This document shows, piece after piece, positions 1-64,000 of a stretch of DNA of 64,000 nt (positions are counted from its first letter, which is position 1; each line of letters starts with the position of its first letter). The DNA is from Actinotalea endophytica (GTDB lineage Bacteria; Actinomycetota; Actinomycetes; Actinomycetales; Cellulomonadaceae): contig NZ_JAOVZU010000010.1 in assembly GCF_025717005.1 (NCBI RefSeq), positions 124,001 through 188,000 of the forward strand. Direction: 5' to 3'. Position numbers and translations under genes: made by a program. Below the pieces are notes generated by a model, which saw only the letters and a list, made by a program, of their open reading frames with translations, searched no databases and was not told the DNA's origin.

Positions 1-1511
1 AGCATCGGGTCGACCCAGTTGCCCTGGTCGTCGAGCATCGACTCGAGGATGTCGTCGACGTCCTTGACCCCCAGGACCTGCATGAGCAGCCGGGCGGTGA
101 CCTCGGGCGGGATCTTGCTGGTGCCGTCAGCCTCGACGATGGCCTTGACGAACTGGTCGACGGGCAGGTCGTCCATCGACGGCCAGTCGAACTCGACGGT
201 CTGGTCCACGTCCCCGGTCAGGGTGGTGACCATCCGCCCGGTGTCGGTGTCGCGCAGCACCGTCCCGGACAGCGGGCCTTGCGGGGCGCGCACCGCGGCG
301 GTGATGACGTAGGCCAGGGACCGCCGGTAGGCGTCCTCCCAGACGCTGCGGCGCATGCCCATCTCGAGCTCGGTGGGCCGGTCCAGGGTCTCGGCGACGG
401 CCCGGGCGCCGGTCTGGCCGGGGTCGGCGAGCAGGACGGTGACGGCGATGCCCAGGCCGGCGGCGATCATCGCGGCGAGCGGGCGCCCGGAGTCCGAGTC
501 GACGGTCGCGCCGGTCTTCGGGATGGCTTCGAGCGTGACGTCGTTGCCCATGACCGCGGTCGCGCCGACGTTGTTCGGGTTGCCGTCCGGGGCGGTCTCG
601 GCGGGCCGGCGGGTGAGCTTCTGGCGCAGCGCCTGGGCCTTGGAGCCCTTCGAGGTGGCGCGCCAGGCGTACTGGGACAGGGACTTGACCAGCGTGGCCC
701 AGTCGGCGAGGAAGTCCCGGTACAGGCGCGCCCACGGCAGCGCGGCGTACACGTCGCCGATGCCGAAGTCCCACCCGTCCAGGTCGTTGACCTTCACGTG
801 CAGGACCGGGGCGTCCCACATCACGGGGGCGCCGTTGAGCTGCTTGGGGCGGGTGGCCGGCCAGTACCCGAGCGCCGGGTAGTAGGCCTGCAGCATCTGC
901 GTCGCGGTGGTGCCGTCGTTGCGGACGACGGTCGCGGACCACTCGCGGCGGTAGTACCAGGCCTCTGACGCGTCGTCGGGGTTGGTGATCGGGTCGGCGA
1001 TCTCGGCGAACGGGATGCGCCGGGCCTGCACGAACCCGGTGCGCGGGTTGGTGAAGTGCGCGATGAACACGTTCCCGTCGGTCGCGACGGACCGTTCGAG
1101 GCGCTCGTGCGCCTGGTCGCCGGTGTACGCGCCCTGGTTGCCGTCGTCGTCGAGGAACGCCTGCACCACGGCGTTGACGTCCTGGGTCTCGTCCGCGCCG
1201 GCGCGGGCGGTGATCTGCACCCCGGAGCCCCACACGTAGGCGATCCGCAGGTTCACGCCGCGCTTCACGAGCGGGTGCGCGACGGCCATGACCCGGCAGG
1301 CCTCGGCGGAGCGGGTCAGCCCGGCGCGGGAGAACTGCTCGCGCGAGCCGGCGATGATCCGGTCCCAGCCAGTGTCGTCGAGCTGGAGCTCCAGGTCGGC
1401 GAGGGACTCGGTGAGGACCTCGAGCAGGGACTCGGCGGCGTTCGCACGGGCGACGGCCTGCTCGACGATGGCGGTCGGCCGCAGCCCGACGGCCTCCCCG
1501 ACGCGCGTCAT
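1..1511 (-). CDS. Phage portal protein (3' part beyond window edge)
   Basis: The frame reads leftward from an ATG at 1511 and stays open for 503 codons to the window edge, so the C-terminus is missing. It begins MTRVGEAVGLRPTAIVEQAV and contains a portal-like core (YYRREWSATVVRNDG; VMWDAPVLHVKVNDLDGWDFG; GIAVTVLLADPGQTGARAVA). Portal proteins form the dodecameric channel at the capsid vertex and dock the terminase. Its place 31 nt downstream of the large terminase gene supports the call. A strictly alternative frame on the same strand (127-1233) is Arg/Pro-rich and is a shadow. The family was recognised by sequence pattern and context, not by a profile search. Confidence 0.85.
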   Translation of the reverse strand, partial: MTRVGEAVGLRPTAIVEQAVARANAAESLLEVLTESLADLELQLDDTGWDRIIAGSREQFSRAGLTRSAEACRVMAVAHPLVKRGVNLRIAYVWGSGVQITARAGADETQDVNAVVQAFLDDDGNQGAYTGDQAHERLERSVATDGNVFIAHFTNPRTGFVQARRIPFAEIADPITNPDDASEAWYYRREWSATVVRNDGTTATQMLQAYYPALGYWPATRPKQLNGAPVMWDAPVLHVKVNDLDGWDFGIGDVYAALPWARLYRDFLADWATLVKSLSQYAWRATSKGSKAQALRQKLTRRPAETAPDGNPNNVGATAVMGNDVTLEAIPKTGATVDSDSGRPLAAMIAAGLGIAVTVLLADPGQTGARAVAETLDRPTELEMGMRRSVWEDAYRRSLAYVITAAVRAPQGPLSGTVLRDTDTGRMVTTLTGDVDQTVEFDWPSMDDLPVDQFVKAIVEADGTSKIPPEVTARLLMQVLGVKDVDDILESMLDDQGNWVDPM

Positions 1512-1542
1512 CACACCCACCCGGCCCACCGCCTTCCGTTGG

Positions 1543-3072
1543 TCAGTAGCCGCCGACGATGGCGTGCGGGTCGTCGTCGTCGATCAGGTCATCGCCGGTC
1601 ACCCAGGCGTCGTCCTCGTCCAGCAGCGGCATGAGCAGGATCCGGTTGATGGCCTGGGACAGCGCGTCGACCGCGTCGTCGTGGGCGCCGTTGGGGAACG
1701 CTGCGGCCTCGGTGATGAGGTCCTCGACGTTCGGCAGCAGCTCGGCCTCGGGGAGCACCACGTTGCCGGAGTGGCACAGCGGGCTCACCGCGGCGGCGCG
1801 GGCGTACTTGGACCCCTCGGGCTCGATCGGGATGAGGCCCCCGATGGTCCGGTGCAGGGCGTTGATCACTGCGGGCCCGTTGGCCTTGTCCTCGACGAAC
1901 TTGGCCGTGGCCTGAGGCCAGCGAGCCGACATGGCCTTGATCGCGGCGAGCGTCTTGGTGAACGACAGTCGGTCGCGCACCTGGTCCACCAGGAACGCCT
2001 CGGCGCCGATGCGCAGCCACACCTGGCCGACGACGTAGTCGCTGGACTTGCGGTCCTTGAACGCGAGGTCCCAACTCTGCACGAGCTCGAAGGCCCGGTG
2101 AGTGATGATCCTGGACCCGTCGGCCCGCTCGACCCACAGCTCGTGGTCGTACCGGGCCCACTCGGCGGGGAACAGGTCCCCGGTGTCCGGGGTGGGCCGC
2201 CCCTGGTACAGCGACGCCCAGGTGCGGGGGCCGGCCTGGGTCTTGCGACGCTCCCACTGGGCGCGGGTGCGCGGCACGCGCTGCCCGGTCGAGCGGTCCA
2301 GGAACGTGCGAGCGGAGATCATGAACTCGCCGGGCTCGCGGCCGAGCGGGTCGGTCTGGCCGGCTTCTGGCCGGTGGTCGGCCTGGGCGGGGATGTTCAC
2401 CACGCGCCAGGCGCCGCCGTCCTCGGCGGCGAGCAGGCGGCCGGCGAGGTCGTCGTGGTGCCAGCGGGTCAGGATCAAGATGACCGGGGCGCCGGGCGCC
2501 AGGCGGGCGCTGGCGGTGTCGGTCCACCACTCCCAGGCGCGTTCGCGGTAGACCTCCGAGTCTGCTTCCTCGCGGTCCTTGAGGGGGTCGTCGATGATCA
2601 GGACGTCCGCGGGCCGGGAGGTCAGGCCGCCGCCGATGCCGACGGCGTAGATGCCGCCCTCGTGGCCGGCGAGCTCGAACTCGGCCTGGGCGCCCACGTC
2701 GTCGGCGATGCGCAGGCCCAGCTCGGCGGAGTGCGCGTTGATCTCGCCGCGGATGAGGCGGCCCATGCGCCGTGCCGGGCTCAGGGCGTAGGACGCCACG
2801 ACGATGCGGTCGTCCGGGTGGTCGACGAGGCGGTGGACGGGTGTCCACTTCGTCGCGAGGGTGGACTTGCCCTCCTGCGGTGGCATCGACACGATCAGCC
2901 GGCCGTCGAGGGTGTTGAGGGTCTCGGTGATCGCGGCGTCGATGTGGTCGATCGCCGGTGTGCGGCGGAACCGCGGGTCGAGATCGGCCGCCATGTCCGC
3001 GGGCGTGGCCCAACGCGGCGGCCGGGCCGGTTCGAACTGGCGGGCGGCGTGCTCGGCCCAGGCGACGGTCAC
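1543..3072 (-). CDS. Phage terminase large subunit
   Basis: A 509-aa DNA-packaging motor with a GTG start. The N-terminal ATPase shows a Walker-A-like SMPPQEGKS (residues 62-70) and a Walker B VLIIDD (157-162). The C-terminal RNase-H-like nuclease has the expected acidic clusters SWDLAFKD (333-340), VEDKANG (393-399) and HDDAVDA (464-470). Length and domain order match gp17/Terminase_6-type proteins. It precedes the portal gene, the usual order. Upstream of the GTG is a G5-TCTG-C5 hairpin (3073-3086) where a Shine-Dalgarno would be, so a start slightly further in (for example MAADLDPRF, residue 28) cannot be excluded. Confidence 0.95.
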   Translation of the reverse strand: MTVAWAEHAARQFEPARPPRWATPADMAADLDPRFRRTPAIDHIDAAITETLNTLDGRLIVSMPPQEGKSTLATKWTPVHRLVDHPDDRIVVASYALSPARRMGRLIRGEINAHSAELGLRIADDVGAQAEFELAGHEGGIYAVGIGGGLTSRPADVLIIDDPLKDREEADSEVYRERAWEWWTDTASARLAPGAPVILILTRWHHDDLAGRLLAAEDGGAWRVVNIPAQADHRPEAGQTDPLGREPGEFMISARTFLDRSTGQRVPRTRAQWERRKTQAGPRTWASLYQGRPTPDTGDLFPAEWARYDHELWVERADGSRIITHRAFELVQSWDLAFKDRKSSDYVVGQVWLRIGAEAFLVDQVRDRLSFTKTLAAIKAMSARWPQATAKFVEDKANGPAVINALHRTIGGLIPIEPEGSKYARAAAVSPLCHSGNVVLPEAELLPNVEDLITEAAAFPNGAHDDAVDALSQAINRILLMPLLDEDDAWVTGDDLIDDDDPHAIVGGY

Positions 3073-3093
3073 GGGGGCAGACCCCCATTCTTG

Positions 3094-3801
3094 TTACCCG
3101 CCCGATGTCTGTGTGATCTGCTGGACCTGCAGGACGAGCGAAGGTGTGTTGGCGAGAAGACCCGCAGCAGTCGGCCAGAAGAAGCGATCCTTGAAAGCCT
3201 CCCAGCGCGGCCTATGAGAGGTCGACTGGTGCGCCGCGGCCTGCATTGCTACCCAGACCGAGGTCCAAGCGCTCATTGTTGTGCTCTCGCCGTAGAGGTC
3301 GTACTCGTCCACGCACGTCTGCAAGTGCCGGACGACAGTCCGGATGTGATTCGCGAGGAGAGGGTCGAGCGACTCGTCGTCGTCTGCGGCGGAGAGGATC
3401 TCCGTGAGGAGTCCGTTCAGACTCTCGATCGCGGCGGGGTCCAGTCGAGCGTTCCCCCGGTGCTCGAGCGTATCCGCGAGTTGCGCGAGCACCTGCAGCA
3501 TCTCGAACGGCACCTCGGCGGCCGCTTGACTGTTGCCGTTCCACGAACCTGCGGTCAAAGCGAGGACGCTTGCGGCGAGCGTCGGCATTGTGGACCGGAA
3601 GAGGTCGGTGTGGCGGCCGCTCGATTCGAGCTCGGCGAGGGCCGAGTCGATCTCGCCGATGAGAGCCATGGCGCGGATGTGCTTGGAGAAGCCCTCCGAC
3701 CACACCCGCGCGTCGACGCCGCGCCGTCCCTGAACGGTGCCGCCCGTGGCCGCACGCCATTCGCTCAGAATCTCGTGGAGTTCAGCCGCTGGATTGCCCA
3801 C
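3094..3801 (-). CDS. Unknown 235-aa prophage protein
   Basis: I do not recognise the family. The protein is mostly helical in composition, starts MGNPAAELHEILSEWRAATG and has a hydrophobic stretch near residues 75-95 (TMPTLAASVLALTAGSW) but no clear membrane topology, signal peptide or catalytic motif. It lies just upstream of the large terminase with a 21-nt gap, and diverges from the rightward 70-aa gene at 3964. Codon use is less extreme in G+C than in the flanking packaging genes, suggesting a separately acquired cargo gene (inference). The stop is TAA, rare among the neighbours. Confidence 0.7.
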   Translation of the reverse strand: MGNPAAELHEILSEWRAATGGTVQGRRGVDARVWSEGFSKHIRAMALIGEIDSALAELESSGRHTDLFRSTMPTLAASVLALTAGSWNGNSQAAAEVPFEMLQVLAQLADTLEHRGNARLDPAAIESLNGLLTEILSAADDDESLDPLLANHIRTVVRHLQTCVDEYDLYGESTTMSAWTSVWVAMQAAAHQSTSHRPRWEAFKDRFFWPTAAGLLANTPSLVLQVQQITQTSGG

Positions 3802-3963
3802 CCGTCGATGCTAGCCAATTCGCAGGCCGAGGGGCTCCGGGTCGAGCACGGCTCCCGCGTCGGTGTGCGGCGGCCGGAGCGCGCCCCCATGTGGGTGGGG
3901 ACCTGCATGATGACCGTGAGCGGTGCCCGAACGCGTACCGCCGACGGATCGGAAGGAAACTCG

Positions 3964-4176
3964 ATGAAGAACGTGACCGTCGTGCTGTCGTACTTCAGCA
4001 CATCTCGCCAGCCGGCTGACACGGTCGCCTTCGAAGGCGTGATGAATCTGCAGGTGGCCGACAATGGGGCACTGATCGTGATCGGCCAGAACTCCCGGGT
4101 GATCGCGGCATTCCCGCAGGGCCAGTGGGCCGCGGTCTATGCAGACGAGTCGATGAAGGGGTACTCGAACCCGTAG
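3964..4176 (+). CDS. Unknown 70-aa protein on the opposite strand to the phage operon
   Basis: An ATG at 3964 is preceded by a good ribosome site (GGAAGGA, about 7 nt away). The product begins MKNVTVVLSYFSTSRQPADT and alternates hydrophobic and polar residues like a small beta-sheet protein. It has no cysteines and no membrane segment. Further open frame exists upstream (in-frame ATG at 3907) but without a ribosome site. It is followed by a hairpin (4189-4223) and opposes the leftward phage operon, the arrangement typical of an independently transcribed moron. Function unknown. Confidence 0.6.
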   Translation: MKNVTVVLSYFSTSRQPADTVAFEGVMNLQVADNGALIVIGQNSRVIAAFPQGQWAAVYADESMKGYSNP

Positions 4177-4188
4177 CAGGCGACGGGG

Positions 4189-4223
4189 AAGGCCCCGCAC
4201 ACAGGGGGACGGTGCGAGGCCTT
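4189..4223 (+). terminator. Hairpin after the 70-aa gene
   Basis: Arms AAGGCCCCGCAC (4189-4200) and GTGCGAGGCCTT (4212-4223) pair at 11 of 12 positions around an 11-nt loop. It stands between two convergent genes. There is no T-run, so its terminator role is inferred from position. A second smaller inverted repeat (TTCGGGG/CCCCGAA) follows at about 4235-4260. Confidence 0.55.
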
Positions 4224-4305
4224 GATCCGGGGGATTCGGGGCGCACTGAAGACCCCGAAGGCGTTACAACTCTCTCACCAGCGACGACGCAACGTCAACG
4301 AGGCC

Positions 4306-5355
4306 TCAGGCCCGGCGTGTCGCGACCGACGGCGCCCGGCCGGCCCTTCGCTCGTCGGCCCACCGCTCGACGAGGGCGTGCACGTCTCCGACCCGGTAGG
4401 TCGGCTCGCCCCGGCGGGTGCCGCGCTGGCGCATGAGGACCGCGGGCAGATCGGGGGCGTCGTCGAGCATGTCCTCGGTCCACCCGGCCCGGGCCCACTC
4501 GACCCACTCGGGGCCGCCGAAGTCGCAGCGCGCCGCCCACCAGGTGCGGACCATGCCGACCGCGTCGGCCCACTCGTCCCGGGCGCGCTTGGCCCACTGC
4601 CGCAGCGTGCCGGCGGGGACGTCGGGCCAGACCATCCGGGCCTGGGCGAGGGTCACGAGTGAGTCGGGTCGCACGCCGGGGAGCTCGACGATGTGCTGGC
4701 GGGTGGAGAACCGCCACTGCGCCCGGTCGGCCCAGGTCATGCCGCATCCGAGGCACCGGACGGTGTCGGAGAGGCCCCGCGGGAGTGGCTTCCAGTCGGG
4801 GTCGGACCAGTCCTGGACGACGGGGCCGCCGCAGTGCACGCAGGGCTCGGGGTGGAACTGGGGCAGGAGACCGGCGATGCGCCGGGCGGCGGTGCGCAGG
4901 CGCTTGGCGTCCTTGAGGTAGGCGGGCCAGCCGGAGTCGTCGGGGTTGTGCGCGGCCCAGATGTGGTGGGCCTTGAGGTAGTCGATCGCCGAGGCGTTGG
5001 ACGGGCCGGTGTGCTCGGTCCAGCGGGCGACCCAGCCCCACAGCTGCTCGCGGACGTCCGCGGGGCGAGTGATGCCGCCGGGTGGGGTTCCCCCGGGTGC
5101 GAGGCGCATGTTGCCAGGCGAGGAGATGAGCGAGCGGGGGTCGGTGCGGTAGTAGCCGAGGGCGTGGGTGATGTCGTCCAGGACCCGGGCGGCGTGGCGT
5201 TCGCAGGGGCGGCAGAGCAGGAGGGTAGTGCCCGACGGGCCGCCGCAGGTGGTGCAGGTCGCGCAGGTCTCGTCACAGTCGTTGCAGGCCCAGGCGCGGA
5301 TGCCGTCGGCGCCCTTGGCGCGGGTCCACTCGTGCTCGTGGCGGTCGTCGGTCAC
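4306..5355 (-). CDS. Phage zinc-ribbon/HTH-like protein, 349 aa
   Basis: GTG start at 5355 overlaps the previous stop by 4 nt (GTGA). The N-terminus is a dense cysteine cluster (CNDCDETCATCTTCGG, about residues 23-38; then LLCRPCERH), and a second ribbon lies mid-protein (CVHCGG ... CLGCGMTW, about 188-220). The C-terminal third has an HTH-like stretch (TLAQARMVWPDVPAGTLRQW, about 250-270), as in phage proteins that read a helix-turn-helix before a variable tail. DNA binding is likely; a specific function is not evident. It lies at the downstream end of a chain of small coupled genes that leads from the small-terminase-like gene. Confidence 0.75.
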   Translation of the reverse strand: MTDDRHEHEWTRAKGADGIRAWACNDCDETCATCTTCGGPSGTTLLLCRPCERHAARVLDDITHALGYYRTDPRSLISSPGNMRLAPGGTPPGGITRPADVREQLWGWVARWTEHTGPSNASAIDYLKAHHIWAAHNPDDSGWPAYLKDAKRLRTAARRIAGLLPQFHPEPCVHCGGPVVQDWSDPDWKPLPRGLSDTVRCLGCGMTWADRAQWRFSTRQHIVELPGVRPDSLVTLAQARMVWPDVPAGTLRQWAKRARDEWADAVGMVRTWWAARCDFGGPEWVEWARAGWTEDMLDDAPDLPAVLMRQRGTRRGEPTYRVGDVHALVERWADERRAGRAPSVATRRA

Positions 5356-5558
5356 GCGCTCCTCCTCTGGCGGTGCTCGTCGCGGGACAGGTCTCCGTGG
5401 TGCCCGATGTGCCAGTACTCGCAGGCTGTGCAGTGGTAGACCGAGAGCCCGTGCCCGGCGGTGCGGCGGCGGATGATCCTGGCGTCGCGCTTGGTCGCGA
5501 ACTTCCGTTTCCCGGTCGCGCGGCAGTAGCCGACGTGGGTGACGAGGCTGGCGCTCAC
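5352..5558 (-). CDS. Small basic zinc-finger-like protein, 68 aa
   Basis: GTG at 5558 overlaps the upstream stop (GTGA). The product is basic with the pairs GYC...YHCTACEYWH, giving one Cys plus a C-x2-C-x3-H group that could bind zinc. Similar small Cys/His proteins (CRATGKRKFATKRDA type) are common in actinophages and actinobacterial chromosomes. Upstream extension of this frame to 6005 is Arg/Pro-rich and is a shadow. Function unknown. Confidence 0.65.
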   Translation of the reverse strand: MSASLVTHVGYCRATGKRKFATKRDARIIRRRTAGHGLSVYHCTACEYWHIGHHGDLSRDEHRQRRSA

Positions 5559-5827
5559 AGTCCGGTCACCGGCCTGCCGGGCTTGGGGGTGTGGATCCGG
5601 CCGGTGGGGGTGGGCTCGTCCTGGAGCACCGGATCGGGCGGGAGGGGGAGCGGGCGGCTCTCTCCACACTCGACGCAGGTCTCGACCGTCTCGGCGAGGG
5701 TGTGCTCCCAGATGTGGGCAACGATTCCGTGCCGGTGCAGGCACTCGAGTCGCATGGACTCGACGGGCCAGGGGCGTCCGCAGCCGGGGTGAGGGCAGCG
5801 GTCGCCCTGCCATGGGTCGCGGGTCAT
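5555..5827 (-). CDS. Small Cys/His protein, 90 aa
   Basis: The start at 5827 (MTRDPWQGDRCPHPGCGRPW) is chosen because GGAGGGG stands 8 nt upstream and the ATGA overlaps the preceding stop. It has a C-x4-C pair near residue 11, LECLHRHG and a later C-x2-C (VECVECG-like TCVECGESRP), so it is probably a small zinc protein. No assigned function. Overlaps by 3-4 nt with both neighbours indicate translational coupling. Confidence 0.65.
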   Translation of the reverse strand: MTRDPWQGDRCPHPGCGRPWPVESMRLECLHRHGIVAHIWEHTLAETVETCVECGESRPLPLPPDPVLQDEPTPTGRIHTPKPGRPVTGL

Positions 5828-6042
5828 CGGCGTCCCCTCCGCCGGGTCTTCGCGCGGTAGGCGGCGTGCATCTTCGAGCGAGCAGGGGTCTCCCACACGT
5901 CAGCGCGGTGTCGGCGCCAACGGCGACTGCGCGGAACCGACTCGAGGACTGCGTAGCGGTAGAGCTCCATCCCGCGGAACGCGGCCGCGATCCGGGACGT
6001 GTCAACGGTGATGGTCACGGTGACGCTGTCAGCGGTGCTCAT
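5824..6042 (-). CDS. Small basic phage protein, 72 aa
   Basis: ATG at 6042 with AGGAG 6 nt upstream, overlapping the preceding stop as ATGA. The N-terminus MSTADSVTVTITVDTSRIAA is beta-prone; the C-terminus is strongly basic (AYRAKTRRRGRR). No recognisable domain. Position within the coupled chain makes it a genuine gene although it is short. Confidence 0.6.
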   Translation of the reverse strand: MSTADSVTVTITVDTSRIAAAFRGMELYRYAVLESVPRSRRWRRHRADVWETPARSKMHAAYRAKTRRRGRR

Positions 6043-6755
6043 GCTGCTCCTCCGGTGATGGCGCGGAGCTCGCGGGGCACCACGACGGGCACCTGCTCGA
6101 GCTGGGTTGGTGTGAGGTTCAGGGCGTCGAGGATCCGGCGGATGACGGTCGCGACGAGGTCGCCCTGCTGCTCGGCGAGGCGCACGCGGCGCTCCTCGAC
6201 GCCGGCCTTGATGGCGGCCGCGCAGACGGTGACGAGGTGAGCGCGTTCGGCGGCGTACAGGGCGTACCAGATCGAGGGCTTGGCCTCCTGGGTGGTGCCG
6301 GCGTCGTCGCCACCGGACTTGACCTTGGTCGTGCCCCAGACGAGCGCATGGCGTCCGTCGCCGATTGCGGACTCGATCTCGGCGTCGTCGTCCTCCTCGG
6401 CGTGGTCGGCCAGGTGGCGTGCTTCGTCGAGCTCCTGGACCTTGCCGCGCAGCCACTGCACGTGGCCGGCGGTCCACCGGACCTCCTCGAGCAGGGCCTC
6501 GGTCGGGGAGATGTCGACGGCCAGGCCGAGGGTGGCGACGGCTCGTTCGGCGGCCTGGGTCTCGCGGGCGCGGGCTGCCTTGGCGCGGGACTGGGGGGAT
6601 GCGCCGCCGTGGGAGCGGCAGACGTCGAGGCCAGTGACGCGGGGGTTGGTGCAGGGTCCGCCGTGGCGGCGCTTGGAGTGCCCGGTGCAGGAGGGATGCC
6701 CGTGGGGGGTGAGGTGGGGCTGGTGGCACTTCGGGCAGGGGTCATGGGCGGTCAT
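6039..6755 (-). CDS. Probable terminase small subunit-like protein (HGG zinc motif)
   Basis: A 238-aa protein with an N-terminal Cys/His region (CPKCHQPHLTPHG; then GGPCTN...CRSHGGASPQ, residues about 8-60) followed by a long helical part. The Cys...CRSHGG-xx-PQ signature is one I associate with actinophage small-terminase and related packaging proteins (family memory, not searched). The rest of the chain leads toward the large terminase gene, but several small genes intervene, so HNH-less DNA-binding protein is an alternative. Confidence 0.6.
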   Translation of the reverse strand: MTAHDPCPKCHQPHLTPHGHPSCTGHSKRRHGGPCTNPRVTGLDVCRSHGGASPQSRAKAARARETQAAERAVATLGLAVDISPTEALLEEVRWTAGHVQWLRGKVQELDEARHLADHAEEDDDAEIESAIGDGRHALVWGTTKVKSGGDDAGTTQEAKPSIWYALYAAERAHLVTVCAAAIKAGVEERRVRLAEQQGDLVATVIRRILDALNLTPTQLEQVPVVVPRELRAITGGAA

Positions 6756-6885
6756 GGGTGGCCTCCTGCTCTTCGGGGTCGGTGGTGGTGGGGAACTCGG
6801 GTGGCGGGCCGCCGGTGAAGCACCGGCATGGGCCGTCGCGGTGGACGAAGCCGGTGGAGGGGCGCGCTGCGCAGGGCCAGGTCAT
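6742..6885 (-). CDS. Small Cys-rich protein, 47 aa
   Basis: ATG at 6885 with GGGAG about 5 nt upstream. The product starts MTWPCAARPSTGFVHRDGPC and contains three further-spaced Cys (CxCF). It overlaps the start of the 238-aa gene by 14 nt in another frame, so it may simply feed ribosomes to it. Too short for strong evidence; accepted on start signal and Cys pattern. Confidence 0.5.
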   Translation of the reverse strand: MTWPCAARPSTGFVHRDGPCRCFTGGPPPEFPTTTDPEEQEATHDRP

Positions 6886-6956
6886 GCGGTCTCCCGCGCA
6901 GGGGACGCCGCGGCTTTCACCGGCGGGACGAGAAGGAGAGCCGCTAGCGTTGCCGG

Positions 6957-7691
6957 ATGGCCTGGGACTGGCTCTTCGGACCGAAGGTGCTCTTCGAAAG
7001 CGACAACACGGTCGCGTTCAACCGCTTCGTACTCGACGTGACAGACGTGCAGCAGATCGTCGACGTCGTTACGGAACGGCATGGGCAGGCCTCCGTGATG
7101 CGGCCGACGGGTCTGCCTCGAGACGGGGACTATGCCATCCCGGTGACCAACCTCCTCGAGGCGTCGGATGCCGACCTCGCTGCGATCCGAATCCAGGCGT
7201 CCCCTGTGGGCCCCGGGGCGGTGGGAGAGGTCAACGTCACGCTCTGGAGGACCGGCGCTTGGCTGAGCTGTACCGCCGTTTTGGACGCCGAGCTCAAGCG
7301 TCGGGTGATGCTGCTCATCACCGAAAACGGGCGCCGACGCGTCCAGTGGCTCCGGATCTACAACGCCGTCCGAGTCGTGCTCATCGCGGCCCTCATCGCG
7401 CTGCCTGTGTGGGTCGCGATCACGTCTTGGCCGGAGATCCCGATGGTCGTCGTGACGGCCATCGTGTCGGTTCTGGCGGGCCACGACCTGGTGTCCCGGT
7501 ACGCGAAGTGGGGCCGCGATCACGGGATCACGCCCAGCACCGGTGGCGTGAGGATCGACGCCGTCACGAGAACGGCACGCCGCTCTCAACGATGGGACCA
7601 GCGACGCGACCTCAAGGTTGCCGTCCTCACTATGCTCGGCACGCTCGTCGTGACGGCCATCGTGGCGTGGGCCAACGGGGTCTTCGCCTAG
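6957..7691 (+). CDS. Unknown membrane protein, 244 aa, reverse-oriented cargo gene
   Basis: Reads against the phage operon. Residues 1 to about 135 form a soluble domain (MAWDWLFGPKVLFESDNTVA...), followed by two adjacent membrane helices (AVRVVLIAALIALPVWVAI; VVVTAIVSVLAGHDL) and a third near the C-terminus (VAVLTMLGTLVVTAIVAW). There is no signal peptide. A second rightward membrane-protein gene starts 51 nt downstream, so the two are probably one transcript. Family unknown. Placement between the replication and packaging modules is a usual site for lysogenic-conversion or superinfection-exclusion genes (inference). Confidence 0.75.
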   Translation: MAWDWLFGPKVLFESDNTVAFNRFVLDVTDVQQIVDVVTERHGQASVMRPTGLPRDGDYAIPVTNLLEASDADLAAIRIQASPVGPGAVGEVNVTLWRTGAWLSCTAVLDAELKRRVMLLITENGRRRVQWLRIYNAVRVVLIAALIALPVWVAITSWPEIPMVVVTAIVSVLAGHDLVSRYAKWGRDHGITPSTGGVRIDAVTRTARRSQRWDQRRDLKVAVLTMLGTLVVTAIVAWANGVFA

Positions 7692-7742
7692 GAGCAGGGA
7701 ACCGTCGCTCAGGAGCGCCCGACACCGTGTCGATGGGGACTC

Positions 7743-8216
7743 GTGGACATCCCTACGGCACTCGTGACGCTCCTTGCAGCATCGCTCGTCCTCCTTCCGC
7801 GGATCCCGGCCCTCAGCCGCGAGGGGCGGGCTCAAGCGCGCATCCGCGCTGACGCGGACCTGTGGAGGGCAATGCCAGAAGGCCCCGCGCGCACTCAGCT
7901 GGCCGAGGCGATCGAGAGCGCCACACTCGAACTCCTCGCGGATCGCAAGAGCGAGCGCTTCGCCGAGCGGGCCGTGAACCGCACCATCGCGTGGGCGGCA
8001 GCAGCGTGGGTGATGCTCGTCATCTCGGAAGTCGACGTCAGCAGCGACGTGTGGTGGGGTCACGTTCGCGACGCGCTCCGCATCTTCGGCTTCCTTGCCG
8101 GAACGATCGCCGCGCTGCTCTTCGTGGCGACGCTCGGCCTCGGCGCCCTCCATCTCGTTGCTCGCGGTCTGGAGTGGCTGGGCTCGAAGAGGGCGTCGAG
8201 GAAGCGCGTCGGATAG
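7743..8216 (+). CDS. Unknown membrane protein, 157 aa, partner of upstream gene
   Basis: GTG start. Three predicted helices: near the N-terminus (IPTALVTLLAASLVLLPRI), in the middle (TIAWAAAAWVMLVISEV) and close to the C-terminus (GFLAGTIAALLFVATLGLGA), with a charged helical segment at about residues 25-75. The C-terminus is basic (SKRASRKRVG). It follows the 244-aa membrane protein on the same strand and converges on the leftward gene at 8231 with a 14-nt gap and no visible terminator. Family unknown. Confidence 0.75.
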   Translation: MDIPTALVTLLAASLVLLPRIPALSREGRAQARIRADADLWRAMPEGPARTQLAEAIESATLELLADRKSERFAERAVNRTIAWAAAAWVMLVISEVDVSSDVWWGHVRDALRIFGFLAGTIAALLFVATLGLGALHLVARGLEWLGSKRASRKRVG

Positions 8217-8230
8217 GCGCTCGCTGGCGG

Positions 8231-8764
8231 TCACAGGTCCTCCTCGACGTCATGGGCGGCCCTCATCGCGGCATCGGGCTGGTGGGGGTCGCTGCTCTCG
8301 GCCGCGATGGTGGGGGTCCAGTCGGCGCGCGCCTTGGCCAGCGCCTCACGCACCAGCGCGGCTCCCCGGGCGTAGGACTCGGCCGTCGGAGCCGGGACGG
8401 GTTCGGGCTCGAGCCAGCCGGCCGCGCCCTTGCGCTCGGACTCGCACGCCCGGCAGTGGCCGGCGATCTCGTGCTCGTGGCCATCGACGGGGCAGCGCTC
8501 GGTCGCCGCGGACGGCACGCTCGTGGCTGCCTCGCTCGGGATTGCAGTTGCAGCTGCGGCCCACCACGCCCCCGGGTTGTTCAGCAGCGCGGGTGTGGTC
8601 GTAGTCGGGTCGGTGGCGACGACGATGGCTGCGATGGACAGGACCCGGTAGGACCGGTGGCCGTGGTTGCGGCCGAGGAACGTGACCAGGGAGTTGACGG
8701 GCCAGTCGGGGTGGTGGGCGTTAATCGACGCCGCGATGACCTGGATCTGCTCGGGTGTGGCCAT
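8231..8764 (-). CDS. Phage early protein, possible helicase-loader partner, 177 aa
   Basis: Starts MATPEQIQVIAASINAHHPD; its start codon shares one base with the stop of the initiator gene (TGATG). It has a Cys/His cluster in the middle (RCPVDGHEHEIAGHCRACES, about residues 91-110), a plausible zinc site. In lambda-like replication modules the gene after the initiator encodes the helicase loader, which suggests but does not prove that role. No ATPase motif is visible. Confidence 0.6.
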   Translation of the reverse strand: MATPEQIQVIAASINAHHPDWPVNSLVTFLGRNHGHRSYRVLSIAAIVVATDPTTTTPALLNNPGAWWAAAATAIPSEAATSVPSAATERCPVDGHEHEIAGHCRACESERKGAAGWLEPEPVPAPTAESYARGAALVREALAKARADWTPTIAAESSDPHQPDAAMRAAHDVEEDL

Positions 8765-9462
8765 CAGGAGTGACCTCCAGGGGTCAAGGCGTCGGTCGGC
8801 TCGCGCGTTACGTCAGTGACGTTTGACGCTTGAGGTGACCCATCTAGGGGTTGGGGGCTGGGGGTAGGGGGTAGGGGGAACACGCCCGCGCGCACGCGGG
8901 GGGTATCGGGAACCCTTCGGGGAAGGTCTCGGGAACCCTTCCCGATACCCTTTCCGGAACCCTTTCGGGAAGGGTCTGCCAGGTCGCTCAGGAGTGCGTC
9001 GACCACGGCGGTGACCTGGGCTCGCGTGCTCGGTCCGTCGTTGCGGCCGGGCTCGTCGGACAGCTCGTCAAGGGGCAGCCGCTGCAGTTCGTCACGCAGG
9101 GCTGTGCGCAGCCGCTGGGACTCGATCTGCCGGGCGTCCTCGCGCATGCGAATCATCACCTTGGGCAGGCGGTAGACCTCGTCGTTGCGCACGTAGGTGC
9201 GGACCAGCACCTCCTCCGTGTCGTCGTCGACCAGGACGAAGTGCGCCCGGGCGAGGTCGCAGAGGGTGGCCTCGATGTCCTCGGCGCAGGTGTCGCGGAC
9301 CTTCGCGGCCCAGCGGCGTGAGCGCATCGGGATCAGGCCGGCGAACGTGAGGTCGCGCTGCGAGAGCAGGAACATGTAGAGCCGCTGCGCTTCGTGGTCG
9401 AGCGCGAGGAACTCCGGGTTGTCCCAGATCCGGCACAGGATCCTGCCGTGCGTGCGGGCCAT
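8764..9462 (-). CDS. Phage replication initiator (winged-helix, replisome-organiser type)
   Basis: A 232-aa protein starting MARTHGRILCRIWDNPEF. The first ~120 residues match the pattern of phage replisome-organiser N-domains (DHEAQRLYMFLLSQRDLTFAG...LVRTYVRNDEVYRLPKVM). The last third is disordered and Ser/Pro/Gly-rich, with a KGSGKGIGKG run. The DNA encoding that run holds short repeats resembling origin iterons (8900-8976). By analogy with lambda O, the protein would bind these and recruit the loader encoded next door. Start chosen over an upstream extension because the upstream frame is a shadow of the RuvC-like gene. Confidence 0.8.
   Translation of the reverse strand: MARTHGRILCRIWDNPEFLALDHEAQRLYMFLLSQRDLTFAGLIPMRSRRWAAKVRDTCAEDIEATLCDLARAHFVLVDDDTEEVLVRTYVRNDEVYRLPKVMIRMREDARQIESQRLRTALRDELQRLPLDELSDEPGRNDGPSTRAQVTAVVDALLSDLADPSRKGSGKGIGKGSRDLPRRVPDTPRVRAGVFPLPPTPSPQPLDGSPQASNVTDVTREPTDALTPGGHS
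8900..8976. repeat. Iteron-like repeats inside the initiator gene (candidate prophage origin)
   Basis: Three direct copies of TC(G/C)GGAACCCTT start at 8906, 8929 and 8953, i.e. 23-24 bp apart, with related AAGGGT/ACCCTTTC elements between them. The copies fall in different reading frames of the host gene (AAG GGT TCC versus AGG GTT CCC), so the similarity is kept at DNA level rather than by peptide repetition. Location inside an initiator gene recalls the lambda origin. Role inferred. Confidence 0.55.
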
Positions 9463-9959
9463 CAGGCCGTCCCCTCGTGTGGCTCGTCGGCGGCGTAGAC
9501 CGCCAGGGCGTAGGCCTGCCAGGCGTCGGCGGCGAACCCGTAGAACCACCCAGGGGCGGCCTTGGTGCCCTTCCCGTGGTTCGGTGCGCTCGGCGCGAAC
9601 CGGTCGACCAGGGCCTGGCGCACGTTCGCGTCGTTGGCCCTGGCGGAGTGGCAGTGGTGGACCTTGACCGGGTGGCGCTTGATGAGGGCGGGCTCGTCGC
9701 CGGTCCGGGCGGTGCGGGCCTGGGCGAAGCGCCCGATCCACACGCAGGTCTCGAAGACGTCGGCGCCGACCGGCATGCCGTAGCTCGCGACCATCTCGAT
9801 CACGGCGAAGTCCGCGGCGCCGAGCGAGGTGAGCTCGAGCGCGGTGAGCAGCTCGTCGTTCGGAGTCTTGCCGTGGTCGAGGGGCCGGCGGGTGGCGACG
9901 TCGATCAGGACCCACCCGGAGGCGGTGTTGCCGGGGTCGATGGCCAGGAGCGTGCTCAC
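9462..9959 (-). CDS. RuvC-like Holliday-junction resolvase
   Basis: A 165-aa protein starting (GTG) MSTLLAIDPGNTASGWVLID. The DPGNTASGW strand carries the first catalytic aspartate; a glutamate follows in FAVIEMVASYGMP, and a C-terminal acidic site in FAADAWQAYALAVY, the RuvC/RNase-H-fold arrangement. Phage versions debranch recombination or replication intermediates before packaging. Start and stop overlap both neighbours (GTGA, and a shared base pair region with the initiator gene). It is shorter than host RuvC (about 175-190 aa) and belongs to the phage type. Confidence 0.85.
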   Translation of the reverse strand: MSTLLAIDPGNTASGWVLIDVATRRPLDHGKTPNDELLTALELTSLGAADFAVIEMVASYGMPVGADVFETCVWIGRFAQARTARTGDEPALIKRHPVKVHHCHSARANDANVRQALVDRFAPSAPNHGKGTKAAPGWFYGFAADAWQAYALAVYAADEPHEGTA

Positions 9960-10282
9960 AGGTGGTCGCCTCCCTGCAGGGGTGTGATGGCCAGGACGAA
10001 GTCGGCCCACCGGGCGACGTACCCGCAGGACGGCAGGACGCACCCGACGGTGTCGGCGTCGGCCATGAGCCGGCGGCCGGGCTCGCACAGGTGGAGCGTG
10101 GCGACGCGTTCGCACCCGGGGCACAGCCACAGCACGGACCAGGCTGCGGGCTGGTCGCCGGGGTGGCGGGCGTCGTGCTTGCGGTGCTCGCACGGGACCG
10201 CCGGGGCGAAGTCGAGGGCTTCGAGCGGGTCGCGGACGAGGGTCAGGTGCGGGGCCCGGGCTGGGTGCGCGGGGGCGGTCAT
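9956..10282 (-). CDS. Small zinc-binding phage protein, 108 aa
   Basis: ATG at 10282 (MTAPAHPARAPHLTLVRDPL) overlaps the preceding stop as ATGA. Cys/His residues are spread as PCEHRKHDARH, LCPGCERVATLHLCEPG and GCVLPSCGYVARW, a pattern suggesting a zinc-stabilised fold. No named family. The upstream open frame to 10645 is Arg/Pro-rich and not coding. Confidence 0.65.
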   Translation of the reverse strand: MTAPAHPARAPHLTLVRDPLEALDFAPAVPCEHRKHDARHPGDQPAAWSVLWLCPGCERVATLHLCEPGRRLMADADTVGCVLPSCGYVARWADFVLAITPLQGGDHL

Positions 10283-11469
10283 GCGGCGGCCCTCGTCTCG
10301 CGGATGAGGCTGAGGATGTCCTCGCGCTCGGCGCGCAGTGCGAGGGTCTCGATCGTGCCGACGGGCTTCTTGGCACCCACGCCGCACCGCACGGCGGCGG
10401 TCGCCGGGTTCACTCCGCCGCGGACCAGGTGCGCCCACTCGTCGAGGTCGACCGGGTGCCGGCGCTCGGTGGGCGTCGTGCAGTGGCGGTTGGCCTCGTA
10501 GTGGGTCCAGCAGGCCTTCATGCCGCGTCCGTGGGGTTCGGCGCAGCCGGCGACGTTGCACTCGCCGGGGCGGCCATAGCCGGCCGGTGGCGGGGTGTTC
10601 GGGTCGTCGAGCTGCTCGTCGTCCCAGGCCGCTGGCGGTGCCCACTGTTCGGTGCGGGCGCGGTTCAGGGCGCGCGAGACCGCGATCTTTGCGGGCATGG
10701 TCGTCGGGTTCGGCCGGGAGTTGCCGAGCGTGTCGTACAGGTCGCGGATCCCGCGTGCGTTCCGGGCGAGCACGGGCGTGCCAGCGAGCGCGGAGTCGAT
10801 GGCCTGCCGGTTAACCCCGGCGCGCTCGGCGAGCTGCTGCACGGACCAGCCGAGCGCGACGAGCGCCTGGACGCGGCGGGCGGTCCCGGTGGAGTCGACG
10901 ATCTGGCCGCCGGCGAGCTGGTCGATGCTCGGCATCGGGATCGCGAGGACGCGCTCTGCGGTGCGTCGCTGGACCTTGGACGCGGGCGGGCGATGGGTGC
11001 CATCGGCCCGGGTGATGCCGTAGAGGATCTTCGTCAGGGTGCCCGACGAGATGCCGTGGACGGCGGTGATGCGCTTGAGGCCCATCCCGGCCTCGAGCAG
11101 GGCCCGCAGGCGCTCCCGGACGGGCTCGGCGTCGACCATGGCGGTGCGGCCGTAGGCGATGTTGCGAGTCCGCTGGGTCTCGTAGTCGGAGTTGGCCGTC
11201 GCGCAGGGGATGCACCGGCAGCGGTCGAGGACGTAGCAGGCGTGGGTTCCGTGCTGGTGCTGGGTGCGCTTGTGGTGGCAGGGCTTGGGGGTGCGATCGA
11301 CCGCGGCGGAGCGGGCCAGCCCGCGGGCCCGGGCGGCTTCGGAGGCGCGGTGCTTGTTGCAGGAGTGCATGGCCAGGGCGTGGTTGGCGAGGCCGGCGGT
11401 GGTGCGCTTGGACGTCCAGCCGCACTCGGGGCAGGTGCGCACGACGTCCCAGGACTGGCGGGCGCTCAT
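10279..11469 (-). CDS. Multi-HTH DNA-binding phage protein, 396 aa
   Basis: ATG at 11469 (MSARQSWDVVRTCPECGW). An N-terminal C2H2-like finger (C-x2-C ... H-x4-H) is followed by a Cys/His-rich segment (YVLDRCRCIPCATANSDY) and two HTH-like units: GLKRITAVHGISSGTLTKIL (about residues 130-150) and WSVQQLAERAGVNRQAIDSA (about 210-230). Such WhiA/HTH-type proteins with a CRCxxC segment are common in actinophages and are thought to regulate or organise early DNA functions. The Trp-rich C-terminus has another Cys/His group (CNVAGCAEPHGRG). Regulatory role inferred. Confidence 0.75.
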   Translation of the reverse strand: MSARQSWDVVRTCPECGWTSKRTTAGLANHALAMHSCNKHRASEAARARGLARSAAVDRTPKPCHHKRTQHQHGTHACYVLDRCRCIPCATANSDYETQRTRNIAYGRTAMVDAEPVRERLRALLEAGMGLKRITAVHGISSGTLTKILYGITRADGTHRPPASKVQRRTAERVLAIPMPSIDQLAGGQIVDSTGTARRVQALVALGWSVQQLAERAGVNRQAIDSALAGTPVLARNARGIRDLYDTLGNSRPNPTTMPAKIAVSRALNRARTEQWAPPAAWDDEQLDDPNTPPPAGYGRPGECNVAGCAEPHGRGMKACWTHYEANRHCTTPTERRHPVDLDEWAHLVRGGVNPATAAVRCGVGAKKPVGTIETLALRAEREDILSLIRETRAAA

Positions 11470-11669
11470 CGGGTCGCCTCGATGCGTCCGGCCTGGTGCT
11501 GGTGAGGGTGGTAGGCGACGGTGCCCTCGATCTCGGCGCGAACCGTGGTCGCGCCCTCGATGGTCCAGGGGCAGTGCTGGCACTCGGCGCGGTGTCGGTC
11601 GTCGTCGAGCTTGCGGATCGGGACCCGAGGCCGGGCGATCGGGGTCGTGTTGGGCTCGGGGGTCGCCAT
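11466..11669 (-). CDS. Small zinc-finger-like protein, 67 aa
   Basis: Starts MATPEPNTTPIARPRVPIRK and holds C-x2-C followed by His residues (AECQHCPWT...YHPHQHQ), so probably a single zinc finger. Coupled by ATGA to the HTH gene downstream. A 78-nt gap separates it from the DUF2303 gene stop upstream, one of the few non-overlapping junctions in the operon. Confidence 0.65.
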   Translation of the reverse strand: MATPEPNTTPIARPRVPIRKLDDDRHRAECQHCPWTIEGATTVRAEIEGTVAYHPHQHQAGRIEATR

Positions 11670-11747
11670 GACCCTGCTCCCTTCGCTGGTCGAGGTGGTG
11701 CCAGATGCCCTGGCGCGGTCGGGCCACGCCAGGGCGCCGGCGGTGGG

Positions 11748-12593
11748 TCAGGCGCCGGGCCAGCCGGTCAGGACCGGGGTGCCCTCGTCGATGCCGCTCT
11801 CGACCTCGACGGCGATGTCGTCGAACGCGGCGCGCAGCACGTCCTCGGGTCGGTCGAGCACGAACCCGATGGAGAGCTGGCCCTCGGCGATCCGGTAGCG
11901 CAGCCGGGCGGTGACCTTGTAGGTCGGGGAGCCTTCGTAGGGCACGAGCGCGAGCTCGAAGGTCTCCGGGATGGTGAGCTCGCCCTTGCGCCCGGCCTTC
12001 GCGTCGACCTGCTCGCGGTAGACGATCGCGACTTCCCCGGTGGACAGGCGCTGGGAGGACTCGAAGTCGACCGACCGTGCGGCCTTGAACGTCTGGGCGA
12101 CCTCGAGCAGGTCGGCGGAGGCGGGCTTGACGATGTCGATGGCTCGGTCCTCGATGAGCTCGGCCAGGCGCACCTGGGACCCCATCTGCCCCGACGCCTT
12201 CTCCCAGGCGAGCCACGACGGGGTCTTGCGGAGCATGAGCGTGGCGATGTGGTCGCCGTGCCCCGGGGTGTTGGTGGCGTTGCCGTTGATGACGGCGCGG
12301 ATCGCGGAGCGCTCGACGTCGGCCCAGACCTCGGTGCCCTCGGTGTGGTGGCGGTTGATGTAGGCCACCAGGCTCGTGGCGGTGTGCAGGATGACCAGGC
12401 CGGTCTTGCGCAGCGGGGTCTCGGCCAGGTGCTGCGCCTTGTCCAGGAGGTCGACGATCACCGGGGCGGACCCGTCGGCCGGGGTCAGGGCGTAGAACCG
12501 GTTGTGCTCCTCGAGCGGCTTGGGCTCGGCGATCTTCACGCCGGCGTTGATGGCGTCCTGGGTGTCGGTGGTCATGGTGTCCTCGGCGCTCAT
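11748..12593 (-). CDS. DUF2303 family phage protein
   Basis: A 281-aa protein starting MSAEDTMTTDTQDAINAGVK. Features typical of DUF2303 (YfdQ-like) include FYALTPADGSAPVIVDLLDK, a central TPSWLAWEKASGQMGSQVRL segment and a C-terminal ADGQL-type strand (ARLRYRIAEGQLSIGFVL). Members are encoded in recombination regions of many temperate phages; the molecular function is not established. An internal ATG seven codons in (12575) is an alternative start. It is coupled to the 123-aa gene by ATGA. Confidence 0.8.
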   Translation of the reverse strand: MSAEDTMTTDTQDAINAGVKIAEPKPLEEHNRFYALTPADGSAPVIVDLLDKAQHLAETPLRKTGLVILHTATSLVAYINRHHTEGTEVWADVERSAIRAVINGNATNTPGHGDHIATLMLRKTPSWLAWEKASGQMGSQVRLAELIEDRAIDIVKPASADLLEVAQTFKAARSVDFESSQRLSTGEVAIVYREQVDAKAGRKGELTIPETFELALVPYEGSPTYKVTARLRYRIAEGQLSIGFVLDRPEDVLRAAFDDIAVEVESGIDEGTPVLTGWPGA

Positions 12594-12961
12594 GCGCGCT
12601 GCTCCTTGCGGTCGGTGCGGGTGGGTGAGGCGGGCACCTCGCGCAGGCCCTCGAAGGTGGGCTGCAGGGGGTTCTCGCGGGTGAGGTTCCCGGCGTCGTC
12701 GCCGTAGAAGATCGACTTGCGGCGGTCGTGCTGGGGCAGGGCGACCTTGACGACGTCGGTCACGGTCAGGGTGTTGGTGGTCGCCTTGTCGAACGGGGCG
12801 ATGCTGATCGTGAGCGTGAGGACACCCTTCTTGCCGGTGTCCTTGACGGCCCGGACGAGCTCGGCCAGCCCGTCGGTGAGCTCGTCGTGGGTGCGGCCCG
12901 AGGACTGCTCGCGCAGCCAGTCGGCGAAGGGCCGCACGTGCGGGTCTGGGCTGTCGGTCAT
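12590..12961 (-). CDS. Conserved actinophage early protein, 123 aa
   Basis: ATG at 12961 (MTDSPDPHVRPFADWLREQS). The segment THDELTDGLAELVRAVKDTG followed by KKGVLTLTISIAPFD is a pattern I recognise from actinophage proteins encoded beside DUF2303 genes; no function is known. Predicted helix then a beta-sheet domain. The frame upstream of 12961 is a shadow. Confidence 0.7.
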   Translation of the reverse strand: MTDSPDPHVRPFADWLREQSSGRTHDELTDGLAELVRAVKDTGKKGVLTLTISIAPFDKATTNTLTVTDVVKVALPQHDRRKSIFYGDDAGNLTRENPLQPTFEGLREVPASPTRTDRKEQRA

Positions 12962-13188
12962 GAGTGCCTCCCGGGGCGTGCGTAGTCGTTGCGGTCTCGT
13001 CCATCGGGGCCGACCTCGATGTCGAGCTGGGTGCCGTCGCAGCGGGTCGTGGTGACCCGCCAGCGGCCGTTGGTGGCGAGCGGCTTGACGCGCTCGACGG
13101 TGAAGGTCGCGAGCTCGGTGCCGCGCCCGGCGCAGGAGTGCAGGACCTGGACCGGGTCGCCGGTCGCGTAGGGGGCGCGGGGGCTCAC
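12958..13188 (-). CDS. Small beta-rich phage protein, 76 aa
   Basis: ATG at 13188 (MSPRAPYATGDPVQVLHSCA). The sequence reads like a small SH3/OB-like barrel: short strands separated by glycines (GTELATFTVERVKPLATNGR), with no catalytic residues evident. Stop overlaps the next start (ATGA). Its 5' end is 44 nt from the divergent 69-aa gene. Confidence 0.65.
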   Translation of the reverse strand: MSPRAPYATGDPVQVLHSCAGRGTELATFTVERVKPLATNGRWRVTTTRCDGTQLDIEVGPDGRDRNDYARPGRHS

Positions 13189-13232
13189 GAGAGTGGCTCC
13201 CGCGAGCGGGTCGCGTCTGCGACGATGCGAGC

Positions 13233-13442
13233 ATGGGTGGAGCGCTGAGCAAGACCTTCAGGCTGGAATTCGAAGGTGCGACGTGGGGCGAGCTGAGGAC
13301 CTTCTTGGAGGCTGGGCTCGACGCCGGGGTCGGCGATGACGAGGAGATCGACCTCGTGTGGAACGACGATGATCCGAATGCGGGCCCGGAGGCGTTCGAG
13401 ATCACCTTGGTCTCCAAGGCGAAGGTCAAGTCCGACAGCTGA
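13233..13442 (+). CDS. Small acidic protein, 69 aa, opposite strand
   Basis: Starts MGGALSKTFRLEFEGATWGE and is acidic (DDEEIDLVWNDDDPNAG). The composition resembles actinobacterial proteins with an LEFEGATW-type strand. It interrupts the leftward operon, diverging from the 76-aa gene and converging with the ASCH gene 12 nt away. The opposite strand here has only an Arg/Pro-rich frame, so this is the coding strand. Function unknown. Confidence 0.6.
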   Translation: MGGALSKTFRLEFEGATWGELRTFLEAGLDAGVGDDEEIDLVWNDDDPNAGPEAFEITLVSKAKVKSDS

Positions 13443-13453
13443 GGCTGGAGCGC

Positions 13454-13912
13454 TCACAGCGCCACCTGCTCTCGCACGGCGGCCTCGACGTCGTCGGGCA
13501 AGGTCCACAGGCTCAGGAACCCGCGAGCCGGGACGGGCGTGGGCAGCGGACGCACGTTGGCAAGCACGAGGTGGTGGACGAAGAACCGCTCGGCCCACCG
13601 GGAGCACCCGCACCACTGGACCTCAGGCGGCGGCGCCTCGTGCACGTCGACGAGCTCGGCGACGGCGAGGACGTGGCCGAGCTGCGGTCCGACGTCGACG
13701 CCGGCCTCTCGCGCCTCGGTCCACCACTGGACCCATGCGGCGCGGGTGAGCGCGGACGACAGGTCGCTCTCGTCGTCGGTGAGCCCCGCGTGGATCGCGA
13801 CGAGCCCGCGGTAGGTCCCGGCGATGTTCCGGGTGCGGTTCTCGACGTCCTTGCCGCCATGGATGATCGCCCAGGCCCAGGGCTGCTTCACGGTGATCGC
13901 GCGGAGGGTCAC
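13454..13912 (-). CDS. ASCH-domain protein
   Basis: A 152-aa protein from a GTG at 13912 (MTLRAITVKQPWAWAIIHGG). The ITVKQPWAWAI...KDVENRTRN start and the later GHVLAVAELVDVHEAPPP strand match ASCH/YqfB-type RNA-binding-fold proteins, some of which hydrolyse modified nucleosides (N4-acetylcytidine amidohydrolase). Phage copies may act on modified bases or RNA (inference). GTGA overlap with the preceding stop fixes the start; the 15 extra N-terminal codons of the longer frame have no start signal. Confidence 0.8.
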   Translation of the reverse strand: MTLRAITVKQPWAWAIIHGGKDVENRTRNIAGTYRGLVAIHAGLTDDESDLSSALTRAAWVQWWTEAREAGVDVGPQLGHVLAVAELVDVHEAPPPEVQWCGCSRWAERFFVHHLVLANVRPLPTPVPARGFLSLWTLPDDVEAAVREQVAL

Positions 13913-14091
13913 GCCGCTCGCCCCCTGCCGTCCGGGTGAGGTCGCTGCCCGCGGCACAGGTGGGTGCGCTTGGCCTGCTCGATGGCGCGCCGGTCGGTCG
14001 CGAGGAACCGGTCGACGCGGATCCCGCAGGTGCAGACCAGGTCGCGGTGCTCGGCGTCGCCGGGGACGGGGCGCAGGGTGAAGGTGCTCAC
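13909..14091 (-). CDS. Small phage protein with C-x-C motif, 60 aa
   Basis: GTG at 14091 (MSTFTLRPVPGDAEHRDLVC) overlaps the upstream stop as GTGA. Contains VCTCG and a C-terminal CRGQR, a possible zinc site. Hypothetical. The longer frame upstream lies inside the finger gene and is not coding. Confidence 0.6.
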   Translation of the reverse strand: MSTFTLRPVPGDAEHRDLVCTCGIRVDRFLATDRRAIEQAKRTHLCRGQRPHPDGRGRAA

Positions 14092-14537
14092 GAGGTCGCC
14101 TCGTGGGTGTGGTAGTCCGGGTGCTTCGTCGCCATGTGGCGTCGGACGTTGGTGAACGACCGGTGGCAGCCGGGGACCGGGCACACGCCGTTCGCGATCA
14201 TGTTGCGGATCCGGGTTGCGTGGCCCTTGTGGGCCGCAGCCGAGCGACGTGCGGCCGTCGCCTGGTCGCGGTAGAACCGCTCGGAGTCCTCGGCGAGCCG
14301 GCGCCGGCGGTCCGCCTGGGCGCGCTCGTCGCGGAGCCGGTCGATCTCCTGCTCCTGCTTGGACTTGCCGTAGAACCCCTGCTCGTGCCCGGCCGGGCAG
14401 TAGAAGTCCTGGTGGTCAGCCCGGCGCCGGCGTTCGAAGTCGACGCTGATGCCGAACGGCATGCCGCACGTGGGGCAGGTCAGCACGGTGATCGTCGTCG
14501 ACCAGGTCTGCGTGCCGAGCATGGTGCCCCGGCTCAT
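14088..14537 (-). CDS. C2H2 zinc-finger phage protein, 149 aa
   Basis: ATG at 14537 (MSRGTMLGTQTWSTTITVLT). An N-terminal ribbon (CPTCGMPFGI ... FYCPAGHEQG) is followed by a charged coiled-coil (EQEIDRLRDERAQADRRRRL, about residues 60-95) and a C-terminal C2H2 finger (CPVPGCHRSFTNVRRHMATKH). This ribbon-coil-finger order is common in actinophage recombination operons. It is coupled to recT by ATGA. DNA binding likely; role unknown. Confidence 0.75.
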   Translation of the reverse strand: MSRGTMLGTQTWSTTITVLTCPTCGMPFGISVDFERRRRADHQDFYCPAGHEQGFYGKSKQEQEIDRLRDERAQADRRRRLAEDSERFYRDQATAARRSAAAHKGHATRIRNMIANGVCPVPGCHRSFTNVRRHMATKHPDYHTHEATS

Positions 14538-15448
14538 CGCCGACCACGCCCGCCGGGCGCCTTCACCTCGGGCCAGGACTCCTCGCCGCCCGGGGGCTCC
14601 TCGACCGGGAGCTCGTCGGCGGGCGGCTCGTCGTCGAGCACCTCGGAGTCGGTCACGTCGACCGGGTCGGCCTCGTGCTGCTCGACGGGGGTCACGTCGA
14701 TGAACCCCGGGGAGACCTCGTCGAGGTCGCGGGTGGTGTCCTCGCCGGTGCGGACCGACTCGTCGAGCGCGGCCGCGGTGGCGAGGTTGTGCAGCTCGGA
14801 GGACAGCGGCAGCCACCGCACGAGCTGGCGCACGGCGGTCTTGCGGGCCATCGCGTCCCAGTCGGTCACCCACGGGCCGTTGCCGGACGCGCGGGAGCGC
14901 TTGCGGATCGCGTCGACGTCCTCGCGGGACATGACGATGAACGCGGACCCGCCGTCCTTGAGGACCGCAACGGCGTAGACGGCGATGACCTCGCCGCGGC
15001 CGTTGAGCGCGGGCTTGTGGTGCAGGACCGGGTCCAGGCCGTAGGCGTAGTCGAACTCGTCGTGCTCGTGCACGGTGTGCGCGGCGATCGACTTGAGCTG
15101 CCCGGACTGCCAGGCGAGCTTGACCAGGCCCCGGTACCCGGGGATGAAGGTCACGTTGTTGCCGTAGGGCACCAGGTAGGCCTCGCCGAGCGGGCCGGGC
15201 TCCAGGCCGAGCTGCGCGGAGGTCATCAGGGCCCCGAGGAACGACTGCGGGTTGCAGCGCGCGAGCTGCGGGGTCTGGCGCAGCACGGTGAGCGCGATCC
15301 GGGCGAGCCGGTCGGGGTCCATGTGCTTGGGCAGGGCCCGCGCGATCTGCGGACGCATCTGCTCGATCATCTGGGCGAGGGTCTGCGGGGCCTCGCCCTG
15401 CTGGACCTCCGCGTTGTGCTGCACACGCTGTGCGACGTCACGTCCCAT
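14534..15448 (-). CDS. recT: RecT-family single-strand annealing protein
   Basis: A 304-aa protein with the RecT core: ARIALTVLRQTPQLARCNPQ, FLGALMTSAQLGLEPGPLGE, AYLVPYGNNVTFIPGYRGLV and a later AVYAVAVLKDGG / DWDAMARKTAVRQL. RecT anneals complementary strands after the partner exonuclease resects DNA ends, here the YqaJ-type nuclease encoded just upstream. The acidic Pro/Glu-rich tail (about residues 235-304) is typical of the family's variable end. Length fits RecT homologues (about 270-320 aa). Confidence 0.93.
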   Translation of the reverse strand: MGRDVAQRVQHNAEVQQGEAPQTLAQMIEQMRPQIARALPKHMDPDRLARIALTVLRQTPQLARCNPQSFLGALMTSAQLGLEPGPLGEAYLVPYGNNVTFIPGYRGLVKLAWQSGQLKSIAAHTVHEHDEFDYAYGLDPVLHHKPALNGRGEVIAVYAVAVLKDGGSAFIVMSREDVDAIRKRSRASGNGPWVTDWDAMARKTAVRQLVRWLPLSSELHNLATAAALDESVRTGEDTTRDLDEVSPGFIDVTPVEQHEADPVDVTDSEVLDDEPPADELPVEEPPGGEESWPEVKAPGGRGRR

Positions 15449-15449
15449 G

Positions 15450-16469
15450 TCACTTCTCCTTGGTCGGGCGCAGCACGCGGGCGCGGTACTGCGCGTACAG
15501 GTCGGGCCGCTCGTCCTTGAGCCGGTCGAGGTCGAGCGCGGCCTTGGTCATGTACTGGGCGGCCACGTCGGGGTGCGCGGCGGCGAACCGCGCCGCGGCG
15601 AACGTCCCGTTGGCCTTGCGGGTGAGCAGGGTCCGCTCCCCGTCGAGCAGGGCCTCGGCGTCGCCGACGGCCTCGATCAGCTCGGCCTCCGCGATCGCCT
15701 TCATGACCTCGGCGGTCTTGATCGCCTTCATCGCGGACTCGCGCCGAGCGAGAGCGTCGCGCACCACGTCGGGGGCCTCGGCCTGCCGGGCGTCGAGGAC
15801 GACCGTGGCGTAGAGGTCCTTGACGACGTCGAGCGCGTTGGCCTCCATCGCTGGGGCCAGGTCGGCCAGGACGTGGTCGCGCCAGAACCGGTCCTCCATG
15901 TCGGTGAGGACCTCGATGAGCCGCTCGTCGCGCTCCACGCGCTCGAACCGGAAGTCACGCCCGTCGATGAGGACCGCGACCCACGCGTGGGAGCGGCCGG
16001 TGACGGCCAGGGCGTGCTGCACCTGGATCTCGGCGTGGTCGGCGACCTGGCCGTCGTCCCACTCCTCGGCGAGGCGCCAGTTGGTGGCCTTGCACTCCAG
16101 CAGGCCGTGGTCGTCGGTGAGGCGGTCGACGGAGACCTGCTGCCAGGTGCGGGCGCGCGAGCGCATCAGGCCCTTGCGCTGGGTCGCGATGCTGGTCTCC
16201 TCGGTGAACAGCTGGGCGATGAGCGGCTCGAGCAGGTTGCCCATGCGCATGGCGGGGGTCTCGGGCTGCTCGGGCAGGCGGCCGGTCTTGTCGAGCCAGA
16301 GCTCGTAACGCGAGCCCCAGCGGTTGACGCCGGCGACGGTCGAGGCGTCTGAGCCGCCGATGCCGGCGCGGCGGGCGGCGAGCCACTTCTCGCGCGGTGC
16401 GTCGGCGGGCAGGACGAGGGTCGCGTCCGGGCACGCCCAGGTGCCGGGGCGAACGGCGGTGGTGGTCAT
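15450..16469 (-). CDS. YqaJ-family viral recombinase/exonuclease
   Basis: A 339-aa protein from ATG at 16469 (MTTTAVRPGTWACPDATLVL). Hallmarks of the lambda-exonuclease/YqaJ fold are WLAARRAGIGGSDASTVAGV, MGNLLEPLIAQLF, and the catalytic strand region GLLECKATNWRLAEEWDDGQ with EIQVQHALAVTG. It produces 3' single strands for RecT. Only one base separates its stop from the recT start. The frame upstream of 16469 belongs to another small gene. Confidence 0.92.
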   Translation of the reverse strand: MTTTAVRPGTWACPDATLVLPADAPREKWLAARRAGIGGSDASTVAGVNRWGSRYELWLDKTGRLPEQPETPAMRMGNLLEPLIAQLFTEETSIATQRKGLMRSRARTWQQVSVDRLTDDHGLLECKATNWRLAEEWDDGQVADHAEIQVQHALAVTGRSHAWVAVLIDGRDFRFERVERDERLIEVLTDMEDRFWRDHVLADLAPAMEANALDVVKDLYATVVLDARQAEAPDVVRDALARRESAMKAIKTAEVMKAIAEAELIEAVGDAEALLDGERTLLTRKANGTFAAARFAAAHPDVAAQYMTKAALDLDRLKDERPDLYAQYRARVLRPTKEK

Positions 16470-16624
16470 CGGTGGTCCTCTCGCAGTGCCCGCAGGACCG
16501 CGGCGAGCCGGGTGGCGGTGCGCCGCTGGCGCGGGCGGGGCTGGTGCTGGGGTGCGCGGTCGGCGTGCTGCGGGGCGATGGCGCCCCATGCGCGGCGCGG
16601 CCTGGCGTGGTCGGTGCGGCTCAC
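16466..16624 (-). CDS. Small basic protein, 52 aa
   Basis: GTG at 16624 overlaps the preceding stop (GTGA), and its own stop overlaps the exonuclease start (ATGA). The product (MSRTDHARPRRAWGAIAPQH...) is Arg/Gln-rich, with no domain seen. The evidence is mainly the exact double coupling, so it could serve only to carry ribosomes to the nuclease gene. Confidence 0.5.
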   Translation of the reverse strand: MSRTDHARPRRAWGAIAPQHADRAPQHQPRPRQRRTATRLAAVLRALREDHR

Positions 16625-16995
16625 GGCTTGACCGCCTTGGGCCGGCGGGTGCGGCCGGGGTTGACGGCGCCGGCCGGGATGGGGCGGTCGACCCGGTAGA
16701 CCGGCGCGAGCTTGTCGCCGTTGCGGCGCGACCCGTAGCGGGCGTTGTGGCTGATCTCGATGAGCCAGCCGCGCAGCTTCAGGCGGCGCAGCGTCGGGCC
16801 GATCTGCTTGTCGACGATCCAGGGCGGGTAGAACTCGCGGAGGTCGCCGGACGAGACGCGGCCGCCGTGCTTGCGCCTGGCGAGGTTGATGGCCACACGC
16901 ACGGCGTCGCGGGAGTCGCCCTTGATCGGCAACGACTCGTCGTCGGCGACTGCGTCGAGAACGTCGAAGATGTCGTCCTGCACCGAGGCGGTCAT
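16621..16995 (-). CDS. Unknown winged-helix-like phage protein, 124 aa
   Basis: ATG at 16995 (MTASVQDDIFDVLDAVADDE). The sequence reads as an alternating helix/strand domain ending in a basic tail; IGPTLRRLKLRGWLIEISHN resembles the recognition helix and wing of a winged-helix domain. Probably DNA-binding (inference). Coupled on both sides by 4-nt overlaps. Confidence 0.65.
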   Translation of the reverse strand: MTASVQDDIFDVLDAVADDESLPIKGDSRDAVRVAINLARRKHGGRVSSGDLREFYPPWIVDKQIGPTLRRLKLRGWLIEISHNARYGSRRNGDKLAPVYRVDRPIPAGAVNPGRTRRPKAVKP

Positions 16996-17168
16996 CCGAA
17001 CCACCCCGCAAGCCACGCGTCGAGTTGGCCGGTGAGCCACAGCCAGACCAGCGCGACGAGCAGTGGCAGCCAGACCCACGCGAGCCCGAGCCCGACGCCG
17101 CGGGCGATGCCCTTGGTGGTGCGGGCGCCCTCGACGCGGTCGCGCTCGGCGCGCAGCGACGACGTCAC
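16992..17168 (-). CDS. Single-span membrane protein, 58 aa
   Basis: GTG at 17168 is chosen because it overlaps the upstream stop (GTGA); an ATG three codons earlier (17177) is possible. A charged N-terminus precedes one Trp-rich membrane helix (LGLAWVWLPLLVALVWLWLT) and a short WLAGWFG end. Hypothetical. Confidence 0.6.
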   Translation of the reverse strand: MTSSLRAERDRVEGARTTKGIARGVGLGLAWVWLPLLVALVWLWLTGQLDAWLAGWFG

Positions 17169-17284
17169 GCGACCCACCGCTCACACCGCGTGCACTTCGG
17201 GTACTCGTACTCCGGGTCCAGTGCCTTGTGGCCGATGATCATGCAGACCAGGCGCTTGGCGGCGAGCTTCATCCGAGCCTTCAC
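17165..17284 (-). CDS. Micro-protein with two Cys, 39 aa
   Basis: GTG at 17284, coupled on both sides by GTGA. The product MKARMKLAAKRLVCMIIGHK... ends PKCTRCERWVA, with a C-x2-C that could pair with the earlier Cys-His as a mini zinc finger. Similar short GHK-CxRC proteins occur in actinophages. Confidence 0.55.
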   Translation of the reverse strand: MKARMKLAAKRLVCMIIGHKALDPEYEYPKCTRCERWVA

Positions 17285-17373
17285 AGAACCCCTCCGATCG
17301 TGAGGGCGGCGACGATGAGGACGATCGCGGCGGACGCCGCGGTCGCGAGGAGCACGAGCCGGCGGGTGGTCAT
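17281..17373 (-). CDS. Single-span membrane micro-protein, 30 aa
   Basis: ATG at 17373 overlaps the upstream stop (ATGA), and its TGA overlaps the next GTG. The product is MTTRRLVLLATAASAAIVLI followed by VAALTIGGVL: a basic cap and one hydrophobic helix. Very short, but the two perfect couplings and the amphitopic design support a real gene. Confidence 0.5.
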   Translation of the reverse strand: MTTRRLVLLATAASAAIVLIVAALTIGGVL

Positions 17374-17768
17374 CGCTCGCTCGCCGCCTCGTCGCGGGCA
17401 ATCTCTCGGGCGAGCTCAGCGGCCTGGGACCGCAGGCCCTCCATGTCCTCGCCGGGCGTGACCGGGCTGGGCGCCGGGCCGATGATCCGGTCGGACGTGT
17501 GCTCCGGCCCGGGGTCGGACTGCACGACGGCGAGCGGCTCGCGGACGTCACCGAAGATCCGCAGCGACTGCGACCAGCCCAGGACGAGGACCGCCTCGGC
17601 GACGTCGTCGACGTACAGCGCGATCCGGTGCATGAGGATCTGCACGCCGGTGACGGTCACGCCGCCGAGCCGGAGCTTGCGGGCGAGGGTCTGCGCGCGC
17701 ACGAGGTCCTGCTCGGTGGCGGACATCGCGGCCCACTCGGCGATCCCCGGGTGCGCGAGGGCGGTCAT
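17370..17768 (-). CDS. Hypothetical phage protein, 132 aa
   Basis: Starts MTALAHPGIAEWAAMSATEQ. A helical N-terminus is followed by a small beta region (GVTVTGVQILMHRIALYVDD) and an acidic helical C-terminus. No recognised domain. Both ends overlap neighbours by 4 nt. An internal Met at residue 15 is an alternative start. Confidence 0.65.
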   Translation of the reverse strand: MTALAHPGIAEWAAMSATEQDLVRAQTLARKLRLGGVTVTGVQILMHRIALYVDDVAEAVLVLGWSQSLRIFGDVREPLAVVQSDPGPEHTSDRIIGPAPSPVTPGEDMEGLRSQAAELAREIARDEAASER

Positions 17769-18031
17769 GGCGTCACCCCGTCCCGGTGCTCGCGCTCGGC
17801 CCGCGCGTTCGAGAGCAGGTGCCCGGACACGCCGAGCGCCTCGACGAGCGCGGTCAGGTCGTCGGGCTCGACGCGGGCGGCGTCGATGCGTGCCCAGCGG
17901 GCCAGGGCCTGCGCGACCTGCGGGGAGTCGTGGCCGTACTTCTCGGCGGCGGCGGACACGCGGCCCATCGCGGAGGCCCGGAGGTTGGCGTCGGACAGCG
18001 ACGCGGCCGAGCGGACGGCGAGGGCGGTCAT
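17765..18031 (-). CDS. Hypothetical helical phage protein, 88 aa
   Basis: Starts MTALAVRSAASLSDANLRAS and is almost wholly helical, with a run of charged residues at the end (NARAEREHRDGVTP). No family recognised. It begins with the same MTALA as its downstream neighbour, so the two start regions may share ancestry. 4-nt overlaps on both sides. Confidence 0.6.
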   Translation of the reverse strand: MTALAVRSAASLSDANLRASAMGRVSAAAEKYGHDSPQVAQALARWARIDAARVEPDDLTALVEALGVSGHLLSNARAEREHRDGVTP

Positions 18032-18384
18032 GAGGCCACCGCCTCGACGTGAACTCGGCGCCCGACCATCGACGGAGCGTTGGCGATGGTTTCGGCTGCC
18101 GCGCGCGCCATCGGCGGGGTGAGCCGCTCGCCCGTGTCGGTGTCGACGACGACGGACGCGTCCTCGATCGAGGCGGTCAGGACGACCCTGGGCGTGAACT
18201 CGAAGCCGCCATGGGGCGAGCGCACGGTGCGGTTCTCGGCGAAAATGCGCGAGCGCCCGTCGCCCCAGTCCTCCGGGGCGCGGTCGATGACGAAGGTGCG
18301 CACCGGGAGCGGACGGCCACCGGCGTCACGGCCGGTGGGACGCGCGGTGATGGTCCGGGTGCTGGTTGTGCGGGTCCTCCCCAT
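18028..18384 (-). CDS. Hypothetical phage protein, 118 aa
   Basis: Starts MGRTRTTSTRTITARPTGRD with GGAGTC-like purines upstream. The Thr/Arg-rich N-terminus is followed by a beta-rich body (VLTASIEDASVVVDTDTGER) and a helical C-terminus. No known domain. It is the first gene of the coupled chain after the hairpin at 18409-18445. Confidence 0.65.
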   Translation of the reverse strand: MGRTRTTSTRTITARPTGRDAGGRPLPVRTFVIDRAPEDWGDGRSRIFAENRTVRSPHGGFEFTPRVVLTASIEDASVVVDTDTGERLTPPMARAAAETIANAPSMVGRRVHVEAVAS

Positions 18385-18408
18385 GGGAGACTCCTCTCGT
18401 TCGTTCGG

Positions 18409-18445
18409 ACGCCGCCCCCAATGGCCTGCACGCCGGGGGCGGCGT
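18409..18445. terminator. Strong hairpin between the switch genes and the early operon
   Basis: Perfect 11-bp arms ACGCCGCCCCC (18409-18419) and GGGGGCGGCGT (18435-18445) around a 15-nt loop. Both flanking genes read leftward, so it could limit read-through from the Cro-like/excisionase transcript into the recombination operon. The only T-rich tail (TTCGTTCT) is on the right, as for a rightward transcript. Confidence 0.55.
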
Positions 18446-18454
18446 TTCGTTCTG

Positions 18455-18676
18455 TCAGGCGTCAGGCAGGGACTCGACCCATGCGTCCAGGTCGACCCGG
18501 CGGATGATCAGCACGCCCTTCGCCCCACGCTTGGCGCGCAGAGGCGGCGGGAACTCCGCCGCGTCGGTGGCGTGGATCGCGCGGCGCAGGGTCGAGATAC
18601 CCGCGGCGCGCTGGTAGGCGGCGGCCTCCGGGAGGGTCATCCACTCCGGCCAAGCCGGCAGGGTTCCCGCGCCCAT
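18455..18676 (-). CDS. Excisionase-like HTH protein, 73 aa
   Basis: Starts MGAGTLPAWPEWMTLPEAAA and has the short winged-helix pattern of Xis/HTH_17 proteins: LPEAAAYQRAAGISTLRRAI, then a wing ending GVLIIRRVDLDAWVESL. Such proteins bend att-site DNA for excision or act as small regulators. Its ATG shares a base with the stop of the Cro-like gene (TGATG). Size and place beside the immunity switch support the call; a regulatory rather than excisive role remains possible. Confidence 0.75.
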   Translation of the reverse strand: MGAGTLPAWPEWMTLPEAAAYQRAAGISTLRRAIHATDAAEFPPPLRAKRGAKGVLIIRRVDLDAWVESLPDA

Positions 18677-18951
18677 CAGGCGCTCCTCGTCGCGGGCATC
18701 CCCGGGACGACCGGCTTGCGCAGAGGCCCGTGCCAGACGTCGAGCGGCTCGACGCCGAGCGCCCTCGCCCAGGCGGTCAGCAGGCGGTCGGACGCCTGCT
18801 TGTTCCCCGCCTCGACGTTCGAGATCCCCGCGCCGGTGATCGGGACGCCCTGCTCGACGATGCGCCCGGCGAGCTGCTCCTGCGTCCAGCCGTGCGCCTT
18901 GCGGAGGTCGGAGATCCGGACCATCGGTCCGAGGGGTTCCATCGCTGGCAT
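18676..18951 (-). CDS. Cro-like XRE-family regulator, 91 aa
   Basis: A single XRE-type HTH (ISDLRKAHGWTQEQLAGRIV ... ITGAGISNVEAGNKQASDRL) with a short tail. It is divergent from the immunity repressor and heads the leftward early operon, the place of cro. A promoter with TTGCAT (-35), 17 bp and TAAGTT (-10) ends six bases before its ATG, so the message is probably leaderless, and an inverted repeat covers the -10 and start codon. Could equally be the lysogeny repressor if the rightward gene plays another part. Confidence 0.8.
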   Translation of the reverse strand: MPAMEPLGPMVRISDLRKAHGWTQEQLAGRIVEQGVPITGAGISNVEAGNKQASDRLLTAWARALGVEPLDVWHGPLRKPVVPGMPATRSA

Positions 18952-19137
18952 GTCGCCAACTTAGCGACAAGTTCTGACAGATGCAACCCTTCTGGCGCTG
19001 AGTTACCGACAAGTCGTGACAAGAACGGCCAGCCAGGAAGGCAAACAAGGCCTGGCCTGCCGAATCCCCGGCGTGTAATTCGCTGATCTCGCGTTTCGCC
19101 TGGCGCCAAGTTGTCGCCAGGTAACTGGACTTGTCAC
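18951..19137. promoter_or_regulatory. Immunity-region operators, repeated TTGTCRC
   Basis: The divergent intergenic region carries a palindrome TGTCGC-n7-GCGACA (18951-18969), GTGACAA (19016-19022) next to CCGACAA (19006-19012), and a direct pair TTGTCGC (19111-19117) and TTGTCAC (19131-19137) spaced 20 bp, two helical turns. The recurring half-site and its placement on both flanking start regions suggest operators of the repressor or Cro-like protein. Binding is inferred. Confidence 0.65.
18958..18986 (-). promoter_or_regulatory. Leftward early promoter, probably leaderless
   Basis: On the minus strand TTGCAT (18986-18981), 17-bp spacer, TAAGTT (18963-18958). The expected transcription start falls on or next to the A of the ATG at 18951. 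The -10 lies within the TGTCGC/GCGACA palindrome, so occupancy would block it. Confidence 0.5.
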
Positions 19138-19161
19138 GCTGGCGTGCGAGAGCGTGGGGCC

Positions 19162-19872
19162 ATGGATGATCAGCGTGGCTGGGAGCTCCTCGCAGACTTC
19201 GCCGCCAAGCGGCGCCGGCGCCTCGGGCTCAACCAGGGCGACCTCAAGTCGCGCGGCGGACCGGGAGCCAGCACTGTCGGCAAGATCGAGCGCGCAGAGG
19301 GCCCGTTCCCCCTCAGGACGCAGCACGCGCTCGAGAACGCGCTGGGCTGGAGCCGTGGGGGCGTCGAGCTGCTCCTCCGCGCACCGTCAGAGCCGTGGTT
19401 CGAGGACCAGTTCGAGGACCTGATGCTGCAGTTCGTCGAGAACAACATCCCCGACATGAGCGCGCCGCCGGCTTCGACCACTCCGGTCGCCTCGGCGCGC
19501 GACCTGACCGACGAAGAGCTCCTAGCCGAGCTCACCTACCGGATGCGCCGCTACGCCCTGTCGCAGGGCGACGACGCCGAGAGCGAGCGTGAGACCGACG
19601 ACGGAGACTCCACCCCCACCACCGCGGCCGGGAGCGCCCCGGCCGAGACGGAGATCGATGCGCGGAGAGCAGCCGAGGTGGAGCTCCTCGGTCAACTCGC
19701 CGACAGCGTCACCCTCGGTGAGCTTCGCCAGACCGCGGCGGCCATCGCGGCGCCCGCCGGTGAGGGTGCTGACGGACCGCAACGCAAGCCCACGGGCCAC
19801 GGAGTGGCTCTCCCGAAGGCGGCCTGGGGACTGGCCGCGCGGCGCGGCAACATCACTCCGGACGAGCAGTAG
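19162..19872 (+). CDS. Probable prophage immunity repressor (HTH), 236 aa
   Basis: ATG at 19162 (MDDQRGWELLADFAAKRRRR); an earlier in-frame ATG at 19111 would run through the operator sites and is less likely. Residues about 8-60 form an XRE-like HTH (RRLGLNQGDLKSRGGPGAST VGKIER type), followed by a Ser/Thr/Glu-rich linker and a helical C-terminus. No S24 protease domain is present. The next gene encodes an ImmA/IrrE-like metalloprotease, the standard partner that inactivates such repressors during induction. Confidence 0.75.
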   Translation: MDDQRGWELLADFAAKRRRRLGLNQGDLKSRGGPGASTVGKIERAEGPFPLRTQHALENALGWSRGGVELLLRAPSEPWFEDQFEDLMLQFVENNIPDMSAPPASTTPVASARDLTDEELLAELTYRMRRYALSQGDDAESERETDDGDSTPTTAAGSAPAETEIDARRAAEVELLGQLADSVTLGELRQTAAAIAAPAGEGADGPQRKPTGHGVALPKAAWGLAARRGNITPDEQ

Positions 19873-19932
19873 CGCAGGTCCGTCACCCGAACGGGTGATC
19901 AACGTCGGCGGCCGCCTCTAGCCTCACGGACC

Positions 19933-20349
19933 GTGATCGACTTCCACCCATGGCGCGCTCTCGCGGATCGCCCCGAGGTGGAGGTGCACCTCGCCGACCT
20001 GCCCGACGGGATCCTCGGCACCACTGACGGTGAGCACATCTGGCTCGACCGTCGCCAGCAGCAGGCCCAGCGTCGATCGACCCTGACGCACGAGCTTGAG
20101 CACCTCGAGCGCGGCCATGCCGGCTGTCAGCCGGCCGCCGTGGAGGCTGAGGTTGAGGCGGCCGCGGCGCGCAAGCTCATCCCGCTCGTGGCGCTAGCCG
20201 AGGCGATCGTCTGGGCATGCTGCGAGGCCGAGCTCGCCCAGGACCTGTGGGTCGACCCGGCGATGGTGCGCACTCGCCTGATGAACCTGACCCGCGAGGA
20301 GCGGGACTACATCGAGAACGTGATCGCCCTGCGCGAGGAGGCGCTGTGA
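19933..20349 (+). CDS. ImmA/IrrE-family metallopeptidase
   Basis: A 138-aa protein with GTG start. The zinc-binding HELEH (residues 53-57) sits in STLTHELEHLERGH, and the preceding LPDGILGTTDGEHIWLDRRQ region matches the ImmA N-terminal sheet. A further glutamate of the site is likely in AAVEAEVEAAAARKL. By analogy with ICEBs1 ImmA, it would cleave the repressor encoded 60 nt upstream. Its stop overlaps the next start. Confidence 0.85.
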   Translation: MIDFHPWRALADRPEVEVHLADLPDGILGTTDGEHIWLDRRQQQAQRRSTLTHELEHLERGHAGCQPAAVEAEVEAAAARKLIPLVALAEAIVWACCEAELAQDLWVDPAMVRTRLMNLTREERDYIENVIALREEAL

Positions 20350-20564
20350 CCGACACCGACCGGGCCATCCTGACGATCGAGGGCCAGCACTGGCGGCACG
20401 CCGGCACCAAGGAGGCCGCGATCCACGAGCAGCTAGGCCTCTCCCCGACCGCCTACTACCAGCGGCTGAACCGCCTCCTCGACGACCCGGAGGCCGTCGC
20501 CGCGTCTCCCCTGGTGGTGCACAGGCTGCGCCGCATCCGGGTGCGGCGGCGTCGCGATGGCTGA
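20346..20564 (+). CDS. DUF3263 family protein, 72 aa
   Basis: GTG at 20346 overlaps the protease stop (GTGA). The pattern DRAILTIEGQHWRHAGTKEA followed by LGLSPTAYYQRLNRLLDD matches DUF3263, small actinobacterial HTH-like proteins. The family also occurs on host chromosomes, so it could be a captured host gene, but the coupling to the immA-like gene puts it in the immunity transcript. Last gene before the tRNA; possible DNA-binding accessory. Confidence 0.8.
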   Translation: MTDTDRAILTIEGQHWRHAGTKEAAIHEQLGLSPTAYYQRLNRLLDDPEAVAASPLVVHRLRRIRVRRRRDG

Positions 20565-20594
20565 CGGGATGGCTACAGAGAGCCTCTGACGACG

Positions 20595-20633
20595 AAGGCC
20601 CCGCCGCAGCGTTTCCGCTGATGACGGGGCCTT
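20595..20633. terminator. Bidirectional terminator at the prophage end
   Basis: AAGGCCCCG (20595-20603) pairs with CGGGGCCTT (20625-20633); inside it CAGCG-TTTC-CGCTG forms a nested stem. It ends in TTTCGTT on the right. It closes the immunity transcript before the oppositely oriented tRNA-Arg gene. Confidence 0.75.
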
Positions 20634-20642
20634 TCGTTCCTG

Positions 20643-20715
20643 CGCGCCCGGAGGGACTCGAACCCCCAACCTTCTGATCCGTAGTCAGATGCTCTATCCG
20701 TTGAGCTACGGGCGC
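20643..20715 (-). tRNA. tRNA-Arg (anticodon ACG)
   Basis: The minus strand folds into a cloverleaf: acceptor GCGCCCG/CGGGCGC, D arm GCTC...GAGC, anticodon stem TCTGA/TCAGA enclosing CTACGGA (anticodon ACG), T arm GGGGG-TTCGAGT-CCCTC. CCA is not encoded. Its 3' end faces the prophage, so it is the likely attB. Confidence 0.97.
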
Positions 20716-20785
20716 ATGGCCACAAGGCCGCGCACGAGGATACAGCCCCAGGTGCCCGGCAGCCCAATCGTCTCCCGATCGAGGG

Positions 20786-21226
20786 TCAGTCCGCGAGGCG
20801 CGTCTCGAAGAGCGCGCCGCGCTCGAGGGTGCGGTGCACCGGGCAGCGGTCGGCGATCTCGGCCAGCCGGGCCCGCTGCTCGTCGGAGAGGTCCCCGGCC
20901 AGGCGCAGCGTGCAGGTGAACCGGTCGCGCATCGTCGGAGCCCCGTCGACCTCGACCGAGACCTTCTCGCGGCCGACCAGCACGCCGATCGCCTCGACCG
21001 GCCAGCCCTTGCGGTCCGCGTACATCCGCAGGGTCATCGAGATGCACGCGCCGAGCGCGGCGCCGAGCAGGTCGTAGGGCGCGGGGCCGGCGTCGTCGCC
21101 GCCGGCGTCCAGGGGCTCGTCCGCGGTCCAGGTGTGCGCGCCGACCCGCACCTCCTGGGTGAAGTGGCCGGCGGGCGTCTCGACCACCAGGACCTCGCCG
21201 GGGCCAGGTTCAGGCATCGCGTTCAT
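20786..21226 (-). CDS. OsmC/Ohr family protein
   Basis: A 146-aa protein with an OsmC fold: HTWTADEPLDAGGDDAGPAP, then LLGAALGACISMTLRMYADR carrying the first reactive Cys and ADRCPVHRTLERG carrying the second. OsmC/YhfA-like proteins reduce organic hydroperoxides or sense redox state. ATG at 21226 is used; an alternative (MPEPGPGE) is at 21217. First host gene after the tRNA; no operon partner. Confidence 0.85.
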   Translation of the reverse strand: MNAMPEPGPGEVLVVETPAGHFTQEVRVGAHTWTADEPLDAGGDDAGPAPYDLLGAALGACISMTLRMYADRKGWPVEAIGVLVGREKVSVEVDGAPTMRDRFTCTLRLAGDLSDEQRARLAEIADRCPVHRTLERGALFETRLAD

Positions 21227-21375
21227 GGAGCCATCGTGGCGTGCCGCGGCGGCCCACGCCCGGCGCGTCCACCGCCGGATCGGAGGCCAAGGTCTTTTGC
21301 ACGGTGATCGGCGGGCGTAATGTCCGATTCGCAGGTGTCCCCCGCTCGACTCCCCCACCCAACGGAGGGTGATCG

Positions 21376-22458
21376 ATGAAGATCGCCATCGCAGCAACCA
21401 CCGCCCTGCTCCTTCTCCTCCCCGCCGGCGCCGCGGTCGGTGCACCGAAGACGGACGACCCGACGGTGCTCGCCGACAACCTCATCGGCCCGCTCCACCT
21501 CGACATCGGCCCCGGCCGCACCGCCACGGTCAGCCAGGAGTTCGCCGGGCTGCTCACGTCGGTCGACCGCAAGGGCACCGACGTGATCTACGCGAACCCC
21601 GAGTGGGACGTCGCCGGCGTCGACCACCGGGGGACCACCCGCTACGTCCTGATCAGCCAGGGCGCCGGGCAGGGCGACCCCACGGCCCTCGCCGGCGCGC
21701 TCCTGGCGATCGACCGCAAGGGACACGTGCGCACCGTCACCGACCAGCTCGCCGAGCTGGAGACGTCGACCAACCCGGACGCGGTGAACTCCTACGGCCT
21801 CTCGGCCGACGACGCCGCCGCCAACCCGGCCTGTGTCGCCGCGCTCGCCGGCGTCGGGGCACCCGCGTCCTACACCGGGGCGCTCGACTCTCACCCGTAC
21901 GCCATCGCCGTGAAGGGGCACACGGCGTACATCGCGGACGCCGGTGCCAACACGATCGTGAAGGTCGACCTCCGCAACGGTGCGGCCAGCACGCTCGCCG
22001 TGCTCCCGCCGCAGCCCGCCCTGATCACGGACGAGGGCGCCGCGGCGCTCGGTGTGGCCGACTGCGCAGGCCTGACCTACGCGTTCGAACCGGTACCGAC
22101 CGACGTGGTGATCGGCCCTGACGGCGCGGTCTACGTGTCCACGCTGCCCGGCGGCCCGGAGAGCCCGGCGCTCGGCGCACGCGGCGCGGTCTACCGCGTC
22201 GACACCTCGACCGGTGCGGAGAGCATGGTCCTGGGCGGGATCCTCACTCCCACCGGGATCGCCTTCGACGGCGACGGCGCGCTGTACATCGCGTCGTTGT
22301 TCGGCGAGGGCGTCTACAAGGTGCCGGTCGGCTCGACCACCCCGGTGCTCGTGATGCCGGCGCCGCTGGCGGCCGACGTCGAGATCCACGGCTCCACGCT
22401 GTACGCGACGATCAACGCGCTCGGCGCAGGCGGCCAGCTGGTCTCGATGCACCTCTAG
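21376..22458 (+). CDS. Secreted ScyD/ScyE-family beta-propeller-like protein
   Basis: A 360-aa protein with a Sec signal peptide (MKIAIAATTALLLLLPAGAA, cleaved near VGA/APK) and repeated propeller-like strands (DVVIGPDGAVYVSTLPGG; PTGIAFDGDGALYIASLFGE). This is the layout of actinobacterial ScyD/ScyE-type (SMP-30/NHL-like) proteins; substrate unknown. GGAGGG stands 7 nt before ATG. A weak promoter (TTGCAC, 15 bp, TAATGT at 21297-21323) lies upstream. It converges on the decarboxylase gene at a strong terminator. Confidence 0.85.
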   Translation: MKIAIAATTALLLLLPAGAAVGAPKTDDPTVLADNLIGPLHLDIGPGRTATVSQEFAGLLTSVDRKGTDVIYANPEWDVAGVDHRGTTRYVLISQGAGQGDPTALAGALLAIDRKGHVRTVTDQLAELETSTNPDAVNSYGLSADDAAANPACVAALAGVGAPASYTGALDSHPYAIAVKGHTAYIADAGANTIVKVDLRNGAASTLAVLPPQPALITDEGAAALGVADCAGLTYAFEPVPTDVVIGPDGAVYVSTLPGGPESPALGARGAVYRVDTSTGAESMVLGGILTPTGIAFDGDGALYIASLFGEGVYKVPVGSTTPVLVMPAPLAADVEIHGSTLYATINALGAGGQLVSMHL

Positions 22459-22493
22459 CAGTCACCACTGCCGGCGCTCACCACGGCCGGCCC

Positions 22494-22532
22494 CACCGAG
22501 GCGGTGCGTCCCCGTGGCGCACCGCCTCGGTG
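22494..22532. terminator. Strong bidirectional terminator
   Basis: Perfect 15-bp arms CACCGAGGCGGTGCG (22494-22508) and CGCACCGCCTCGGTG (22518-22532) with a 9-nt loop, exactly between two convergent stop codons. No T-run, as is usual for such actinobacterial hairpins. Confidence 0.85.
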
Positions 22533-22534
22533 AC

Positions 22535-23923
22535 CTACGCCGTGGCCTCCAGCGCCTCACGCAGCACCTCGACCGCGAGCGCCACGTCGGCCGCATCCGT
22601 GGCCCAGCTGCTCACCGACACGCGTACGACCCGCCGGCCGTGCCAGCTCGACCCGGAGATCCAGGTGCGGCCGTCGGCCAGCACGTGCCGCACCACCGCG
22701 TCGGCCCGCTCGTCGCTGCCGACCGCGAACGTCAGCTGCGTGGCGACCACGTCGTGCAGCACCGTGACGCCGGGAAGTGCCGAGACCTGCTCCGCGAACG
22801 CCACGGCGTTCTCGTGCAGCCCGGTCACCAGGTCGTCCACCCCGGACCGGCCGAGGTGACGCAGCACCGCCCAGGTCGGGAAGGCCCGACCTCGGCGCGA
22901 CCACTCCGGGACCACCGCGGGCGGTTCCGCGCGGCCCGAGCCGTCCGGGACCAGGTACGCCGCGTCCATCGCCATCGCCCCGGCCGACGCGTGCGGGTCG
23001 GCCACGATCGCCATGCCGCAGTCGAACGGCACGTTCAGGGTCTTGTGCGCGTCGGTCGACCACGAGTCAGCCTGCGCCATGCCCGCGGTCAGCGGCCGCA
23101 GACGCTCGCTGGCCGCGGCCCACAGCCCGATCGCGCCGTCGACGTGCACCCAGCCGCCGCGCTCGTGGACCATCGGGATCAGGTCGGCGTAGCGGTCGTG
23201 GTCGCCGGAGTGGATGTGCCCGCCGTACAGGCAGACGATCAGCGCCTCGCCCTCCGGCACCGCGTCCAGCGCGGCCCGCAACGCCTCGGGCCTGATCCGC
23301 CCCTGGGGGTCGACGTCCACCGGCGTCGGCTCGCCGAGGCCGAGGAAGCGCAGCGCCCGGTCGATCGTCTCGTGCCGCTCGGCCGAGACGAGCACGTGCA
23401 CCGGCGGCGCACCGAGGAGGCCCCGTCGCTCCACGTCCCAGCCGGCCCGTTCGAGCGCCGCGTGCCGCGCCGCGGCCAGGCAGGTGAAGTTGCCGGACAT
23501 GCCGCCGGGCACCAGACCGAACGCCGACCCGGACGGCAGACCCAGCAGGTCCAGCGTCCACTCGCGCACCAGGTCCTCCGCGCCGAGCGCGGCCGGCGCG
23601 AGCGCTCGGATGCCGCAGTTCTGGTCCCAGGATGCGGTGAGCACGTCGGCCGCGACGCCCACCGGGAAGGCACTGCCGAGCACGAACCCGAAGAACCGCC
23701 CGCTCCCGGTCGCGTTGAGGCCCGGTTCGGCAGCGGCGGCGAGCAGGTCGATCACCTCCGCGGCGGGCGTCGGCCCGGCCGGGAGCTCCGCCCCGAGCGC
23801 CGCGGCGACGTCGTCGGCATGCTGGGTGGCGACCACCCGGCGATCCGGCAGCCCGGCGATCCAGGAACCACCGAGGTACGCGGCGTGGCGAAGCAGGGCG
23901 GGGGCGTCGTCGACGGGCTTCAT
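22535..23923 (-). CDS. PLP-dependent group II decarboxylase
   Basis: A 462-aa fold-type I PLP enzyme. The Schiff-base lysine is in WSTDAHKTLNVPFDCG (about residue 297), preceded by the HVDGAIGLWAA aspartate site and the GGMSGNFTCLAAARHAAL cofactor loop. Sequence style fits the aromatic-L-amino-acid/glutamate decarboxylase family (pyridoxal_deC), whose members release CO2 from an amino acid; substrate cannot be read from the sequence. Single gene, ended by the shared terminator. Confidence 0.88.
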   Translation of the reverse strand: MKPVDDAPALLRHAAYLGGSWIAGLPDRRVVATQHADDVAAALGAELPAGPTPAAEVIDLLAAAAEPGLNATGSGRFFGFVLGSAFPVGVAADVLTASWDQNCGIRALAPAALGAEDLVREWTLDLLGLPSGSAFGLVPGGMSGNFTCLAAARHAALERAGWDVERRGLLGAPPVHVLVSAERHETIDRALRFLGLGEPTPVDVDPQGRIRPEALRAALDAVPEGEALIVCLYGGHIHSGDHDRYADLIPMVHERGGWVHVDGAIGLWAAASERLRPLTAGMAQADSWSTDAHKTLNVPFDCGMAIVADPHASAGAMAMDAAYLVPDGSGRAEPPAVVPEWSRRGRAFPTWAVLRHLGRSGVDDLVTGLHENAVAFAEQVSALPGVTVLHDVVATQLTFAVGSDERADAVVRHVLADGRTWISGSSWHGRRVVRVSVSSWATDAADVALAVEVLREALEATA

Positions 23924-24026
23924 GGCGCGACGCTAGGCCCGTACCTCTCGACGCGAAAGCGGTGGTCCGGGCGGTGGCGCCGTGGACGCGGTCGGGGTCA
24001 CGCGTCACCGCCGGGCGCGGACCTGA

Positions 24027-25475
24027 TCAGACGAGCGTCGGCAACGGCTTCCAGGCGCCCCCGTTCCGGGTGATCTTCCCCTGGAAGGTCGCGCTCCGGC
24101 GCGCACGGCCCGCCGCCTTCAGGCAACCCTCGTGCAACAGGAAGTAGTCGGCGGACACGGTCGTCGCGGTCTGCACGCGCGGCGCGAAGATCCGGCGGGT
24201 CACCACGATCTGTCCCGTCTCGGCACTCGCGCCGTCGATCACGAGCACGGCGGACTTCGCGCCGACGAGCGCCTCGGCGGTCAGCGCGGCTGCGAGCGGG
24301 CCACCGGTCGCCTCCGCGACGAAGGTCGCGATCCGGCCGGACACCGCGGTGACCGCGGCCTTCGCCTCGCGCAGCGCTGCCACGCGCCGGACGGCTGCCG
24401 CGTCGTCCTTGTCCGGTGTCCCGAGCGCCTGCAGTGCGGCCGCGGCCGCGGCGTCCACCTCGGCGAGGTCCAGGCTCGCCGAGGCCAGTGTCTCGAGCAC
24501 ACCCAGGAGGGCGGAGTCGCCGGCGGGCAGCGCGATCGCGTCGTGCGTGACCACTGCGCCGCGCGTGAGGAGCTCGCCTGCCACCGCGGCATGCACCGTC
24601 AGGGCACGCACGTCCCGGCTGTCGGTCGTCACCGCGGCGTCGACCTGGAACAGCGACGCGACCTGGGTCAACGCGCTCCCGGCGACGCCGGCAGCGGTGA
24701 GGACCGCATCCGGGATCAGCGCCATCCGGGCCTCCGGCGCGACGGTCTCGACCACGGCGCTCGCGGCGGCCAGGGCGGCCTGTGCGTCCGTCCACGCGGT
24801 CTGTGCCCTCGCGACGAGGAGACCCGCCTCGGTGCTGAGTCGCGCGTGCTGCTGGACGGCGTCGCGCAGCGCCGTCACGGACGTCAGGAGGACCGGCGGG
24901 GGCGGGTCGGCCGGGGGTTCCTCGCCCGGAGGCGTGTCGGCGAGCGACGGGTCGGCGGGCGACGCACCGGCAGGTTGGCTGTCGGCGGTTGACGTGCCAC
25001 CCAGCGCGGCCGTCACCGTCGCCGCGATGTCGGCAGCGACCCCCTCGAGCGCGAGGGCGGTCGACTCGGCCTGGCGCAGTGCGCTGCCCTGCGCGAACGT
25101 CACGGTGCTCGGCTCCAGGGACGCGAGGTCCGGCACAGCCTTGCCGAGCTGCCCGACCAGGGTGTCGACCCGTGCGGCGTCGGCCTCGACCCGGGCCTTG
25201 TCGTTGGCGATCCGCTTGGCCTCGAGGTCGGCCAGCGCGGTGTCCAGATCGGTCTGTGCCTGGGCGCGGGCGCTCTCCGTCGCCGCGCGGACGCTGTCGG
25301 CGTCGGCCCGGGCCTTCTCGGCGTCGGCCCGGGAGCTCTCCGCGGTCGCCCGCGCGCTCTCCGCGTCGGCCCGTTGCTTGTCCGCGTCCGCTCGAGCCTT
25401 CTCGACGTCCGCGAACGCCTGCAGCGTCGCGGCGAGCTGGTCGAGCTTCGTCAGAACCGGATCGAGGTCGCCCAT
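24027..25475 (-). CDS. Coiled-coil protein of unknown function, 482 aa
   Basis: Start at 25475 (MGDLDPVLTKLDQLAATLQA) is preferred over an ATG 13 codons upstream because GGGGGAGG stands 6 nt before it. Residues about 22-105 are a long heptad-type coiled coil built of R/KADAExxRA units (EKARADADKQRADAESARAT). A Pro/Asp/Ala linker (about 165-195) leads to a second helical Ala-rich half and a C-terminal beta segment (TGQIVVTRRIFAPRV). No signal peptide. Possibly a filament or scaffold protein, but function is unknown. No neighbours in an operon. Confidence 0.8.
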   Translation of the reverse strand: MGDLDPVLTKLDQLAATLQAFADVEKARADADKQRADAESARATAESSRADAEKARADADSVRAATESARAQAQTDLDTALADLEAKRIANDKARVEADAARVDTLVGQLGKAVPDLASLEPSTVTFAQGSALRQAESTALALEGVAADIAATVTAALGGTSTADSQPAGASPADPSLADTPPGEEPPADPPPPVLLTSVTALRDAVQQHARLSTEAGLLVARAQTAWTDAQAALAAASAVVETVAPEARMALIPDAVLTAAGVAGSALTQVASLFQVDAAVTTDSRDVRALTVHAAVAGELLTRGAVVTHDAIALPAGDSALLGVLETLASASLDLAEVDAAAAAALQALGTPDKDDAAAVRRVAALREAKAAVTAVSGRIATFVAEATGGPLAAALTAEALVGAKSAVLVIDGASAETGQIVVTRRIFAPRVQTATTVSADYFLLHEGCLKAAGRARRSATFQGKITRNGGAWKPLPTLV

Positions 25476-25604
25476 GACCGCCTCCCCCTCGCACACGTGG
25501 TCGGGGTCGAGCATGGCCCAACCGGGAGCGACCCGGGAAGGGGCAGCAGGCTCTCCGCGCCGCCGAGCGCCCCGATCCTGGCCCGCCGCGTCACCGGTCC
25601 GAAC

Positions 25605-26279
25605 TCACCCCTGGTCGCAGGCGTTCACGCCGACCGTGCCCGAGATCGCGAACGCGTGCGTGAACCTCGAGACCCACCGGGTGCCGGCCATCCGGTACTC
25701 GACCTCCCAGGCGCGGAACGACGCGTCCTGGCTCGGGTCGACGACCTGGACGTGCAGGATCGGAGCCTCGGTGACGCCCGCGGTCAGGTGCGCTCCGTCG
25801 AGGTCCCGCTCGGAGGACCAGTCCAGCGTCAGGTCCGCCCGGTCGGACACGGTCAGCGGCCACCCCCGGCTCAACCCGGGGATGACGCCGCCGCCATCGG
25901 GCTGCGGCACCGTCGGTGCGATCCTCGCGTCCGCGAGGGTGACGTTCACCGGGTCGACCAGGCGCACGGACAGCACCTGCACGTCCCGCGGGGCGGTGAA
26001 CGTCACGTTGCCGGTCACGAAGTCGCGGTCGTCCGCCGTGATGCGGGTCGCGCACAGACCGATGTCACCCGTGCCGCTCAGGAACATCGCCGGATGCGGG
26101 GTGGCGAACCACCACACCACGAACGCCACCAGCACCGCAGCGGCACCGAGCAGGAACGGGTGGGCGCGACGTCGCGGTCGCGCTGCTCGGACCGGCCCCT
26201 CGGGTACCCGCTCTGCGGTCGTGACCGGACCGTCGCCCGACGACGCACGCCCGCCCGCCGATGACGTGGCTCCGCTCAT
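25605..26279 (-). CDS. Membrane-anchored protein of unknown function, 224 aa
   Basis: ATG at 26279 (MSGATSSAGGRASSGDGPVT) with GGGGGA 4 nt upstream; the frame extends further but without a start signal. A disordered N-terminus (1-38), one membrane helix (FLLGAAAVLVAFVVWWFA, about 41-58) and an extracytoplasmic beta-rich domain with Cys near residues 75 and 221, possibly a disulphide. Looks like a secreted/anchored sandwich domain. No function recognised. It is upstream of the coiled-coil gene in the same direction, 130 nt away. Confidence 0.75.
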   Translation of the reverse strand: MSGATSSAGGRASSGDGPVTTAERVPEGPVRAARPRRRAHPFLLGAAAVLVAFVVWWFATPHPAMFLSGTGDIGLCATRITADDRDFVTGNVTFTAPRDVQVLSVRLVDPVNVTLADARIAPTVPQPDGGGVIPGLSRGWPLTVSDRADLTLDWSSERDLDGAHLTAGVTEAPILHVQVVDPSQDASFRAWEVEYRMAGTRWVSRFTHAFAISGTVGVNACDQG

Positions 26280-27066
26280 CGTTCCCCCTGCACGTCGGCG
26301 TCGCGCGAGCGACGATGCCCACAAGAACCCCCCGCGGACCTCGACCAGAGGCCCGACGAGGGGCAACGCCAACGATGAGTGCTCGTGGAGCACTCCCGGC
26401 GGGGTGGTGACCAAACTCCGATCCCGCTGGCCGGCGGCACGACTGTACCGGCGGCTCGAGGCCCAACCACGCATGTGGGGCCACCGTGACCACACACCTG
26501 ACCTGACCTGCAGCAATGCCCCGACGGCCGCAACCGCAAGGGCCAGGGGCTACTGGTCAGCGTGGCGGCACCACGAACGTGTCCGCGTCGGAACATGCCG
26601 CGATGATCGCCTGAGCGTCCGCGACGCCTCGTCCGCCGGGGCGAGGGCGCCGCATCCGTGCTGATGCAGGTAGCCGCGACCGGTGACCGCGATGTAGACC
26701 GTGCTCATCAGCGTGCCGCCGCAACCAGGCGAGCCCGTGGTCCGGACGGTGACGATGGCGTCCTTCCCGTTGCTCGCCGTCGCCGCTGTTGCGGCGGCCT
26801 TGCCCTGGCCGAGCCCACGCTGAGGGCGGCCAGGACAGCCGCGGAGGGCGCTTCAGGGTGGGCTCCGTTCGTTGGCGAGCTTCAGGCGTTGGCCATGGGC
26901 GGCGGCGGGCTTGTGGCAGGCGCCCTGCCGGAGTGATCGACCACCCCCAGGGGACCCGTTGTGGCGGTCACCGATGACACGTGTCACTGCTTGCCTTGAC
27001 CGAGCTGATCAAGGTCGGCATGCTTCACGCGACCACCAGGTCAGCTACCACCAAAGGTCGTGTGAC
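26280..27066. other. Gene-poor stretch, 787 bp
   Basis: No convincing CDS. A rightward frame at 26658-26936 has Arg/Ala-rich translation with no start signal, and a leftward 52-codon frame (26550-26708, MSTVYIAVTGRGYLHQHGCG...) starts like small Cys/His proteins but then loses pattern, as a decayed gene would. At 26975-26986 there is a perfect palindrome TGACACGTGTCA beside a TTGACC/CATGCT promoter-like pair. Confidence 0.5.
26975..26986. promoter_or_regulatory. Palindrome TGACACGTGTCA
   Basis: A 12-bp perfect palindrome ends 9 bp before a -35-like TTGACC (26996-27001), with a 17-bp spacer to CATGCT (27019-27024), in front of the small membrane-protein gene at 27067. It may be an operator. 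The -10 is poor, so promoter status is uncertain. Confidence 0.4.
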
Positions 27067-27252
27067 GTGAAGCCTCCGAACCGCAAGGCGTGGCGTGACG
27101 CGGGCCTCGTTGTCGTGATCCTGCTCGCGTTCCAGCTCTCGCTCCTAGCCGCGGGACACCCTCTGCCCTGGGCCAACTTCGCGGTCGTCGCCGCAGTGAT
27201 AGTGGTCGTTCGCCTCCTCCTCGGGGCACGGAGGCCGACGACTCAACCGTGA
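27067..27252 (+). CDS. Small two-helix membrane protein, 61 aa
   Basis: GTG at 27067 (MKPPNRKAWRDAGLVVVILL) after a weak AAAGG ribosome site. Two hydrophobic segments (AGLVVVILLAFQLSLLAAG; FAVVAAVIVVVRLLLG) flank a short loop, and the C-terminus is basic. The open frame continues upstream, but that part is unlike a protein. Followed by two hairpins. Function unknown. Confidence 0.55.
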   Translation: MKPPNRKAWRDAGLVVVILLAFQLSLLAAGHPLPWANFAVVAAVIVVVRLLLGARRPTTQP

Positions 27253-27276
27253 CCGTCTCGGTCACCGGACCGCGGC

Positions 27277-27372
27277 GCGCCCCACGCCCGACCTCAGCGT
27301 GGGGCGCAGCTGACCCCCGACACGCAAGAACCCCCTCTGGAGACCGAGTCCGGTCACCCACGAGGGGGTTCT
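27277..27372. terminator. Two successive hairpins between small membrane gene and tRNA-Ser
   Basis: First: GCGCCCCACG (27277-27286) with CGTGGGGCGC (27298-27307), 11-nt loop. Second: AGAACCCCCT (27327-27336) with AGGGGGTTCT (27363-27372), 26-nt loop, ending in TTCTGT. The second would serve the leftward tRNA as well as the rightward gene. Confidence 0.7.
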
Positions 27373-27409
27373 GTCACACGCGGGCCCTGACTTTCGTCAG
27401 GACCCCCGG

Positions 27410-27500
27410 CGGAGACGGTGGGATTTGAACCCACGGAGGAGGTTGCCCCCCTCACGGCCTTAGCAGGGCCGCGCACTAGACCTGACTATGCGACGTCTCC
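27410..27500 (-). tRNA. tRNA-Ser (anticodon GCT)
   Basis: Minus-strand class II tRNA with a long variable arm: acceptor GGAGACG/CGTCTCC, anticodon stem GGCC/GGCC around CTGCTAA (anticodon GCT), T arm GTGGG-TTCAAAT-CCCAC. CCA not encoded. Confidence 0.97.
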
Positions 27501-27625
27501 AAGGCGCCGGATCGCTCCGGGCTGCCCGTCAGGGTACCGGTCGCCACGAGCACGGAGCAAAGCGTCCGGTCGCGGCCTCCGCGACCGTGCCACCCCGGTC
27601 CGGCTCCGACGCCGGATCGGCGGCC

Positions 27626-28906
27626 TCAGCGCTCGAAACCCCAGCTCCGATCGGTGAGGATCCGGCCCGCGGCCAGGCCCATCGCGATCGCGATCGTGAC
27701 GAACAACGCCTGCACCCCGTTGGTCAGCGCGACCTCGATCGAGCCGTCGTTGAACGCCGACACGGCACGGTAGGCGGCGACCCCCGGGACCATGATCACC
27801 ACGGCCGGGACGGACAACGCCGTCCGCGGGATGCCGGTCCGCGGCCCGACCATCGCGACCAGGAGCGAGACGAGCACCGTCGCGGCCATCGTGGCGGCCT
27901 GGATCGCGACGCCCTGGTCGGCGACGGTCAGCCGGACCACGTTCGCGACCATGCCGATCGACGCCGCCCACACGGCCATCCGCATCGGCGAGTTGAACAT
28001 CAGCGCGAAGCCGAACACCCCGAAGAAGCTCGCCAGCAGACGCAGGCCGAACATCGCCCACCAGTCGAGCTCCGGCCTCGGCACCGGGTCCGCGGACAGC
28101 CCGGTGGCGAGGGTCAGCGCCCAGACGCTCAGTGCCGCGGAGATCATGATCGTCATCGCGTACGTCACCCGCGCGACGCCGGCCGAGAAGTCCGCTCTCG
28201 CCAGGTCCAGGGCACCGGTGACCAGCGGGAACCCGGGCACCAGGAACAGCACCGAGGAGACGAACAGCGCCTCGTGCCGCTCCGCCGCGCCCCCGACCAC
28301 CAGGTCCAGCAGCATCAGGAAGCCGAGGTAGGTCAGGCACGCCAGCGCGGCGGCGACCACTGTCGCGCCGAACTGGTTGACCTTGCGGTGCAGCTGCCAG
28401 CGCCGCGAGTACTGGCCGACGCTCGCGCCGAGCGTCGCGCCGATCACCTCGACCCAGCCGCCGTTGTTGAGGAACGCGAACGCCCCGCACGCCACGCCGG
28501 CCGAGAGCGCGTTGATGATCGGCCGGTACAGCGGCGTCATCGACTCGATCCGGTCCAGCTCGCGGTTGACCGCGTCGAGGGTCATGCCGGGGCGCATGCT
28601 GTTGGCCAGGTCGGACAGCGCCTGCAAGCGGTCGGCGTTGACCCCGATGCTGCGCACCTCGGCGACCTCGGTGCGGAAGATCGGACCGCGGTGCGACGTC
28701 GCGGTGATCTCGGTCAGGGTCACGTGCGCCTCGTGCCGGTCCACGCCGAGCGCCTGGGCGACCTGGGCCATGGCGGCCTTCACGCGGTAGCTGCCGTGAC
28801 CGGTGCTGAGCATCGCCTTGCCCATGCGCAGCACGGTGCCGGACTGACGGATCAGCTCGACCGGCTCGAGGTCGGTCTCATGCTGGGGCGCGGTGTCACC
28901 GGACAT
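27626..28906 (-). CDS. thrE: ThrE-type threonine/serine exporter
   Basis: A 426-aa protein (ATG 28906, MSGDTAPQHETDLEPVELIR). The N-terminal DUF1212 domain (RMGKAMLSTGHGSYRVKAAM ... VTLTEITATSH) and then about ten membrane helices (for example ALFVSSVLFLVPGFPLVTGA) with a ThrE_2-like half at the C-terminus (VVIMVPGVAAYRAV) match Corynebacterium ThrE, which exports threonine and serine by proton motive force. The upstream open frame (to 29026) is tRNA sequence read as codons. It is flanked by two tRNA-Ser genes. Confidence 0.92.
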   Translation of the reverse strand: MSGDTAPQHETDLEPVELIRQSGTVLRMGKAMLSTGHGSYRVKAAMAQVAQALGVDRHEAHVTLTEITATSHRGPIFRTEVAEVRSIGVNADRLQALSDLANSMRPGMTLDAVNRELDRIESMTPLYRPIINALSAGVACGAFAFLNNGGWVEVIGATLGASVGQYSRRWQLHRKVNQFGATVVAAALACLTYLGFLMLLDLVVGGAAERHEALFVSSVLFLVPGFPLVTGALDLARADFSAGVARVTYAMTIMISAALSVWALTLATGLSADPVPRPELDWWAMFGLRLLASFFGVFGFALMFNSPMRMAVWAASIGMVANVVRLTVADQGVAIQAATMAATVLVSLLVAMVGPRTGIPRTALSVPAVVIMVPGVAAYRAVSAFNDGSIEVALTNGVQALFVTIAIAMGLAAGRILTDRSWGFER

Positions 28907-28981
28907 GGCACCATCCTCGGGCTTCGGCGGGCTGCTCCACCAGGACGCGTCCCAGGACCTGGGCGAGCCCACCCACCGGTG

Positions 28982-29069
28982 CGGAGGGCGGGGGATTCGA
29001 ACCCCCGGAGCAGGATCACTGCTCAACGGTTTTCAAGACCGTCGCCTTCGGCCGCTCAGCCAGCCCTCC
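28982..29069 (-). tRNA. tRNA-Ser (anticodon TGA)
   Basis: Minus-strand class II tRNA: acceptor GGAGGGC/GCCCTCC, anticodon stem ACGGT/ACCGT around CTTGAAA (anticodon TGA), long variable arm, T arm CGGGGG-TTCGAAT-CCCCCG type. CCA not encoded. It lies 75 nt upstream of thrE on the same strand. Confidence 0.97.
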
Positions 29070-29286
29070 TCGCCCCACCGCGCTGCGGCGGAGCGCCCGC
29101 CATTCTGCCAGCGGAGGAGCGGAACCGGATGCCGTCGGGGTTCACCTGCCCGCCACCCGATGTCCGCCTGTCGATCAATCGGGTGTCGTCCGCGCGTTCA
29201 CCGCAGGGGCACAGGATCAGTGGTGACATGATGTCGCCGGCAACGTCGCCAGTGTCGGCGGCGTCCCGATCACTCGGGAGAGCGAC

Positions 29287-29394
29287 ATGACGTGGTTCTG
29301 GGTCGGTCTCGTGACCTGGCTCGCTGCCTCGCCCATCGTGGCCGTCGGCATCGGGCGGGCCGTTCACATCGCCGAGTCGCGGCGTGCCCACTGA
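29287..29394 (+). CDS. Single-span membrane micro-protein, 35 aa
   Basis: ATG at 29287 with GGGAGAG 4 nt upstream. The product MTWFWVGLVTWLAASPIVAV continues GIGRAVHIAESRRAH: one membrane helix and a short basic cytoplasmic tail. Similar 30-40-aa actinobacterial proteins are common but uncharacterised. Supported by start signal and topology only. Confidence 0.6.
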   Translation: MTWFWVGLVTWLAASPIVAVGIGRAVHIAESRRAH

Positions 29395-29449
29395 GGTTCT
29401 GCGGACCTCCACATCGAGCTCCTGACGGAGCTTCCTGCCGATCGAGAGA

Positions 29450-29860
29450 TCAGCCTTCCCACCAGCGGTCAGGACGACCCGGGCTCAGCACCGCCAGGCC
29501 GTAGATCACGGCCATCCGGGCGAGCAGCAGGTCGTAGGTCGCCACGGTGTCCACGTCGGGGTCGGAGGCCGCGATGCCGATGTGCATCGCGGTGAACGGC
29601 GGCGCCGCCGACGACGCCATCGCGGCCGACTTGACCGCCTGGTCGCTGAACCGCAGGACGGTCGTCCGTCCGGCGAGCTCCCGCGCGGCCTCGCGCGCCC
29701 GCGGTCCCAACGGGTCCGCCACCCGGCGCAGCTCGGTCAGCCCGAGCGGCGACGTGACCAGCCGGTCGCCGGCCGTGCGCACCAGCTCGCGCCACGCGTC
29801 GCTCTCGGGGGAGTCGACGAAGGCGCGCGCGAGCGCGCCTCCGTCGGCGTAGATGAGCAT
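29450..29860 (-). CDS. PIN-domain-like protein
   Basis: A 136-aa protein starting MLIYADGGALARAFVDSPES. The acidic residue at the end of strand 1 (D6), the TELRR glutamate (about 44) and the DPDVDTVATYDLLLARMA segment (about 98-115) are in PIN-domain order, i.e. a possible metal-dependent RNase. The usual upstream antitoxin is absent, so it may not be a toxin; catalytic residues are partly atypical (DGG rather than DTS), so activity is uncertain. Confidence 0.7.
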   Translation of the reverse strand: MLIYADGGALARAFVDSPESDAWRELVRTAGDRLVTSPLGLTELRRVADPLGPRAREAARELAGRTTVLRFSDQAVKSAAMASSAAPPFTAMHIGIAASDPDVDTVATYDLLLARMAVIYGLAVLSPGRPDRWWEG

Positions 29861-29957
29861 CGCGGTCCGTCCCTCAGGCCTGTCCCGCTGCGCAGCCTAG
29901 CCAGCCCCGCGCCGGGGACGTGACCCGCGTACCTCACGGTCCGTCGGGCACGGCAGG

Positions 29958-30560
29958 TCAGCCGCGCAGCCGCTCCATGGCGACCTTCACCACGGTGATG
30001 AGGGCCTGCTTGGTGGCGGCCTTCGACCGGGCGTCGGTGTACATCAGCGGGACGTGCGCGGGAACGGCGAGGGCCTCGCGGACGTCCTCGAGACGGTGCC
30101 GGGCGATGCCGTCGAAGCAGTTCACTGCCACGACGAACGGGATGCCCCGGCTCTCGAAGTAGTCGACCGCGGGGAAGCACTGGTCCAGCCGCTCGGTGTC
30201 GACCAGCACGACGGCGCCGATCGCGCCGCGGACCAGGTCGTCCCACATGAACAGGAACCGGTCCTGCCCAGGGGTGCCGAACAGGTAGAGCCAGAGGTCA
30301 CCGGGCAGCGAGATCCGACCGAAGTCCATCGCGACCGTGGTCGTGGTCTTGCGGTCGGTCACCCCGCCGGCGTCGTCGACGCCGACCGAGTGCTCGGTCA
30401 TGGCCGCCTCGGTGTTGAGGGGCTCGATGTCCGAGATCGATCCGATGAACGTTGTCTTGCCGACGGCGAAGCCACCCGCGACGACGATCTTGACGACCGT
30501 GGGGGCCACCCGCGCGACCGCTGCGTTGCTCACGGCGGTATCAGAGGGCTGCAATGCCAT
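29958..30560 (-). CDS. cvnD: Conservon GTP-binding protein CvnD-like
   Basis: A 200-aa Ras-like GTPase. P-loop GGFAVGKTT (about 31-39), switch II region LFGTPGQDRF (about 93-102; note GTPGQ), and NCFD in place of NKxD (VVAVNCFDG), as in the MglA/CvnD-type family. ATG at 30560 overlaps the DUF742 gene by 20 nt. It ends the cvnABCD operon and is expected to be the switch of the membrane complex; targets unknown. Confidence 0.92.
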   Translation of the reverse strand: MALQPSDTAVSNAAVARVAPTVVKIVVAGGFAVGKTTFIGSISDIEPLNTEAAMTEHSVGVDDAGGVTDRKTTTTVAMDFGRISLPGDLWLYLFGTPGQDRFLFMWDDLVRGAIGAVVLVDTERLDQCFPAVDYFESRGIPFVVAVNCFDGIARHRLEDVREALAVPAHVPLMYTDARSKAATKQALITVVKVAMERLRG

Positions 30561-30954
30561 TGAGAACACTCTCCAGCACGCTGAGGGACAGGGCGGGTGA
30601 CTGGCCGGTGTGCACACTCACCGGAGTCGAGGTGTGGATTCGGACGAGACCGTCCTCGGAGAGGTCCGTGACGAGGACACGGACGACTCCGATCGGCATG
30701 CGCAGCAGAGCGGACAGCTCGGCGACGCTGACGAAGGTGTGGGCGGCGTGCTGCAGGATCGCCCGCTTCTCCGGCGGGAGTCCACGGGCCTGCGCCGCCG
30801 AAGGCAGCATCTCGACCAGGGCCTCGAGAGGCAGGTCGGTGCCAGCGGCGCGAACCCGCCCGCCCGTGACGGCGTAGGGACGCACGGTGCGCGTCTCCAT
30901 GCCGCTGTCGCCGGAGTGGCGACCGGGGGTCGGGGTCTCGGACATCGGCCTCAC
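30541..30954 (-). CDS. cvnC: DUF742 protein, conservon CvnC-like
   Basis: A 137-aa protein whose GTG start at 30954 overlaps the roadblock gene stop. METRTVRPYAVTGGRVRAAG, LPPEKRAILQHAAHTFVSVA and PIGVVRVLVTDLSEDGLVRI define DUF742, a winged-helix-like domain linking roadblock and GTPase proteins in actinobacterial conservons. Another start, nine bases downstream (MSETPTPG), is possible. Confidence 0.92.
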   Translation of the reverse strand: MRPMSETPTPGRHSGDSGMETRTVRPYAVTGGRVRAAGTDLPLEALVEMLPSAAQARGLPPEKRAILQHAAHTFVSVAELSALLRMPIGVVRVLVTDLSEDGLVRIHTSTPVSVHTGQSPALSLSVLESVLNGIAAL

Positions 30955-31400
30955 GCCACCGTGGTCCGCTGGGCGCCGTCGACGCGCAGTGCGTTGCGCA
31001 TCTCGGAGACCAGCTGCGGGGTGAGCACCTGCTCGGTGCGGGTCACGAGCATCGCCATCTCGTAGCCGACCGCGCCGACGTCGCAGCTCGCGTCGGCCAC
31101 GACGGCGAGCACGGACCCGTCCGAGACGCTCATCAGGAAGAGGAACAGCTCGTCCATCTCGACGATGGCCTGGCGCACCTCGCCGGCCGCGAGCTGACGT
31201 GCCGCGCCTCGGGTGAGGCTGGACATGCCGGAGACGATCGCGGCCATCTGGTCACCGCTCGTGCGGTCGAGGTCGCGCGACATCGCCATCAGCAGGCCGT
31301 CGGCGGACACGGCGATCGTGTGCCGCGCTCCCGGGACGGTCTGGACGAAGTTGTCGAGCAACCACGCGTAGTTGGCGGCATCGGCACTGAGAGTGGTCAC
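30951..31400 (-). CDS. cvnB: Roadblock/LC7 protein, conservon CvnB-like
   Basis: A 149-aa roadblock/LC7 protein (MTTLSADAANYAWLLDNFVQ). GTG at 31400 is preferred because AGGAGG lies 5 nt upstream; a longer form from 31430 would overlap the kinase stop. The fold is marked by GARHTIAVSADGLLMAMSRD and GSVLAVVADASCDVGAVGYE. It probably acts as the GAP/scaffold partner of the CvnD GTPase. Confidence 0.92.
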   Translation of the reverse strand: MTTLSADAANYAWLLDNFVQTVPGARHTIAVSADGLLMAMSRDLDRTSGDQMAAIVSGMSSLTRGAARQLAAGEVRQAIVEMDELFLFLMSVSDGSVLAVVADASCDVGAVGYEMAMLVTRTEQVLTPQLVSEMRNALRVDGAQRTTVA

Positions 31401-31426
31401 GGATCCTCCTCGTTGGACTTCCGTCA

Positions 31427-34400
31427 TCATGAGCTCCGGTGGCTCTCGCTGGGCGCGGTCTCCTGGCGACCACGTGAGGTACCGGACTGGAAGCTCGCAA
31501 GGAGCGAGCGAACCTGGTTGGCGTCCCGCGGCGCCCCCTTGCGGGCGGGCGTCGCGGCGGGCGTCGACGGGATGGCCGTCGGCGTACGGCGGGTGAGCGG
31601 CGCGGCCGACGAGCCGACCGTCTGCGGTCGGTAGGTCGACAGCTGGCTCAGCTCGGCAAGCGCCTGCTGGGCGATGCCGGCGCGCTGGGCGAGGTACGTC
31701 GCGTGGCTGTCCGCACCGTCGTTCGGCACGAACGTCGCCGAGTGCTGCGACGGGACCACCGGCTTGGCGTGCCGCGCGGCGTCCGCGGGGTCCGCGGCGG
31801 GCGCGGACGCAGAGGCTGCGGGGGCTGCGGGAGCCGCCGGGGACTCGGTCCGGCTGCGAGCACCGGGCCAGTCCGGCTCACCCGGGAGCGGGAGCCGCCA
31901 CGACGGCGATGCCGTCTCCTCGGCATCCGGGTTCCACGAGGTCATCGCGGGCGCAGCGGGCGCCGCCGGGGCCGCCGGCAGGTCGGGCTCGGCGACCGGC
32001 TCGGGCCGGGCCGGTGCCGACCGTGCCAGGTCGGTGAACGCCTGGGTCGCGGCCGACTCGCTCTCCGCCGGTGCCCAGCCGACGGCCGGGGACCACCCGC
32101 TCGCCACCGGAGCAGCGGGCTGAGGTGCGGGAGGTGCAGGCGGCTGAGGCGCGGGCTCCCGCACCGGGACCGGCGCGGCCGGCGCCTGAGACGCGACCGG
32201 GACCGGCGCTGCGGGCGCGTACGGCGCGGCCGGCGGGGCGCTCTGGGCTGAAGGCGTCCTCGTGACCAGCGGGGCGGGCGGCTCGGCCTTCGGCTTGCGA
32301 CGACCGAACAGTCCACGACGCTGCTTCTTGGGCGCCGGCGGCTCTTCGAAGACCTCGTCCTCGGCTCCCTGGACGAGGCTCGCGAAGTCCTGCACCGGTC
32401 CGGGCGAGGCCCAGCCGGACATCCCGGGAACGAGCTCGGCCGGGACCGGCTCGGGCGCCGGGGCCGCGGGGGGCGCGACGGGCGCGGGGGTCGGCACGTA
32501 CGGCTGCTCCGCGACGGGCCGGGCGACCGGCGCCGGGGCCGGGGCCGGGGCCTGGGCCGGAGCCCAGGTGAGGTCGTAGCCCGCGTCGGCGGCCGGTGCC
32601 GCCGTGGCCCAGTCGGGGTCGTCGTCCACCTCGGCCGAAGCCCACGACGGTGCGTCGGTGCTCGGCATGACGGCGACCGGAAGCTCCTCGTCGACGTCGT
32701 CCTCGAGCATCGGGACGACGAACGGCTCGGGCTCGTCCACCTCGAGCTGAGGCACGACCAGCGGCGCGTCCAGCGGCGCGTGCAACGGCGCGTCGAGCGG
32801 TGCGTGCAACGGCGCGTCGAGCGGCGCGTCCAGCGGGGCCCGCTGAGACTCGAGTGCGTAGCCGCCGTGGATCGGCGCCTCGGCAACCGGGGCGCCGGGG
32901 GTCTCTGCCTCGGCCGGCGTCGGCGCGACCTCGTGGGCCGGCGTCTCCTCGATCGGCTTCAGGCTCGCCGCGACGTACTCGGCGCGCCGCGAGCGGAAGC
33001 CGGTGAACATCGAGGTCCGCGACTCGGCCCCCGGGGCTACGGGCGGTTCGGGGACCGGCGCGGCGCCGCGAGCAGGCAGCGCAGGGGCACGTTGCGGCAG
33101 GCCGCCGGGTGCCGCACCCGCCGGCTCGACGTCCGGGGAGAAGCCGGACGGCGCCGGCGCCGCAGGTGCGTCGGCAGCGTCCCCGCCGGTCCGGCGGCGA
33201 CCGGTGAGCGGCGTGCTCTCCCGGATCGTCGGGGCCCAGTCGTCCGAGACCACGCCCGCCGCACCGGCGAGCGCCTCGGCCGCGGGGGCCACCGGGATCG
33301 TCTGGTTCGGCAGGGGCTGGTCCGGCGTGGGTTCGCTCGGGGCGGGCCCGTCCGTGTCGGCGCGGAGCGTCCGGCGGCGCGGCAGACCACGCTCGGTGGC
33401 GCCGTCGGTGAGCGCCGCCAGGTCGACCGGGCGGACGACCTCGGGCTCCGGGGCCACCGGGCCCTGGCTCTGCTGCGGCACGCCGAGCGGGCGGGCGGGC
33501 GCCTCCATCGGCACGTCGGCCATGTCGGCGAAGAGCACGAGCGGGAGCCGCACGGTCGCCATGGTCCCGACGCCGTTGGCGCCCTGGGACAGCTCCACCT
33601 GCGCGCCGAGGCGCGCGGCGATCCGGCCGACCACGAAGAAGCCGAGTCGCTGGGCTCCGAGCACCTCGCTCGGGGAGCTCGACCGGATCTTGGCGTGGGC
33701 CGAGGCGATCTCCTCGGGGCTCATGCCGAGGCCCTCGTCGACGATCGAGACGAGCACGTGCTCCTTGTCGCGGCCCGTCGACACGTACACCGGGCTGCCG
33801 GGCTCGGAGAACATCGTCGCGTTCTCCAGCAGCTCCGCGAGCAGGTGCGCGGCCGGCAGGGCGGTGTGGCCGAGCATCAGGGGGTCGATCGGCAGGTCCA
33901 GCACCACGCGCTCGTAGTGCTCGATCTCCGAGGACGCGGTCCGGACCATGTCGGACAGCGGGAGCGTGTCGCGCAGTCGTCGGCCGGTGTCGATGCCGGC
34001 CAGCACCAGCAGCGACTCCGCGTTGCGGCGCATCCGGGTGGCGAGGTGGTCGAGCCGGAAGAGGTCTGCGAGGACCTTCGGGTCCTCCTCGGAGCGCTCG
34101 AGGGCGTCGATGAAGGTCAGCTGCCGGTTCAGCAGCACCTGGTCGCGACGCGCGACGTTGACGAACATCTCCGCGATCGAACCACGCAGTGCGGCCTGCT
34201 CCTGGGCGACCCGCAGCGTGGTCGCGTTGACCTCGTTGAAGGCGGTCGCGAGCCGGCCGACCTCGTCGGAGGAGGTGACCGGGATGTTGGCGATCGCCAT
34301 GTCCGGGCCCTGGCCGGGGACGGCGACCTGCTCGACGAGGCGCGGCAGCTCGTCGCGAACGTGGCCGGCGGCGCGGATCAGGCGACGCATCGGGCGCACG

Positions 34401-35377
34401 ATCTGGCGGGCCAGCGCGATGCCGAAGATGAGGGTCAGGACGACCGCGAGGATCCCGATGCCCATCGTGATGTAGGCCTCACGCTCGGCCTCGCTGGCCG
34501 CGACGTCCGCCGTCGCGACGATGTCGTCGATGATCAGGCCCTGGACGGAACGGAGCTCGGCGATCCGGGCGTCGGTGTACTGCAGGTACGCCTCGGGGTC
34601 GATCTGCGACACGGCGGTGAGCGAGCCGGACGCCAGCGCCAGCCGGTAGCTCGACTCCTGGTCGCTCTGCGGGCTGAGCAGCTGCTCGTCGGTGACCGTG
34701 GCGAGCGTCGCCTCGGCCGAGGCGAGCTCGACGTTCGTGGTCGAGACCAGGCCGGCGAGCTGGCCGACCATCTCGCCCGCGCCCTCGGGGTCGGCGAGCA
34801 CACGAGGCGCGAGCGCCTCCTCGTGCACGAGCCACTCGTCGGCGACCAGCAGGGCACCGTAGGCGCGCAGCTTCGGGCCGAGCACCGGGTCGGACAGCTG
34901 GTCCGCGACCGTCGTCGGCATTGCGATCACGTTGAGGATCAGCGACGTGTACGCCTGGTTGATGGTCGACTCGGATCCCACGCCACGGATCGAGCGGAGT
35001 CCTTCGAGCTCGTCATGGATGCTGTTCACGGCGTCCCGCAGGAAGGCGATGCGGCCTTCGAGCAGGTCTGCCGGAGTCGTCGCGAGCTGGACCTCGAGCT
35101 TGCTGAGCGCGATGTCGGTGTTCGACTGCGCTGCCGTGACCTCACCCGGGGTGCGCAGGCCGCTCACGGCCTCCGTCGCGACGTCGCGCTCGTGCTGCAT
35201 CGTGTGCACCACGGCGGCGTGCGGGTCGACGAGCCGCGCGACGTCGGCGACGTCTCGGGCGTCGTTCGCGTCCTGCATCGACTGGTACGAGATCAGACCC
35301 ACGGCGGCAGCAAGCACGAGCAGGGGCACGATCAAGGCCACGAGGACCTTGCCTCGGATGCTCAACCTGCGAAGCAT
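31427..35377 (-). CDS. cvnA: NIT-domain sensor histidine kinase with long Pro/Ala-rich tail (CvnA-like)
   Basis: A 1,316-aa protein from ATG at 35377 (MLRRLSIRGKVLVALIVPLL; AAGGAGA 4 nt upstream). TM1 about 10-30; extracytoplasmic NIT (nitrate/nitrite-sensing-like) domain about 40-300; TM2 about 303-325; HAMP; dimerisation region with LDHLATRMRRNAESLLVLAG; HATPase with N-box LLAELLENATMFSEPG (about 508), VDEGLGMSPEE (about 546) and GFFVVGRIAARLG (about 582). From about 630 on it is Pro/Ala-rich and disordered, longer than in most relatives, with APLD/APLH repeats near 870. Leads the cvnABCD operon. Confidence 0.92.
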   Translation of the reverse strand: MLRRLSIRGKVLVALIVPLLVLAAAVGLISYQSMQDANDARDVADVARLVDPHAAVVHTMQHERDVATEAVSGLRTPGEVTAAQSNTDIALSKLEVQLATTPADLLEGRIAFLRDAVNSIHDELEGLRSIRGVGSESTINQAYTSLILNVIAMPTTVADQLSDPVLGPKLRAYGALLVADEWLVHEEALAPRVLADPEGAGEMVGQLAGLVSTTNVELASAEATLATVTDEQLLSPQSDQESSYRLALASGSLTAVSQIDPEAYLQYTDARIAELRSVQGLIIDDIVATADVAASEAEREAYITMGIGILAVVLTLIFGIALARQIVRPMRRLIRAAGHVRDELPRLVEQVAVPGQGPDMAIANIPVTSSDEVGRLATAFNEVNATTLRVAQEQAALRGSIAEMFVNVARRDQVLLNRQLTFIDALERSEEDPKVLADLFRLDHLATRMRRNAESLLVLAGIDTGRRLRDTLPLSDMVRTASSEIEHYERVVLDLPIDPLMLGHTALPAAHLLAELLENATMFSEPGSPVYVSTGRDKEHVLVSIVDEGLGMSPEEIASAHAKIRSSSPSEVLGAQRLGFFVVGRIAARLGAQVELSQGANGVGTMATVRLPLVLFADMADVPMEAPARPLGVPQQSQGPVAPEPEVVRPVDLAALTDGATERGLPRRRTLRADTDGPAPSEPTPDQPLPNQTIPVAPAAEALAGAAGVVSDDWAPTIRESTPLTGRRRTGGDAADAPAAPAPSGFSPDVEPAGAAPGGLPQRAPALPARGAAPVPEPPVAPGAESRTSMFTGFRSRRAEYVAASLKPIEETPAHEVAPTPAEAETPGAPVAEAPIHGGYALESQRAPLDAPLDAPLHAPLDAPLHAPLDAPLVVPQLEVDEPEPFVVPMLEDDVDEELPVAVMPSTDAPSWASAEVDDDPDWATAAPAADAGYDLTWAPAQAPAPAPAPVARPVAEQPYVPTPAPVAPPAAPAPEPVPAELVPGMSGWASPGPVQDFASLVQGAEDEVFEEPPAPKKQRRGLFGRRKPKAEPPAPLVTRTPSAQSAPPAAPYAPAAPVPVASQAPAAPVPVREPAPQPPAPPAPQPAAPVASGWSPAVGWAPAESESAATQAFTDLARSAPARPEPVAEPDLPAAPAAPAAPAMTSWNPDAEETASPSWRLPLPGEPDWPGARSRTESPAAPAAPAASASAPAADPADAARHAKPVVPSQHSATFVPNDGADSHATYLAQRAGIAQQALAELSQLSTYRPQTVGSSAAPLTRRTPTAIPSTPAATPARKGAPRDANQVRSLLASFQSGTSRGRQETAPSESHRSS
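32761..32836 (-). repeat. 12-bp tandem repeat in cvnA encoding APLD/APLH
   Basis: Six consecutive 12-bp units of the form (G/A)CGG(C/T)GCGT(G/C)(C/G)A encode alternating Ala-Pro-Leu-Asp and Ala-Pro-Leu-His in the disordered tail. Such units change copy number by slippage. Confidence 0.85.
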
Positions 35378-35559
35378 GACGTCTCCTTCACTGTCCGCCT
35401 CTCGACGGACCGGATGGCGATGACGGCGCGGTCCAGGACCGTGACCTGCCGTCGGGGTCCCATCGGCCGCCGAGGTGCCGAGCATTAGCCCGTTCGTGCC
35501 AGCAACTGGTCCGAGCGCGAGGGTTCGCCCGGTTTTCACCCACCTGACAGACTCGAACC

Positions 35560-36576
35560 ATGCAGGTCGTCAATCCTGACACGCCGCAGGCCGACAGTTT
35601 CGAGCTTCATCACCTTCCGGATCCGGTGCCCGCTCCCGGGCACGTGATCATCGACGTGTCAGGGGCAGGCGTCAACCGAGCCGACCTGCTCCAGATTGCT
35701 GGACACTATCCTCCCCCACCCGGCGCACCGATGTGGCCAGGTCTCGAAGTCTCGGGTGTCGTGTCGGCGATCGGACCCGGATCCCGCTGGCGGGTCGGCG
35801 ACGAGGTCGTCGCTCTGCTCGACGGTGGCGGGTACGCCACGAAGGCCGCCGTCGCCGATGCGCAGGTGCTCCCGGCGCCACCCGGCGTCCCGCTGGTCGA
35901 CGCCGCGGCGCTGCCCGAGGCCGCCTGCACGGTGTGGAGCACCCTGAGCGCCGCCCGGCTCGCGCCGGGCGAGTGGCTGCTGGTGCACGGCGGCTCCGGT
36001 GGGGTCGGCTCGTTCGCGGTTCAGCTGGGCAAGGCTCTCGGCGCACACGTCGCGACGACCGCGGGTGGCCCCGAGCGTGCGGCGAGATGCGCGGCGCTCG
36101 GCGCTGACCTGGTGATCGACCACCGCAGCGAGGACTTCGTCGAGGTGCTCCACGAGCGGGTCCCCGGCGGCGTGGACGTCGTGCTCGACGTGGTCGGTGC
36201 CGCCTACCTCGACCGGAACCTCGACGTCCTCGCCGTGGAGGGCAGGCTCGCCGTGATCGGCCTGCAGCAGGGCAGTCGAGCCGAGCTCGACCTCGGTCGG
36301 CTGCTGTCCCGGCGTCTGACGGTGCTCGGCACGACGCTGCGCTCGCGACCCCCGGAGCAGAAGGCGGAGATCGTCGCTCAGGTGCTGCGGCACGTGTGGC
36401 CGCTCGTCGCCGGCGGGCAGGTGCGCCCCGTGGTGCACGACCGGATCCCGCTGTCGCGCGCCTACGACGCCCACCGGATGCTCGCCTCGGGCGCGGCCTT
36501 CGGGAACGTCGTGCTGACCCCGGACCGCGGACCGAGCCAACAGCCGGACCAACAGCCGGACCTCCAACAGGACTAG
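35560..36576 (+). CDS. Zinc-independent NADPH:quinone oxidoreductase (PIG3-like)
   Basis: A 338-aa MDR-superfamily protein. GHYPPPPGAPMWPGLEVSGV (about 48-67) is the PIG3-type signature, and HGGSGGVGSFAVQLGKALGA (about 143-162) the dinucleotide-binding loop; there is no catalytic-zinc Cys/His set. Family members reduce quinones with NADPH. The C-terminus carries a short PDQQPDLQQD tail. Divergent from cvnA across a 182-bp region that holds a GTCCG-n8-CGGAC inverted repeat in the cvnA leader. Confidence 0.9.
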   Translation: MQVVNPDTPQADSFELHHLPDPVPAPGHVIIDVSGAGVNRADLLQIAGHYPPPPGAPMWPGLEVSGVVSAIGPGSRWRVGDEVVALLDGGGYATKAAVADAQVLPAPPGVPLVDAAALPEAACTVWSTLSAARLAPGEWLLVHGGSGGVGSFAVQLGKALGAHVATTAGGPERAARCAALGADLVIDHRSEDFVEVLHERVPGGVDVVLDVVGAAYLDRNLDVLAVEGRLAVIGLQQGSRAELDLGRLLSRRLTVLGTTLRSRPPEQKAEIVAQVLRHVWPLVAGGQVRPVVHDRIPLSRAYDAHRMLASGAAFGNVVLTPDRGPSQQPDQQPDLQQD

Positions 36577-36631
36577 CGCCAGAACCAGCAAGGAGCACCC
36601 ACTCTCCTGTGACCAGAGTCACACTGGTGGC

Positions 36632-37009
36632 ATGAGCGAGCTGATCCCGGAGATCTCGGACGAACGCACGGCCGACCACGGTGCTCTTCCCGGCCTGGCA
36701 GCCGCACTGGCCACGCTCCGACGGGCGGTGGACGACGTGCCCGACGGTGACGCGGGGCGCGACCGGCTCCTCGACCTCTACGCGCAGTCGGGGCGGGCCG
36801 TCGCGCTCGCGGTGCCCGAGCCACCCGCGCTGCCGCCGGTGGACCCGGGGACCGACGCGGCGACCCTCCGCGGACGCCTCGTCGGCTGGCTCGACGGCCT
36901 CACGCACGGCGTCACCGTCGCGCTGCTGGCAGACCAGGAGTCCGCTCGAGTCGCGCTGGTCCACCTGCGGTACGACGCGCGGGCCGAGCACGTGCCCTTC
37001 GCCGGCTGA
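36632..37009 (+). CDS. Hypothetical protein, 125 aa
   Basis: Starts MSELIPEISDERTADHGALP after a 55-nt gap from the quinone oxidoreductase gene; helical, with a Pro-rich middle (VPEPPALPPVDPGTD) and no known domain. Probably co-transcribed with the upstream gene. It converges on the EamA gene. Confidence 0.7.
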   Translation: MSELIPEISDERTADHGALPGLAAALATLRRAVDDVPDGDAGRDRLLDLYAQSGRAVALAVPEPPALPPVDPGTDAATLRGRLVGWLDGLTHGVTVALLADQESARVALVHLRYDARAEHVPFAG

Positions 37010-37067
37010 CCCGCCGCGCGGGGCCGGCACGGCGGACCCGGAGTCGGCCCGGCTCGACGCCCCCCGG

Positions 37068-37931
37068 TCACGCCGGTTCGGCGGTCCCGGGGTCGGTTCG
37101 GCGTGCGGTCATCGCGATCGCACCCGACACCGCGGCGAGCCCGAGCAGCTCGAGCGGGTGCGGCCACTGCCCCAGCGCCACGGCGCCCACGACCGCCGCC
37201 GTCGCCGGCAGGGTCGCCAGGAGCACGGCGAACGTCGCAGCCTGCACCCGCCGCAGCACGACCTGCTCGATCGCGTACGGCACCACCGAGGACAGCACCG
37301 CGACGCCCACCACGGCGGCCGCGAGCCGCGGCGAGCCGAGCACCGGCGCCGCCAGGGGTGCCAGCAGCGGCGACAGCACGAGCGCGCCCGCCGCCATGCC
37401 GACGCCGAGGCGGGTGACGCCGTCGCTCACCGCGACCCGCCGGCCGAGCACGATGTACCCGGCCCAGCAGGCCGCCGCGCCCGCGATCGCGAGCAGGCCG
37501 GCACCGGCCTCCGGACCGCCGACCTCGAGCGTGACCCCGGCGAGCAGCACGACCCCGGCCGCCGCCAGACCGATGCCGAGCCGTTCGCGTCGCCCACCGG
37601 CGACCGCCGCGACGGTCACCGGGCCGAGGAACTCCAGCGCCACCGCGGTGCCGAGCGGCAGACGGTCGATCGCGAGGTAGAAGAAGAGGTTCATCAGCGC
37701 CAGGGTCGTGCCGAACGCGGCGACGAGCGCCAGCTCGCGGCCCGCCCAGCGCCGCCGCCAGGGCCTGCGCCACGCGATCAGCACGACGGCCGCGACCACG
37801 ACCCGCAACCACGCGACCCCCGCGGCGCCCAGCGCCGGGAAGAGGCTGAACGCGAGCGCAGCGCCGACGTACTGGGTCAGGCCGGACAGGACGAACAGCG
37901 CCGGCGCGGGCACCCGGTCGACCGTGCGCAC
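37068..37931 (-). CDS. EamA/RhtA-type exporter
   Basis: A 287-aa protein with about ten membrane helices in two EamA repeats (first about 10-135, second about 145-280). LEFLGPVTVAA and SSVVPYAIEQVVLRRVQAAT are typical of RhtA-like members that export amino acids (threonine/homoserine). GTG start follows the HAD gene stop with no gap, so they are co-transcribed. Substrate not deducible. Confidence 0.85.
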   Translation of the reverse strand: MRTVDRVPAPALFVLSGLTQYVGAALAFSLFPALGAAGVAWLRVVVAAVVLIAWRRPWRRRWAGRELALVAAFGTTLALMNLFFYLAIDRLPLGTAVALEFLGPVTVAAVAGGRRERLGIGLAAAGVVLLAGVTLEVGGPEAGAGLLAIAGAAACWAGYIVLGRRVAVSDGVTRLGVGMAAGALVLSPLLAPLAAPVLGSPRLAAAVVGVAVLSSVVPYAIEQVVLRRVQAATFAVLLATLPATAAVVGAVALGQWPHPLELLGLAAVSGAIAMTARRTDPGTAEPA

Positions 37932-38774
37932 TCAGCCCACCGGGCCGGTCGACCGGTCGAGCCCGGGCAGCGTCGCCAGGACCCGGGCCACCCCGCCCTC
38001 GGAGACCGTGCCGGTCACCTCGTCGGCGGCGTCCCGCACCGCCTCGGGTGCGTGGGCCATCGCCACGCCGCGCGAAGCCCAGCGCAGCATCTCCAGGTCG
38101 TTGAAGCCGTCACCGACCGCGAGCGTGCGGTTTGCGACGCCGAGCAGGTCGCGCAACGGCTCGAGCGCGGCGGCCTTGGTCACGCCGGCCGGCGCGACGT
38201 CCATCCACGCGGTCCAGCCGATCGCGTACGTCACGTCCGACAGCCCGGCCTCGGCCGCGAGCGCGTGGAAGTCCTCCGGCGTGTGCTCCGGGCTGCGCAC
38301 CACCAGGCGCGTCACGTGCGCCGCCGACAGCTCCTCGAGACCCACCACGGTGTGCTCGCCGTGCAGCTCCCCGGGCGGGAACGGCTTGTTCACCCGGAAA
38401 CCGACGCCGACCTCCTCGACCGCGAAGTGCGCGTCCGGCAGGCGCGCGGCCATCAGCCGCACCGCGGGCCCCGGGTCGAAGGTGCGTTCCTCCACCACCT
38501 CGTAGCCGGCCACCAGCGAGGCGTCCAGCCGTAGGGTCAGCGCACCGTTCGAGCACACCGCCCAGCCCGCGGTCAGCCCGAGGCGGGTCGTGATGGGCAG
38601 CGTCGCGATGACCGAGCGGCCGGTCGCGACCACGACGTGGTGGCCGGCGTCCATGACCTGCCGGACCGCCTCCACCACGGCCGGCGAGAGCTCCTGGTCG
38701 TAGTCCAGCAGCGTCCCGTCGACGTCGAGCGCGACCAGCCAGGGCTCGTCCGGCGCGGCCACCTGGCCGGTCAC
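37932..38774 (-). CDS. Cof-type HAD phosphatase
   Basis: A 280-aa HAD-superfamily hydrolase: motif [12 protein letters not shown] (about 13-23), motif II VATGRS, the lysine in [11 protein letters not shown] and motif [13 protein letters not shown] (about 227-236), with a Cof-type C2 cap. GTG at 38774 overlaps the serS stop. The serS-HAD pairing is common in actinobacteria. Substrate likely a sugar or cofactor phosphate. Confidence 0.9.
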
Positions 38775-40048
38775 CGGGCCACGGGACGCAGCACCTCGAG
38801 GCCGCCGAGGTAGGGCCGCAACGCCTCGGGCACCCGGACCGACCCGTCCGCCTGCTGGTGGTTCTCCAGGATCGCCACGATCCAGCGGGTGGTCGCCATC
38901 GTCCCGTTCAGGGTCGCCACGGTGCGCGTGCCGGAGTCGGTGCGCTCCCGTACGGCCAGCCGCCGGGCCTGGAAGGTCGTGCAGTTCGAGGTCGAGGTGA
39001 GCTCGAGGTAGCGGTCCTGGGTCGGCAGCCACGCCTCGCAGTCGTACTTCCGCGCCGCGCTCGAGCCGAGGTCACCGGCCGCGGTGTCGATCACCCGGTA
39101 GGGGAGCTCGACCTTGGCGAGCATCTCCTCCTCGGCCGCGAGCAGGCGTGCGTGCTCGGCCTCGGCCTCCTCCACCGTGGTGTAGACGAACATCTCCACC
39201 TTGTGGAACTGGTGCACGCGGATGATGCCGCGGGTGTCCTTGCCGTAGGAGCCGGCCTCGCGCCGGTAGCAGGCCGACCAGCCCGCGTACCGGATCGGAC
39301 CGGCGGTGAGGTCGACGATCTCGCTCTCGTGGTAGCCCGCGAGCGCGACCTCCGACGTCCCGACCAGGTACAGGTCGTCGGCCTCGAGCCGGTAGACCTC
39401 GTCGGCGTGCTTGCCGAGGAAACCGGTGCCGCGCATGATCTCCGGCTTGACCAGCGTCGGCGTGATCATCGGCGTGAAGCCGTGCGCCATCGCGGTGTCC
39501 ATCGCGAGGTTGAGCAGCGCGAGCTCCAGCCGGGCGCCGACCCCGGTCAGGTAGTAGAACCGGGCGCCGGAGACCTTGGCGCCGCGCTCGGTGTCGATCG
39601 CGGCGAGCCCCTCACCGAGCTCGAGGTGGTCGCGCGGCGGGCGCCCCAGCTCTGCGGCGAGGTCCCTCGGGCTGCCGACGTGCCGCAGCACGACGTAGTC
39701 GTCCTCGCCGCCGGACGGGACGCCGTCGACGATGACGTTGCCGATGGTCATGATCAGCTCGTCGAGCTCGGCGGCCAGCCGGGCCGCCTCGGCCTCGCGC
39801 TCCTTGACCTCGGCCGACAGCTGCTTGGCCCGGGCCAGCACGGCCGCCTTCTCCTCGCCCTGCGCGGCGGCGACCTGCTTGCCGATCTGCTTCTGCTCGG
39901 CCCGCAGCTGCTCGAACGACGTGAGCGCGGCGCGGCGGCGGGTGTCGAGGTCGAGCGCCGCGTCGACCGCAGACTCGTCGTCACCCCTCGCGCGCTGGCT
40001 GGCTCGGACGACGTCGGGGTTCTGCCGCAGCAGCTGGAGGTCGATCAC
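38771..40048 (-). CDS. serS: Seryl-tRNA synthetase
   Basis: A 425-aa class II synthetase from GTG 40048 ([20 protein letters not shown]). N-terminal coiled-coil arm (about 30-105) that grips the tRNA-Ser variable arm; motif 2 [20 protein letters not shown] (about 255-274) and motif 3 [18 protein letters not shown] (about 380-397). Length is typical. GTGA-coupled to the downstream HAD gene. Confidence 0.97.
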
Positions 40049-40152
40049 CCTGGAAGGGTAGCGAGCCGCGCCCACGAGCCGCTCCCGCATACCGCGGGCC
40101 CGGTCGCGCCTTCACCGGGCCGCCATCGCCCCGCGGCCCTACCGTGGTCCCC

Positions 40153-41304
40153 ATGAGCTGGCAGGGGTGGGTGAGTCTCGTAGCCGTGCTCGTGGCACTG
40201 GTCGCCGTGACCCTGGCTCTGCAGAACCGCCAGTGGTTGCGCGGCCTCGAGGCACCGGCCTCGCCGGAACCGGCCAGGATCACCGCGGCGAGCGTCGACC
40301 GTCCACAGGTCGCGTTCGTCGCGAACCCGTCCAAGCCCGGGGCGGCCGAGCTCCGCGAGCAGTGCGTCCAGGCGTGCGCGAGCCGCTACCTGCCCGAGCC
40401 GCTGTGGTACGAGACCACCCCGGAGGACCCGGGCGTGGGCCAGACCAAGCAGGCCGTCGCCGACGGGGCCCAGGTGGTGGTCGCGGTGGGCGGCGACGGT
40501 ACGGTCCGGGCGGTCGCCGAGGGCCTCAACGGGACCTCGGCCGCGATGGCGCTGCTCCCCCAGGGCACCGGGAACCTCCTGGCCCGCAACCTCGACCTCC
40601 CGCTCAACGACGTCGAGGCGCAGCTGCGGGTCGCGCTCGGCGGCCGGGACCGGGTGATCGACGTGGGCTGGCTCACCGTGGTCCGGGACGAGAAGGACGT
40701 GGCGGACCCGGTCTCCGAGCTCGACCCGGGCGCGGCGGCGCCGGAGAAGACCGCACCCGCCGCCGACGACCCGTCCCGGCGGCACATCTTCCTGGTGATC
40801 GGCGGCGTGGGCTTCGATGCCGCGATGGTCGCCGACGCCGACGAGGAGCTCAAGGCCAAGGTGGGGTGGATCGCCTACTTCCTGGCGGGCGTCCGGCACC
40901 TGCACTCCCGGCGGATGCGCCTCGAGGCGCAGCTCGACGGCGGACCCTGGTACCAGCTGCGGCTGCGCTCGCTCATGGTCGGCAACTGCGGCCGGCTGCC
41001 GGGCGGCATCACGCTGCTGCCGGACGCGGTGCTCGACGACGGCTGGCTGGACGTCGGGGCGATCGACACCCGCGGCGGCATGCTCGGCTGGACCCAGCTG
41101 TTCGGCGAGGTCGTCGCGCAACGGTTCGGCGTGCGGGCGGACCTGCCCGGTTCGATGGGCCACATCGACCACGCACGGGCCCGGCGGGTCCGGGTCCGCA
41201 GCCGCGATGCTCAGCAGGTCCAGGTCGACGGCGACATCATCGGCGAGGCGTTCGAGCTCGAGGCGAACATCCAGAAGCACGGGCTGACCGTGCGGGTCGC
41301 CTGA
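40153..41304 (+). CDS. Diacylglycerol-kinase-like lipid kinase
   Basis: A 383-aa protein (MSWQGWVSLVAVLVALVAVT) with an N-terminal membrane helix, then the DAGK catalytic domain: AVGGDGTVRAVAEGLNG (about 112-128), LPQGTGNLLARNLDLPL and a C-terminal sheet ending VQVDGDIIGEAFELE. Family members phosphorylate diacylglycerol or sphingoid-type lipids. An in-frame earlier start three codons up is possible. Stops of this gene and pheA are one base apart. Confidence 0.9.
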   Translation: MSWQGWVSLVAVLVALVAVTLALQNRQWLRGLEAPASPEPARITAASVDRPQVAFVANPSKPGAAELREQCVQACASRYLPEPLWYETTPEDPGVGQTKQAVADGAQVVVAVGGDGTVRAVAEGLNGTSAAMALLPQGTGNLLARNLDLPLNDVEAQLRVALGGRDRVIDVGWLTVVRDEKDVADPVSELDPGAAAPEKTAPAADDPSRRHIFLVIGGVGFDAAMVADADEELKAKVGWIAYFLAGVRHLHSRRMRLEAQLDGGPWYQLRLRSLMVGNCGRLPGGITLLPDAVLDDGWLDVGAIDTRGGMLGWTQLFGEVVAQRFGVRADLPGSMGHIDHARARRVRVRSRDAQQVQVDGDIIGEAFELEANIQKHGLTVRVA

Positions 41305-41305
41305 G

Positions 41306-42259
41306 TCAGGTCGCGCGTCCCTCGCGCAGCGACTGCACCCAGGCCCGGGCCGAGCGGAAGTCCTCGTCGGACGTGCCGGGCCGCATGTCGCCGTACGGAG
41401 CGTCCACCCGCGGGTAGGAGCCGAGGTACCGCACGTGCGGGCAGACCCGGTGCAGGCCGATCAGGGCCTCGGCCATCCGCTCGTCGGCCAGGTGACCCTC
41501 GGCGTCGATCGAGAACGAGTAGCGCCCCAGGGAGTCCCCGATCGGCCGCGACTCGATCCGGGACAGGTTCACCCCACGGGTCGCGAACTGCTCGAGCATC
41601 TCCAGCAGTGCGCCGGCCTGGTTGGACGGCAGGTGCACGACCAGTGTCGTCTTGTCCGCACCGCTCGGCGCCGGCACGTCACCGGGCCGGCCGATCAGCA
41701 CGAACCGGGTCACCGCCGCCTCGTTGTCCGAGACGTGCTCGGCCACCACCGCCAACCCGTAGTGCTCCACCGCCGAGGGCGGCACCAGAGCAGCGTCGAA
41801 CCCGAGGTCCTCGCGGGCCCCGGCGAGCAGCGCCGCCGGAGCGGTGTTGGAGGTCGCCGGCACGTGCACCACGCCCGGCAGGTTCTGGGCGAGCCAGCCC
41901 CGGCACTGCGCCCACGCGTGCGGGTGGGCCGAGATCCGGCGCACCGCGCCGAGGTCCGTCCCCGGGCGCGCGGCGAGCGCGAACGTGACCGGCACGAGCA
42001 TCTCGCGCAGGATCATCAGCGGCTCACCGACCGCGAGGCTGTCCAGCACCGCGGTGACCCCGCCCTCGACCGAGTTCTCGATCGCGACCACCGCGAAGTC
42101 CGCGGTCCCGGCGCGCACCGCGGCGATCGCCGCGAGCACGTCCACCTGCGGCAGGTAGTCGGCCTCGTCCGGGCTCACCACCTGGCGCAGCGCGGCCTCG
42201 GTGAACGTCCCGGCGGGCCCGAGATAGGCGTACCGGGCTCGCCCGAGCTCTGCGGCCAT
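41306..42259 (-). CDS. pheA: Prephenate dehydratase
   Basis: A 317-aa enzyme converting prephenate to phenylpyruvate for phenylalanine synthesis. The PDT domain (YAYLGPAGTFTEAALRQV; VVAIENSVEGGVTAVLDSLA) is followed by an ACT domain that binds Phe for feedback (TTLVVHLPSNQAGALLEMLE ... LSRIESRPIGDSLGRYSF; ESRP motif). It stands alone here, with the large membrane-protein gene 34 nt upstream. Confidence 0.96.
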   Translation of the reverse strand: MAAELGRARYAYLGPAGTFTEAALRQVVSPDEADYLPQVDVLAAIAAVRAGTADFAVVAIENSVEGGVTAVLDSLAVGEPLMILREMLVPVTFALAARPGTDLGAVRRISAHPHAWAQCRGWLAQNLPGVVHVPATSNTAPAALLAGAREDLGFDAALVPPSAVEHYGLAVVAEHVSDNEAAVTRFVLIGRPGDVPAPSGADKTTLVVHLPSNQAGALLEMLEQFATRGVNLSRIESRPIGDSLGRYSFSIDAEGHLADERMAEALIGLHRVCPHVRYLGSYPRVDAPYGDMRPGTSDEDFRSARAWVQSLREGRAT

Positions 42260-42293
42260 GCCCGTGCTCCCTCCCCGTCCGGTCGCGCCGAGC

Positions 42294-45200
42294 CTAGTGC
42301 GTCGAGGAGCGCACGACGGCGAGCCCCAGCAGGGGCACCGCCGACGCGAGCAGCACGGTCGCGATCCGCGTCCCGTAGTCGTTGACCAGCGACCCGGCGA
42401 CCGCCGCGATGAGCAGCCCGACGAGCAGCGGCGTCATGACCGGCCAGTCGGCCACGACCCGCCGGTACCACTGCGGGTGCCACGCGAACCGCCCGCGGGG
42501 CCAGACCAGCAGCACGCCGAGCACCAGCACCGCGAGGGTCAGCCAGGCGACCGGACCGGTGGTGAGCGTCGCGGCGGCATACCCGGCCTTGCGCTCGATG
42601 GTGCTCCAGGCGGTGCCGTCCAGCAGCGACTGGACGAACCTGCCGAGGTGGGTGCGCTGGTCGGCCGGGCGCAGCCAGTCCAGCACGCCGATCCCGCCGA
42701 CCAGCACGACGCCCGCGACCCCGATCAGCAGCAGACGCGACCAGGTGACCCGGATGCCGCCGACGGCGAGCACCACGACGGCCGCCGCGGGCAGCAGCAC
42801 GAGCCCGCCGCCGACGTCCGCCCCGAGCCCGGGCAGCACGTCGACCAGCAGCGCGACCAGACCGACCGCGCCGGACAGCACCATCGCGACGACCCGGTGG
42901 CCGCGCGACGCCCACCACCAGCCGAGCACCGCGGCGAGCACCAGCGCGCCGACGACGTACACCGAGTAGGTGGGGTTGCCGAACCCGTAGTACCGACCAC
43001 CCAGGGTCGGCGACGGGCCGAGCGGGCTCCCCCGGTGCAGCGGGGTGCCGAGCAGCGCATCGAGGGTCAGCACGCCGAAGGTGATCGCGGCGAGCACGCC
43101 CGGCCCGGCCCAGACCGGGCGGCTCGGCGCGAGCGCGGCCACGGCGGCGACCGTCGCGGTGGCCCCGGCCATCGCGAGCCACAGGGCCGTGCCGGGGTCG
43201 TCGGCACGCCACCAGGCCCACGTGGTCATCACGAACAGCCCGACGGGCAGGGCCGCGAGCAGCACGAGCGACCACTCCAGGACCCGGCCGAGCACCGCGG
43301 CAGCCCGCGCCGACCGGGATCGCAGCGCCGGTCCCACCAGCGCCGCGAGCGCGAGCAGCAGCAGCGCGACGACCATCGGCGTGCCGGTCAACCAGCCGGA
43401 CAGGCCGCGCAGCGCGTGGTCCCGACGGGTCAGGTCGCCGAGGCCGTCCACCACGCCGGCCACGTCGGAGGGCCGCGTGCCGGCGGCGGTCAGCGTGGAC
43501 CCGGTGAAGTCGGCCGGCTCGGGCACCCCGGCGGCGACCAGCACCGTGGTGGGCACGTCGAGCAGCCGCGCCACGCCCTCCCACCGCGTCGAGGGCGAGG
43601 AGAGGTAACGCGCCCCGAGCCCCGCCGAGGGGGTCACCGCGCCGACGCCGAGCACGGGCCGCTCAGGGCTGGGGTTGCCCACGTCCACCAGCAGCACCAC
43701 GGCGTCCTGCGGCGCCGCGGCGAGCACCCGACGGACCGTCGCGTCCAGCTCCTGGAGCGCCGCGTCGCGCTCGGCGCCCGGAGCGGTACCGGGCGGGGCG
43801 GCGGGGTCGACCGCCGCGGACGGGTCCGCCATCGCGGGAACGGCACCGGCGTCGACGACGGTGACCGGGCAGTCGAACGCCTCCACCGGATCCGCGAGCG
43901 CCGCGTCGAGATCGAGGTACCGGCCGACCGCGCCGGTCGAGTCGGCGAGCGTGAGCGCGGCACCCGGTCCGACCGCCGTGGAGCACACCGCGGCGTCGGA
44001 GAGGGCGTCACCGAGCGTGCCCAGGTGCGGCTGGTACGGCGATCGCGACTGCAGCGACGCGAGGTCCGACCAGCCGGTGACGTCCGCACCGTCGCCGGAC
44101 GCCTCGACCGACCACGGCAGGCAACCGAAGTCCGAGCCGTCCCGCTGGCCGGTCAGGACGGCGAGCCCGGCGGACATCGACAGCCAGCCCGACGCGAGGC
44201 AGCGCCGGTCGGTCCCGGTCACGCCCGGCGCGATCCCGCCGACCACGGCGCCGTCACGCACCAGGGCCCAGATCGCCGGGGTCGCGGTCCGGTCCACGTC
44301 CGCCCAGCTCAGACCGGCGGTGCCGACCACGACGATCGGCTGCCCGGACTGCACCACTGGGGTCGCCTCGCCGCGCGGCACGTCGCCCGCGGCGACCTGG
44401 CTCGGCAGCACGGCGACCCCGAGGAGGAGCGCACCCGCGAGCCCCGCGGCGACCATCACGAGGGCGCCCGGCACCGACCGGACCAGGGCGTCGCCCTCGT
44501 CCGGGGAGGCACCGGACCACGTGTGGTCCGCCCAGGACACCCCGAGCATCGCCGCGACGAGGCCGAGCACCACCACCGCGACCGCGATGCCGGAGTCGTT
44601 CAGCACCGCGCCGAGGCCCGCCGCGACCACCACGGCGACGACCGTCTGCCACAGCACGGGCCGCTCGGCGTAGACCGCGCGCAGGCCCGCCGGCCGCCAC
44701 GGCCCGACCAGCACGAGCGCGGCGACGACCACCGCGACCGTCGCGAGCGCACCCACCGGGTTGGCGACCGTGGCCCACGCACCGGCGGCCTTCTCCTGGA
44801 TGACCGCCCACGCGCTGCCCTCGACCACCCGTTGCACGAACAGGCCGAGGTGCGAGGCGGGTCCGGGGCGCAACCAGTCCACGATCCCGACCACCAGGGC
44901 CACGATCGCGGCGAGCCCGGTCGCCGCGAGCACCCGCCGGGTGGTGACCCGGCGACCGGCGAGGCCGAGCACGAGCACCACGAACGCGGGCACGAGCGCG
45001 AGGATGCCGCCGAGGTCGGCCCCGAAGGCCGGCCAGCCGTCCACCACGACCGTGACGACGCCGACCGCGGCGGCCGCGCCGAGCCCGACCCGGCGGGACG
45101 GCACCGTCGCGGCCAGCGCACCGGCCAGCACGAGCGCCGCGGCCGCGTATACCGAGAAGGCCATGTTGCCGAAGCCGTAGAACCGGGCACCGACCGTCGC

Positions 45201-46877
45201 GCTCGCGCCCAGCACCGACCCCTGCTGCAGCAGCGTGCCGGTGAGGCCGTCGACGGTCAGCACCAGCCAGGTCATCAGGGCCAGCGACCCTGCGAGGCGC
45301 CACGGTCCACGCGGCAGCAGCCGCGAGGTCGCCCAGGCCGCGAGGGCGACGGCGAGCGCCGCGGCCACCGTCCACAACGAGGCGGCCACGACGGGTGCGG
45401 GGGACAGCCACCAGCGCGACAGCGACGCGAGGAAGGCCCCGGCCGGTGTCGCCGTGGTCACCACGAGGGTCGCGACCACGGCCCGGCGACCGGCAGCGCC
45501 CAACGGCCGGCGCAGCAGGACCACGAGGCCGGCGAGCAGCATGCTCAGCCCGACCGCGGCGGAGAGCACGGGCAGCAGGCGGGTGACGGTGGTGGTCAGC
45601 TCGGTGAGGTAGCGGCGGTTCTCCACGGTGCGCTCGGCACTCATCCGCCGGTCACCGGTGACGGTGATCGCGGACCCGTCGAGGCCGCTCGCGTCCGCAC
45701 CGGCCTGCTCGGCCAGGGTCGCGGTGAGGTCGGTGAGCGTGACGAGGCCCACCCGCCGGGTCGAGTCGGAGGTGACCCAGCCCGTCACGGCCGAGCCCCG
45801 CTGCCAGTCGATCACGACCGGCAGTCCCTGCTCGCTCGTCTCGCCGGAGACCCCGGCGACGATCAGCCGCCAGCCGGTCGGCAGGCGCTCGGCCAGGCCC
45901 TCGACCGTGCGGTCGAGCCGCGCGAGCGCGATCCGGCGGCTCTCGGGGTCGTTCCCGAGGTCGCCGAGGTCGAGGACGGTCACCGGGCACTCGGTCAGCT
46001 CCGTGTCGTCGAGACGGCTCACGGCGTCCGCGTACCGGCCGACCGTGCCGTCCGCACCGGCCAGCGCGACCGCGGCGCCCGGTCCGACGGCCGTCGCGCA
46101 GCTGCCGGCCACTGCGATCCGCTCGCCGAGGGCACCCGGCGTGCCGGCGTCGGTGGACTCGGGCACGTCCTGGTCGGTGTCGGCCGTCGTGGTGTCGTCC
46201 GCCAGCAACGTCGACCAGCCGACGACCGTGCCCGGGGCCGGCTGGTCGGGACCGGCCGGCTCGTCGACGTCGGGCACCGGCACGCAGTCCAGGGGAAGCT
46301 CCTGGTCGGCGCCGTCCGGGAGCGGTGCGGTGGTCCGCCGACCCGCCGAGATGGTCAGCCAGGCGTCGACCGGGCAGGTCTGGCCGCCGGAGGTCCGCAC
46401 CGACACCGACCCGACCGACCCGGTCGCGACCAGCCGCCACAACGTCGGGGTCGCGGTCCGGTCGATGTCCGTCCAGTGCAGGTCGCCCGTGCCCACCAGC
46501 ACGACGCCGGTGTCCGGCACCGCGGTCGGGTCGGCCGCAGTCGGGTCCGCAGCGGTCGCGTCCTCAGCAGCCGCGTCTTCAGCAGCCGCGTCTTCAGCAG
46601 CCGCGCCTTCAGCAGCCGCGTCTTCAGCAGCCGCGTCTTCAGCAGCCGAGGCGGCAGCGGCCGGGCCGACTGCCGCGAGCGAGCCCGCCGCGGCGAGCGT
46701 CGCCGCCTGCGCCGGCAGCGCGGCGAGCGACGTCAGGGCTCCGAGGACCACGCCGAGGAGCAGGCCCACGCTCAGGCCGCGACGCAGTCCCCGACGCGAC
46801 CTCCGGGTCACGACCGCGCCCCGCCCCGGGCGGGCAGCATGCACGACGACCGCCACGGGACGACGGTCGGTGCGCAC
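42294..46877 (-). CDS. Giant internally duplicated membrane protein, 1,527 aa
   Basis: GTG start at 46877 (a later in-frame GTG at 46811 is possible). A signal-like helix (about 35-60) and an Ala/Glu/Asp repeat (about 76-106) precede two homologous units of about 700 residues. Each unit has an extracytoplasmic alkaline-phosphatase-like half (VVLVGTGDLHWTDIDRTATP; VVVGTAGLSWADVDRTATP) and a membrane half of about ten helices ending in WLRP...VNDYG/LNDSG. Conserved FYGFGN/YYGFGN sites fall in the membrane halves. Role unknown; a duplicated envelope-related transporter or enzyme is a guess. Confidence 0.8.
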   Translation of the reverse strand: MRTDRRPVAVVVHAARPGRGAVVTRRSRRGLRRGLSVGLLLGVVLGALTSLAALPAQAATLAAAGSLAAVGPAAAASAAEDAAAEDAAAEGAAAEDAAAEDAAAEDATAADPTAADPTAVPDTGVVLVGTGDLHWTDIDRTATPTLWRLVATGSVGSVSVRTSGGQTCPVDAWLTISAGRRTTAPLPDGADQELPLDCVPVPDVDEPAGPDQPAPGTVVGWSTLLADDTTTADTDQDVPESTDAGTPGALGERIAVAGSCATAVGPGAAVALAGADGTVGRYADAVSRLDDTELTECPVTVLDLGDLGNDPESRRIALARLDRTVEGLAERLPTGWRLIVAGVSGETSEQGLPVVIDWQRGSAVTGWVTSDSTRRVGLVTLTDLTATLAEQAGADASGLDGSAITVTGDRRMSAERTVENRRYLTELTTTVTRLLPVLSAAVGLSMLLAGLVVLLRRPLGAAGRRAVVATLVVTTATPAGAFLASLSRWWLSPAPVVAASLWTVAAALAVALAAWATSRLLPRGPWRLAGSLALMTWLVLTVDGLTGTLLQQGSVLGASATVGARFYGFGNMAFSVYAAAALVLAGALAATVPSRRVGLGAAAAVGVVTVVVDGWPAFGADLGGILALVPAFVVLVLGLAGRRVTTRRVLAATGLAAIVALVVGIVDWLRPGPASHLGLFVQRVVEGSAWAVIQEKAAGAWATVANPVGALATVAVVVAALVLVGPWRPAGLRAVYAERPVLWQTVVAVVVAAGLGAVLNDSGIAVAVVVLGLVAAMLGVSWADHTWSGASPDEGDALVRSVPGALVMVAAGLAGALLLGVAVLPSQVAAGDVPRGEATPVVQSGQPIVVVGTAGLSWADVDRTATPAIWALVRDGAVVGGIAPGVTGTDRRCLASGWLSMSAGLAVLTGQRDGSDFGCLPWSVEASGDGADVTGWSDLASLQSRSPYQPHLGTLGDALSDAAVCSTAVGPGAALTLADSTGAVGRYLDLDAALADPVEAFDCPVTVVDAGAVPAMADPSAAVDPAAPPGTAPGAERDAALQELDATVRRVLAAAPQDAVVLLVDVGNPSPERPVLGVGAVTPSAGLGARYLSSPSTRWEGVARLLDVPTTVLVAAGVPEPADFTGSTLTAAGTRPSDVAGVVDGLGDLTRRDHALRGLSGWLTGTPMVVALLLLALAALVGPALRSRSARAAAVLGRVLEWSLVLLAALPVGLFVMTTWAWWRADDPGTALWLAMAGATATVAAVAALAPSRPVWAGPGVLAAITFGVLTLDALLGTPLHRGSPLGPSPTLGGRYYGFGNPTYSVYVVGALVLAAVLGWWWASRGHRVVAMVLSGAVGLVALLVDVLPGLGADVGGGLVLLPAAAVVVLAVGGIRVTWSRLLLIGVAGVVLVGGIGVLDWLRPADQRTHLGRFVQSLLDGTAWSTIERKAGYAAATLTTGPVAWLTLAVLVLGVLLVWPRGRFAWHPQWYRRVVADWPVMTPLLVGLLIAAVAGSLVNDYGTRIATVLLASAVPLLGLAVVRSSTH
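46561..46650 (-). repeat. Six 15-bp tandem repeats encoding EDAAA
   Basis: Units of TCTTCAGCAGCCGCG with single-base variants, six in a row, encode Glu-Asp-Ala-Ala-Ala in the linker before the first unit of the giant membrane protein. In frame and slippage-prone. Confidence 0.9.
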
Positions 46878-46886
46878 CGGCCAAGG

Positions 46887-47657
46887 CTACGTGGCGGATC
46901 CCTTGCGCAACCGCGTCCCGACGCCGCGGGCGACCGAACGCACCTTGCGGGCGTTCACCGCCATCAGCACGTCGCGATACTGCGCGGCGCGGTGCAGCTG
47001 GCCCTTGAGGTCCGTGCCCGACGCGCGGTGCTTGAGGTCGCAGGGCACCTCGACCGCGACGTAGCCCTGTGCGACCAGGTCGATGCTCAGGCCGGTCTCG
47101 ACGCCCCAGCCGTGCGCGAGCGGGGTCCCGGCCTCGAACGCCTCCCGGCTCAGGCAACGGATCCCGGACAGCGGCTGGGTCGGCGTCCAGCCGGTCATCG
47201 AGGCGATCGACCGGCGCGCGAGCCCGACCACGATGCCGCGGCCACCGGCGCCGGGCTGGGGCGGGAGCAGGGCGATCGCCATGTCCGCGCTGCCCTCGAG
47301 CACGGGCGGCACGAGCGGTGCGGCGTTCACCGCGGTCTCGCCGAGGTCGCCGTCGAGGAAGAGCAGCAGCCGCGGCGGGGCGTCCTCCGCGTCGCGCATC
47401 GCGACCACGGCCGCGCCGGTCTCCATCGCCGAGGCCTTGCCGCGGTTCACCGAGTGCCGCACCACGACCGCGCCGGCGTCACGAGCGACGTGCTGGGTGG
47501 CGTCGGTCGAGCCGTCGTCCACGACGAGCACCAGGTCGACGTTGGGGATGGCCTTGGCCGCCCGCACGGTCGCCGCGATCCGGCGCGACTCGTCCTTCGC
47601 CGGGATGATCACGGCGACGCGCTGAGGCGGAGGGGACGACGCACGGCGGGCTGCCAC
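46887..47657 (-). CDS. Family 2 glycosyltransferase
   Basis: A 256-aa GT-A enzyme: VAVIIPAKDESRRIAATVRA, the DDGS site VLVVDDGSTDATQHVA (about 42-57) and the DxD-like FLDGDLGE (about 100-107). The second half has LSGIRCLSREAFEAG and no membrane helix, as in soluble GT2 enzymes of the glucosyl-phosphoglycerate or dolichol-like group. It lies 9 nt upstream of the giant membrane protein in the same direction, suggesting a joint cell-envelope function. Confidence 0.85.
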   Translation of the reverse strand: MAARRASSPPPQRVAVIIPAKDESRRIAATVRAAKAIPNVDLVLVVDDGSTDATQHVARDAGAVVVRHSVNRGKASAMETGAAVVAMRDAEDAPPRLLLFLDGDLGETAVNAAPLVPPVLEGSADMAIALLPPQPGAGGRGIVVGLARRSIASMTGWTPTQPLSGIRCLSREAFEAGTPLAHGWGVETGLSIDLVAQGYVAVEVPCDLKHRASGTDLKGQLHRAAQYRDVLMAVNARKVRSVARGVGTRLRKGSAT

Positions 47658-47724
47658 AGGACAACCCTAGCGACGCGGGAGGCCTGCGCCATCGCAGGCC
47701 CACTCCATGGTCAAGGAGAGGTCA

Positions 47725-47772
47725 CGCCCCGGGAATCGGCGCGGCGCGGGCGCCCCGGGAATCGGCGCGGCG
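47725..47772. repeat. Direct repeat of 22 bp, 26-bp period
   Basis: CGCCCCGGGAATCGGCGCGG-CG occurs at 47725-47746 and again at 47751-47772 between the glycosyltransferase and DUF5926 genes. Function unknown; could be a small duplicated operator or a mutational duplicate. Confidence 0.6.
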
Positions 47773-47786
47773 TGAGCGCCCGCGCG

Positions 47787-48623
47787 TCAGCGCAGCGTGA
47801 GCTGCCGGGCCACCAGGCCCGCGCGGGCCCGGCGCTCGTTCGCGGTGAGCGGCTCGGTGACCGCGAACGCCTCGGTCAGCCGTGCCCCGAGCTCGGCGAG
47901 CGGTTCCTCGACCATCTCCGGCTCGGAGCCCTTCGTCAGGTCCCAGACCGGCACCAGGATCCCGCAGGACCGGAACGCGCCGACGAACCGACCGTCACGC
48001 CCGCTGGGGCCCAGACCGGACTCGCGCCGCGCGTGCAAGCGGGCGAGCGCGTCGAGGAAGACCTCCTCGTCCTGCGGGACCGCCCAGCGCAGGAACTCCT
48101 TGTCGCCCATCCGGGCCCAGTAGGCCGACTCGACCGCGCTCATCCGCACGGTCGGGACCACGGTCTCGTTCATCCGGTCCAGGGATCCGCGCACGTCGGG
48201 CGTCAGCTCCACACCGGCCGCGGTCCAGAAGTCGAAGCCCTCGTGGACGGTGACCTCGAACGGGACGTCCAGGTCGAGCACGTCCTGCAGCCGCGGTCCC
48301 GGCTCGATGATGCCGAGGCTCCGCACCGGCGTCCCGGCCGGCGACTCGAGCGCCGTGAGCAGGGCGACCGCGAGGTCCCGGGAGGCGTCCCCGGTCCCGG
48401 CGTTCTGCTGCAGACCGATCATGATCGTGTCGTCGCCGCGGTGCAGCGCGGGCCACGCGAGCGGCAGCACCGTCGCCACCGTGACGTCGACCGCGCCGTA
48501 CTCGGCGGTGGTGCGTGCGGTCCCGGTCGCCGCCGGGACGACCTCCCGCATCGCCACCCAGTCGGTCTCGCCGGGGATGCCCTCGAACGGGCGCAGCACG
48601 AAGTCCACGGAGGCACGGCTCAT
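47787..48623 (-). CDS. DUF5926 family protein
   Basis: A 278-aa protein ([20 protein letters not shown]). [40 protein letters not shown] and a C-terminal [16 protein letters not shown] match actinobacterial DUF5926 proteins, some once called SecA-like although no ATPase motif is present. Function unknown. Divergent from pgm; 62 nt separate the start codons. The longer upstream frame crosses the divergent promoter and is not coding. Confidence 0.82.
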
Positions 48624-48684
48624 GGCGCGAGAGCCTACCGGCAGCCCCTGGGCGGGCGACGCTGCAGGGTGGGAGGATCGCGAC

Positions 48685-50364
<1,680 letters not shown>

Positions 50365-50379
50365 TCCGACCGGGTCGGT

Positions 50380-50400
50380 ACGCGCACGGCCCGTGCGCGT
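50380..50400 (+). terminator. Hairpin after pgm
   Basis: ACGCGCAC (50380-50387), loop GGCCC, GTGCGCGT (50393-50400). It stands between pgm and the rightward MFS gene and would uncouple them. Confidence 0.6.
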
Positions 50401-50435
50401 GCACCCGCGCGCCGAAGACCTGGCAGGATCGGGCG

Positions 50436-51656
50436 GTGCTCCAGCCCTACCGTGACGTCCTGACGCGCCCTGGCGCTCTGGCGTTCTCGGCCGCGGGCGT
50501 GCTGGCCCGGCTGCCGATCTCCACCGTCGGGATCGGCACCGTGCTCGCGGTGTCCGCGGTGTACGACTCGTACGCGCTGGCCGGGCGGGTGTCCGGCGTC
50601 GTGGTGCTCACCCAGGCCGCCTGCTCACCGTTGCTGGCCCGGCTGGTCGACCGCCGCGGGCAGGCGGTCGTGATGGGCCCCGCGGTGGTCGTCACGGTGC
50701 TCGGGCTCGCGTTGCTGGCGAGCACCACCGCGGCCGCCGGCCCGGAACCGCTGCTCTACGCGGGAGCGGCGCTCGTCGGAGCGAGCATGGGCTCGATGGG
50801 TGCCCTGGTCCGCGCCCGCTGGTCGCACCTGCTCAGCACGCCGGCGGAGCTGCACACCGCGTTCTCGCTGGAGTCGACCCTCGACGAGGTCGTGTTCATG
50901 GTCGGTCCGGTGCTCGCGACGCTGCTCGCCACCGGTTGGACCCCGACCGGCGGGCTGCTGCTCGCCGCGCTCGCGGCCGCGGTCGGCGGCTGGCTGCTGC
51001 TCACCCAGCGCGGCACCGAGCCTCCGACCCACCGCGCCGACGCGGGTGCGCCGCGGACCCGCATCGTCTCGGTGCCCTTGCTCGTGCTGGTCGGCTCGTT
51101 CGTCGCGATGGGCGCGATCTTCGGCGCGATCGACGTCTCGGTCGTGGCGTTCACCGAGGAGCAGGGCCACCCCGGGTGGGCCGGCGGCGTGCTCGCGGTG
51201 TTCGCGTTCGGCTCGGGCGCGTCGGGCTTCGTCTACGGCGCGCGGCACTGGGCCGGTCCGCTGTGGCGACGCTACGGCCTCGGCATGGTGCTGCTCGGCG
51301 TCGGCGTCGCGACGCTCGCCCTGGTCGGCTCGATCCCCGCACTCGCCGCCGCCGGACTGGTCGCCGGCATGGCGATCGCGCCGAGCCTGATCGCCGGCAA
51401 CGCGCTGGTGGCCGAGCTCGTCCCGGTCGGACGGCTCACCGAGGGCCTGACCTGGGTGGGCACCGCGCTCGGCGTGGGGGTCTCCGTGGGCTCGTGGGCC
51501 AGCGGCACGATGGTGGACCGGGTGGGCTCACCCGGCGGGTTCACGGTGGTCCAGGTCGCCGGCGCGGCCGCGGTCCTGGGCACGCTCGCCGCACTCCCCG
51601 CCCTCCGTCGCGCGACCGCCGGCAGGAGCCCGGCGGCGCCGCCGTCAGAGGCCTGA
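50436..51656 (+). CDS. MFS transporter, 406 aa
   Basis: Twelve predicted helices, a basic cytoplasmic loop near LARLVDRRGQAV (after TM2) and a central loop about residue 195. The LESTLDEVVFMVGPVLATLL segment is typical of sugar-efflux/YfkF-like actinobacterial MFS proteins also seen in the second MFS of this window (LESTVQEVVFIAGPVVAAAA). Substrate unknown. GTG start; its last 12 bases overlap the end of the convergent VIT1 gene. Confidence 0.85.
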   Translation: MLQPYRDVLTRPGALAFSAAGVLARLPISTVGIGTVLAVSAVYDSYALAGRVSGVVVLTQAACSPLLARLVDRRGQAVVMGPAVVVTVLGLALLASTTAAAGPEPLLYAGAALVGASMGSMGALVRARWSHLLSTPAELHTAFSLESTLDEVVFMVGPVLATLLATGWTPTGGLLLAALAAAVGGWLLLTQRGTEPPTHRADAGAPRTRIVSVPLLVLVGSFVAMGAIFGAIDVSVVAFTEEQGHPGWAGGVLAVFAFGSGASGFVYGARHWAGPLWRRYGLGMVLLGVGVATLALVGSIPALAAAGLVAGMAIAPSLIAGNALVAELVPVGRLTEGLTWVGTALGVGVSVGSWASGTMVDRVGSPGGFTVVQVAGAAAVLGTLAALPALRRATAGRSPAAPPSEA

Positions 51657-52730
51657 GGAGCCGAACGCCGAGCCGAGACCGTAGGTCACCGCGGCGGCGC
51701 CGATGCCGATCGCGAGCTGGCGCAGCGCGCGACGTCCCGGCGGGCCACCCGAGATCAGCCCGACCAGGGCGCCGACCAGCAGCAGGACCGCTCCGACCGC
51801 GACGGTCGCGGTCACCAGGGCAGCCGTGCCGGACATCCCGAACACCCACGGCAGCACGGGCACGGCCGCGCCCGTGGCGAAGAAGGTGAACGAGGACAGC
51901 GCCGCGCCGACGTCGGTGCCGACCGCGACGTGGTCCTCCTCGGGGTGGTCGGACCGGAACGCAGTGGACTCGTGGCCGAGCTCGGCGATGTCGGCGAGCA
52001 CCTCGCGCGCTCGCGCCTCGGCGTCCGCGGGTGACAGGCCGCGGGCCCGGTAGACCAGCGCCAGCTCGTTGACGTGCCCCAGATCCGGCAGCGCACGCTC
52101 TGCGGCGTCACCGATCGCTGAGGCCGCGAGCAGCTCCCGCTGCGAGCGCACCGAGATGAACTCGCCGGCGCCCATCGACAGCGCCCCGGCGAGCAGACCG
52201 GCGAGGCCGGTGAGCAGCACCGTGCGGGTCGGGGTGCCGGCGGCGGCCACCCCGATCACCAGGGCCAGGTTGGACACCAGCCCGTCGTTGGCACCGAACA
52301 CGGCCGCGCGGAACGTCCCGGACAGCCGGGTTCGGCCGCGGGCCGCGAGGCCGCGGACGACCTCCTCGTGGATCCGCTCGTCGGCCGCCATCTGCGGGGT
52401 GGCGTCGTCGTCCTCGTCGTACGTCAGCCGTGCCTCGGAGCGCTGGGCGAGCGCCAGCACGAACACCGAGCCGAGCCGGCGCGCGAGCCACGCGAGCATC
52501 CGGAACTTCCACCCCGGCCGCCCGGGCGGCCCCGCCTGGTCGCCGAGCAGCTCGGCCCAGTGCGCGGCGTGCCGACCCTCGGCCTCGGACAGCGCGAGCA
52601 GGATCTCGCGCTCCTCACCGTGCCGGTGACGCGCCAGGTCGCGGTAGACCTGCGCCTCCGCCAGCTCGTCGGCGAGGTGCCGACGCCAGCGGCGCAGGTC
52701 GGCTGCGGTCGCGGTGCGAGGTTCTGCCAC
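51645..52730 (-). CDS. Ferritin-like/VIT1 fusion metal transporter
   Basis: A 361-aa protein with GTG start. Residues 1 to about 130 are a rubrerythrin-like helical domain with ExxH-type metal ligands (DELAEAQVYRDLARHRHGEE; LSEAEGRHAAHWAELL); residues about 145-361 are a VIT1/CCC1 transporter with GANDGLVSNLALVIGV and five helices. This MbfA-like design exports iron or manganese. It is downstream of metF with a 4-nt gap, and overlaps the convergent MFS by 12 nt. Confidence 0.9.
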   Translation of the reverse strand: MAEPRTATAADLRRWRRHLADELAEAQVYRDLARHRHGEEREILLALSEAEGRHAAHWAELLGDQAGPPGRPGWKFRMLAWLARRLGSVFVLALAQRSEARLTYDEDDDATPQMAADERIHEEVVRGLAARGRTRLSGTFRAAVFGANDGLVSNLALVIGVAAAGTPTRTVLLTGLAGLLAGALSMGAGEFISVRSQRELLAASAIGDAAERALPDLGHVNELALVYRARGLSPADAEARAREVLADIAELGHESTAFRSDHPEEDHVAVGTDVGAALSSFTFFATGAAVPVLPWVFGMSGTAALVTATVAVGAVLLLVGALVGLISGGPPGRRALRQLAIGIGAAAVTYGLGSAFGSSGL

Positions 52731-52734
52731 CCGG

Positions 52735-53685
52735 TCAGCCTGCCGGGTGCTCGGCCGGTGCCGCCAGCCGGCCCGAGGCCAGACCGAGGCGATCGAGCAG
52801 CGCGAGCGACGCGGCGGACTGGTTGAACGTGTAGAGGTGCAGGCCCGGGGCGCCCGCCTCGAGGACGGCCTCGGCGAGCTCGGCGCCCATCGCCAGGCCC
52901 GCGGCCCGGCGCCGGGTCTCGTCGGTCTCGCCGTCCAGGATCTCGAGCACGCGGGCCGGGACCGGCACGCCGGAGATCTCCTCCAGGCGTCGCAGCCGAC
53001 GCGGGTCCTCCAGGGGCACCAGGCCGGGCACGAGCGGGACCTGCACGCCCGCCGCACGCGCCGCGGCCACGTACCGGGTGTAGGACTCGACCTCGAAGAA
53101 CACCTGGGTGATCGCGTACTGCGCGCCCGCGTCCTGCTTGGCCCGCAGCGCCAGGAGGTCGCCGCAGCCGGTCGGGTCGCCGGACCACCCGCTCAGGCAG
53201 GACGGTGTCGCGGCGACCCCGACGGCCAGGCCGGGCTCGGTCCGGAGCAGCAGCTCGACGAGCTCGCTCGCGCGGTGCAGGCCGTCGGGGTGCGGTCGCC
53301 AGGTGGTCTCGCCGGCCGGCGGGTCGCCGCGCAACGCGAGGAAGTCCTGCACGCCGTCCGCCACGAAGCCACGGGCGACCTCACGCAGCTCGTCGCGCGG
53401 CGCCCCGATGCAGGTGAGGTGTGCGACCGGGCGCACGCCGGAGTGCTCGACGACCCAGCGCACCACCTCGCGCGAGGTGTCCCGCGACGAGCCGGAGGCC
53501 CCGTAGGTCACCGAGAGGAAGTCCGGGTCGGCCTCCGCGAGCGCGGGCAGGGTCGTCGACCAGAGCTTCTCGGCGGCGGTCTGGCTGCGCGGCGGGTACA
53601 GCTCGAAGGACACCGTGGGGCCGACCTCGGCCGACGCGCGCAGCCGTGCCGGCAGTCCGGCGGGCGGCGGGGCGGCGGCGGTCAT
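52735..53685 (-). CDS. metF: Methylenetetrahydrofolate reductase
   Basis: A 316-aa TIM-barrel flavoenzyme reducing 5,10-methylene-THF to 5-methyl-THF for methionine synthesis. Key parts: VSFELYPPRSQTAAEKLW (the FEFFPPK-type strand), VTYGASGSSRDTSREVV, and GDPTGCGDLLALRAKQDAGA followed by ITQVFFEVESYTRYV. ATG at 53685. A 17-bp palindrome lies 46-62 nt upstream, overlapping the MFS stop. No riboswitch-like structure is seen in the short leader. Confidence 0.95.
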   Translation of the reverse strand: MTAAAPPPAGLPARLRASAEVGPTVSFELYPPRSQTAAEKLWSTTLPALAEADPDFLSVTYGASGSSRDTSREVVRWVVEHSGVRPVAHLTCIGAPRDELREVARGFVADGVQDFLALRGDPPAGETTWRPHPDGLHRASELVELLLRTEPGLAVGVAATPSCLSGWSGDPTGCGDLLALRAKQDAGAQYAITQVFFEVESYTRYVAAARAAGVQVPLVPGLVPLEDPRRLRRLEEISGVPVPARVLEILDGETDETRRRAAGLAMGAELAEAVLEAGAPGLHLYTFNQSAASLALLDRLGLASGRLAAPAEHPAG

Positions 53686-53730
53686 CGTGCTCCGTTCGGG
53701 GTGGGACGAGCGCAGCAGGGCGCGCTCCGG

Positions 53731-53747
53731 TGAGACGGATCGTCTCA
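53731..53747 (-). promoter_or_regulatory. Palindrome upstream of metF
   Basis: TGAGACG-GAT-CGTCTCA: 7-bp perfect arms around 3 bp, overlapping the stop codon of the upstream MFS gene and 46 nt before metF. Short and dyad-symmetric, so more like an operator than a terminator. Confidence 0.5.
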
Positions 53748-54932
53748 CACCGCAGAAGGCCGCCGTTCCCGCACCAGGGCGCCGGTGACCAGTGCGACGC
53801 CGGCCGCGACCGCGAGCGCGAGCACCGGCGACGCCGTGACGAGCCAGCCACCACCTGCGTCGCCGAGCACCCCTCCGACACCCATCGCGGCTCCCATCCA
53901 GCCGAACGCCTCGGTGGCCCGAGAGCCCTCGGCGACCTGCGAGAGCCGGCCGAACAGCACGGTCCCGACCGGAGCGATCGTGGTCCCGTAGACGAGTGCC
54001 GAGACAGCCAGCAGCACGACGCCCCCGGCTGCCGCCGCCAGCCCGATCGCGGCGACCCCGCAGGCGAGCGCGACGAACCGGCGGGGCAGGGCCGAGACCC
54101 GCGGCCTTGCCCCGAACCAGAGGCCACCGAGGACGGAGCCGAGGCTGGACAGACCGAGGAGGATGCCCGCGCCGGCGCTCGCGGACGGACCGCTCGCGGC
54201 CGCGACGATGGCCACGGCGGCGACCGAGAGCACGAGGAGGAAGCCGGCCGCGCCGACCATGAGACGCAGCACCTCCGGCGTCGCCAGTAGCTCGCGCCGT
54301 CCGGACCCACCGTCGGGCGTGCACTCGCCGTCGGCCTCCCGCGGGGCGACCCGCGCCACCGCGACCAGGTACCCGGCCACTCCGACGACGGTCGCCCCGG
54401 CAGCGACCACGAGGGCCGCCCGCGGCCCGGCCAGCCACGCCGCGGCGGCGGCGACCACCGGTCCGGCGATGAAGACGACCTCCTGGACCGTCGACTCGAG
54501 GGCGAAGGCCGTCAGGCGGAGCTCCTCGCCCGCGAGCCTCGGCAACGTCGACCGGAACGCCGGGGTCAGCGGCGGGGTGAGGAGACCTGCCACGACCGCC
54601 ACCGGCACGACCGGGCCGACGCCGCCCGCGAGGGCGAGGACCGCACCCGCGTGACCGGCGGCGGTGAGCGAGAGCACCGCGGAGTGCCCGAACCGGTCGG
54701 CGAGGCGGGCCGCGAGGGGCGCGGCGACGATCCCGCCTGCGCCGTACGCGGCGAGCACCCAGCCTGCGTCGGCATAGCTGCCGTCCGTGGTGACGACGAG
54801 GATCACCCCGAAGGCGATCATCGACTCGTGCATCCGGCCGACCAGCGACGCGACGAGAGCGAGGGCGAGCGACGGCCTGCGCAGCACGGCGAGATAGCGG
54901 TCCGCCGCCGAGCGGAGGTCCGCCGATCTCAT
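53745..54932 (-). CDS. MFS transporter, 395 aa
   Basis: About twelve membrane helices. ATG at 54932 (MRSADLRSAADRYLAVLRRP) overlaps the GH31 stop (ATGA). AARLADRFGHSAVLSLTAAG after TM2 is the MFS loop. It closes the alpha-glucoside operon, so a sugar uptake or efflux role is plausible. It resembles the MFS at 50436 in its LESTxxEVVF helix, suggesting two paralogues in this region. Confidence 0.87.
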   Translation of the reverse strand: MRSADLRSAADRYLAVLRRPSLALALVASLVGRMHESMIAFGVILVVTTDGSYADAGWVLAAYGAGGIVAAPLAARLADRFGHSAVLSLTAAGHAGAVLALAGGVGPVVPVAVVAGLLTPPLTPAFRSTLPRLAGEELRLTAFALESTVQEVVFIAGPVVAAAAAWLAGPRAALVVAAGATVVGVAGYLVAVARVAPREADGECTPDGGSGRRELLATPEVLRLMVGAAGFLLVLSVAAVAIVAAASGPSASAGAGILLGLSSLGSVLGGLWFGARPRVSALPRRFVALACGVAAIGLAAAAGGVVLLAVSALVYGTTIAPVGTVLFGRLSQVAEGSRATEAFGWMGAAMGVGGVLGDAGGGWLVTASPVLALAVAAGVALVTGALVRERRPSAV

Positions 54933-57178
54933 GCTTCGAAGACCGACCGCATCCTCGGCCAGCTCTCGGCGCGGCACCACACCGGGATCAGGTCCGGAGG
55001 CGTCGGACGCTCGACGACCCTGCCGCCCGGCACGGCCTCCCCGCTCCACACGTCGACCCAGTCCCCCTCGGGCAGCGCCGTCGGCCACGTCTCGGCGCCC
55101 GGTCGGGTCACCGGGTGGACCAGGAGGTCGTCGCCGAGGCAGTACTGCCCCGGGAACTGCCAGAACTGTTCCTCGCGCGGATGGTCCACGAACATGGCGC
55201 GCATCAGAGGTCGTGCGGTCGCGATGGCGGCCCGGGCCTCCTCCGCCAGGTACGGCACGAGCCGCTCGCGCAGGTGGGCGTAGCGGCGAAAGACCTCGAC
55301 CACCTCGGGTGCGTCGTGGGTCTGGGCCACGTTCCACGGCGTGCGGTCGCGCAACGGGGGCCGGTGGTGGTGGAACTCGGAGTGGTACTGCATCACCGGC
55401 ATGAACGTCGCCGCGGCGGTCGCCCTGAGGTAGAGCTCGGGCTCCGGCACCGGTCCCGAGAACCCCGCGAGGTCCCATCCCCAGTAGACGATCCCGCACG
55501 CCGAGGCGGTCAGGCCGGCCGTGACGGAGTGCTCGAACGCCGCCCACGTCGAGTCCTCGTCCCCGGCCCAGACGATCCCGTGTGCCTGGGACCCGGTGAA
55601 GCCCGCGCGCGAGAACGTGACCGGGGCCTTGCCGCACGACCGCATCAGGTCGCCGAACGCGCGCGCGAAGTGCACCGGGTTGAGGTTGTTCGCCTCGTCA
55701 CCGCGACGTCCGTCGGCGTAGCGCAGGTCGTGGCCCCACGCGTGCTCGCCGCCGTCGGTCTTGAAGCCGTCGACGTCCAGGTCCGCCACCAGGTAGCGGC
55801 GGTACTCGGTCCACGCGGCCCGGCCTTCAGGCGTCGAGAGATCGGGCATCAGGGCACGCGGGAACCACCACCCACGGTTGCGGTAGGCGGTGCCGTCCGC
55901 CTCGCGCACCACGTGGCCGTCGCGGACGAGCGCGTCACCGTCGGCGAGCACCTGGACGGTCTGGTCGGGGCGCCACGGCGTGTCGTCGCGGGCGATGGTC
56001 TCGTCGGTCTTGAGCAGCGGGATCTGCCAGAGCACGACCTTGATACCGCGCTCGTGCATGTCGGCCACCCAGCCCGCCGGGTCCGGCCACGCGCCGTCGG
56101 CCGGGAACGTGAAGTCCTCGATCCGGCGCGGGGAGCCGTCCGCGTGCGTCGTCCACCGTGCGCCGCCGAACTCCGTGATCCCGAGCTCGTCGCTCCACGC
56201 CTCGATCACGACGACACCCACCGGGATGTCGAGCTCGCGGTGCGTGTCCATCCGGCTCGTGGCGATCGCCTGGGTGTTCCACTCGTTGCCGGAGGCCCAC
56301 AGCCGCAGCACCCAGTCGGGGAGCTCCTCCGCCCGCCCGACCTCGGCCACGAACGCGTCCAGCACCTCGCGCGGGTCGCCGCGGTAGATCGCGACGTCGA
56401 GCTCCTCGTCGGCCCGACCGCCGAGAGCCGCCTCGACGACGAGGCGGCCGGGATCGCTCGATCCGACGTCGTACCAGGTCCGGCGGGTCGTTCGGACGTG
56501 GAAGCCCCAGCCGTCCCCACCGACCACGTGCGCGAACGGCATCGGCAGGTAGGTGCGGCCGTGCTCGCCCTGCGCCTTGTACTGCTCGAAGACGACCGCG
56601 TCGAGCGTCCGGCCCCGCTGGTCGAGCGCGTCGAAGCGCTCGCCGAAGCCGACCACGTGCTCGGCGGGCTCGAGCCGCAGCGCGAAGCGCACCCGGTGCG
56701 CGCCGGTGTCGTCGCACAGCCAGCTCACCGACCCCGGCACCAGGCGGGGGTCCTCCTCGTGGCCACCGATCCGGAGCGTCCCTCCGTCGGGACGCCAGCC
56801 GGCGGCGCCGACCTCGTACCAGGGCGTGCTCTCGCCACCGGCCCAGAAGCGGTAGCGGTGCGCGCCCTCGGCGAGCGGGGCGGTCGTGACGGCCCAGCCG
56901 CCGTCGTCGGCGAGCTGTGCGGCCTGCGCCTCGGCGAGGTGCCCCTCACCACCGGCGAGGGCGGCCGCGTCGGCCGACGGCCCGGCCGGCGCGAGCTCGA
57001 GCCACTCGACGTCACCCGCGGGCCCGTGCCACTCGCAGCGGACCGGACCGTCGACGGGGCCGTCCACGATCACGCCGAGCCTGACCCGCTCGCCCGCCTC
57101 GGGCACCACCGGTGTGCGTTGGTCGGCGGAGGCGGCGTAGGGGTGCTCGATCCCGTAGGGGCGGTGCAGCAACGTCAT
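54929..57178 (-). CDS. GH31 alpha-glycosidase (alpha-glucosidase/alpha-xylosidase type)
   Basis: A 749-aa protein (MTLLHRPYGIEHPYAASADQ), no signal peptide. N-terminal beta-sandwich domains, then the (beta/alpha)8 barrel with the nucleophile aspartate in DVDGFKTDGGEHAW (about 470) and acid/base in WAGDEDSTW (about 540), the two GH31 signatures. Retaining enzyme acting on alpha-glucosides or alpha-xylosides; neighbours favour alpha-glucosides. Overlaps the GH15 gene by ATGA and the MFS gene by ATGA. Confidence 0.93.
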   Translation of the reverse strand: MTLLHRPYGIEHPYAASADQRTPVVPEAGERVRLGVIVDGPVDGPVRCEWHGPAGDVEWLELAPAGPSADAAALAGGEGHLAEAQAAQLADDGGWAVTTAPLAEGAHRYRFWAGGESTPWYEVGAAGWRPDGGTLRIGGHEEDPRLVPGSVSWLCDDTGAHRVRFALRLEPAEHVVGFGERFDALDQRGRTLDAVVFEQYKAQGEHGRTYLPMPFAHVVGGDGWGFHVRTTRRTWYDVGSSDPGRLVVEAALGGRADEELDVAIYRGDPREVLDAFVAEVGRAEELPDWVLRLWASGNEWNTQAIATSRMDTHRELDIPVGVVVIEAWSDELGITEFGGARWTTHADGSPRRIEDFTFPADGAWPDPAGWVADMHERGIKVVLWQIPLLKTDETIARDDTPWRPDQTVQVLADGDALVRDGHVVREADGTAYRNRGWWFPRALMPDLSTPEGRAAWTEYRRYLVADLDVDGFKTDGGEHAWGHDLRYADGRRGDEANNLNPVHFARAFGDLMRSCGKAPVTFSRAGFTGSQAHGIVWAGDEDSTWAAFEHSVTAGLTASACGIVYWGWDLAGFSGPVPEPELYLRATAAATFMPVMQYHSEFHHHRPPLRDRTPWNVAQTHDAPEVVEVFRRYAHLRERLVPYLAEEARAAIATARPLMRAMFVDHPREEQFWQFPGQYCLGDDLLVHPVTRPGAETWPTALPEGDWVDVWSGEAVPGGRVVERPTPPDLIPVWCRAESWPRMRSVFEA

Positions 57179-58323
57179 CGTGGCTCGTCCTCGGAGAGTG
57201 CGGTGGTCAGGGTCAGCACCATGCCGTGCGACCACAGCAACGGGGTCGCGACCGGACCCCAGCGATGCAGCCACTCGTCGCGGTGCTCGGGGTGCAGCAG
57301 GTGGTCGGGAACCTGCTCGGGCAGGTCGCCCGTCGGCGTGGCCGTCGCCAACGCCCAGTCGAGGTGCCGTTCGGCGCCCGCGCGGTCCCCCGCGGCGAGC
57401 AGGTTCCAGCCGAGCAGGCAGGACAGCAGCGGCCACTGGCCGCCGCCGTAGAACACGTCCGCCGCGAAGCGGTGGACGCCACCGTCGACGTCCAGGTCGC
57501 GGCTCACGGCGTCGAGCGTCGCGCGCGCGAGGTCCGAGCCCAGCGGCGCGAGGCCGAACGGCACCACGCACGCCGCGAGCGACGCGTCGACCTGGTCGGA
57601 CCCGAACCACTTGGCGAGGTGGACGTCGGCGGGGTCCGCAGCGCGCCCCCTCGCGAGGCCGTCGGTCAGGACGCGGGACCTGAGCCCGGCCGCCGCCGTG
57701 GCTGCGCGCTCGGCACGCGCCGGGTCCAGCGTCCCGCCCGCGACGGCTGCGAGCAGCCCGGCCCGCACGGCGCCGAGGGTGGAGGTGTGCACCTGCTCGA
57801 CGTGCTCCTCCCACCAGTCGTAGCAGGGCCGGTCACCCACGGCGAGCAGGTAGTCGGTCGCGAGGTCGATCGCGGGGGCCCAGCGGGCGAGGTGCACCCC
57901 GTGCCGGCGGGCGTGCTCGGTGACCGCCCACAGCCACATCCCGTACCCGTCCGTCTGGAAGTCCCACCACGGGTCGGAACCGTCGGCTCCGTCCAGGGTG
58001 AACCGGGTGGGGAGCATCGCCGACACCGGCACCTCACGCCCCGCGGCGACGTCCGCGACGATCGACCCGACGCGGTCGCTGCGATCGACCAGCACGCCGG
58101 CCGCCCAGTCGTGGAACGCCTCGGCCGAGCCGACGTCACCCCAGCGCGACATGCCGTCGGCGACGAACGAGCCGTCCCGCAGCCACGCGTACCCGCGGTA
58201 GGCCGAGAACGTGGGCGATGCGGGGTAGGCGCCGCTCCGGTGCTGGTGCGCCGCGATCACGGCGTGGCTCCGGGCGGCCTGCTCGGCCCGGGTGGCCGCA
58301 CGGGCCGGGCGTGGGCGGGTCAT
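57175..58323 (-). CDS. GH15 isomaltose-glucohydrolase-like enzyme
   Basis: A 382-aa (alpha/alpha)6-barrel glucoamylase-family protein (MTRPRPARAATRAEQAARSH; GAGGAG 6 nt upstream). Motifs: GYAWLRDGSFVADGMSRWG near the N-terminus; CYDWWEEHVEQVHTSTLGAV, with the likely general acid Glu; GGGQWPLLSCLLGW and DLPEQVPDHLLHPEH with the likely general base. It resembles Kribbella isomaltose glucohydrolase more than long starch glucoamylases. No signal peptide, so cytoplasmic: it would hydrolyse imported isomaltose-type sugars. As sequenced, its frame is open into the upstream binding-protein gene. Confidence 0.85.
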   Translation of the reverse strand: MTRPRPARAATRAEQAARSHAVIAAHQHRSGAYPASPTFSAYRGYAWLRDGSFVADGMSRWGDVGSAEAFHDWAAGVLVDRSDRVGSIVADVAAGREVPVSAMLPTRFTLDGADGSDPWWDFQTDGYGMWLWAVTEHARRHGVHLARWAPAIDLATDYLLAVGDRPCYDWWEEHVEQVHTSTLGAVRAGLLAAVAGGTLDPARAERAATAAAGLRSRVLTDGLARGRAADPADVHLAKWFGSDQVDASLAACVVPFGLAPLGSDLARATLDAVSRDLDVDGGVHRFAADVFYGGGQWPLLSCLLGWNLLAAGDRAGAERHLDWALATATPTGDLPEQVPDHLLHPEHRDEWLHRWGPVATPLLWSHGMVLTLTTALSEDEPR

Positions 58324-59700
58324 CTCAGGATCTCCTCGGGAGTGCGGTCGGGGCGCCGGCCCCGGGCTCGGCGGGGTGCGCGAGCCCGGGGGCGGGGGCC
58401 GGGGGGGGAGCCCGGCCCGCCGGCAGCCGGCCAGCAGAGCGTTGATCTGCGACGCGGCCTCGTCGAGCGCCTCGGCCGCCATCATCCGGCCGGCAGCGGC
58501 CTCGGTCAGCTGGGCGTTGATGATGTCCACCATCTCGTTCTGCTTGTCACCGACCGTGGGCGGCAGCGCGACGTGCTCGAGCGAGTCGAAGACCGCCTGG
58601 CGGTTCGCCGGGTCACCCTTCTCGAGGTAGCTCGAGAGCACGCTCTCGTCCGAGATCGGCGGGAGCTCCCAGCCCGCGTCGAGGCGGACCTGGGCGGCGT
58701 CCTGCGACCCGGAGAGGAAGGCCGCGAAGGCCGTCGCCTCGGTGACATGGTCACTGGTGGCCGAGACCCCCAGAGCGTTGGAGAACATGGCCGAGGCCTG
58801 CGTGGTGCTGCCCGGCTCCACGGCGATGTCCCAGTTCAGGTCCGCGTCCGCGGCCGCGCCGAACATCCAGATCCCGGTGTGCCACATGGCGAGCTTGCCG
58901 CCGGTGAACAGGGTGGTGTCGAAGTCGGGTGTGCCGGCGCCCTGCTCGGCCGTCGGCATGGTCGCCCCGCTCTTGCCGATCAGCCATTCGGCGGCCTCGA
59001 TCCCGGCCGGGCTGTCGAACGCGACGCTCGTGCCGTCGTCGGACAGGAACTGCGCGCCGTTCTGGACCAGGGCCTTGTAGAACTCGTAGTAGCTGATCGG
59101 CTGGTAGTCACCCCACACGCCGGCGCCCGCATCCGTCAGCTTCTCCGCCGCCGCCTGCTCGTCGGCCCACGTCCAGGAGGACGTCGGGTAGTCGAGGCCC
59201 GCGGCGTCGAAGAGGTCCTTGTTGTAGAAGAGCACGACGTCCGAGAACGAGCTCGGCAGGGCGTACTGCGTGCCGTCCGTCTGGTAGGCCTCGAGCAGCG
59301 AGGGCGTGTAGACCGAGGCGTCGAACCCGTCGAGCGGCGCGAGCACGCCGGACGCCTGGTAGGCGCCGTAGCTCGCGTACTCGAGGTCGAAGACGTCTGC
59401 GACGGTGCCGGCGGCGAGGTCGGTCTGCAGCGCCGTGCCGTAGTCGGCGTACGGCAGGGTCGTGACGTCGACCGTCACCCCGGGGTTGGCGGCCTCGAAG
59501 GCCGACACGATCGTCGCGAGGTTGTCCTCGTTGCCGCCGTTCGAGATGAAGTTCGTGTAGGTGATCGTGACGTCCTGCGCCACCGCGTCACCGGTCTGGT
59601 CCCCGCCCGCGCTCGGGTCATCGGTGGAGCCGGACGAGCACGCTGTGAGCGTGAGGGCGATCGCGCCCACCGCGAGCGCTGCCGGGATACGGCGGTTCAT
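58324..59700 (-). CDS. ABC sugar-binding lipoprotein, running into GH15 without a stop
   Basis: ATG at 59700 (AAGGAG 6 nt upstream). Lipobox: LTLTACSSG (Cys about 21). The body is a family-1 carbohydrate-binding protein (FEAANPGVTVDVTTLPYADY; LPSSFSDVVLFYNKDLFDAA; LFTGGKLAMWHTGIWMFGAA) and ends naturally near ...QINALLAG. No stop codon follows: an Arg/Pro-rich tail reads across a hairpin and a run of eight G (58401-58408) and enters GH15 in frame. A lost stop or an indel in the homopolymer is the likely cause. Confidence 0.85.
58360..58391 (-). terminator. Intercistronic hairpin between binding protein and GH15
   Basis: CCCCGGGCTCG (58360-58370) pairs with CGAGCCCGGGG (58381-58391), 10-nt loop. 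In ABC sugar operons such hairpins after the binding-protein gene stabilise its message or reduce downstream expression. Confidence 0.65.
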
Positions 59701-59730
59701 GTGCATCTCCTTTGATGGTGAGGGGTCGAT

Positions 59731-59756
59731 CGGTCGGGATCGGGGCGTCCCGACCG
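59731..59756 (-). terminator. Hairpin between permease and binding-protein genes
   Basis: CGGTCGGGA (59731-59739) and TCCCGACCG (59748-59756), 8-nt loop, in the 59-nt gap. It sits just before the ribosome site of the binding protein and may attenuate read-through or protect the message. Confidence 0.5.
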
Positions 59757-59759
59757 GGC

Positions 59760-60665
59760 CTACTTGAGGCCCGTGCTGGCCACGCCTTGCACGACGTAGC
59801 GCTGCGCGAGCACGTAGAGGGCGAGCATCGGGAGCACGCTCACGACGGATCCGGCCATGACGACGTCCCACTGCGTCGTGTACTGGCCCTGCAAGGACTG
59901 CAGGGCCACCGGGAACGTCTGGAGCTCGGGTGAGCGCAGGATGATCAGCGGCCACAGGAAGCTGTTCCAGCTCTGCATGAACGCGAAGACCGCGAGGGTC
60001 GCCAGCGCCGGGCGGATGTTCGGCAGCACGATCCTGGTGAAGATCCGCAGGTGGCCGGCGCCGTCCAGGGTCGCGGCCTCGTCGAGCTCGCGCGGCACCT
60101 GGTTCACGGCCTGGCGGAGCAGGAAGACGGCGAACGCGGTCGAGACCGTGGGCAGCAGCGCGCCGAGGTAGCTGTCGATCAGGCCGAGGTACTTCATCTC
60201 CACGAACAGCGGGACGATCAGCACCTGGAGCGGGATCATCATCGTCGCGAGGTACACGGCGAAGATCACGTCGCGGCCTCGGAACTCCAGCCGGCTGAAG
60301 GCGTACGCCGCCATCGCCCCCGTGGTCATCTGCAGCAGCGTGGACACCACCGCGAGCCCGAGGCTGTTCAGCGTCACCCGGGCGAACGGCAGGTGCGTGA
60401 ACAGCTCCAGGTAGGCCGACATCGACGGGTCCGTGGGGACGAACGACGGCGTGGCGCTCAGACCGGCGCCCGGGCTGATGGAGGTGATCACCGCCCAGAA
60501 GAACGGGAAGAGCATCACCAGGGCGCCGAGCACGACCACGACGTGCAGCAGCACCGAGCGGACGTCGAACCGCGGGTTCCGGGGACGCCGCGGCGTCGCG
60601 GTGCCGGGCCGGGCCGCGCCCGTCGGGGCGAGACCGGGGGCGGAGGAGGTGGCGGTCTCAGGCAT
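59760..60665 (-). CDS. ABC transporter permease (MalG type)
   Basis: A 301-aa permease ([20 protein letters not shown]). Six helices; the EAA loop DEAATLDGAGHLRIFTRIVL (about 210-229) contacts the ATPase. The C-terminal RYVVQGVASTGLK end is typical of MalG-like sugar permeases. It overlaps the previous permease by 8 nt. No ATPase gene is present, so a shared MsiK-like ATPase elsewhere probably energises the system (inference from actinobacterial sugar transport). Confidence 0.93.
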   Translation of the reverse strand: MPETATSSAPGLAPTGAARPGTATPRRPRNPRFDVRSVLLHVVVVLGALVMLFPFFWAVITSISPGAGLSATPSFVPTDPSMSAYLELFTHLPFARVTLNSLGLAVVSTLLQMTTGAMAAYAFSRLEFRGRDVIFAVYLATMMIPLQVLIVPLFVEMKYLGLIDSYLGALLPTVSTAFAVFLLRQAVNQVPRELDEAATLDGAGHLRIFTRIVLPNIRPALATLAVFAFMQSWNSFLWPLIILRSPELQTFPVALQSLQGQYTTQWDVVMAGSVVSVLPMLALYVLAQRYVVQGVASTGLK

Positions 60666-61635
60666 AGGTGACCCACCGCCGCTGCCCACGGATCTGGACG
60701 AGGGTGATCGCCAGCACGACGGCGAAGAGGAGCCAGGACAACGCGGAGGCGGTGCCGGCCTCCCCGTAGCGGAACGCCAGGGAGTGGATCCGCAGGACGA
60801 CCACGTCGCTCGAGCCGTTGGGCCCGCCACCGGTCATCGCGTACACCTGGTCGAACACCTGGAAGCCGTTGATCAGGGAGATCACCACGACGAAGAACGT
60901 CGACGGCGACAGCAGCGGCAGCACCACGCTCCACAACCGGCGCCACCACCCCGCGCCGTCCACCCGCGCGGCCTCGAGGATGTCGGCCGGGATGGCCTGG
61001 AGCCCGGCGAGCAGGATCACCATCACGAAGCCGAGGTCCTTCCACGCCGAGGCGAGGACGACCGAGGCCATCGACCACGCCGGGTCGGTCCACCAGCCGG
61101 GTCCCTGGATGCCGATCTGCGCGAGGGTCCAGTTGACGATCCCGACGCTCGGGTTGAGCAGCCAGCGCCAGACGAGCGCGACCACGATCCAGCTGGTCAC
61201 CACCGGGAGGAAGTAGACGCCGCGCAGCACCGTCCTGCCCTTGAGCGCCGTGTTGAGCGCGAGGGCCAGCCCGAGGCCGCCGACGTAGACCAGCGGCAGG
61301 TAGCCGGCGAGGTAGCCGAGCGTGTGGCCGAAGGCGGCGAGGGTCGCCGGGTCACGGACCAGCTCGGTGTAGTTGCCCAGCCCGACCCAGCTCATCGGCG
61401 AGATCAGGTTCCACTCGTGCAGGCTGATCCAGCCCGCCCCGGCCATCGGCAGGAGGACGAAGAGCGCGAGCGGCAGCGCGCTCGGCAGCAAGAACGCGAG
61501 CGCCCACCAGCGGTCCCTGCGGCGCGCTGCCGACCGCCCGGTGCGGCGTCCGTGGCCGGTCGGTGCGCGGCGTGCCGGGGAGGGCCCGTCCGCTCGTCCC
61601 GCGGCGCGGCCCACCGGCGTCGTGAGGTTGCTCAT
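60658..61635 (-). CDS. ABC transporter permease (MalF type)
   Basis: A 325-aa permease whose basic N-terminus (about 1-42) is followed by six helices ([20 protein letters not shown]). EAA loop [20 protein letters not shown] (about 222-241). ATG at 61635 overlaps the ROK stop (ATGA), so regulator and transporter are co-translated. Works with the next gene as a heterodimer. Confidence 0.93.
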
Positions 61636-62834
61636 GCCTGCCCCGTGGCCGCGTGCAGCCGCTCACGGACCAGGGATCCCTGGTCGCCCGTGGCTCCGGT
61701 CTGGTCGAACGGCGACGCCAGGACGAGCGCCGCAGCGCCGAGCGCCCACTTGTCCTCGTCCCAGGAGTCGATCAGGTACGACGTGCCCCGGCGGCTGGGC
61801 ATCAGGTGGCGACGGAACGACGGGGCGAAGCCCGCCTCCCAGTGCCGCCACGCGGAGATGCCCTCACCGAGCATGACGACGACCTCGGGATCGAGCGTGT
61901 GGACGACGCCCGCGAGAGCACGGCCCAGCATCGCGCCCGCCTCGGCGAGCACCTCCGCGGCCACGGCGTCGCCCGCGTCCGCGGCGGCGTGCAGGGCCTC
62001 GACACCGGCGCCCTCGCCGATCACGCGGCGCTCGACGGCGGTGCGCTCGAGTGCCGCCTGGCCGATGTGTGCCTCGAGGCAGCCTCGCGACCCGCAGGCG
62101 CACTCCGGCCCGTCGACGGACATGGGGATGTGGCCGATCTCTCCGGCGCCGCCGAACGCGCCGCGGTAGAGCGCACCGTCGATCACGATCCCGCACCCGA
62201 TCCCGCGGCCGATGGTGGCGACGAGGTAGGAACCGTGCTCGCGGCCGATGCCGTAGACCCGCTCGGCGACCGCGAGGGTGTTCACGTCGTTCTCGACGAG
62301 CACCGGCACGCCGAGCGCGGCGCGCAGGGAGCGCCCGACCGGCGCCTCGGACCAGCCGAGCGTCGGTGCCTCGACGCTGCCCGAGGCCTGGCCGTCGACG
62401 GCACCGGGGATGCCGACGCCGACGCCCAGGAGCTGGCCCTCGTAGTCGCGCACGGCGGCACGCAGCAGGTTGCCGAGCGCGTCGAGGGCGTCCGGGGCGT
62501 CCGGGTCGAAGGGGTGCACGCTCGAGCGGTCGACCGATCCGTCGAGCGCCACGTGCACGACGGCGACGTGGTCGGCCGTGACCTTGGCGCCGATCGCGCC
62601 GAGCCCGGTGGACACCAGGCCCAGGAGCCGCGCGGGTCGCCCGCCGAGCGACGGCACCTGGTCGAGCTCGCGGACGAGGCCGCGGGCGAGCAGGGCCTTG
62701 GTGGTCTGCGTGACGGTGGCCGGGCTGATCGCGAGCTCGCGGGCGATCTGCGCCCGGGACAGCGGACCGCGCGTTCCGAGGAGACCGAGGACCGACGACG
62801 GGACGAGGTCGCCGCGCGCGGGCTGTGCAGGCAC
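61632..62834 (-). CDS. ROK-family sugar repressor
   Basis: A 400-aa regulator. Start placed at the third GTG of a GTG triplet (62834) because AGGAG lies 5 nt upstream; longer forms would cover the promoter. Winged-helix HTH ([20 protein letters not shown], about 28-47), then a ROK kinase-like domain with [15 protein letters not shown], the HIPM...[12 protein letters not shown] zinc/ROK signature (about 232-255). It heads the operon and would release it on binding an alpha-glucoside. Confidence 0.93.
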
Positions 62835-62854
62835 CACCACTCCTTTGTTCGTGG

Positions 62855-62897
62855 CTTTATTTAGTCCCAAAGTATCTATCGGGTCGCCGGACGTCAA
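62855..62897 (-). promoter_or_regulatory. ROK operon promoter and candidate operator
   Basis: Leftward TTGACG (62897-62892), 17-bp spacer, TACTTT (62874-62869). The AT-rich CTTTATTTAGTCCCAAAG (62855-62872), much lower in G+C than its surroundings, covers the -10 and start site and has the CTTT...AAAG ends of a partial dyad, suiting a ROK operator. The ribosome site AAAGGAG follows at 62840-62846. Confidence 0.6.
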
Positions 62898-63014
62898 CCC
62901 CGGATCCTCAGGTGGCTCTCAGACCGAGCACGTATCCTCGACCCGGTCCGCAGCGTGCGGACGACCCGGGGCGTGTGCTCGCACCGCCCGGCTCCCGAAC
63001 CCAGAAGGACCCTC

Positions 63015-63980
63015 ATGCGCCGACCGGCCGCTGCCCTGTCCGCCCTCGCCCTGGCGGGGACCGCCCTGCTCGCGGGCTGCTCGAGCGGGACCGGCTCGGA
63101 CCCGACGACCACCGCGACCGACACCGCGAGCGCCACCGCGACGACCGACCCCGACGCCCAGGCTGCGCTCGACTCGGTCGGCGTCGCGGGCGACGCCGGT
63201 GCCGCCCCGACCGTCACGTTCGACACCCCCTGGGACATCGGCTCGACCGCAGCGAAGGTGCTCGTGCAGGGCGACGGCGAGACTGTCGCGGCGGACAGCC
63301 TCGTGACCGTCGACTACGCCGTGTACTCCGGCGACGACGGCTCGACGATCCTGTCCAGCTGGGACGAGGGCCACCCCGACGTCATCCCGATGACCGGGCT
63401 CGACGCGACCTTCGACCCGCTGGTCGAGGCGATCGTCGGCAACGGCGTCGGCACGCGCGTGCTCTTCGGCCTTCCCGGCACGCCGGCCACCGACAGCTCG
63501 GACGCGGTGCCTTCCGCCGTGTGGGTCATCGACGTGACCGGGATCGTCGCGAACCGCGCCTCCGGCGAGCCGGTGACCCCGGCCGAAGGCCTGCCCACCG
63601 TGACGCTGGCGGACGACGGCACGCCGTCCATCGAGATCCCGGACGGCTTCGAGGCGCCGACCGACCTCGTGATCCAGACGCTCATCCGCGGCGACGGCGC
63701 GACCGTCGAGTCCGGTCAGACCGTGACCGTCCAGTACTCCGGCTGGCTCACCGACGGCACCCTGTTCGACTCGTCGTGGGAGAACGGCTCGGCGTTCACC
63801 ACCCAGATCGGCACCGGCTCGGTCATCGACGGCTGGGACCAGGGCCTGGTCGGCCAGACGGTCGGCAGCCAGGTGCTGCTGATCATCCCGCCGGACCTCG
63901 CATATGGCGACCAGGCCTCCAGCTCGGTCCCGGCCGGCTCTACGCTGATCTTCGTCGTGGACATCCTCGCGTCCTACTGA
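63015..63980 (+). CDS. Tandem FKBP-type peptidyl-prolyl isomerase lipoprotein
   Basis: A 321-aa lipoprotein (MRRPAAALSALALAGTALLA; lipobox LLAGC, Cys 21). A Thr/Ala-rich linker leads to a degenerate FKBP domain (about 80-185, VLVQGDGETVAADSLVTVDY) and a complete one (about 225-321) with GQTVTVQYSGWLTDGTLFDS, GSVIDGWDQGLVG and IPPDLAYGD. It folds exported proteins at proline bonds outside the membrane. Divergent from the ROK operon. Confidence 0.93.
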   Translation: MRRPAAALSALALAGTALLAGCSSGTGSDPTTTATDTASATATTDPDAQAALDSVGVAGDAGAAPTVTFDTPWDIGSTAAKVLVQGDGETVAADSLVTVDYAVYSGDDGSTILSSWDEGHPDVIPMTGLDATFDPLVEAIVGNGVGTRVLFGLPGTPATDSSDAVPSAVWVIDVTGIVANRASGEPVTPAEGLPTVTLADDGTPSIEIPDGFEAPTDLVIQTLIRGDGATVESGQTVTVQYSGWLTDGTLFDSSWENGSAFTTQIGTGSVIDGWDQGLVGQTVGSQVLLIIPPDLAYGDQASSSVPAGSTLIFVVDILASY

Positions 63981-64000
63981 CACCCCCGCTCCCGAGTGAG

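Follow-up and report, generated by a model that had tools for sequence, protein, structure and literature searches.

The locus analysed here can be set beside three described systems and one described sequencing artefact. Concerning its sugar-binding protein, the nearest solved relative by sequence is Lmo0181 (PDB 5F7V; E-value 1.3e-87), a Listeria protein whose substrate has been given as cycloalternan (PMC8603345), whereas the relatives of the present protein are actinobacterial and its ligand is predicted. The enzyme encoded next to it, a member of the family GH15, is closest among the PDB entries to the isomaltose glucohydrolase from Kribbella flavida—KfIG, 5Z3A (E-value 6.9e-141; residues 13-376 aligned)—the solved chain of which comprises 405 residues and has no SBP domain; isomaltose hydrolysis by the present enzyme is a prediction from its sequence. 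With regard to operons of ABC importers, differential mRNA decay has been described for malEFG of E. coli, at malE-malF, and for four other ABC operons, most of the protective structures being placed inside coding regions (PMC5927463). Finally, in two-colour sequencing chemistry, G is indistinguishable from absent signal, so that lasting loss of signal yields poly-G, and machines of this type produce a T>G/A>C artefact preferring the context NT[TG], as described for low-frequency human calls (PMC13218037).

The window, i.e. the whole stretch of 64,000 nucleotides from Actinotalea endophytica that was analysed, carries on its minus strand, in this order, a ROK-family regulator (61632-62897; PF00480 along with MarR-type matches), two ABC sugar permeases (60658-61635 and 59760-60656, the start of the latter being approximate; both PF00528), a sugar-binding lipoprotein (58426-59700; 425 codons up to the final residues INALLAG), the GH15 protein with an ATG of its own (57175-58323; PF00723), resembling isomaltose glucohydrolase, and a GH31 enzyme (54929-57178; PF01055 and PF21568), the start of which overlaps the stop of the GH15 gene (ATGA). 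The binding protein matches PF13416 (E-value 2.1e-32) and PF01547 (E-value 2.6e-32) and exhibits, at its residues 18-21, the tetrapeptide LTAC, which we take to be a lipobox. The GH15 domain contains both glutamates that are replaced by alanine in two mutant PDB chains, in the segments WWEEHVE and DLPEQVP, for which an alignment to wild-type KfIG was obtained; they are presumably the catalytic pair of the family. The GH31 protein carries an N-domain like that of 1,3-α-isomaltosidase. The whole set is probably an ordinary operon, in which cycloalternan would be degraded via isomaltose to glucose.

The feature of interest is the border between the binding protein and the GH15 enzyme. According to the initial annotation, both share a single open frame, which was confirmed: the minus strand can be read from 59700 to 57175 through 841 codons without a stop, the product consisting of an SBP_bac_8/SBP_bac_1 binding protein followed by the GH15 domain (Pfam), and the identical sequence is present in the genome of the window (G000, contig C2). 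The other elements described for the junction were also found at their places, namely the run of eight G (58401-58408), the hairpin (58360-58391) with a perfect 11-bp stem (58391-58381 paired with 58370-58360), a loop of 10 nt and no T-run, the ribosome site GAGGAGA (58337-58331) ahead of the GH15 start codon at 58323, and two TGA codons close to that start (58322-58320 and 58327-58325). The Arg/Pro-rich tail that connects both parts, said to be unlike either domain, indeed differs in composition from both flanking genes. It covers 34 codons with a GC content by codon position of 0.85/0.88/0.85, whereas the gene for the binding protein has 0.64/0.49/0.96 and that for GH15 0.76/0.56/0.94; the tail is therefore not coding-like, and the codon composition expected of the linker in a true SBP-GH15 fusion is missing from it. 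If the join were real, an exported binding protein serving import would be fused to a hydrolase working inside the cell.

In order to locate the end of the binding protein, the open frame was searched against 84,980 species, each represented by a single genome, which yielded 180 relatives, the best 80 of them being kept. Among these best 80 of 180, the binding protein ends within -2 to +2 residues of window residue 425, i.e. of INALLAG, in 78 cases, the two exceptions being L099, with a stop in frame inside the match, and L103, without a stop. In the latter the binding protein runs on, but GH15 sits in a different frame. The closest relative in the set, Actinotalea lenta (85% and 84% identity), has a binding protein ending in INALLAG followed by a stop, with CTGGCCGGC-TGA in place of the CTGGCCGGC-TGC of the window (58425-58423). 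Judged from this comparison, it is the stop codon itself that has changed, either from TGA to TGC (A to C) or because its A is missing. The initial annotation had rightly proposed that orthologous loci be inspected for a stop after INALLAG and for the same in-frame join. The former is what A. lenta and, within two residues, 78 of the best 80 relatives exhibit, while an in-frame join without a stop was seen at none of the 75 loci that hold both genes within the same 80. A search with GH15 alone in 59 genomes gave 11 loci with an adjoining SBP gene, six of them also belonging to the 80, and none of the 11 has an in-frame join, a stop standing between the genes in all of them. A second genome of the species was not present among the 19 genomes of its genus.

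The conserved end, INALLAG with its stop, precedes both the hairpin and the G run, a point overlooked in the initial annotation, the distance from the changed codon to the run being 14 bases; seven or nine G would thus not restore it. This bears directly on the cause put forward by the initial annotation, in which an error was considered the likeliest origin of the join and a homopolymer indel in the eight-G run its form, the binding protein then truly ending at TGA 58322-58320 or 58327-58325. The arithmetic of that proposal is correct, as removing or adding one base of the run does reach these TGA codons. Such an ending would, however, leave a tail of more than 30 residues, whereas 78 of the best 80 of 180 relatives end near INALLAG, before the run, and none of these 78 ends at either codon. 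The error as such has gained support, since the relatives keep their stop, but its placement in the G run has not, the change being situated at the stop codon; the indel is therefore rejected as the cause and may be considered highly improbable.

The surroundings of the lost stop are unusual. The segment 58384-58422 is an almost G/C-only stretch (38 of 39 bases) of suspect consensus, and within it positions 58388-58408, which include the eight-G run, hold 18 G out of 21 bases on the plus strand. In the 31 bases following the stop position of the binding protein there is a single A or T in the window, compared with a median of eight in the orthologues and with none of them having one or fewer (n = 78, L099 and L103 being left out). 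Stop and stem are separated by 31 nt here; at the 40 loci whose stem reaches 8 bp or more, the median spacing is 12 nt (range 3-34), and only one of them has a spacing as long as that of the window.

With regard to how common such patches are, samples of 1.19 Mb of the window's own genome, 1.2 Mb of A. lenta and 0.4 Mb of G017, a congener assembled as one contig, all with 72-73% GC, were compared. Places with at least 18 G or at least 18 C in 21 bases number 11 in the first—the junction included—two in the second and none in the third, and runs of at least 10 G or C are present in 9 of the other 10 places of the first genome. Runs of at least eight G or C amount to 36, 6 and 0, respectively. 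Those of at least seven are equally common in the genome of the window and in A. lenta (54 vs. 50), and a lone single run of 8-9 makes up 7 of the 16 places with runs of at least eight in the former and three of the four in the latter, so that the eight-G run alone proves little. It should be noted that the run is for this reason weak evidence, and that the case is carried by the G-rich 21-mer, the composition of the spacer and the lost stop; local low complexity of this kind, rich in G or C, is rare in the comparable genomes and is absent from the close relatives at this locus, although a lone run of eight is not rare. The sample of the window's genome contains three N gaps, each inside such a G/C patch, while the patch at the junction is mild, with its eight G, and the window is without N. 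In the seven clusters of that sample containing both bases, G stands to the left of C in five, the order is reversed in one and one is tied; the G-left-of-C order is the one expected if reads arriving from each side end in G. A coding-like frame crosses the patch at 7 of the 11 places, two of which—C15:139214 and C17:161845—possibly represent genuine coding or antisense sequence.

Counted genome-wide, the genome of the window has 324 overlapping G12 matches. Among the 18 other members of the genus, such matches are absent from eight, and only one genome, G011 with 445, exceeds that number. Of all 59 genomes, 14 consist of a single contig, and these have from 0 to 58 such matches, five of them none and nine some. 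Since poly-G thus occurs in other drafts and, to a lesser extent, in 9 of 14 single-contig genomes, some of the runs may be real.

The gap between the SBP and GH15 genes is a trouble spot in other assemblies, too. In Microbacterium sp. ASV49 (L049) the stop of the binding protein is followed by 23 G and 11 C, in this order, along with an N gap, and in Microbacterium sp. T2.11-28 (L103) the same gap contains a run of 13 G, the stop of the binding protein being lost. Runs of at least seven in the gap were found at 2 of the 67 scored loci, i.e. at L049 and at L087, the latter with a C run of seven within a normal stem; L103 was seen separately.

The quality of gene ends in the window's genome was evaluated against A. 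lenta with coding-like orthologue pairs aligned up to the stop (n = 75). Sixty-nine of them end within 10 residues of each other and four run on for more than 20 codons, the binding protein being the only one to do so for more than 100. Before filtering by codon composition, 2 of 83 pairs extended more than 100 codons past the stop, the binding protein and one pair on contig C17 (140 codons), which the filter removed; a pair on contig C2 (317 codons), with an alignment falling short of the end, was left uncounted. In a smaller initial sample, three of 33 orthologue pairs had extended by more than 100 codons, and the comparison was repeated on more sequence. Internal stops occur in 12 of 104 unfiltered and 5 of 93 filtered pairs. 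At least one of the 12 pairs is an ORF antisense to a permease.

Two further readings take the join as genuine. The order SBP-GH15 recurs in many genera and the gap of the window holds both a run and a hairpin, which could point to programmed readthrough or frameshifting producing an SBP-GH15 fusion across the family. The stop codons of the relatives vary, however—TGA 33, TAG 23 and TAA 11 at the 67 loci scored, 13 of the 80 having been dropped—and runs of at least seven are confined to the two scored loci mentioned above. In the GH15-only set (n = 11), moreover, the enzyme lies in frame 0 three times, in frame 1 twice and in frame 2 six times. The excess of frame 0 among the relatives found with the whole open frame (52 of 73 loci) was set aside, since the query with a fused protein favours that frame, with 3 of 11 in the GH15-only set. 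Based on the mixed stop codons and mixed phases, programmed recoding is rejected, its probability being practically negligible. A narrow search of the literature returned no fusion of an SBP with a glycoside hydrolase, from which absence from print is not claimed.

A real and recent loss of the stop deserves more attention, although it, too, appears unlikely. It would consist in TGA having become TGC, or in its A having been lost, with ribosomes reading through the hairpin region and making some 841-residue lipoprotein with GH15 outside the membrane, the enzyme being made from its own start as well. Neither a stop nor an N is present in the consensus as given, one base change suffices, and the start and ribosome site of GH15 are intact. 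In the relatives, stop-free gaps in frame are common (43 of the 52 loci with GH15 in frame 0, a frame favoured by the way the set was obtained), so that a single base change can join the genes, and runs of 7-9 are also present in A. lenta. On the other hand, the loss would have coincided with one of only 11 places of high G or C density in 1.19 Mb and with a spacer poorer in A/T than that of any of the 78 orthologues, in a gap that shows long G runs in two other assemblies; the join recurs at no locus among the 75 that carry both genes within the best 80 of 180, and its product would place a presumably cytoplasmic enzyme outside the cell. That such a loss has created a surface-tethered lipoprotein-isomaltose glucohydrolase combining binding with hydrolysis, while the free enzyme is still made, may be regarded as slightly less likely again.

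It is probable, by contrast, that the binding protein and the GH15 enzyme are encoded by two separate genes and that their join is an error of the sequencing or assembly consensus. The frequency of lone runs of 8-9 and the one tied cluster have reduced our confidence in an artefact by a small step, leaving it high. The gene for the binding protein would end with a stop after INALLAG, at about 58423. Between it and the GH15 start at 58323 would lie a gap of approximately 80-100 bases, containing the strong hairpin and the ribosome site of GH15. Short reads entering the hairpin may lose signal and be called G, both this dropout and the role of the hairpin in causing it being our inference; the consensus would thereby turn G/C-rich and the A of TGA be lost, which on the plus strand corresponds to a T that was omitted or called as G. 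Since no stop codon can be written with G and C alone, patches of this kind leave frames open, and by chance of phase the open patch here would have joined the frame of GH15. The direction T>G/A>C described for poly-G dropout on two-colour Illumina machines matches the change from TGA to TGC (TCA to GCA on the plus strand). That description, however, concerns reads and low-frequency variants and not assembled bacterial hairpins, hairpins find no mention there, and the preferred context NT[TG] does not correspond to the TCA found here (PMC13218037). Should the consensus be wrong in this manner, a trap would exist in GC-rich drafts, in which stretches following genes become G/C-rich consensus, lose their stops and can yield false fused genes; G/C-rich patches should be masked when such genomes are surveyed for gene fusions.

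As far as the hairpin itself is concerned, the region 58320-58440 folds better than its dinucleotide shuffles (z = -2.4), 4 of 200 of which were equally good. Within 70 nt past the SBP stop, 40 of 79 loci among the best 80 of 180 have a perfect stem of 8 bp or more, as do 37 of the 48 scorable gaps of at least 40 nt, whereas such a stem was found before the SBP gene in only 6 and inside it in only 1 of these 80; the shuffled expectation is 6% after the stop, 0.5% before the gene and 3% inside it. Only one of the 40 stem-bearing loci has a T-rich tail. The hairpin is part of an intergenic element kept in position, and the strong stem placed after the SBP stop without a T-run has the form of a stem-loop protecting mRNA. 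Both here and at malE-malF, an RNA structure adjoins the gene that encodes the substrate-binding subunit of an importer, here without a T-run. In contrast to malEFG, the SBP gene follows the permeases, and the structures of the present loci lie in the gap, unlike most of those described in PMC5927463. The hairpin may protect the 3' end of the binding-protein mRNA, and more binding protein than permease or enzyme would then be made, as in the case of malE.

Between the end of the gene for the sugar-binding lipoprotein (SBP; 58426-59700, minus strand) and the start of the GH15 gene lies a hairpin (58360-58391), a counterpart of which is found in the gap of 40 of the 79 related loci, these being drawn from the best 80 of 180 relatives of the open frame. 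The position of this hairpin, 3' of the SBP stop, is kept across many actinobacterial genera with a varying sequence, and the element may possibly protect the mRNA.

The same gap in Microbacterium sp. T2.11-28 (L103:6180-6215) contains a run of 13 G adjoining an SBP without a stop, the loss of which beside this run is probably a second artefact, after the probable one in the window. As for Microbacterium sp. ASV49 (L049:6263-6356), 23 G followed by 11 C, plus an N gap, are located 3' of the SBP stop. The binding-protein match in the related locus L099 is interrupted, well short of its end, by an in-frame stop that reflects either a broken gene or an error.

A blatant patch of only G and C, in which runs of C accompany a G run and an N gap, is present in the window's own assembly (G000:C2:188910-189013), ~910 bases past the window's right end, similar patches occurring in the same assembly at C15:45251, C15:339511, C12:159426, C12:192650 and C17:16846. 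One G-then-C patch of this kind is also seen in the assembly of the closest relative, Actinotalea lenta (G007:C1:899472-899611).

The ATG overlapping the GH15 stop belongs to a GH31 gene (54929-57178) with a 1,3-alpha-isomaltosidase-like N-domain, which suggests a cycloalternan pathway.
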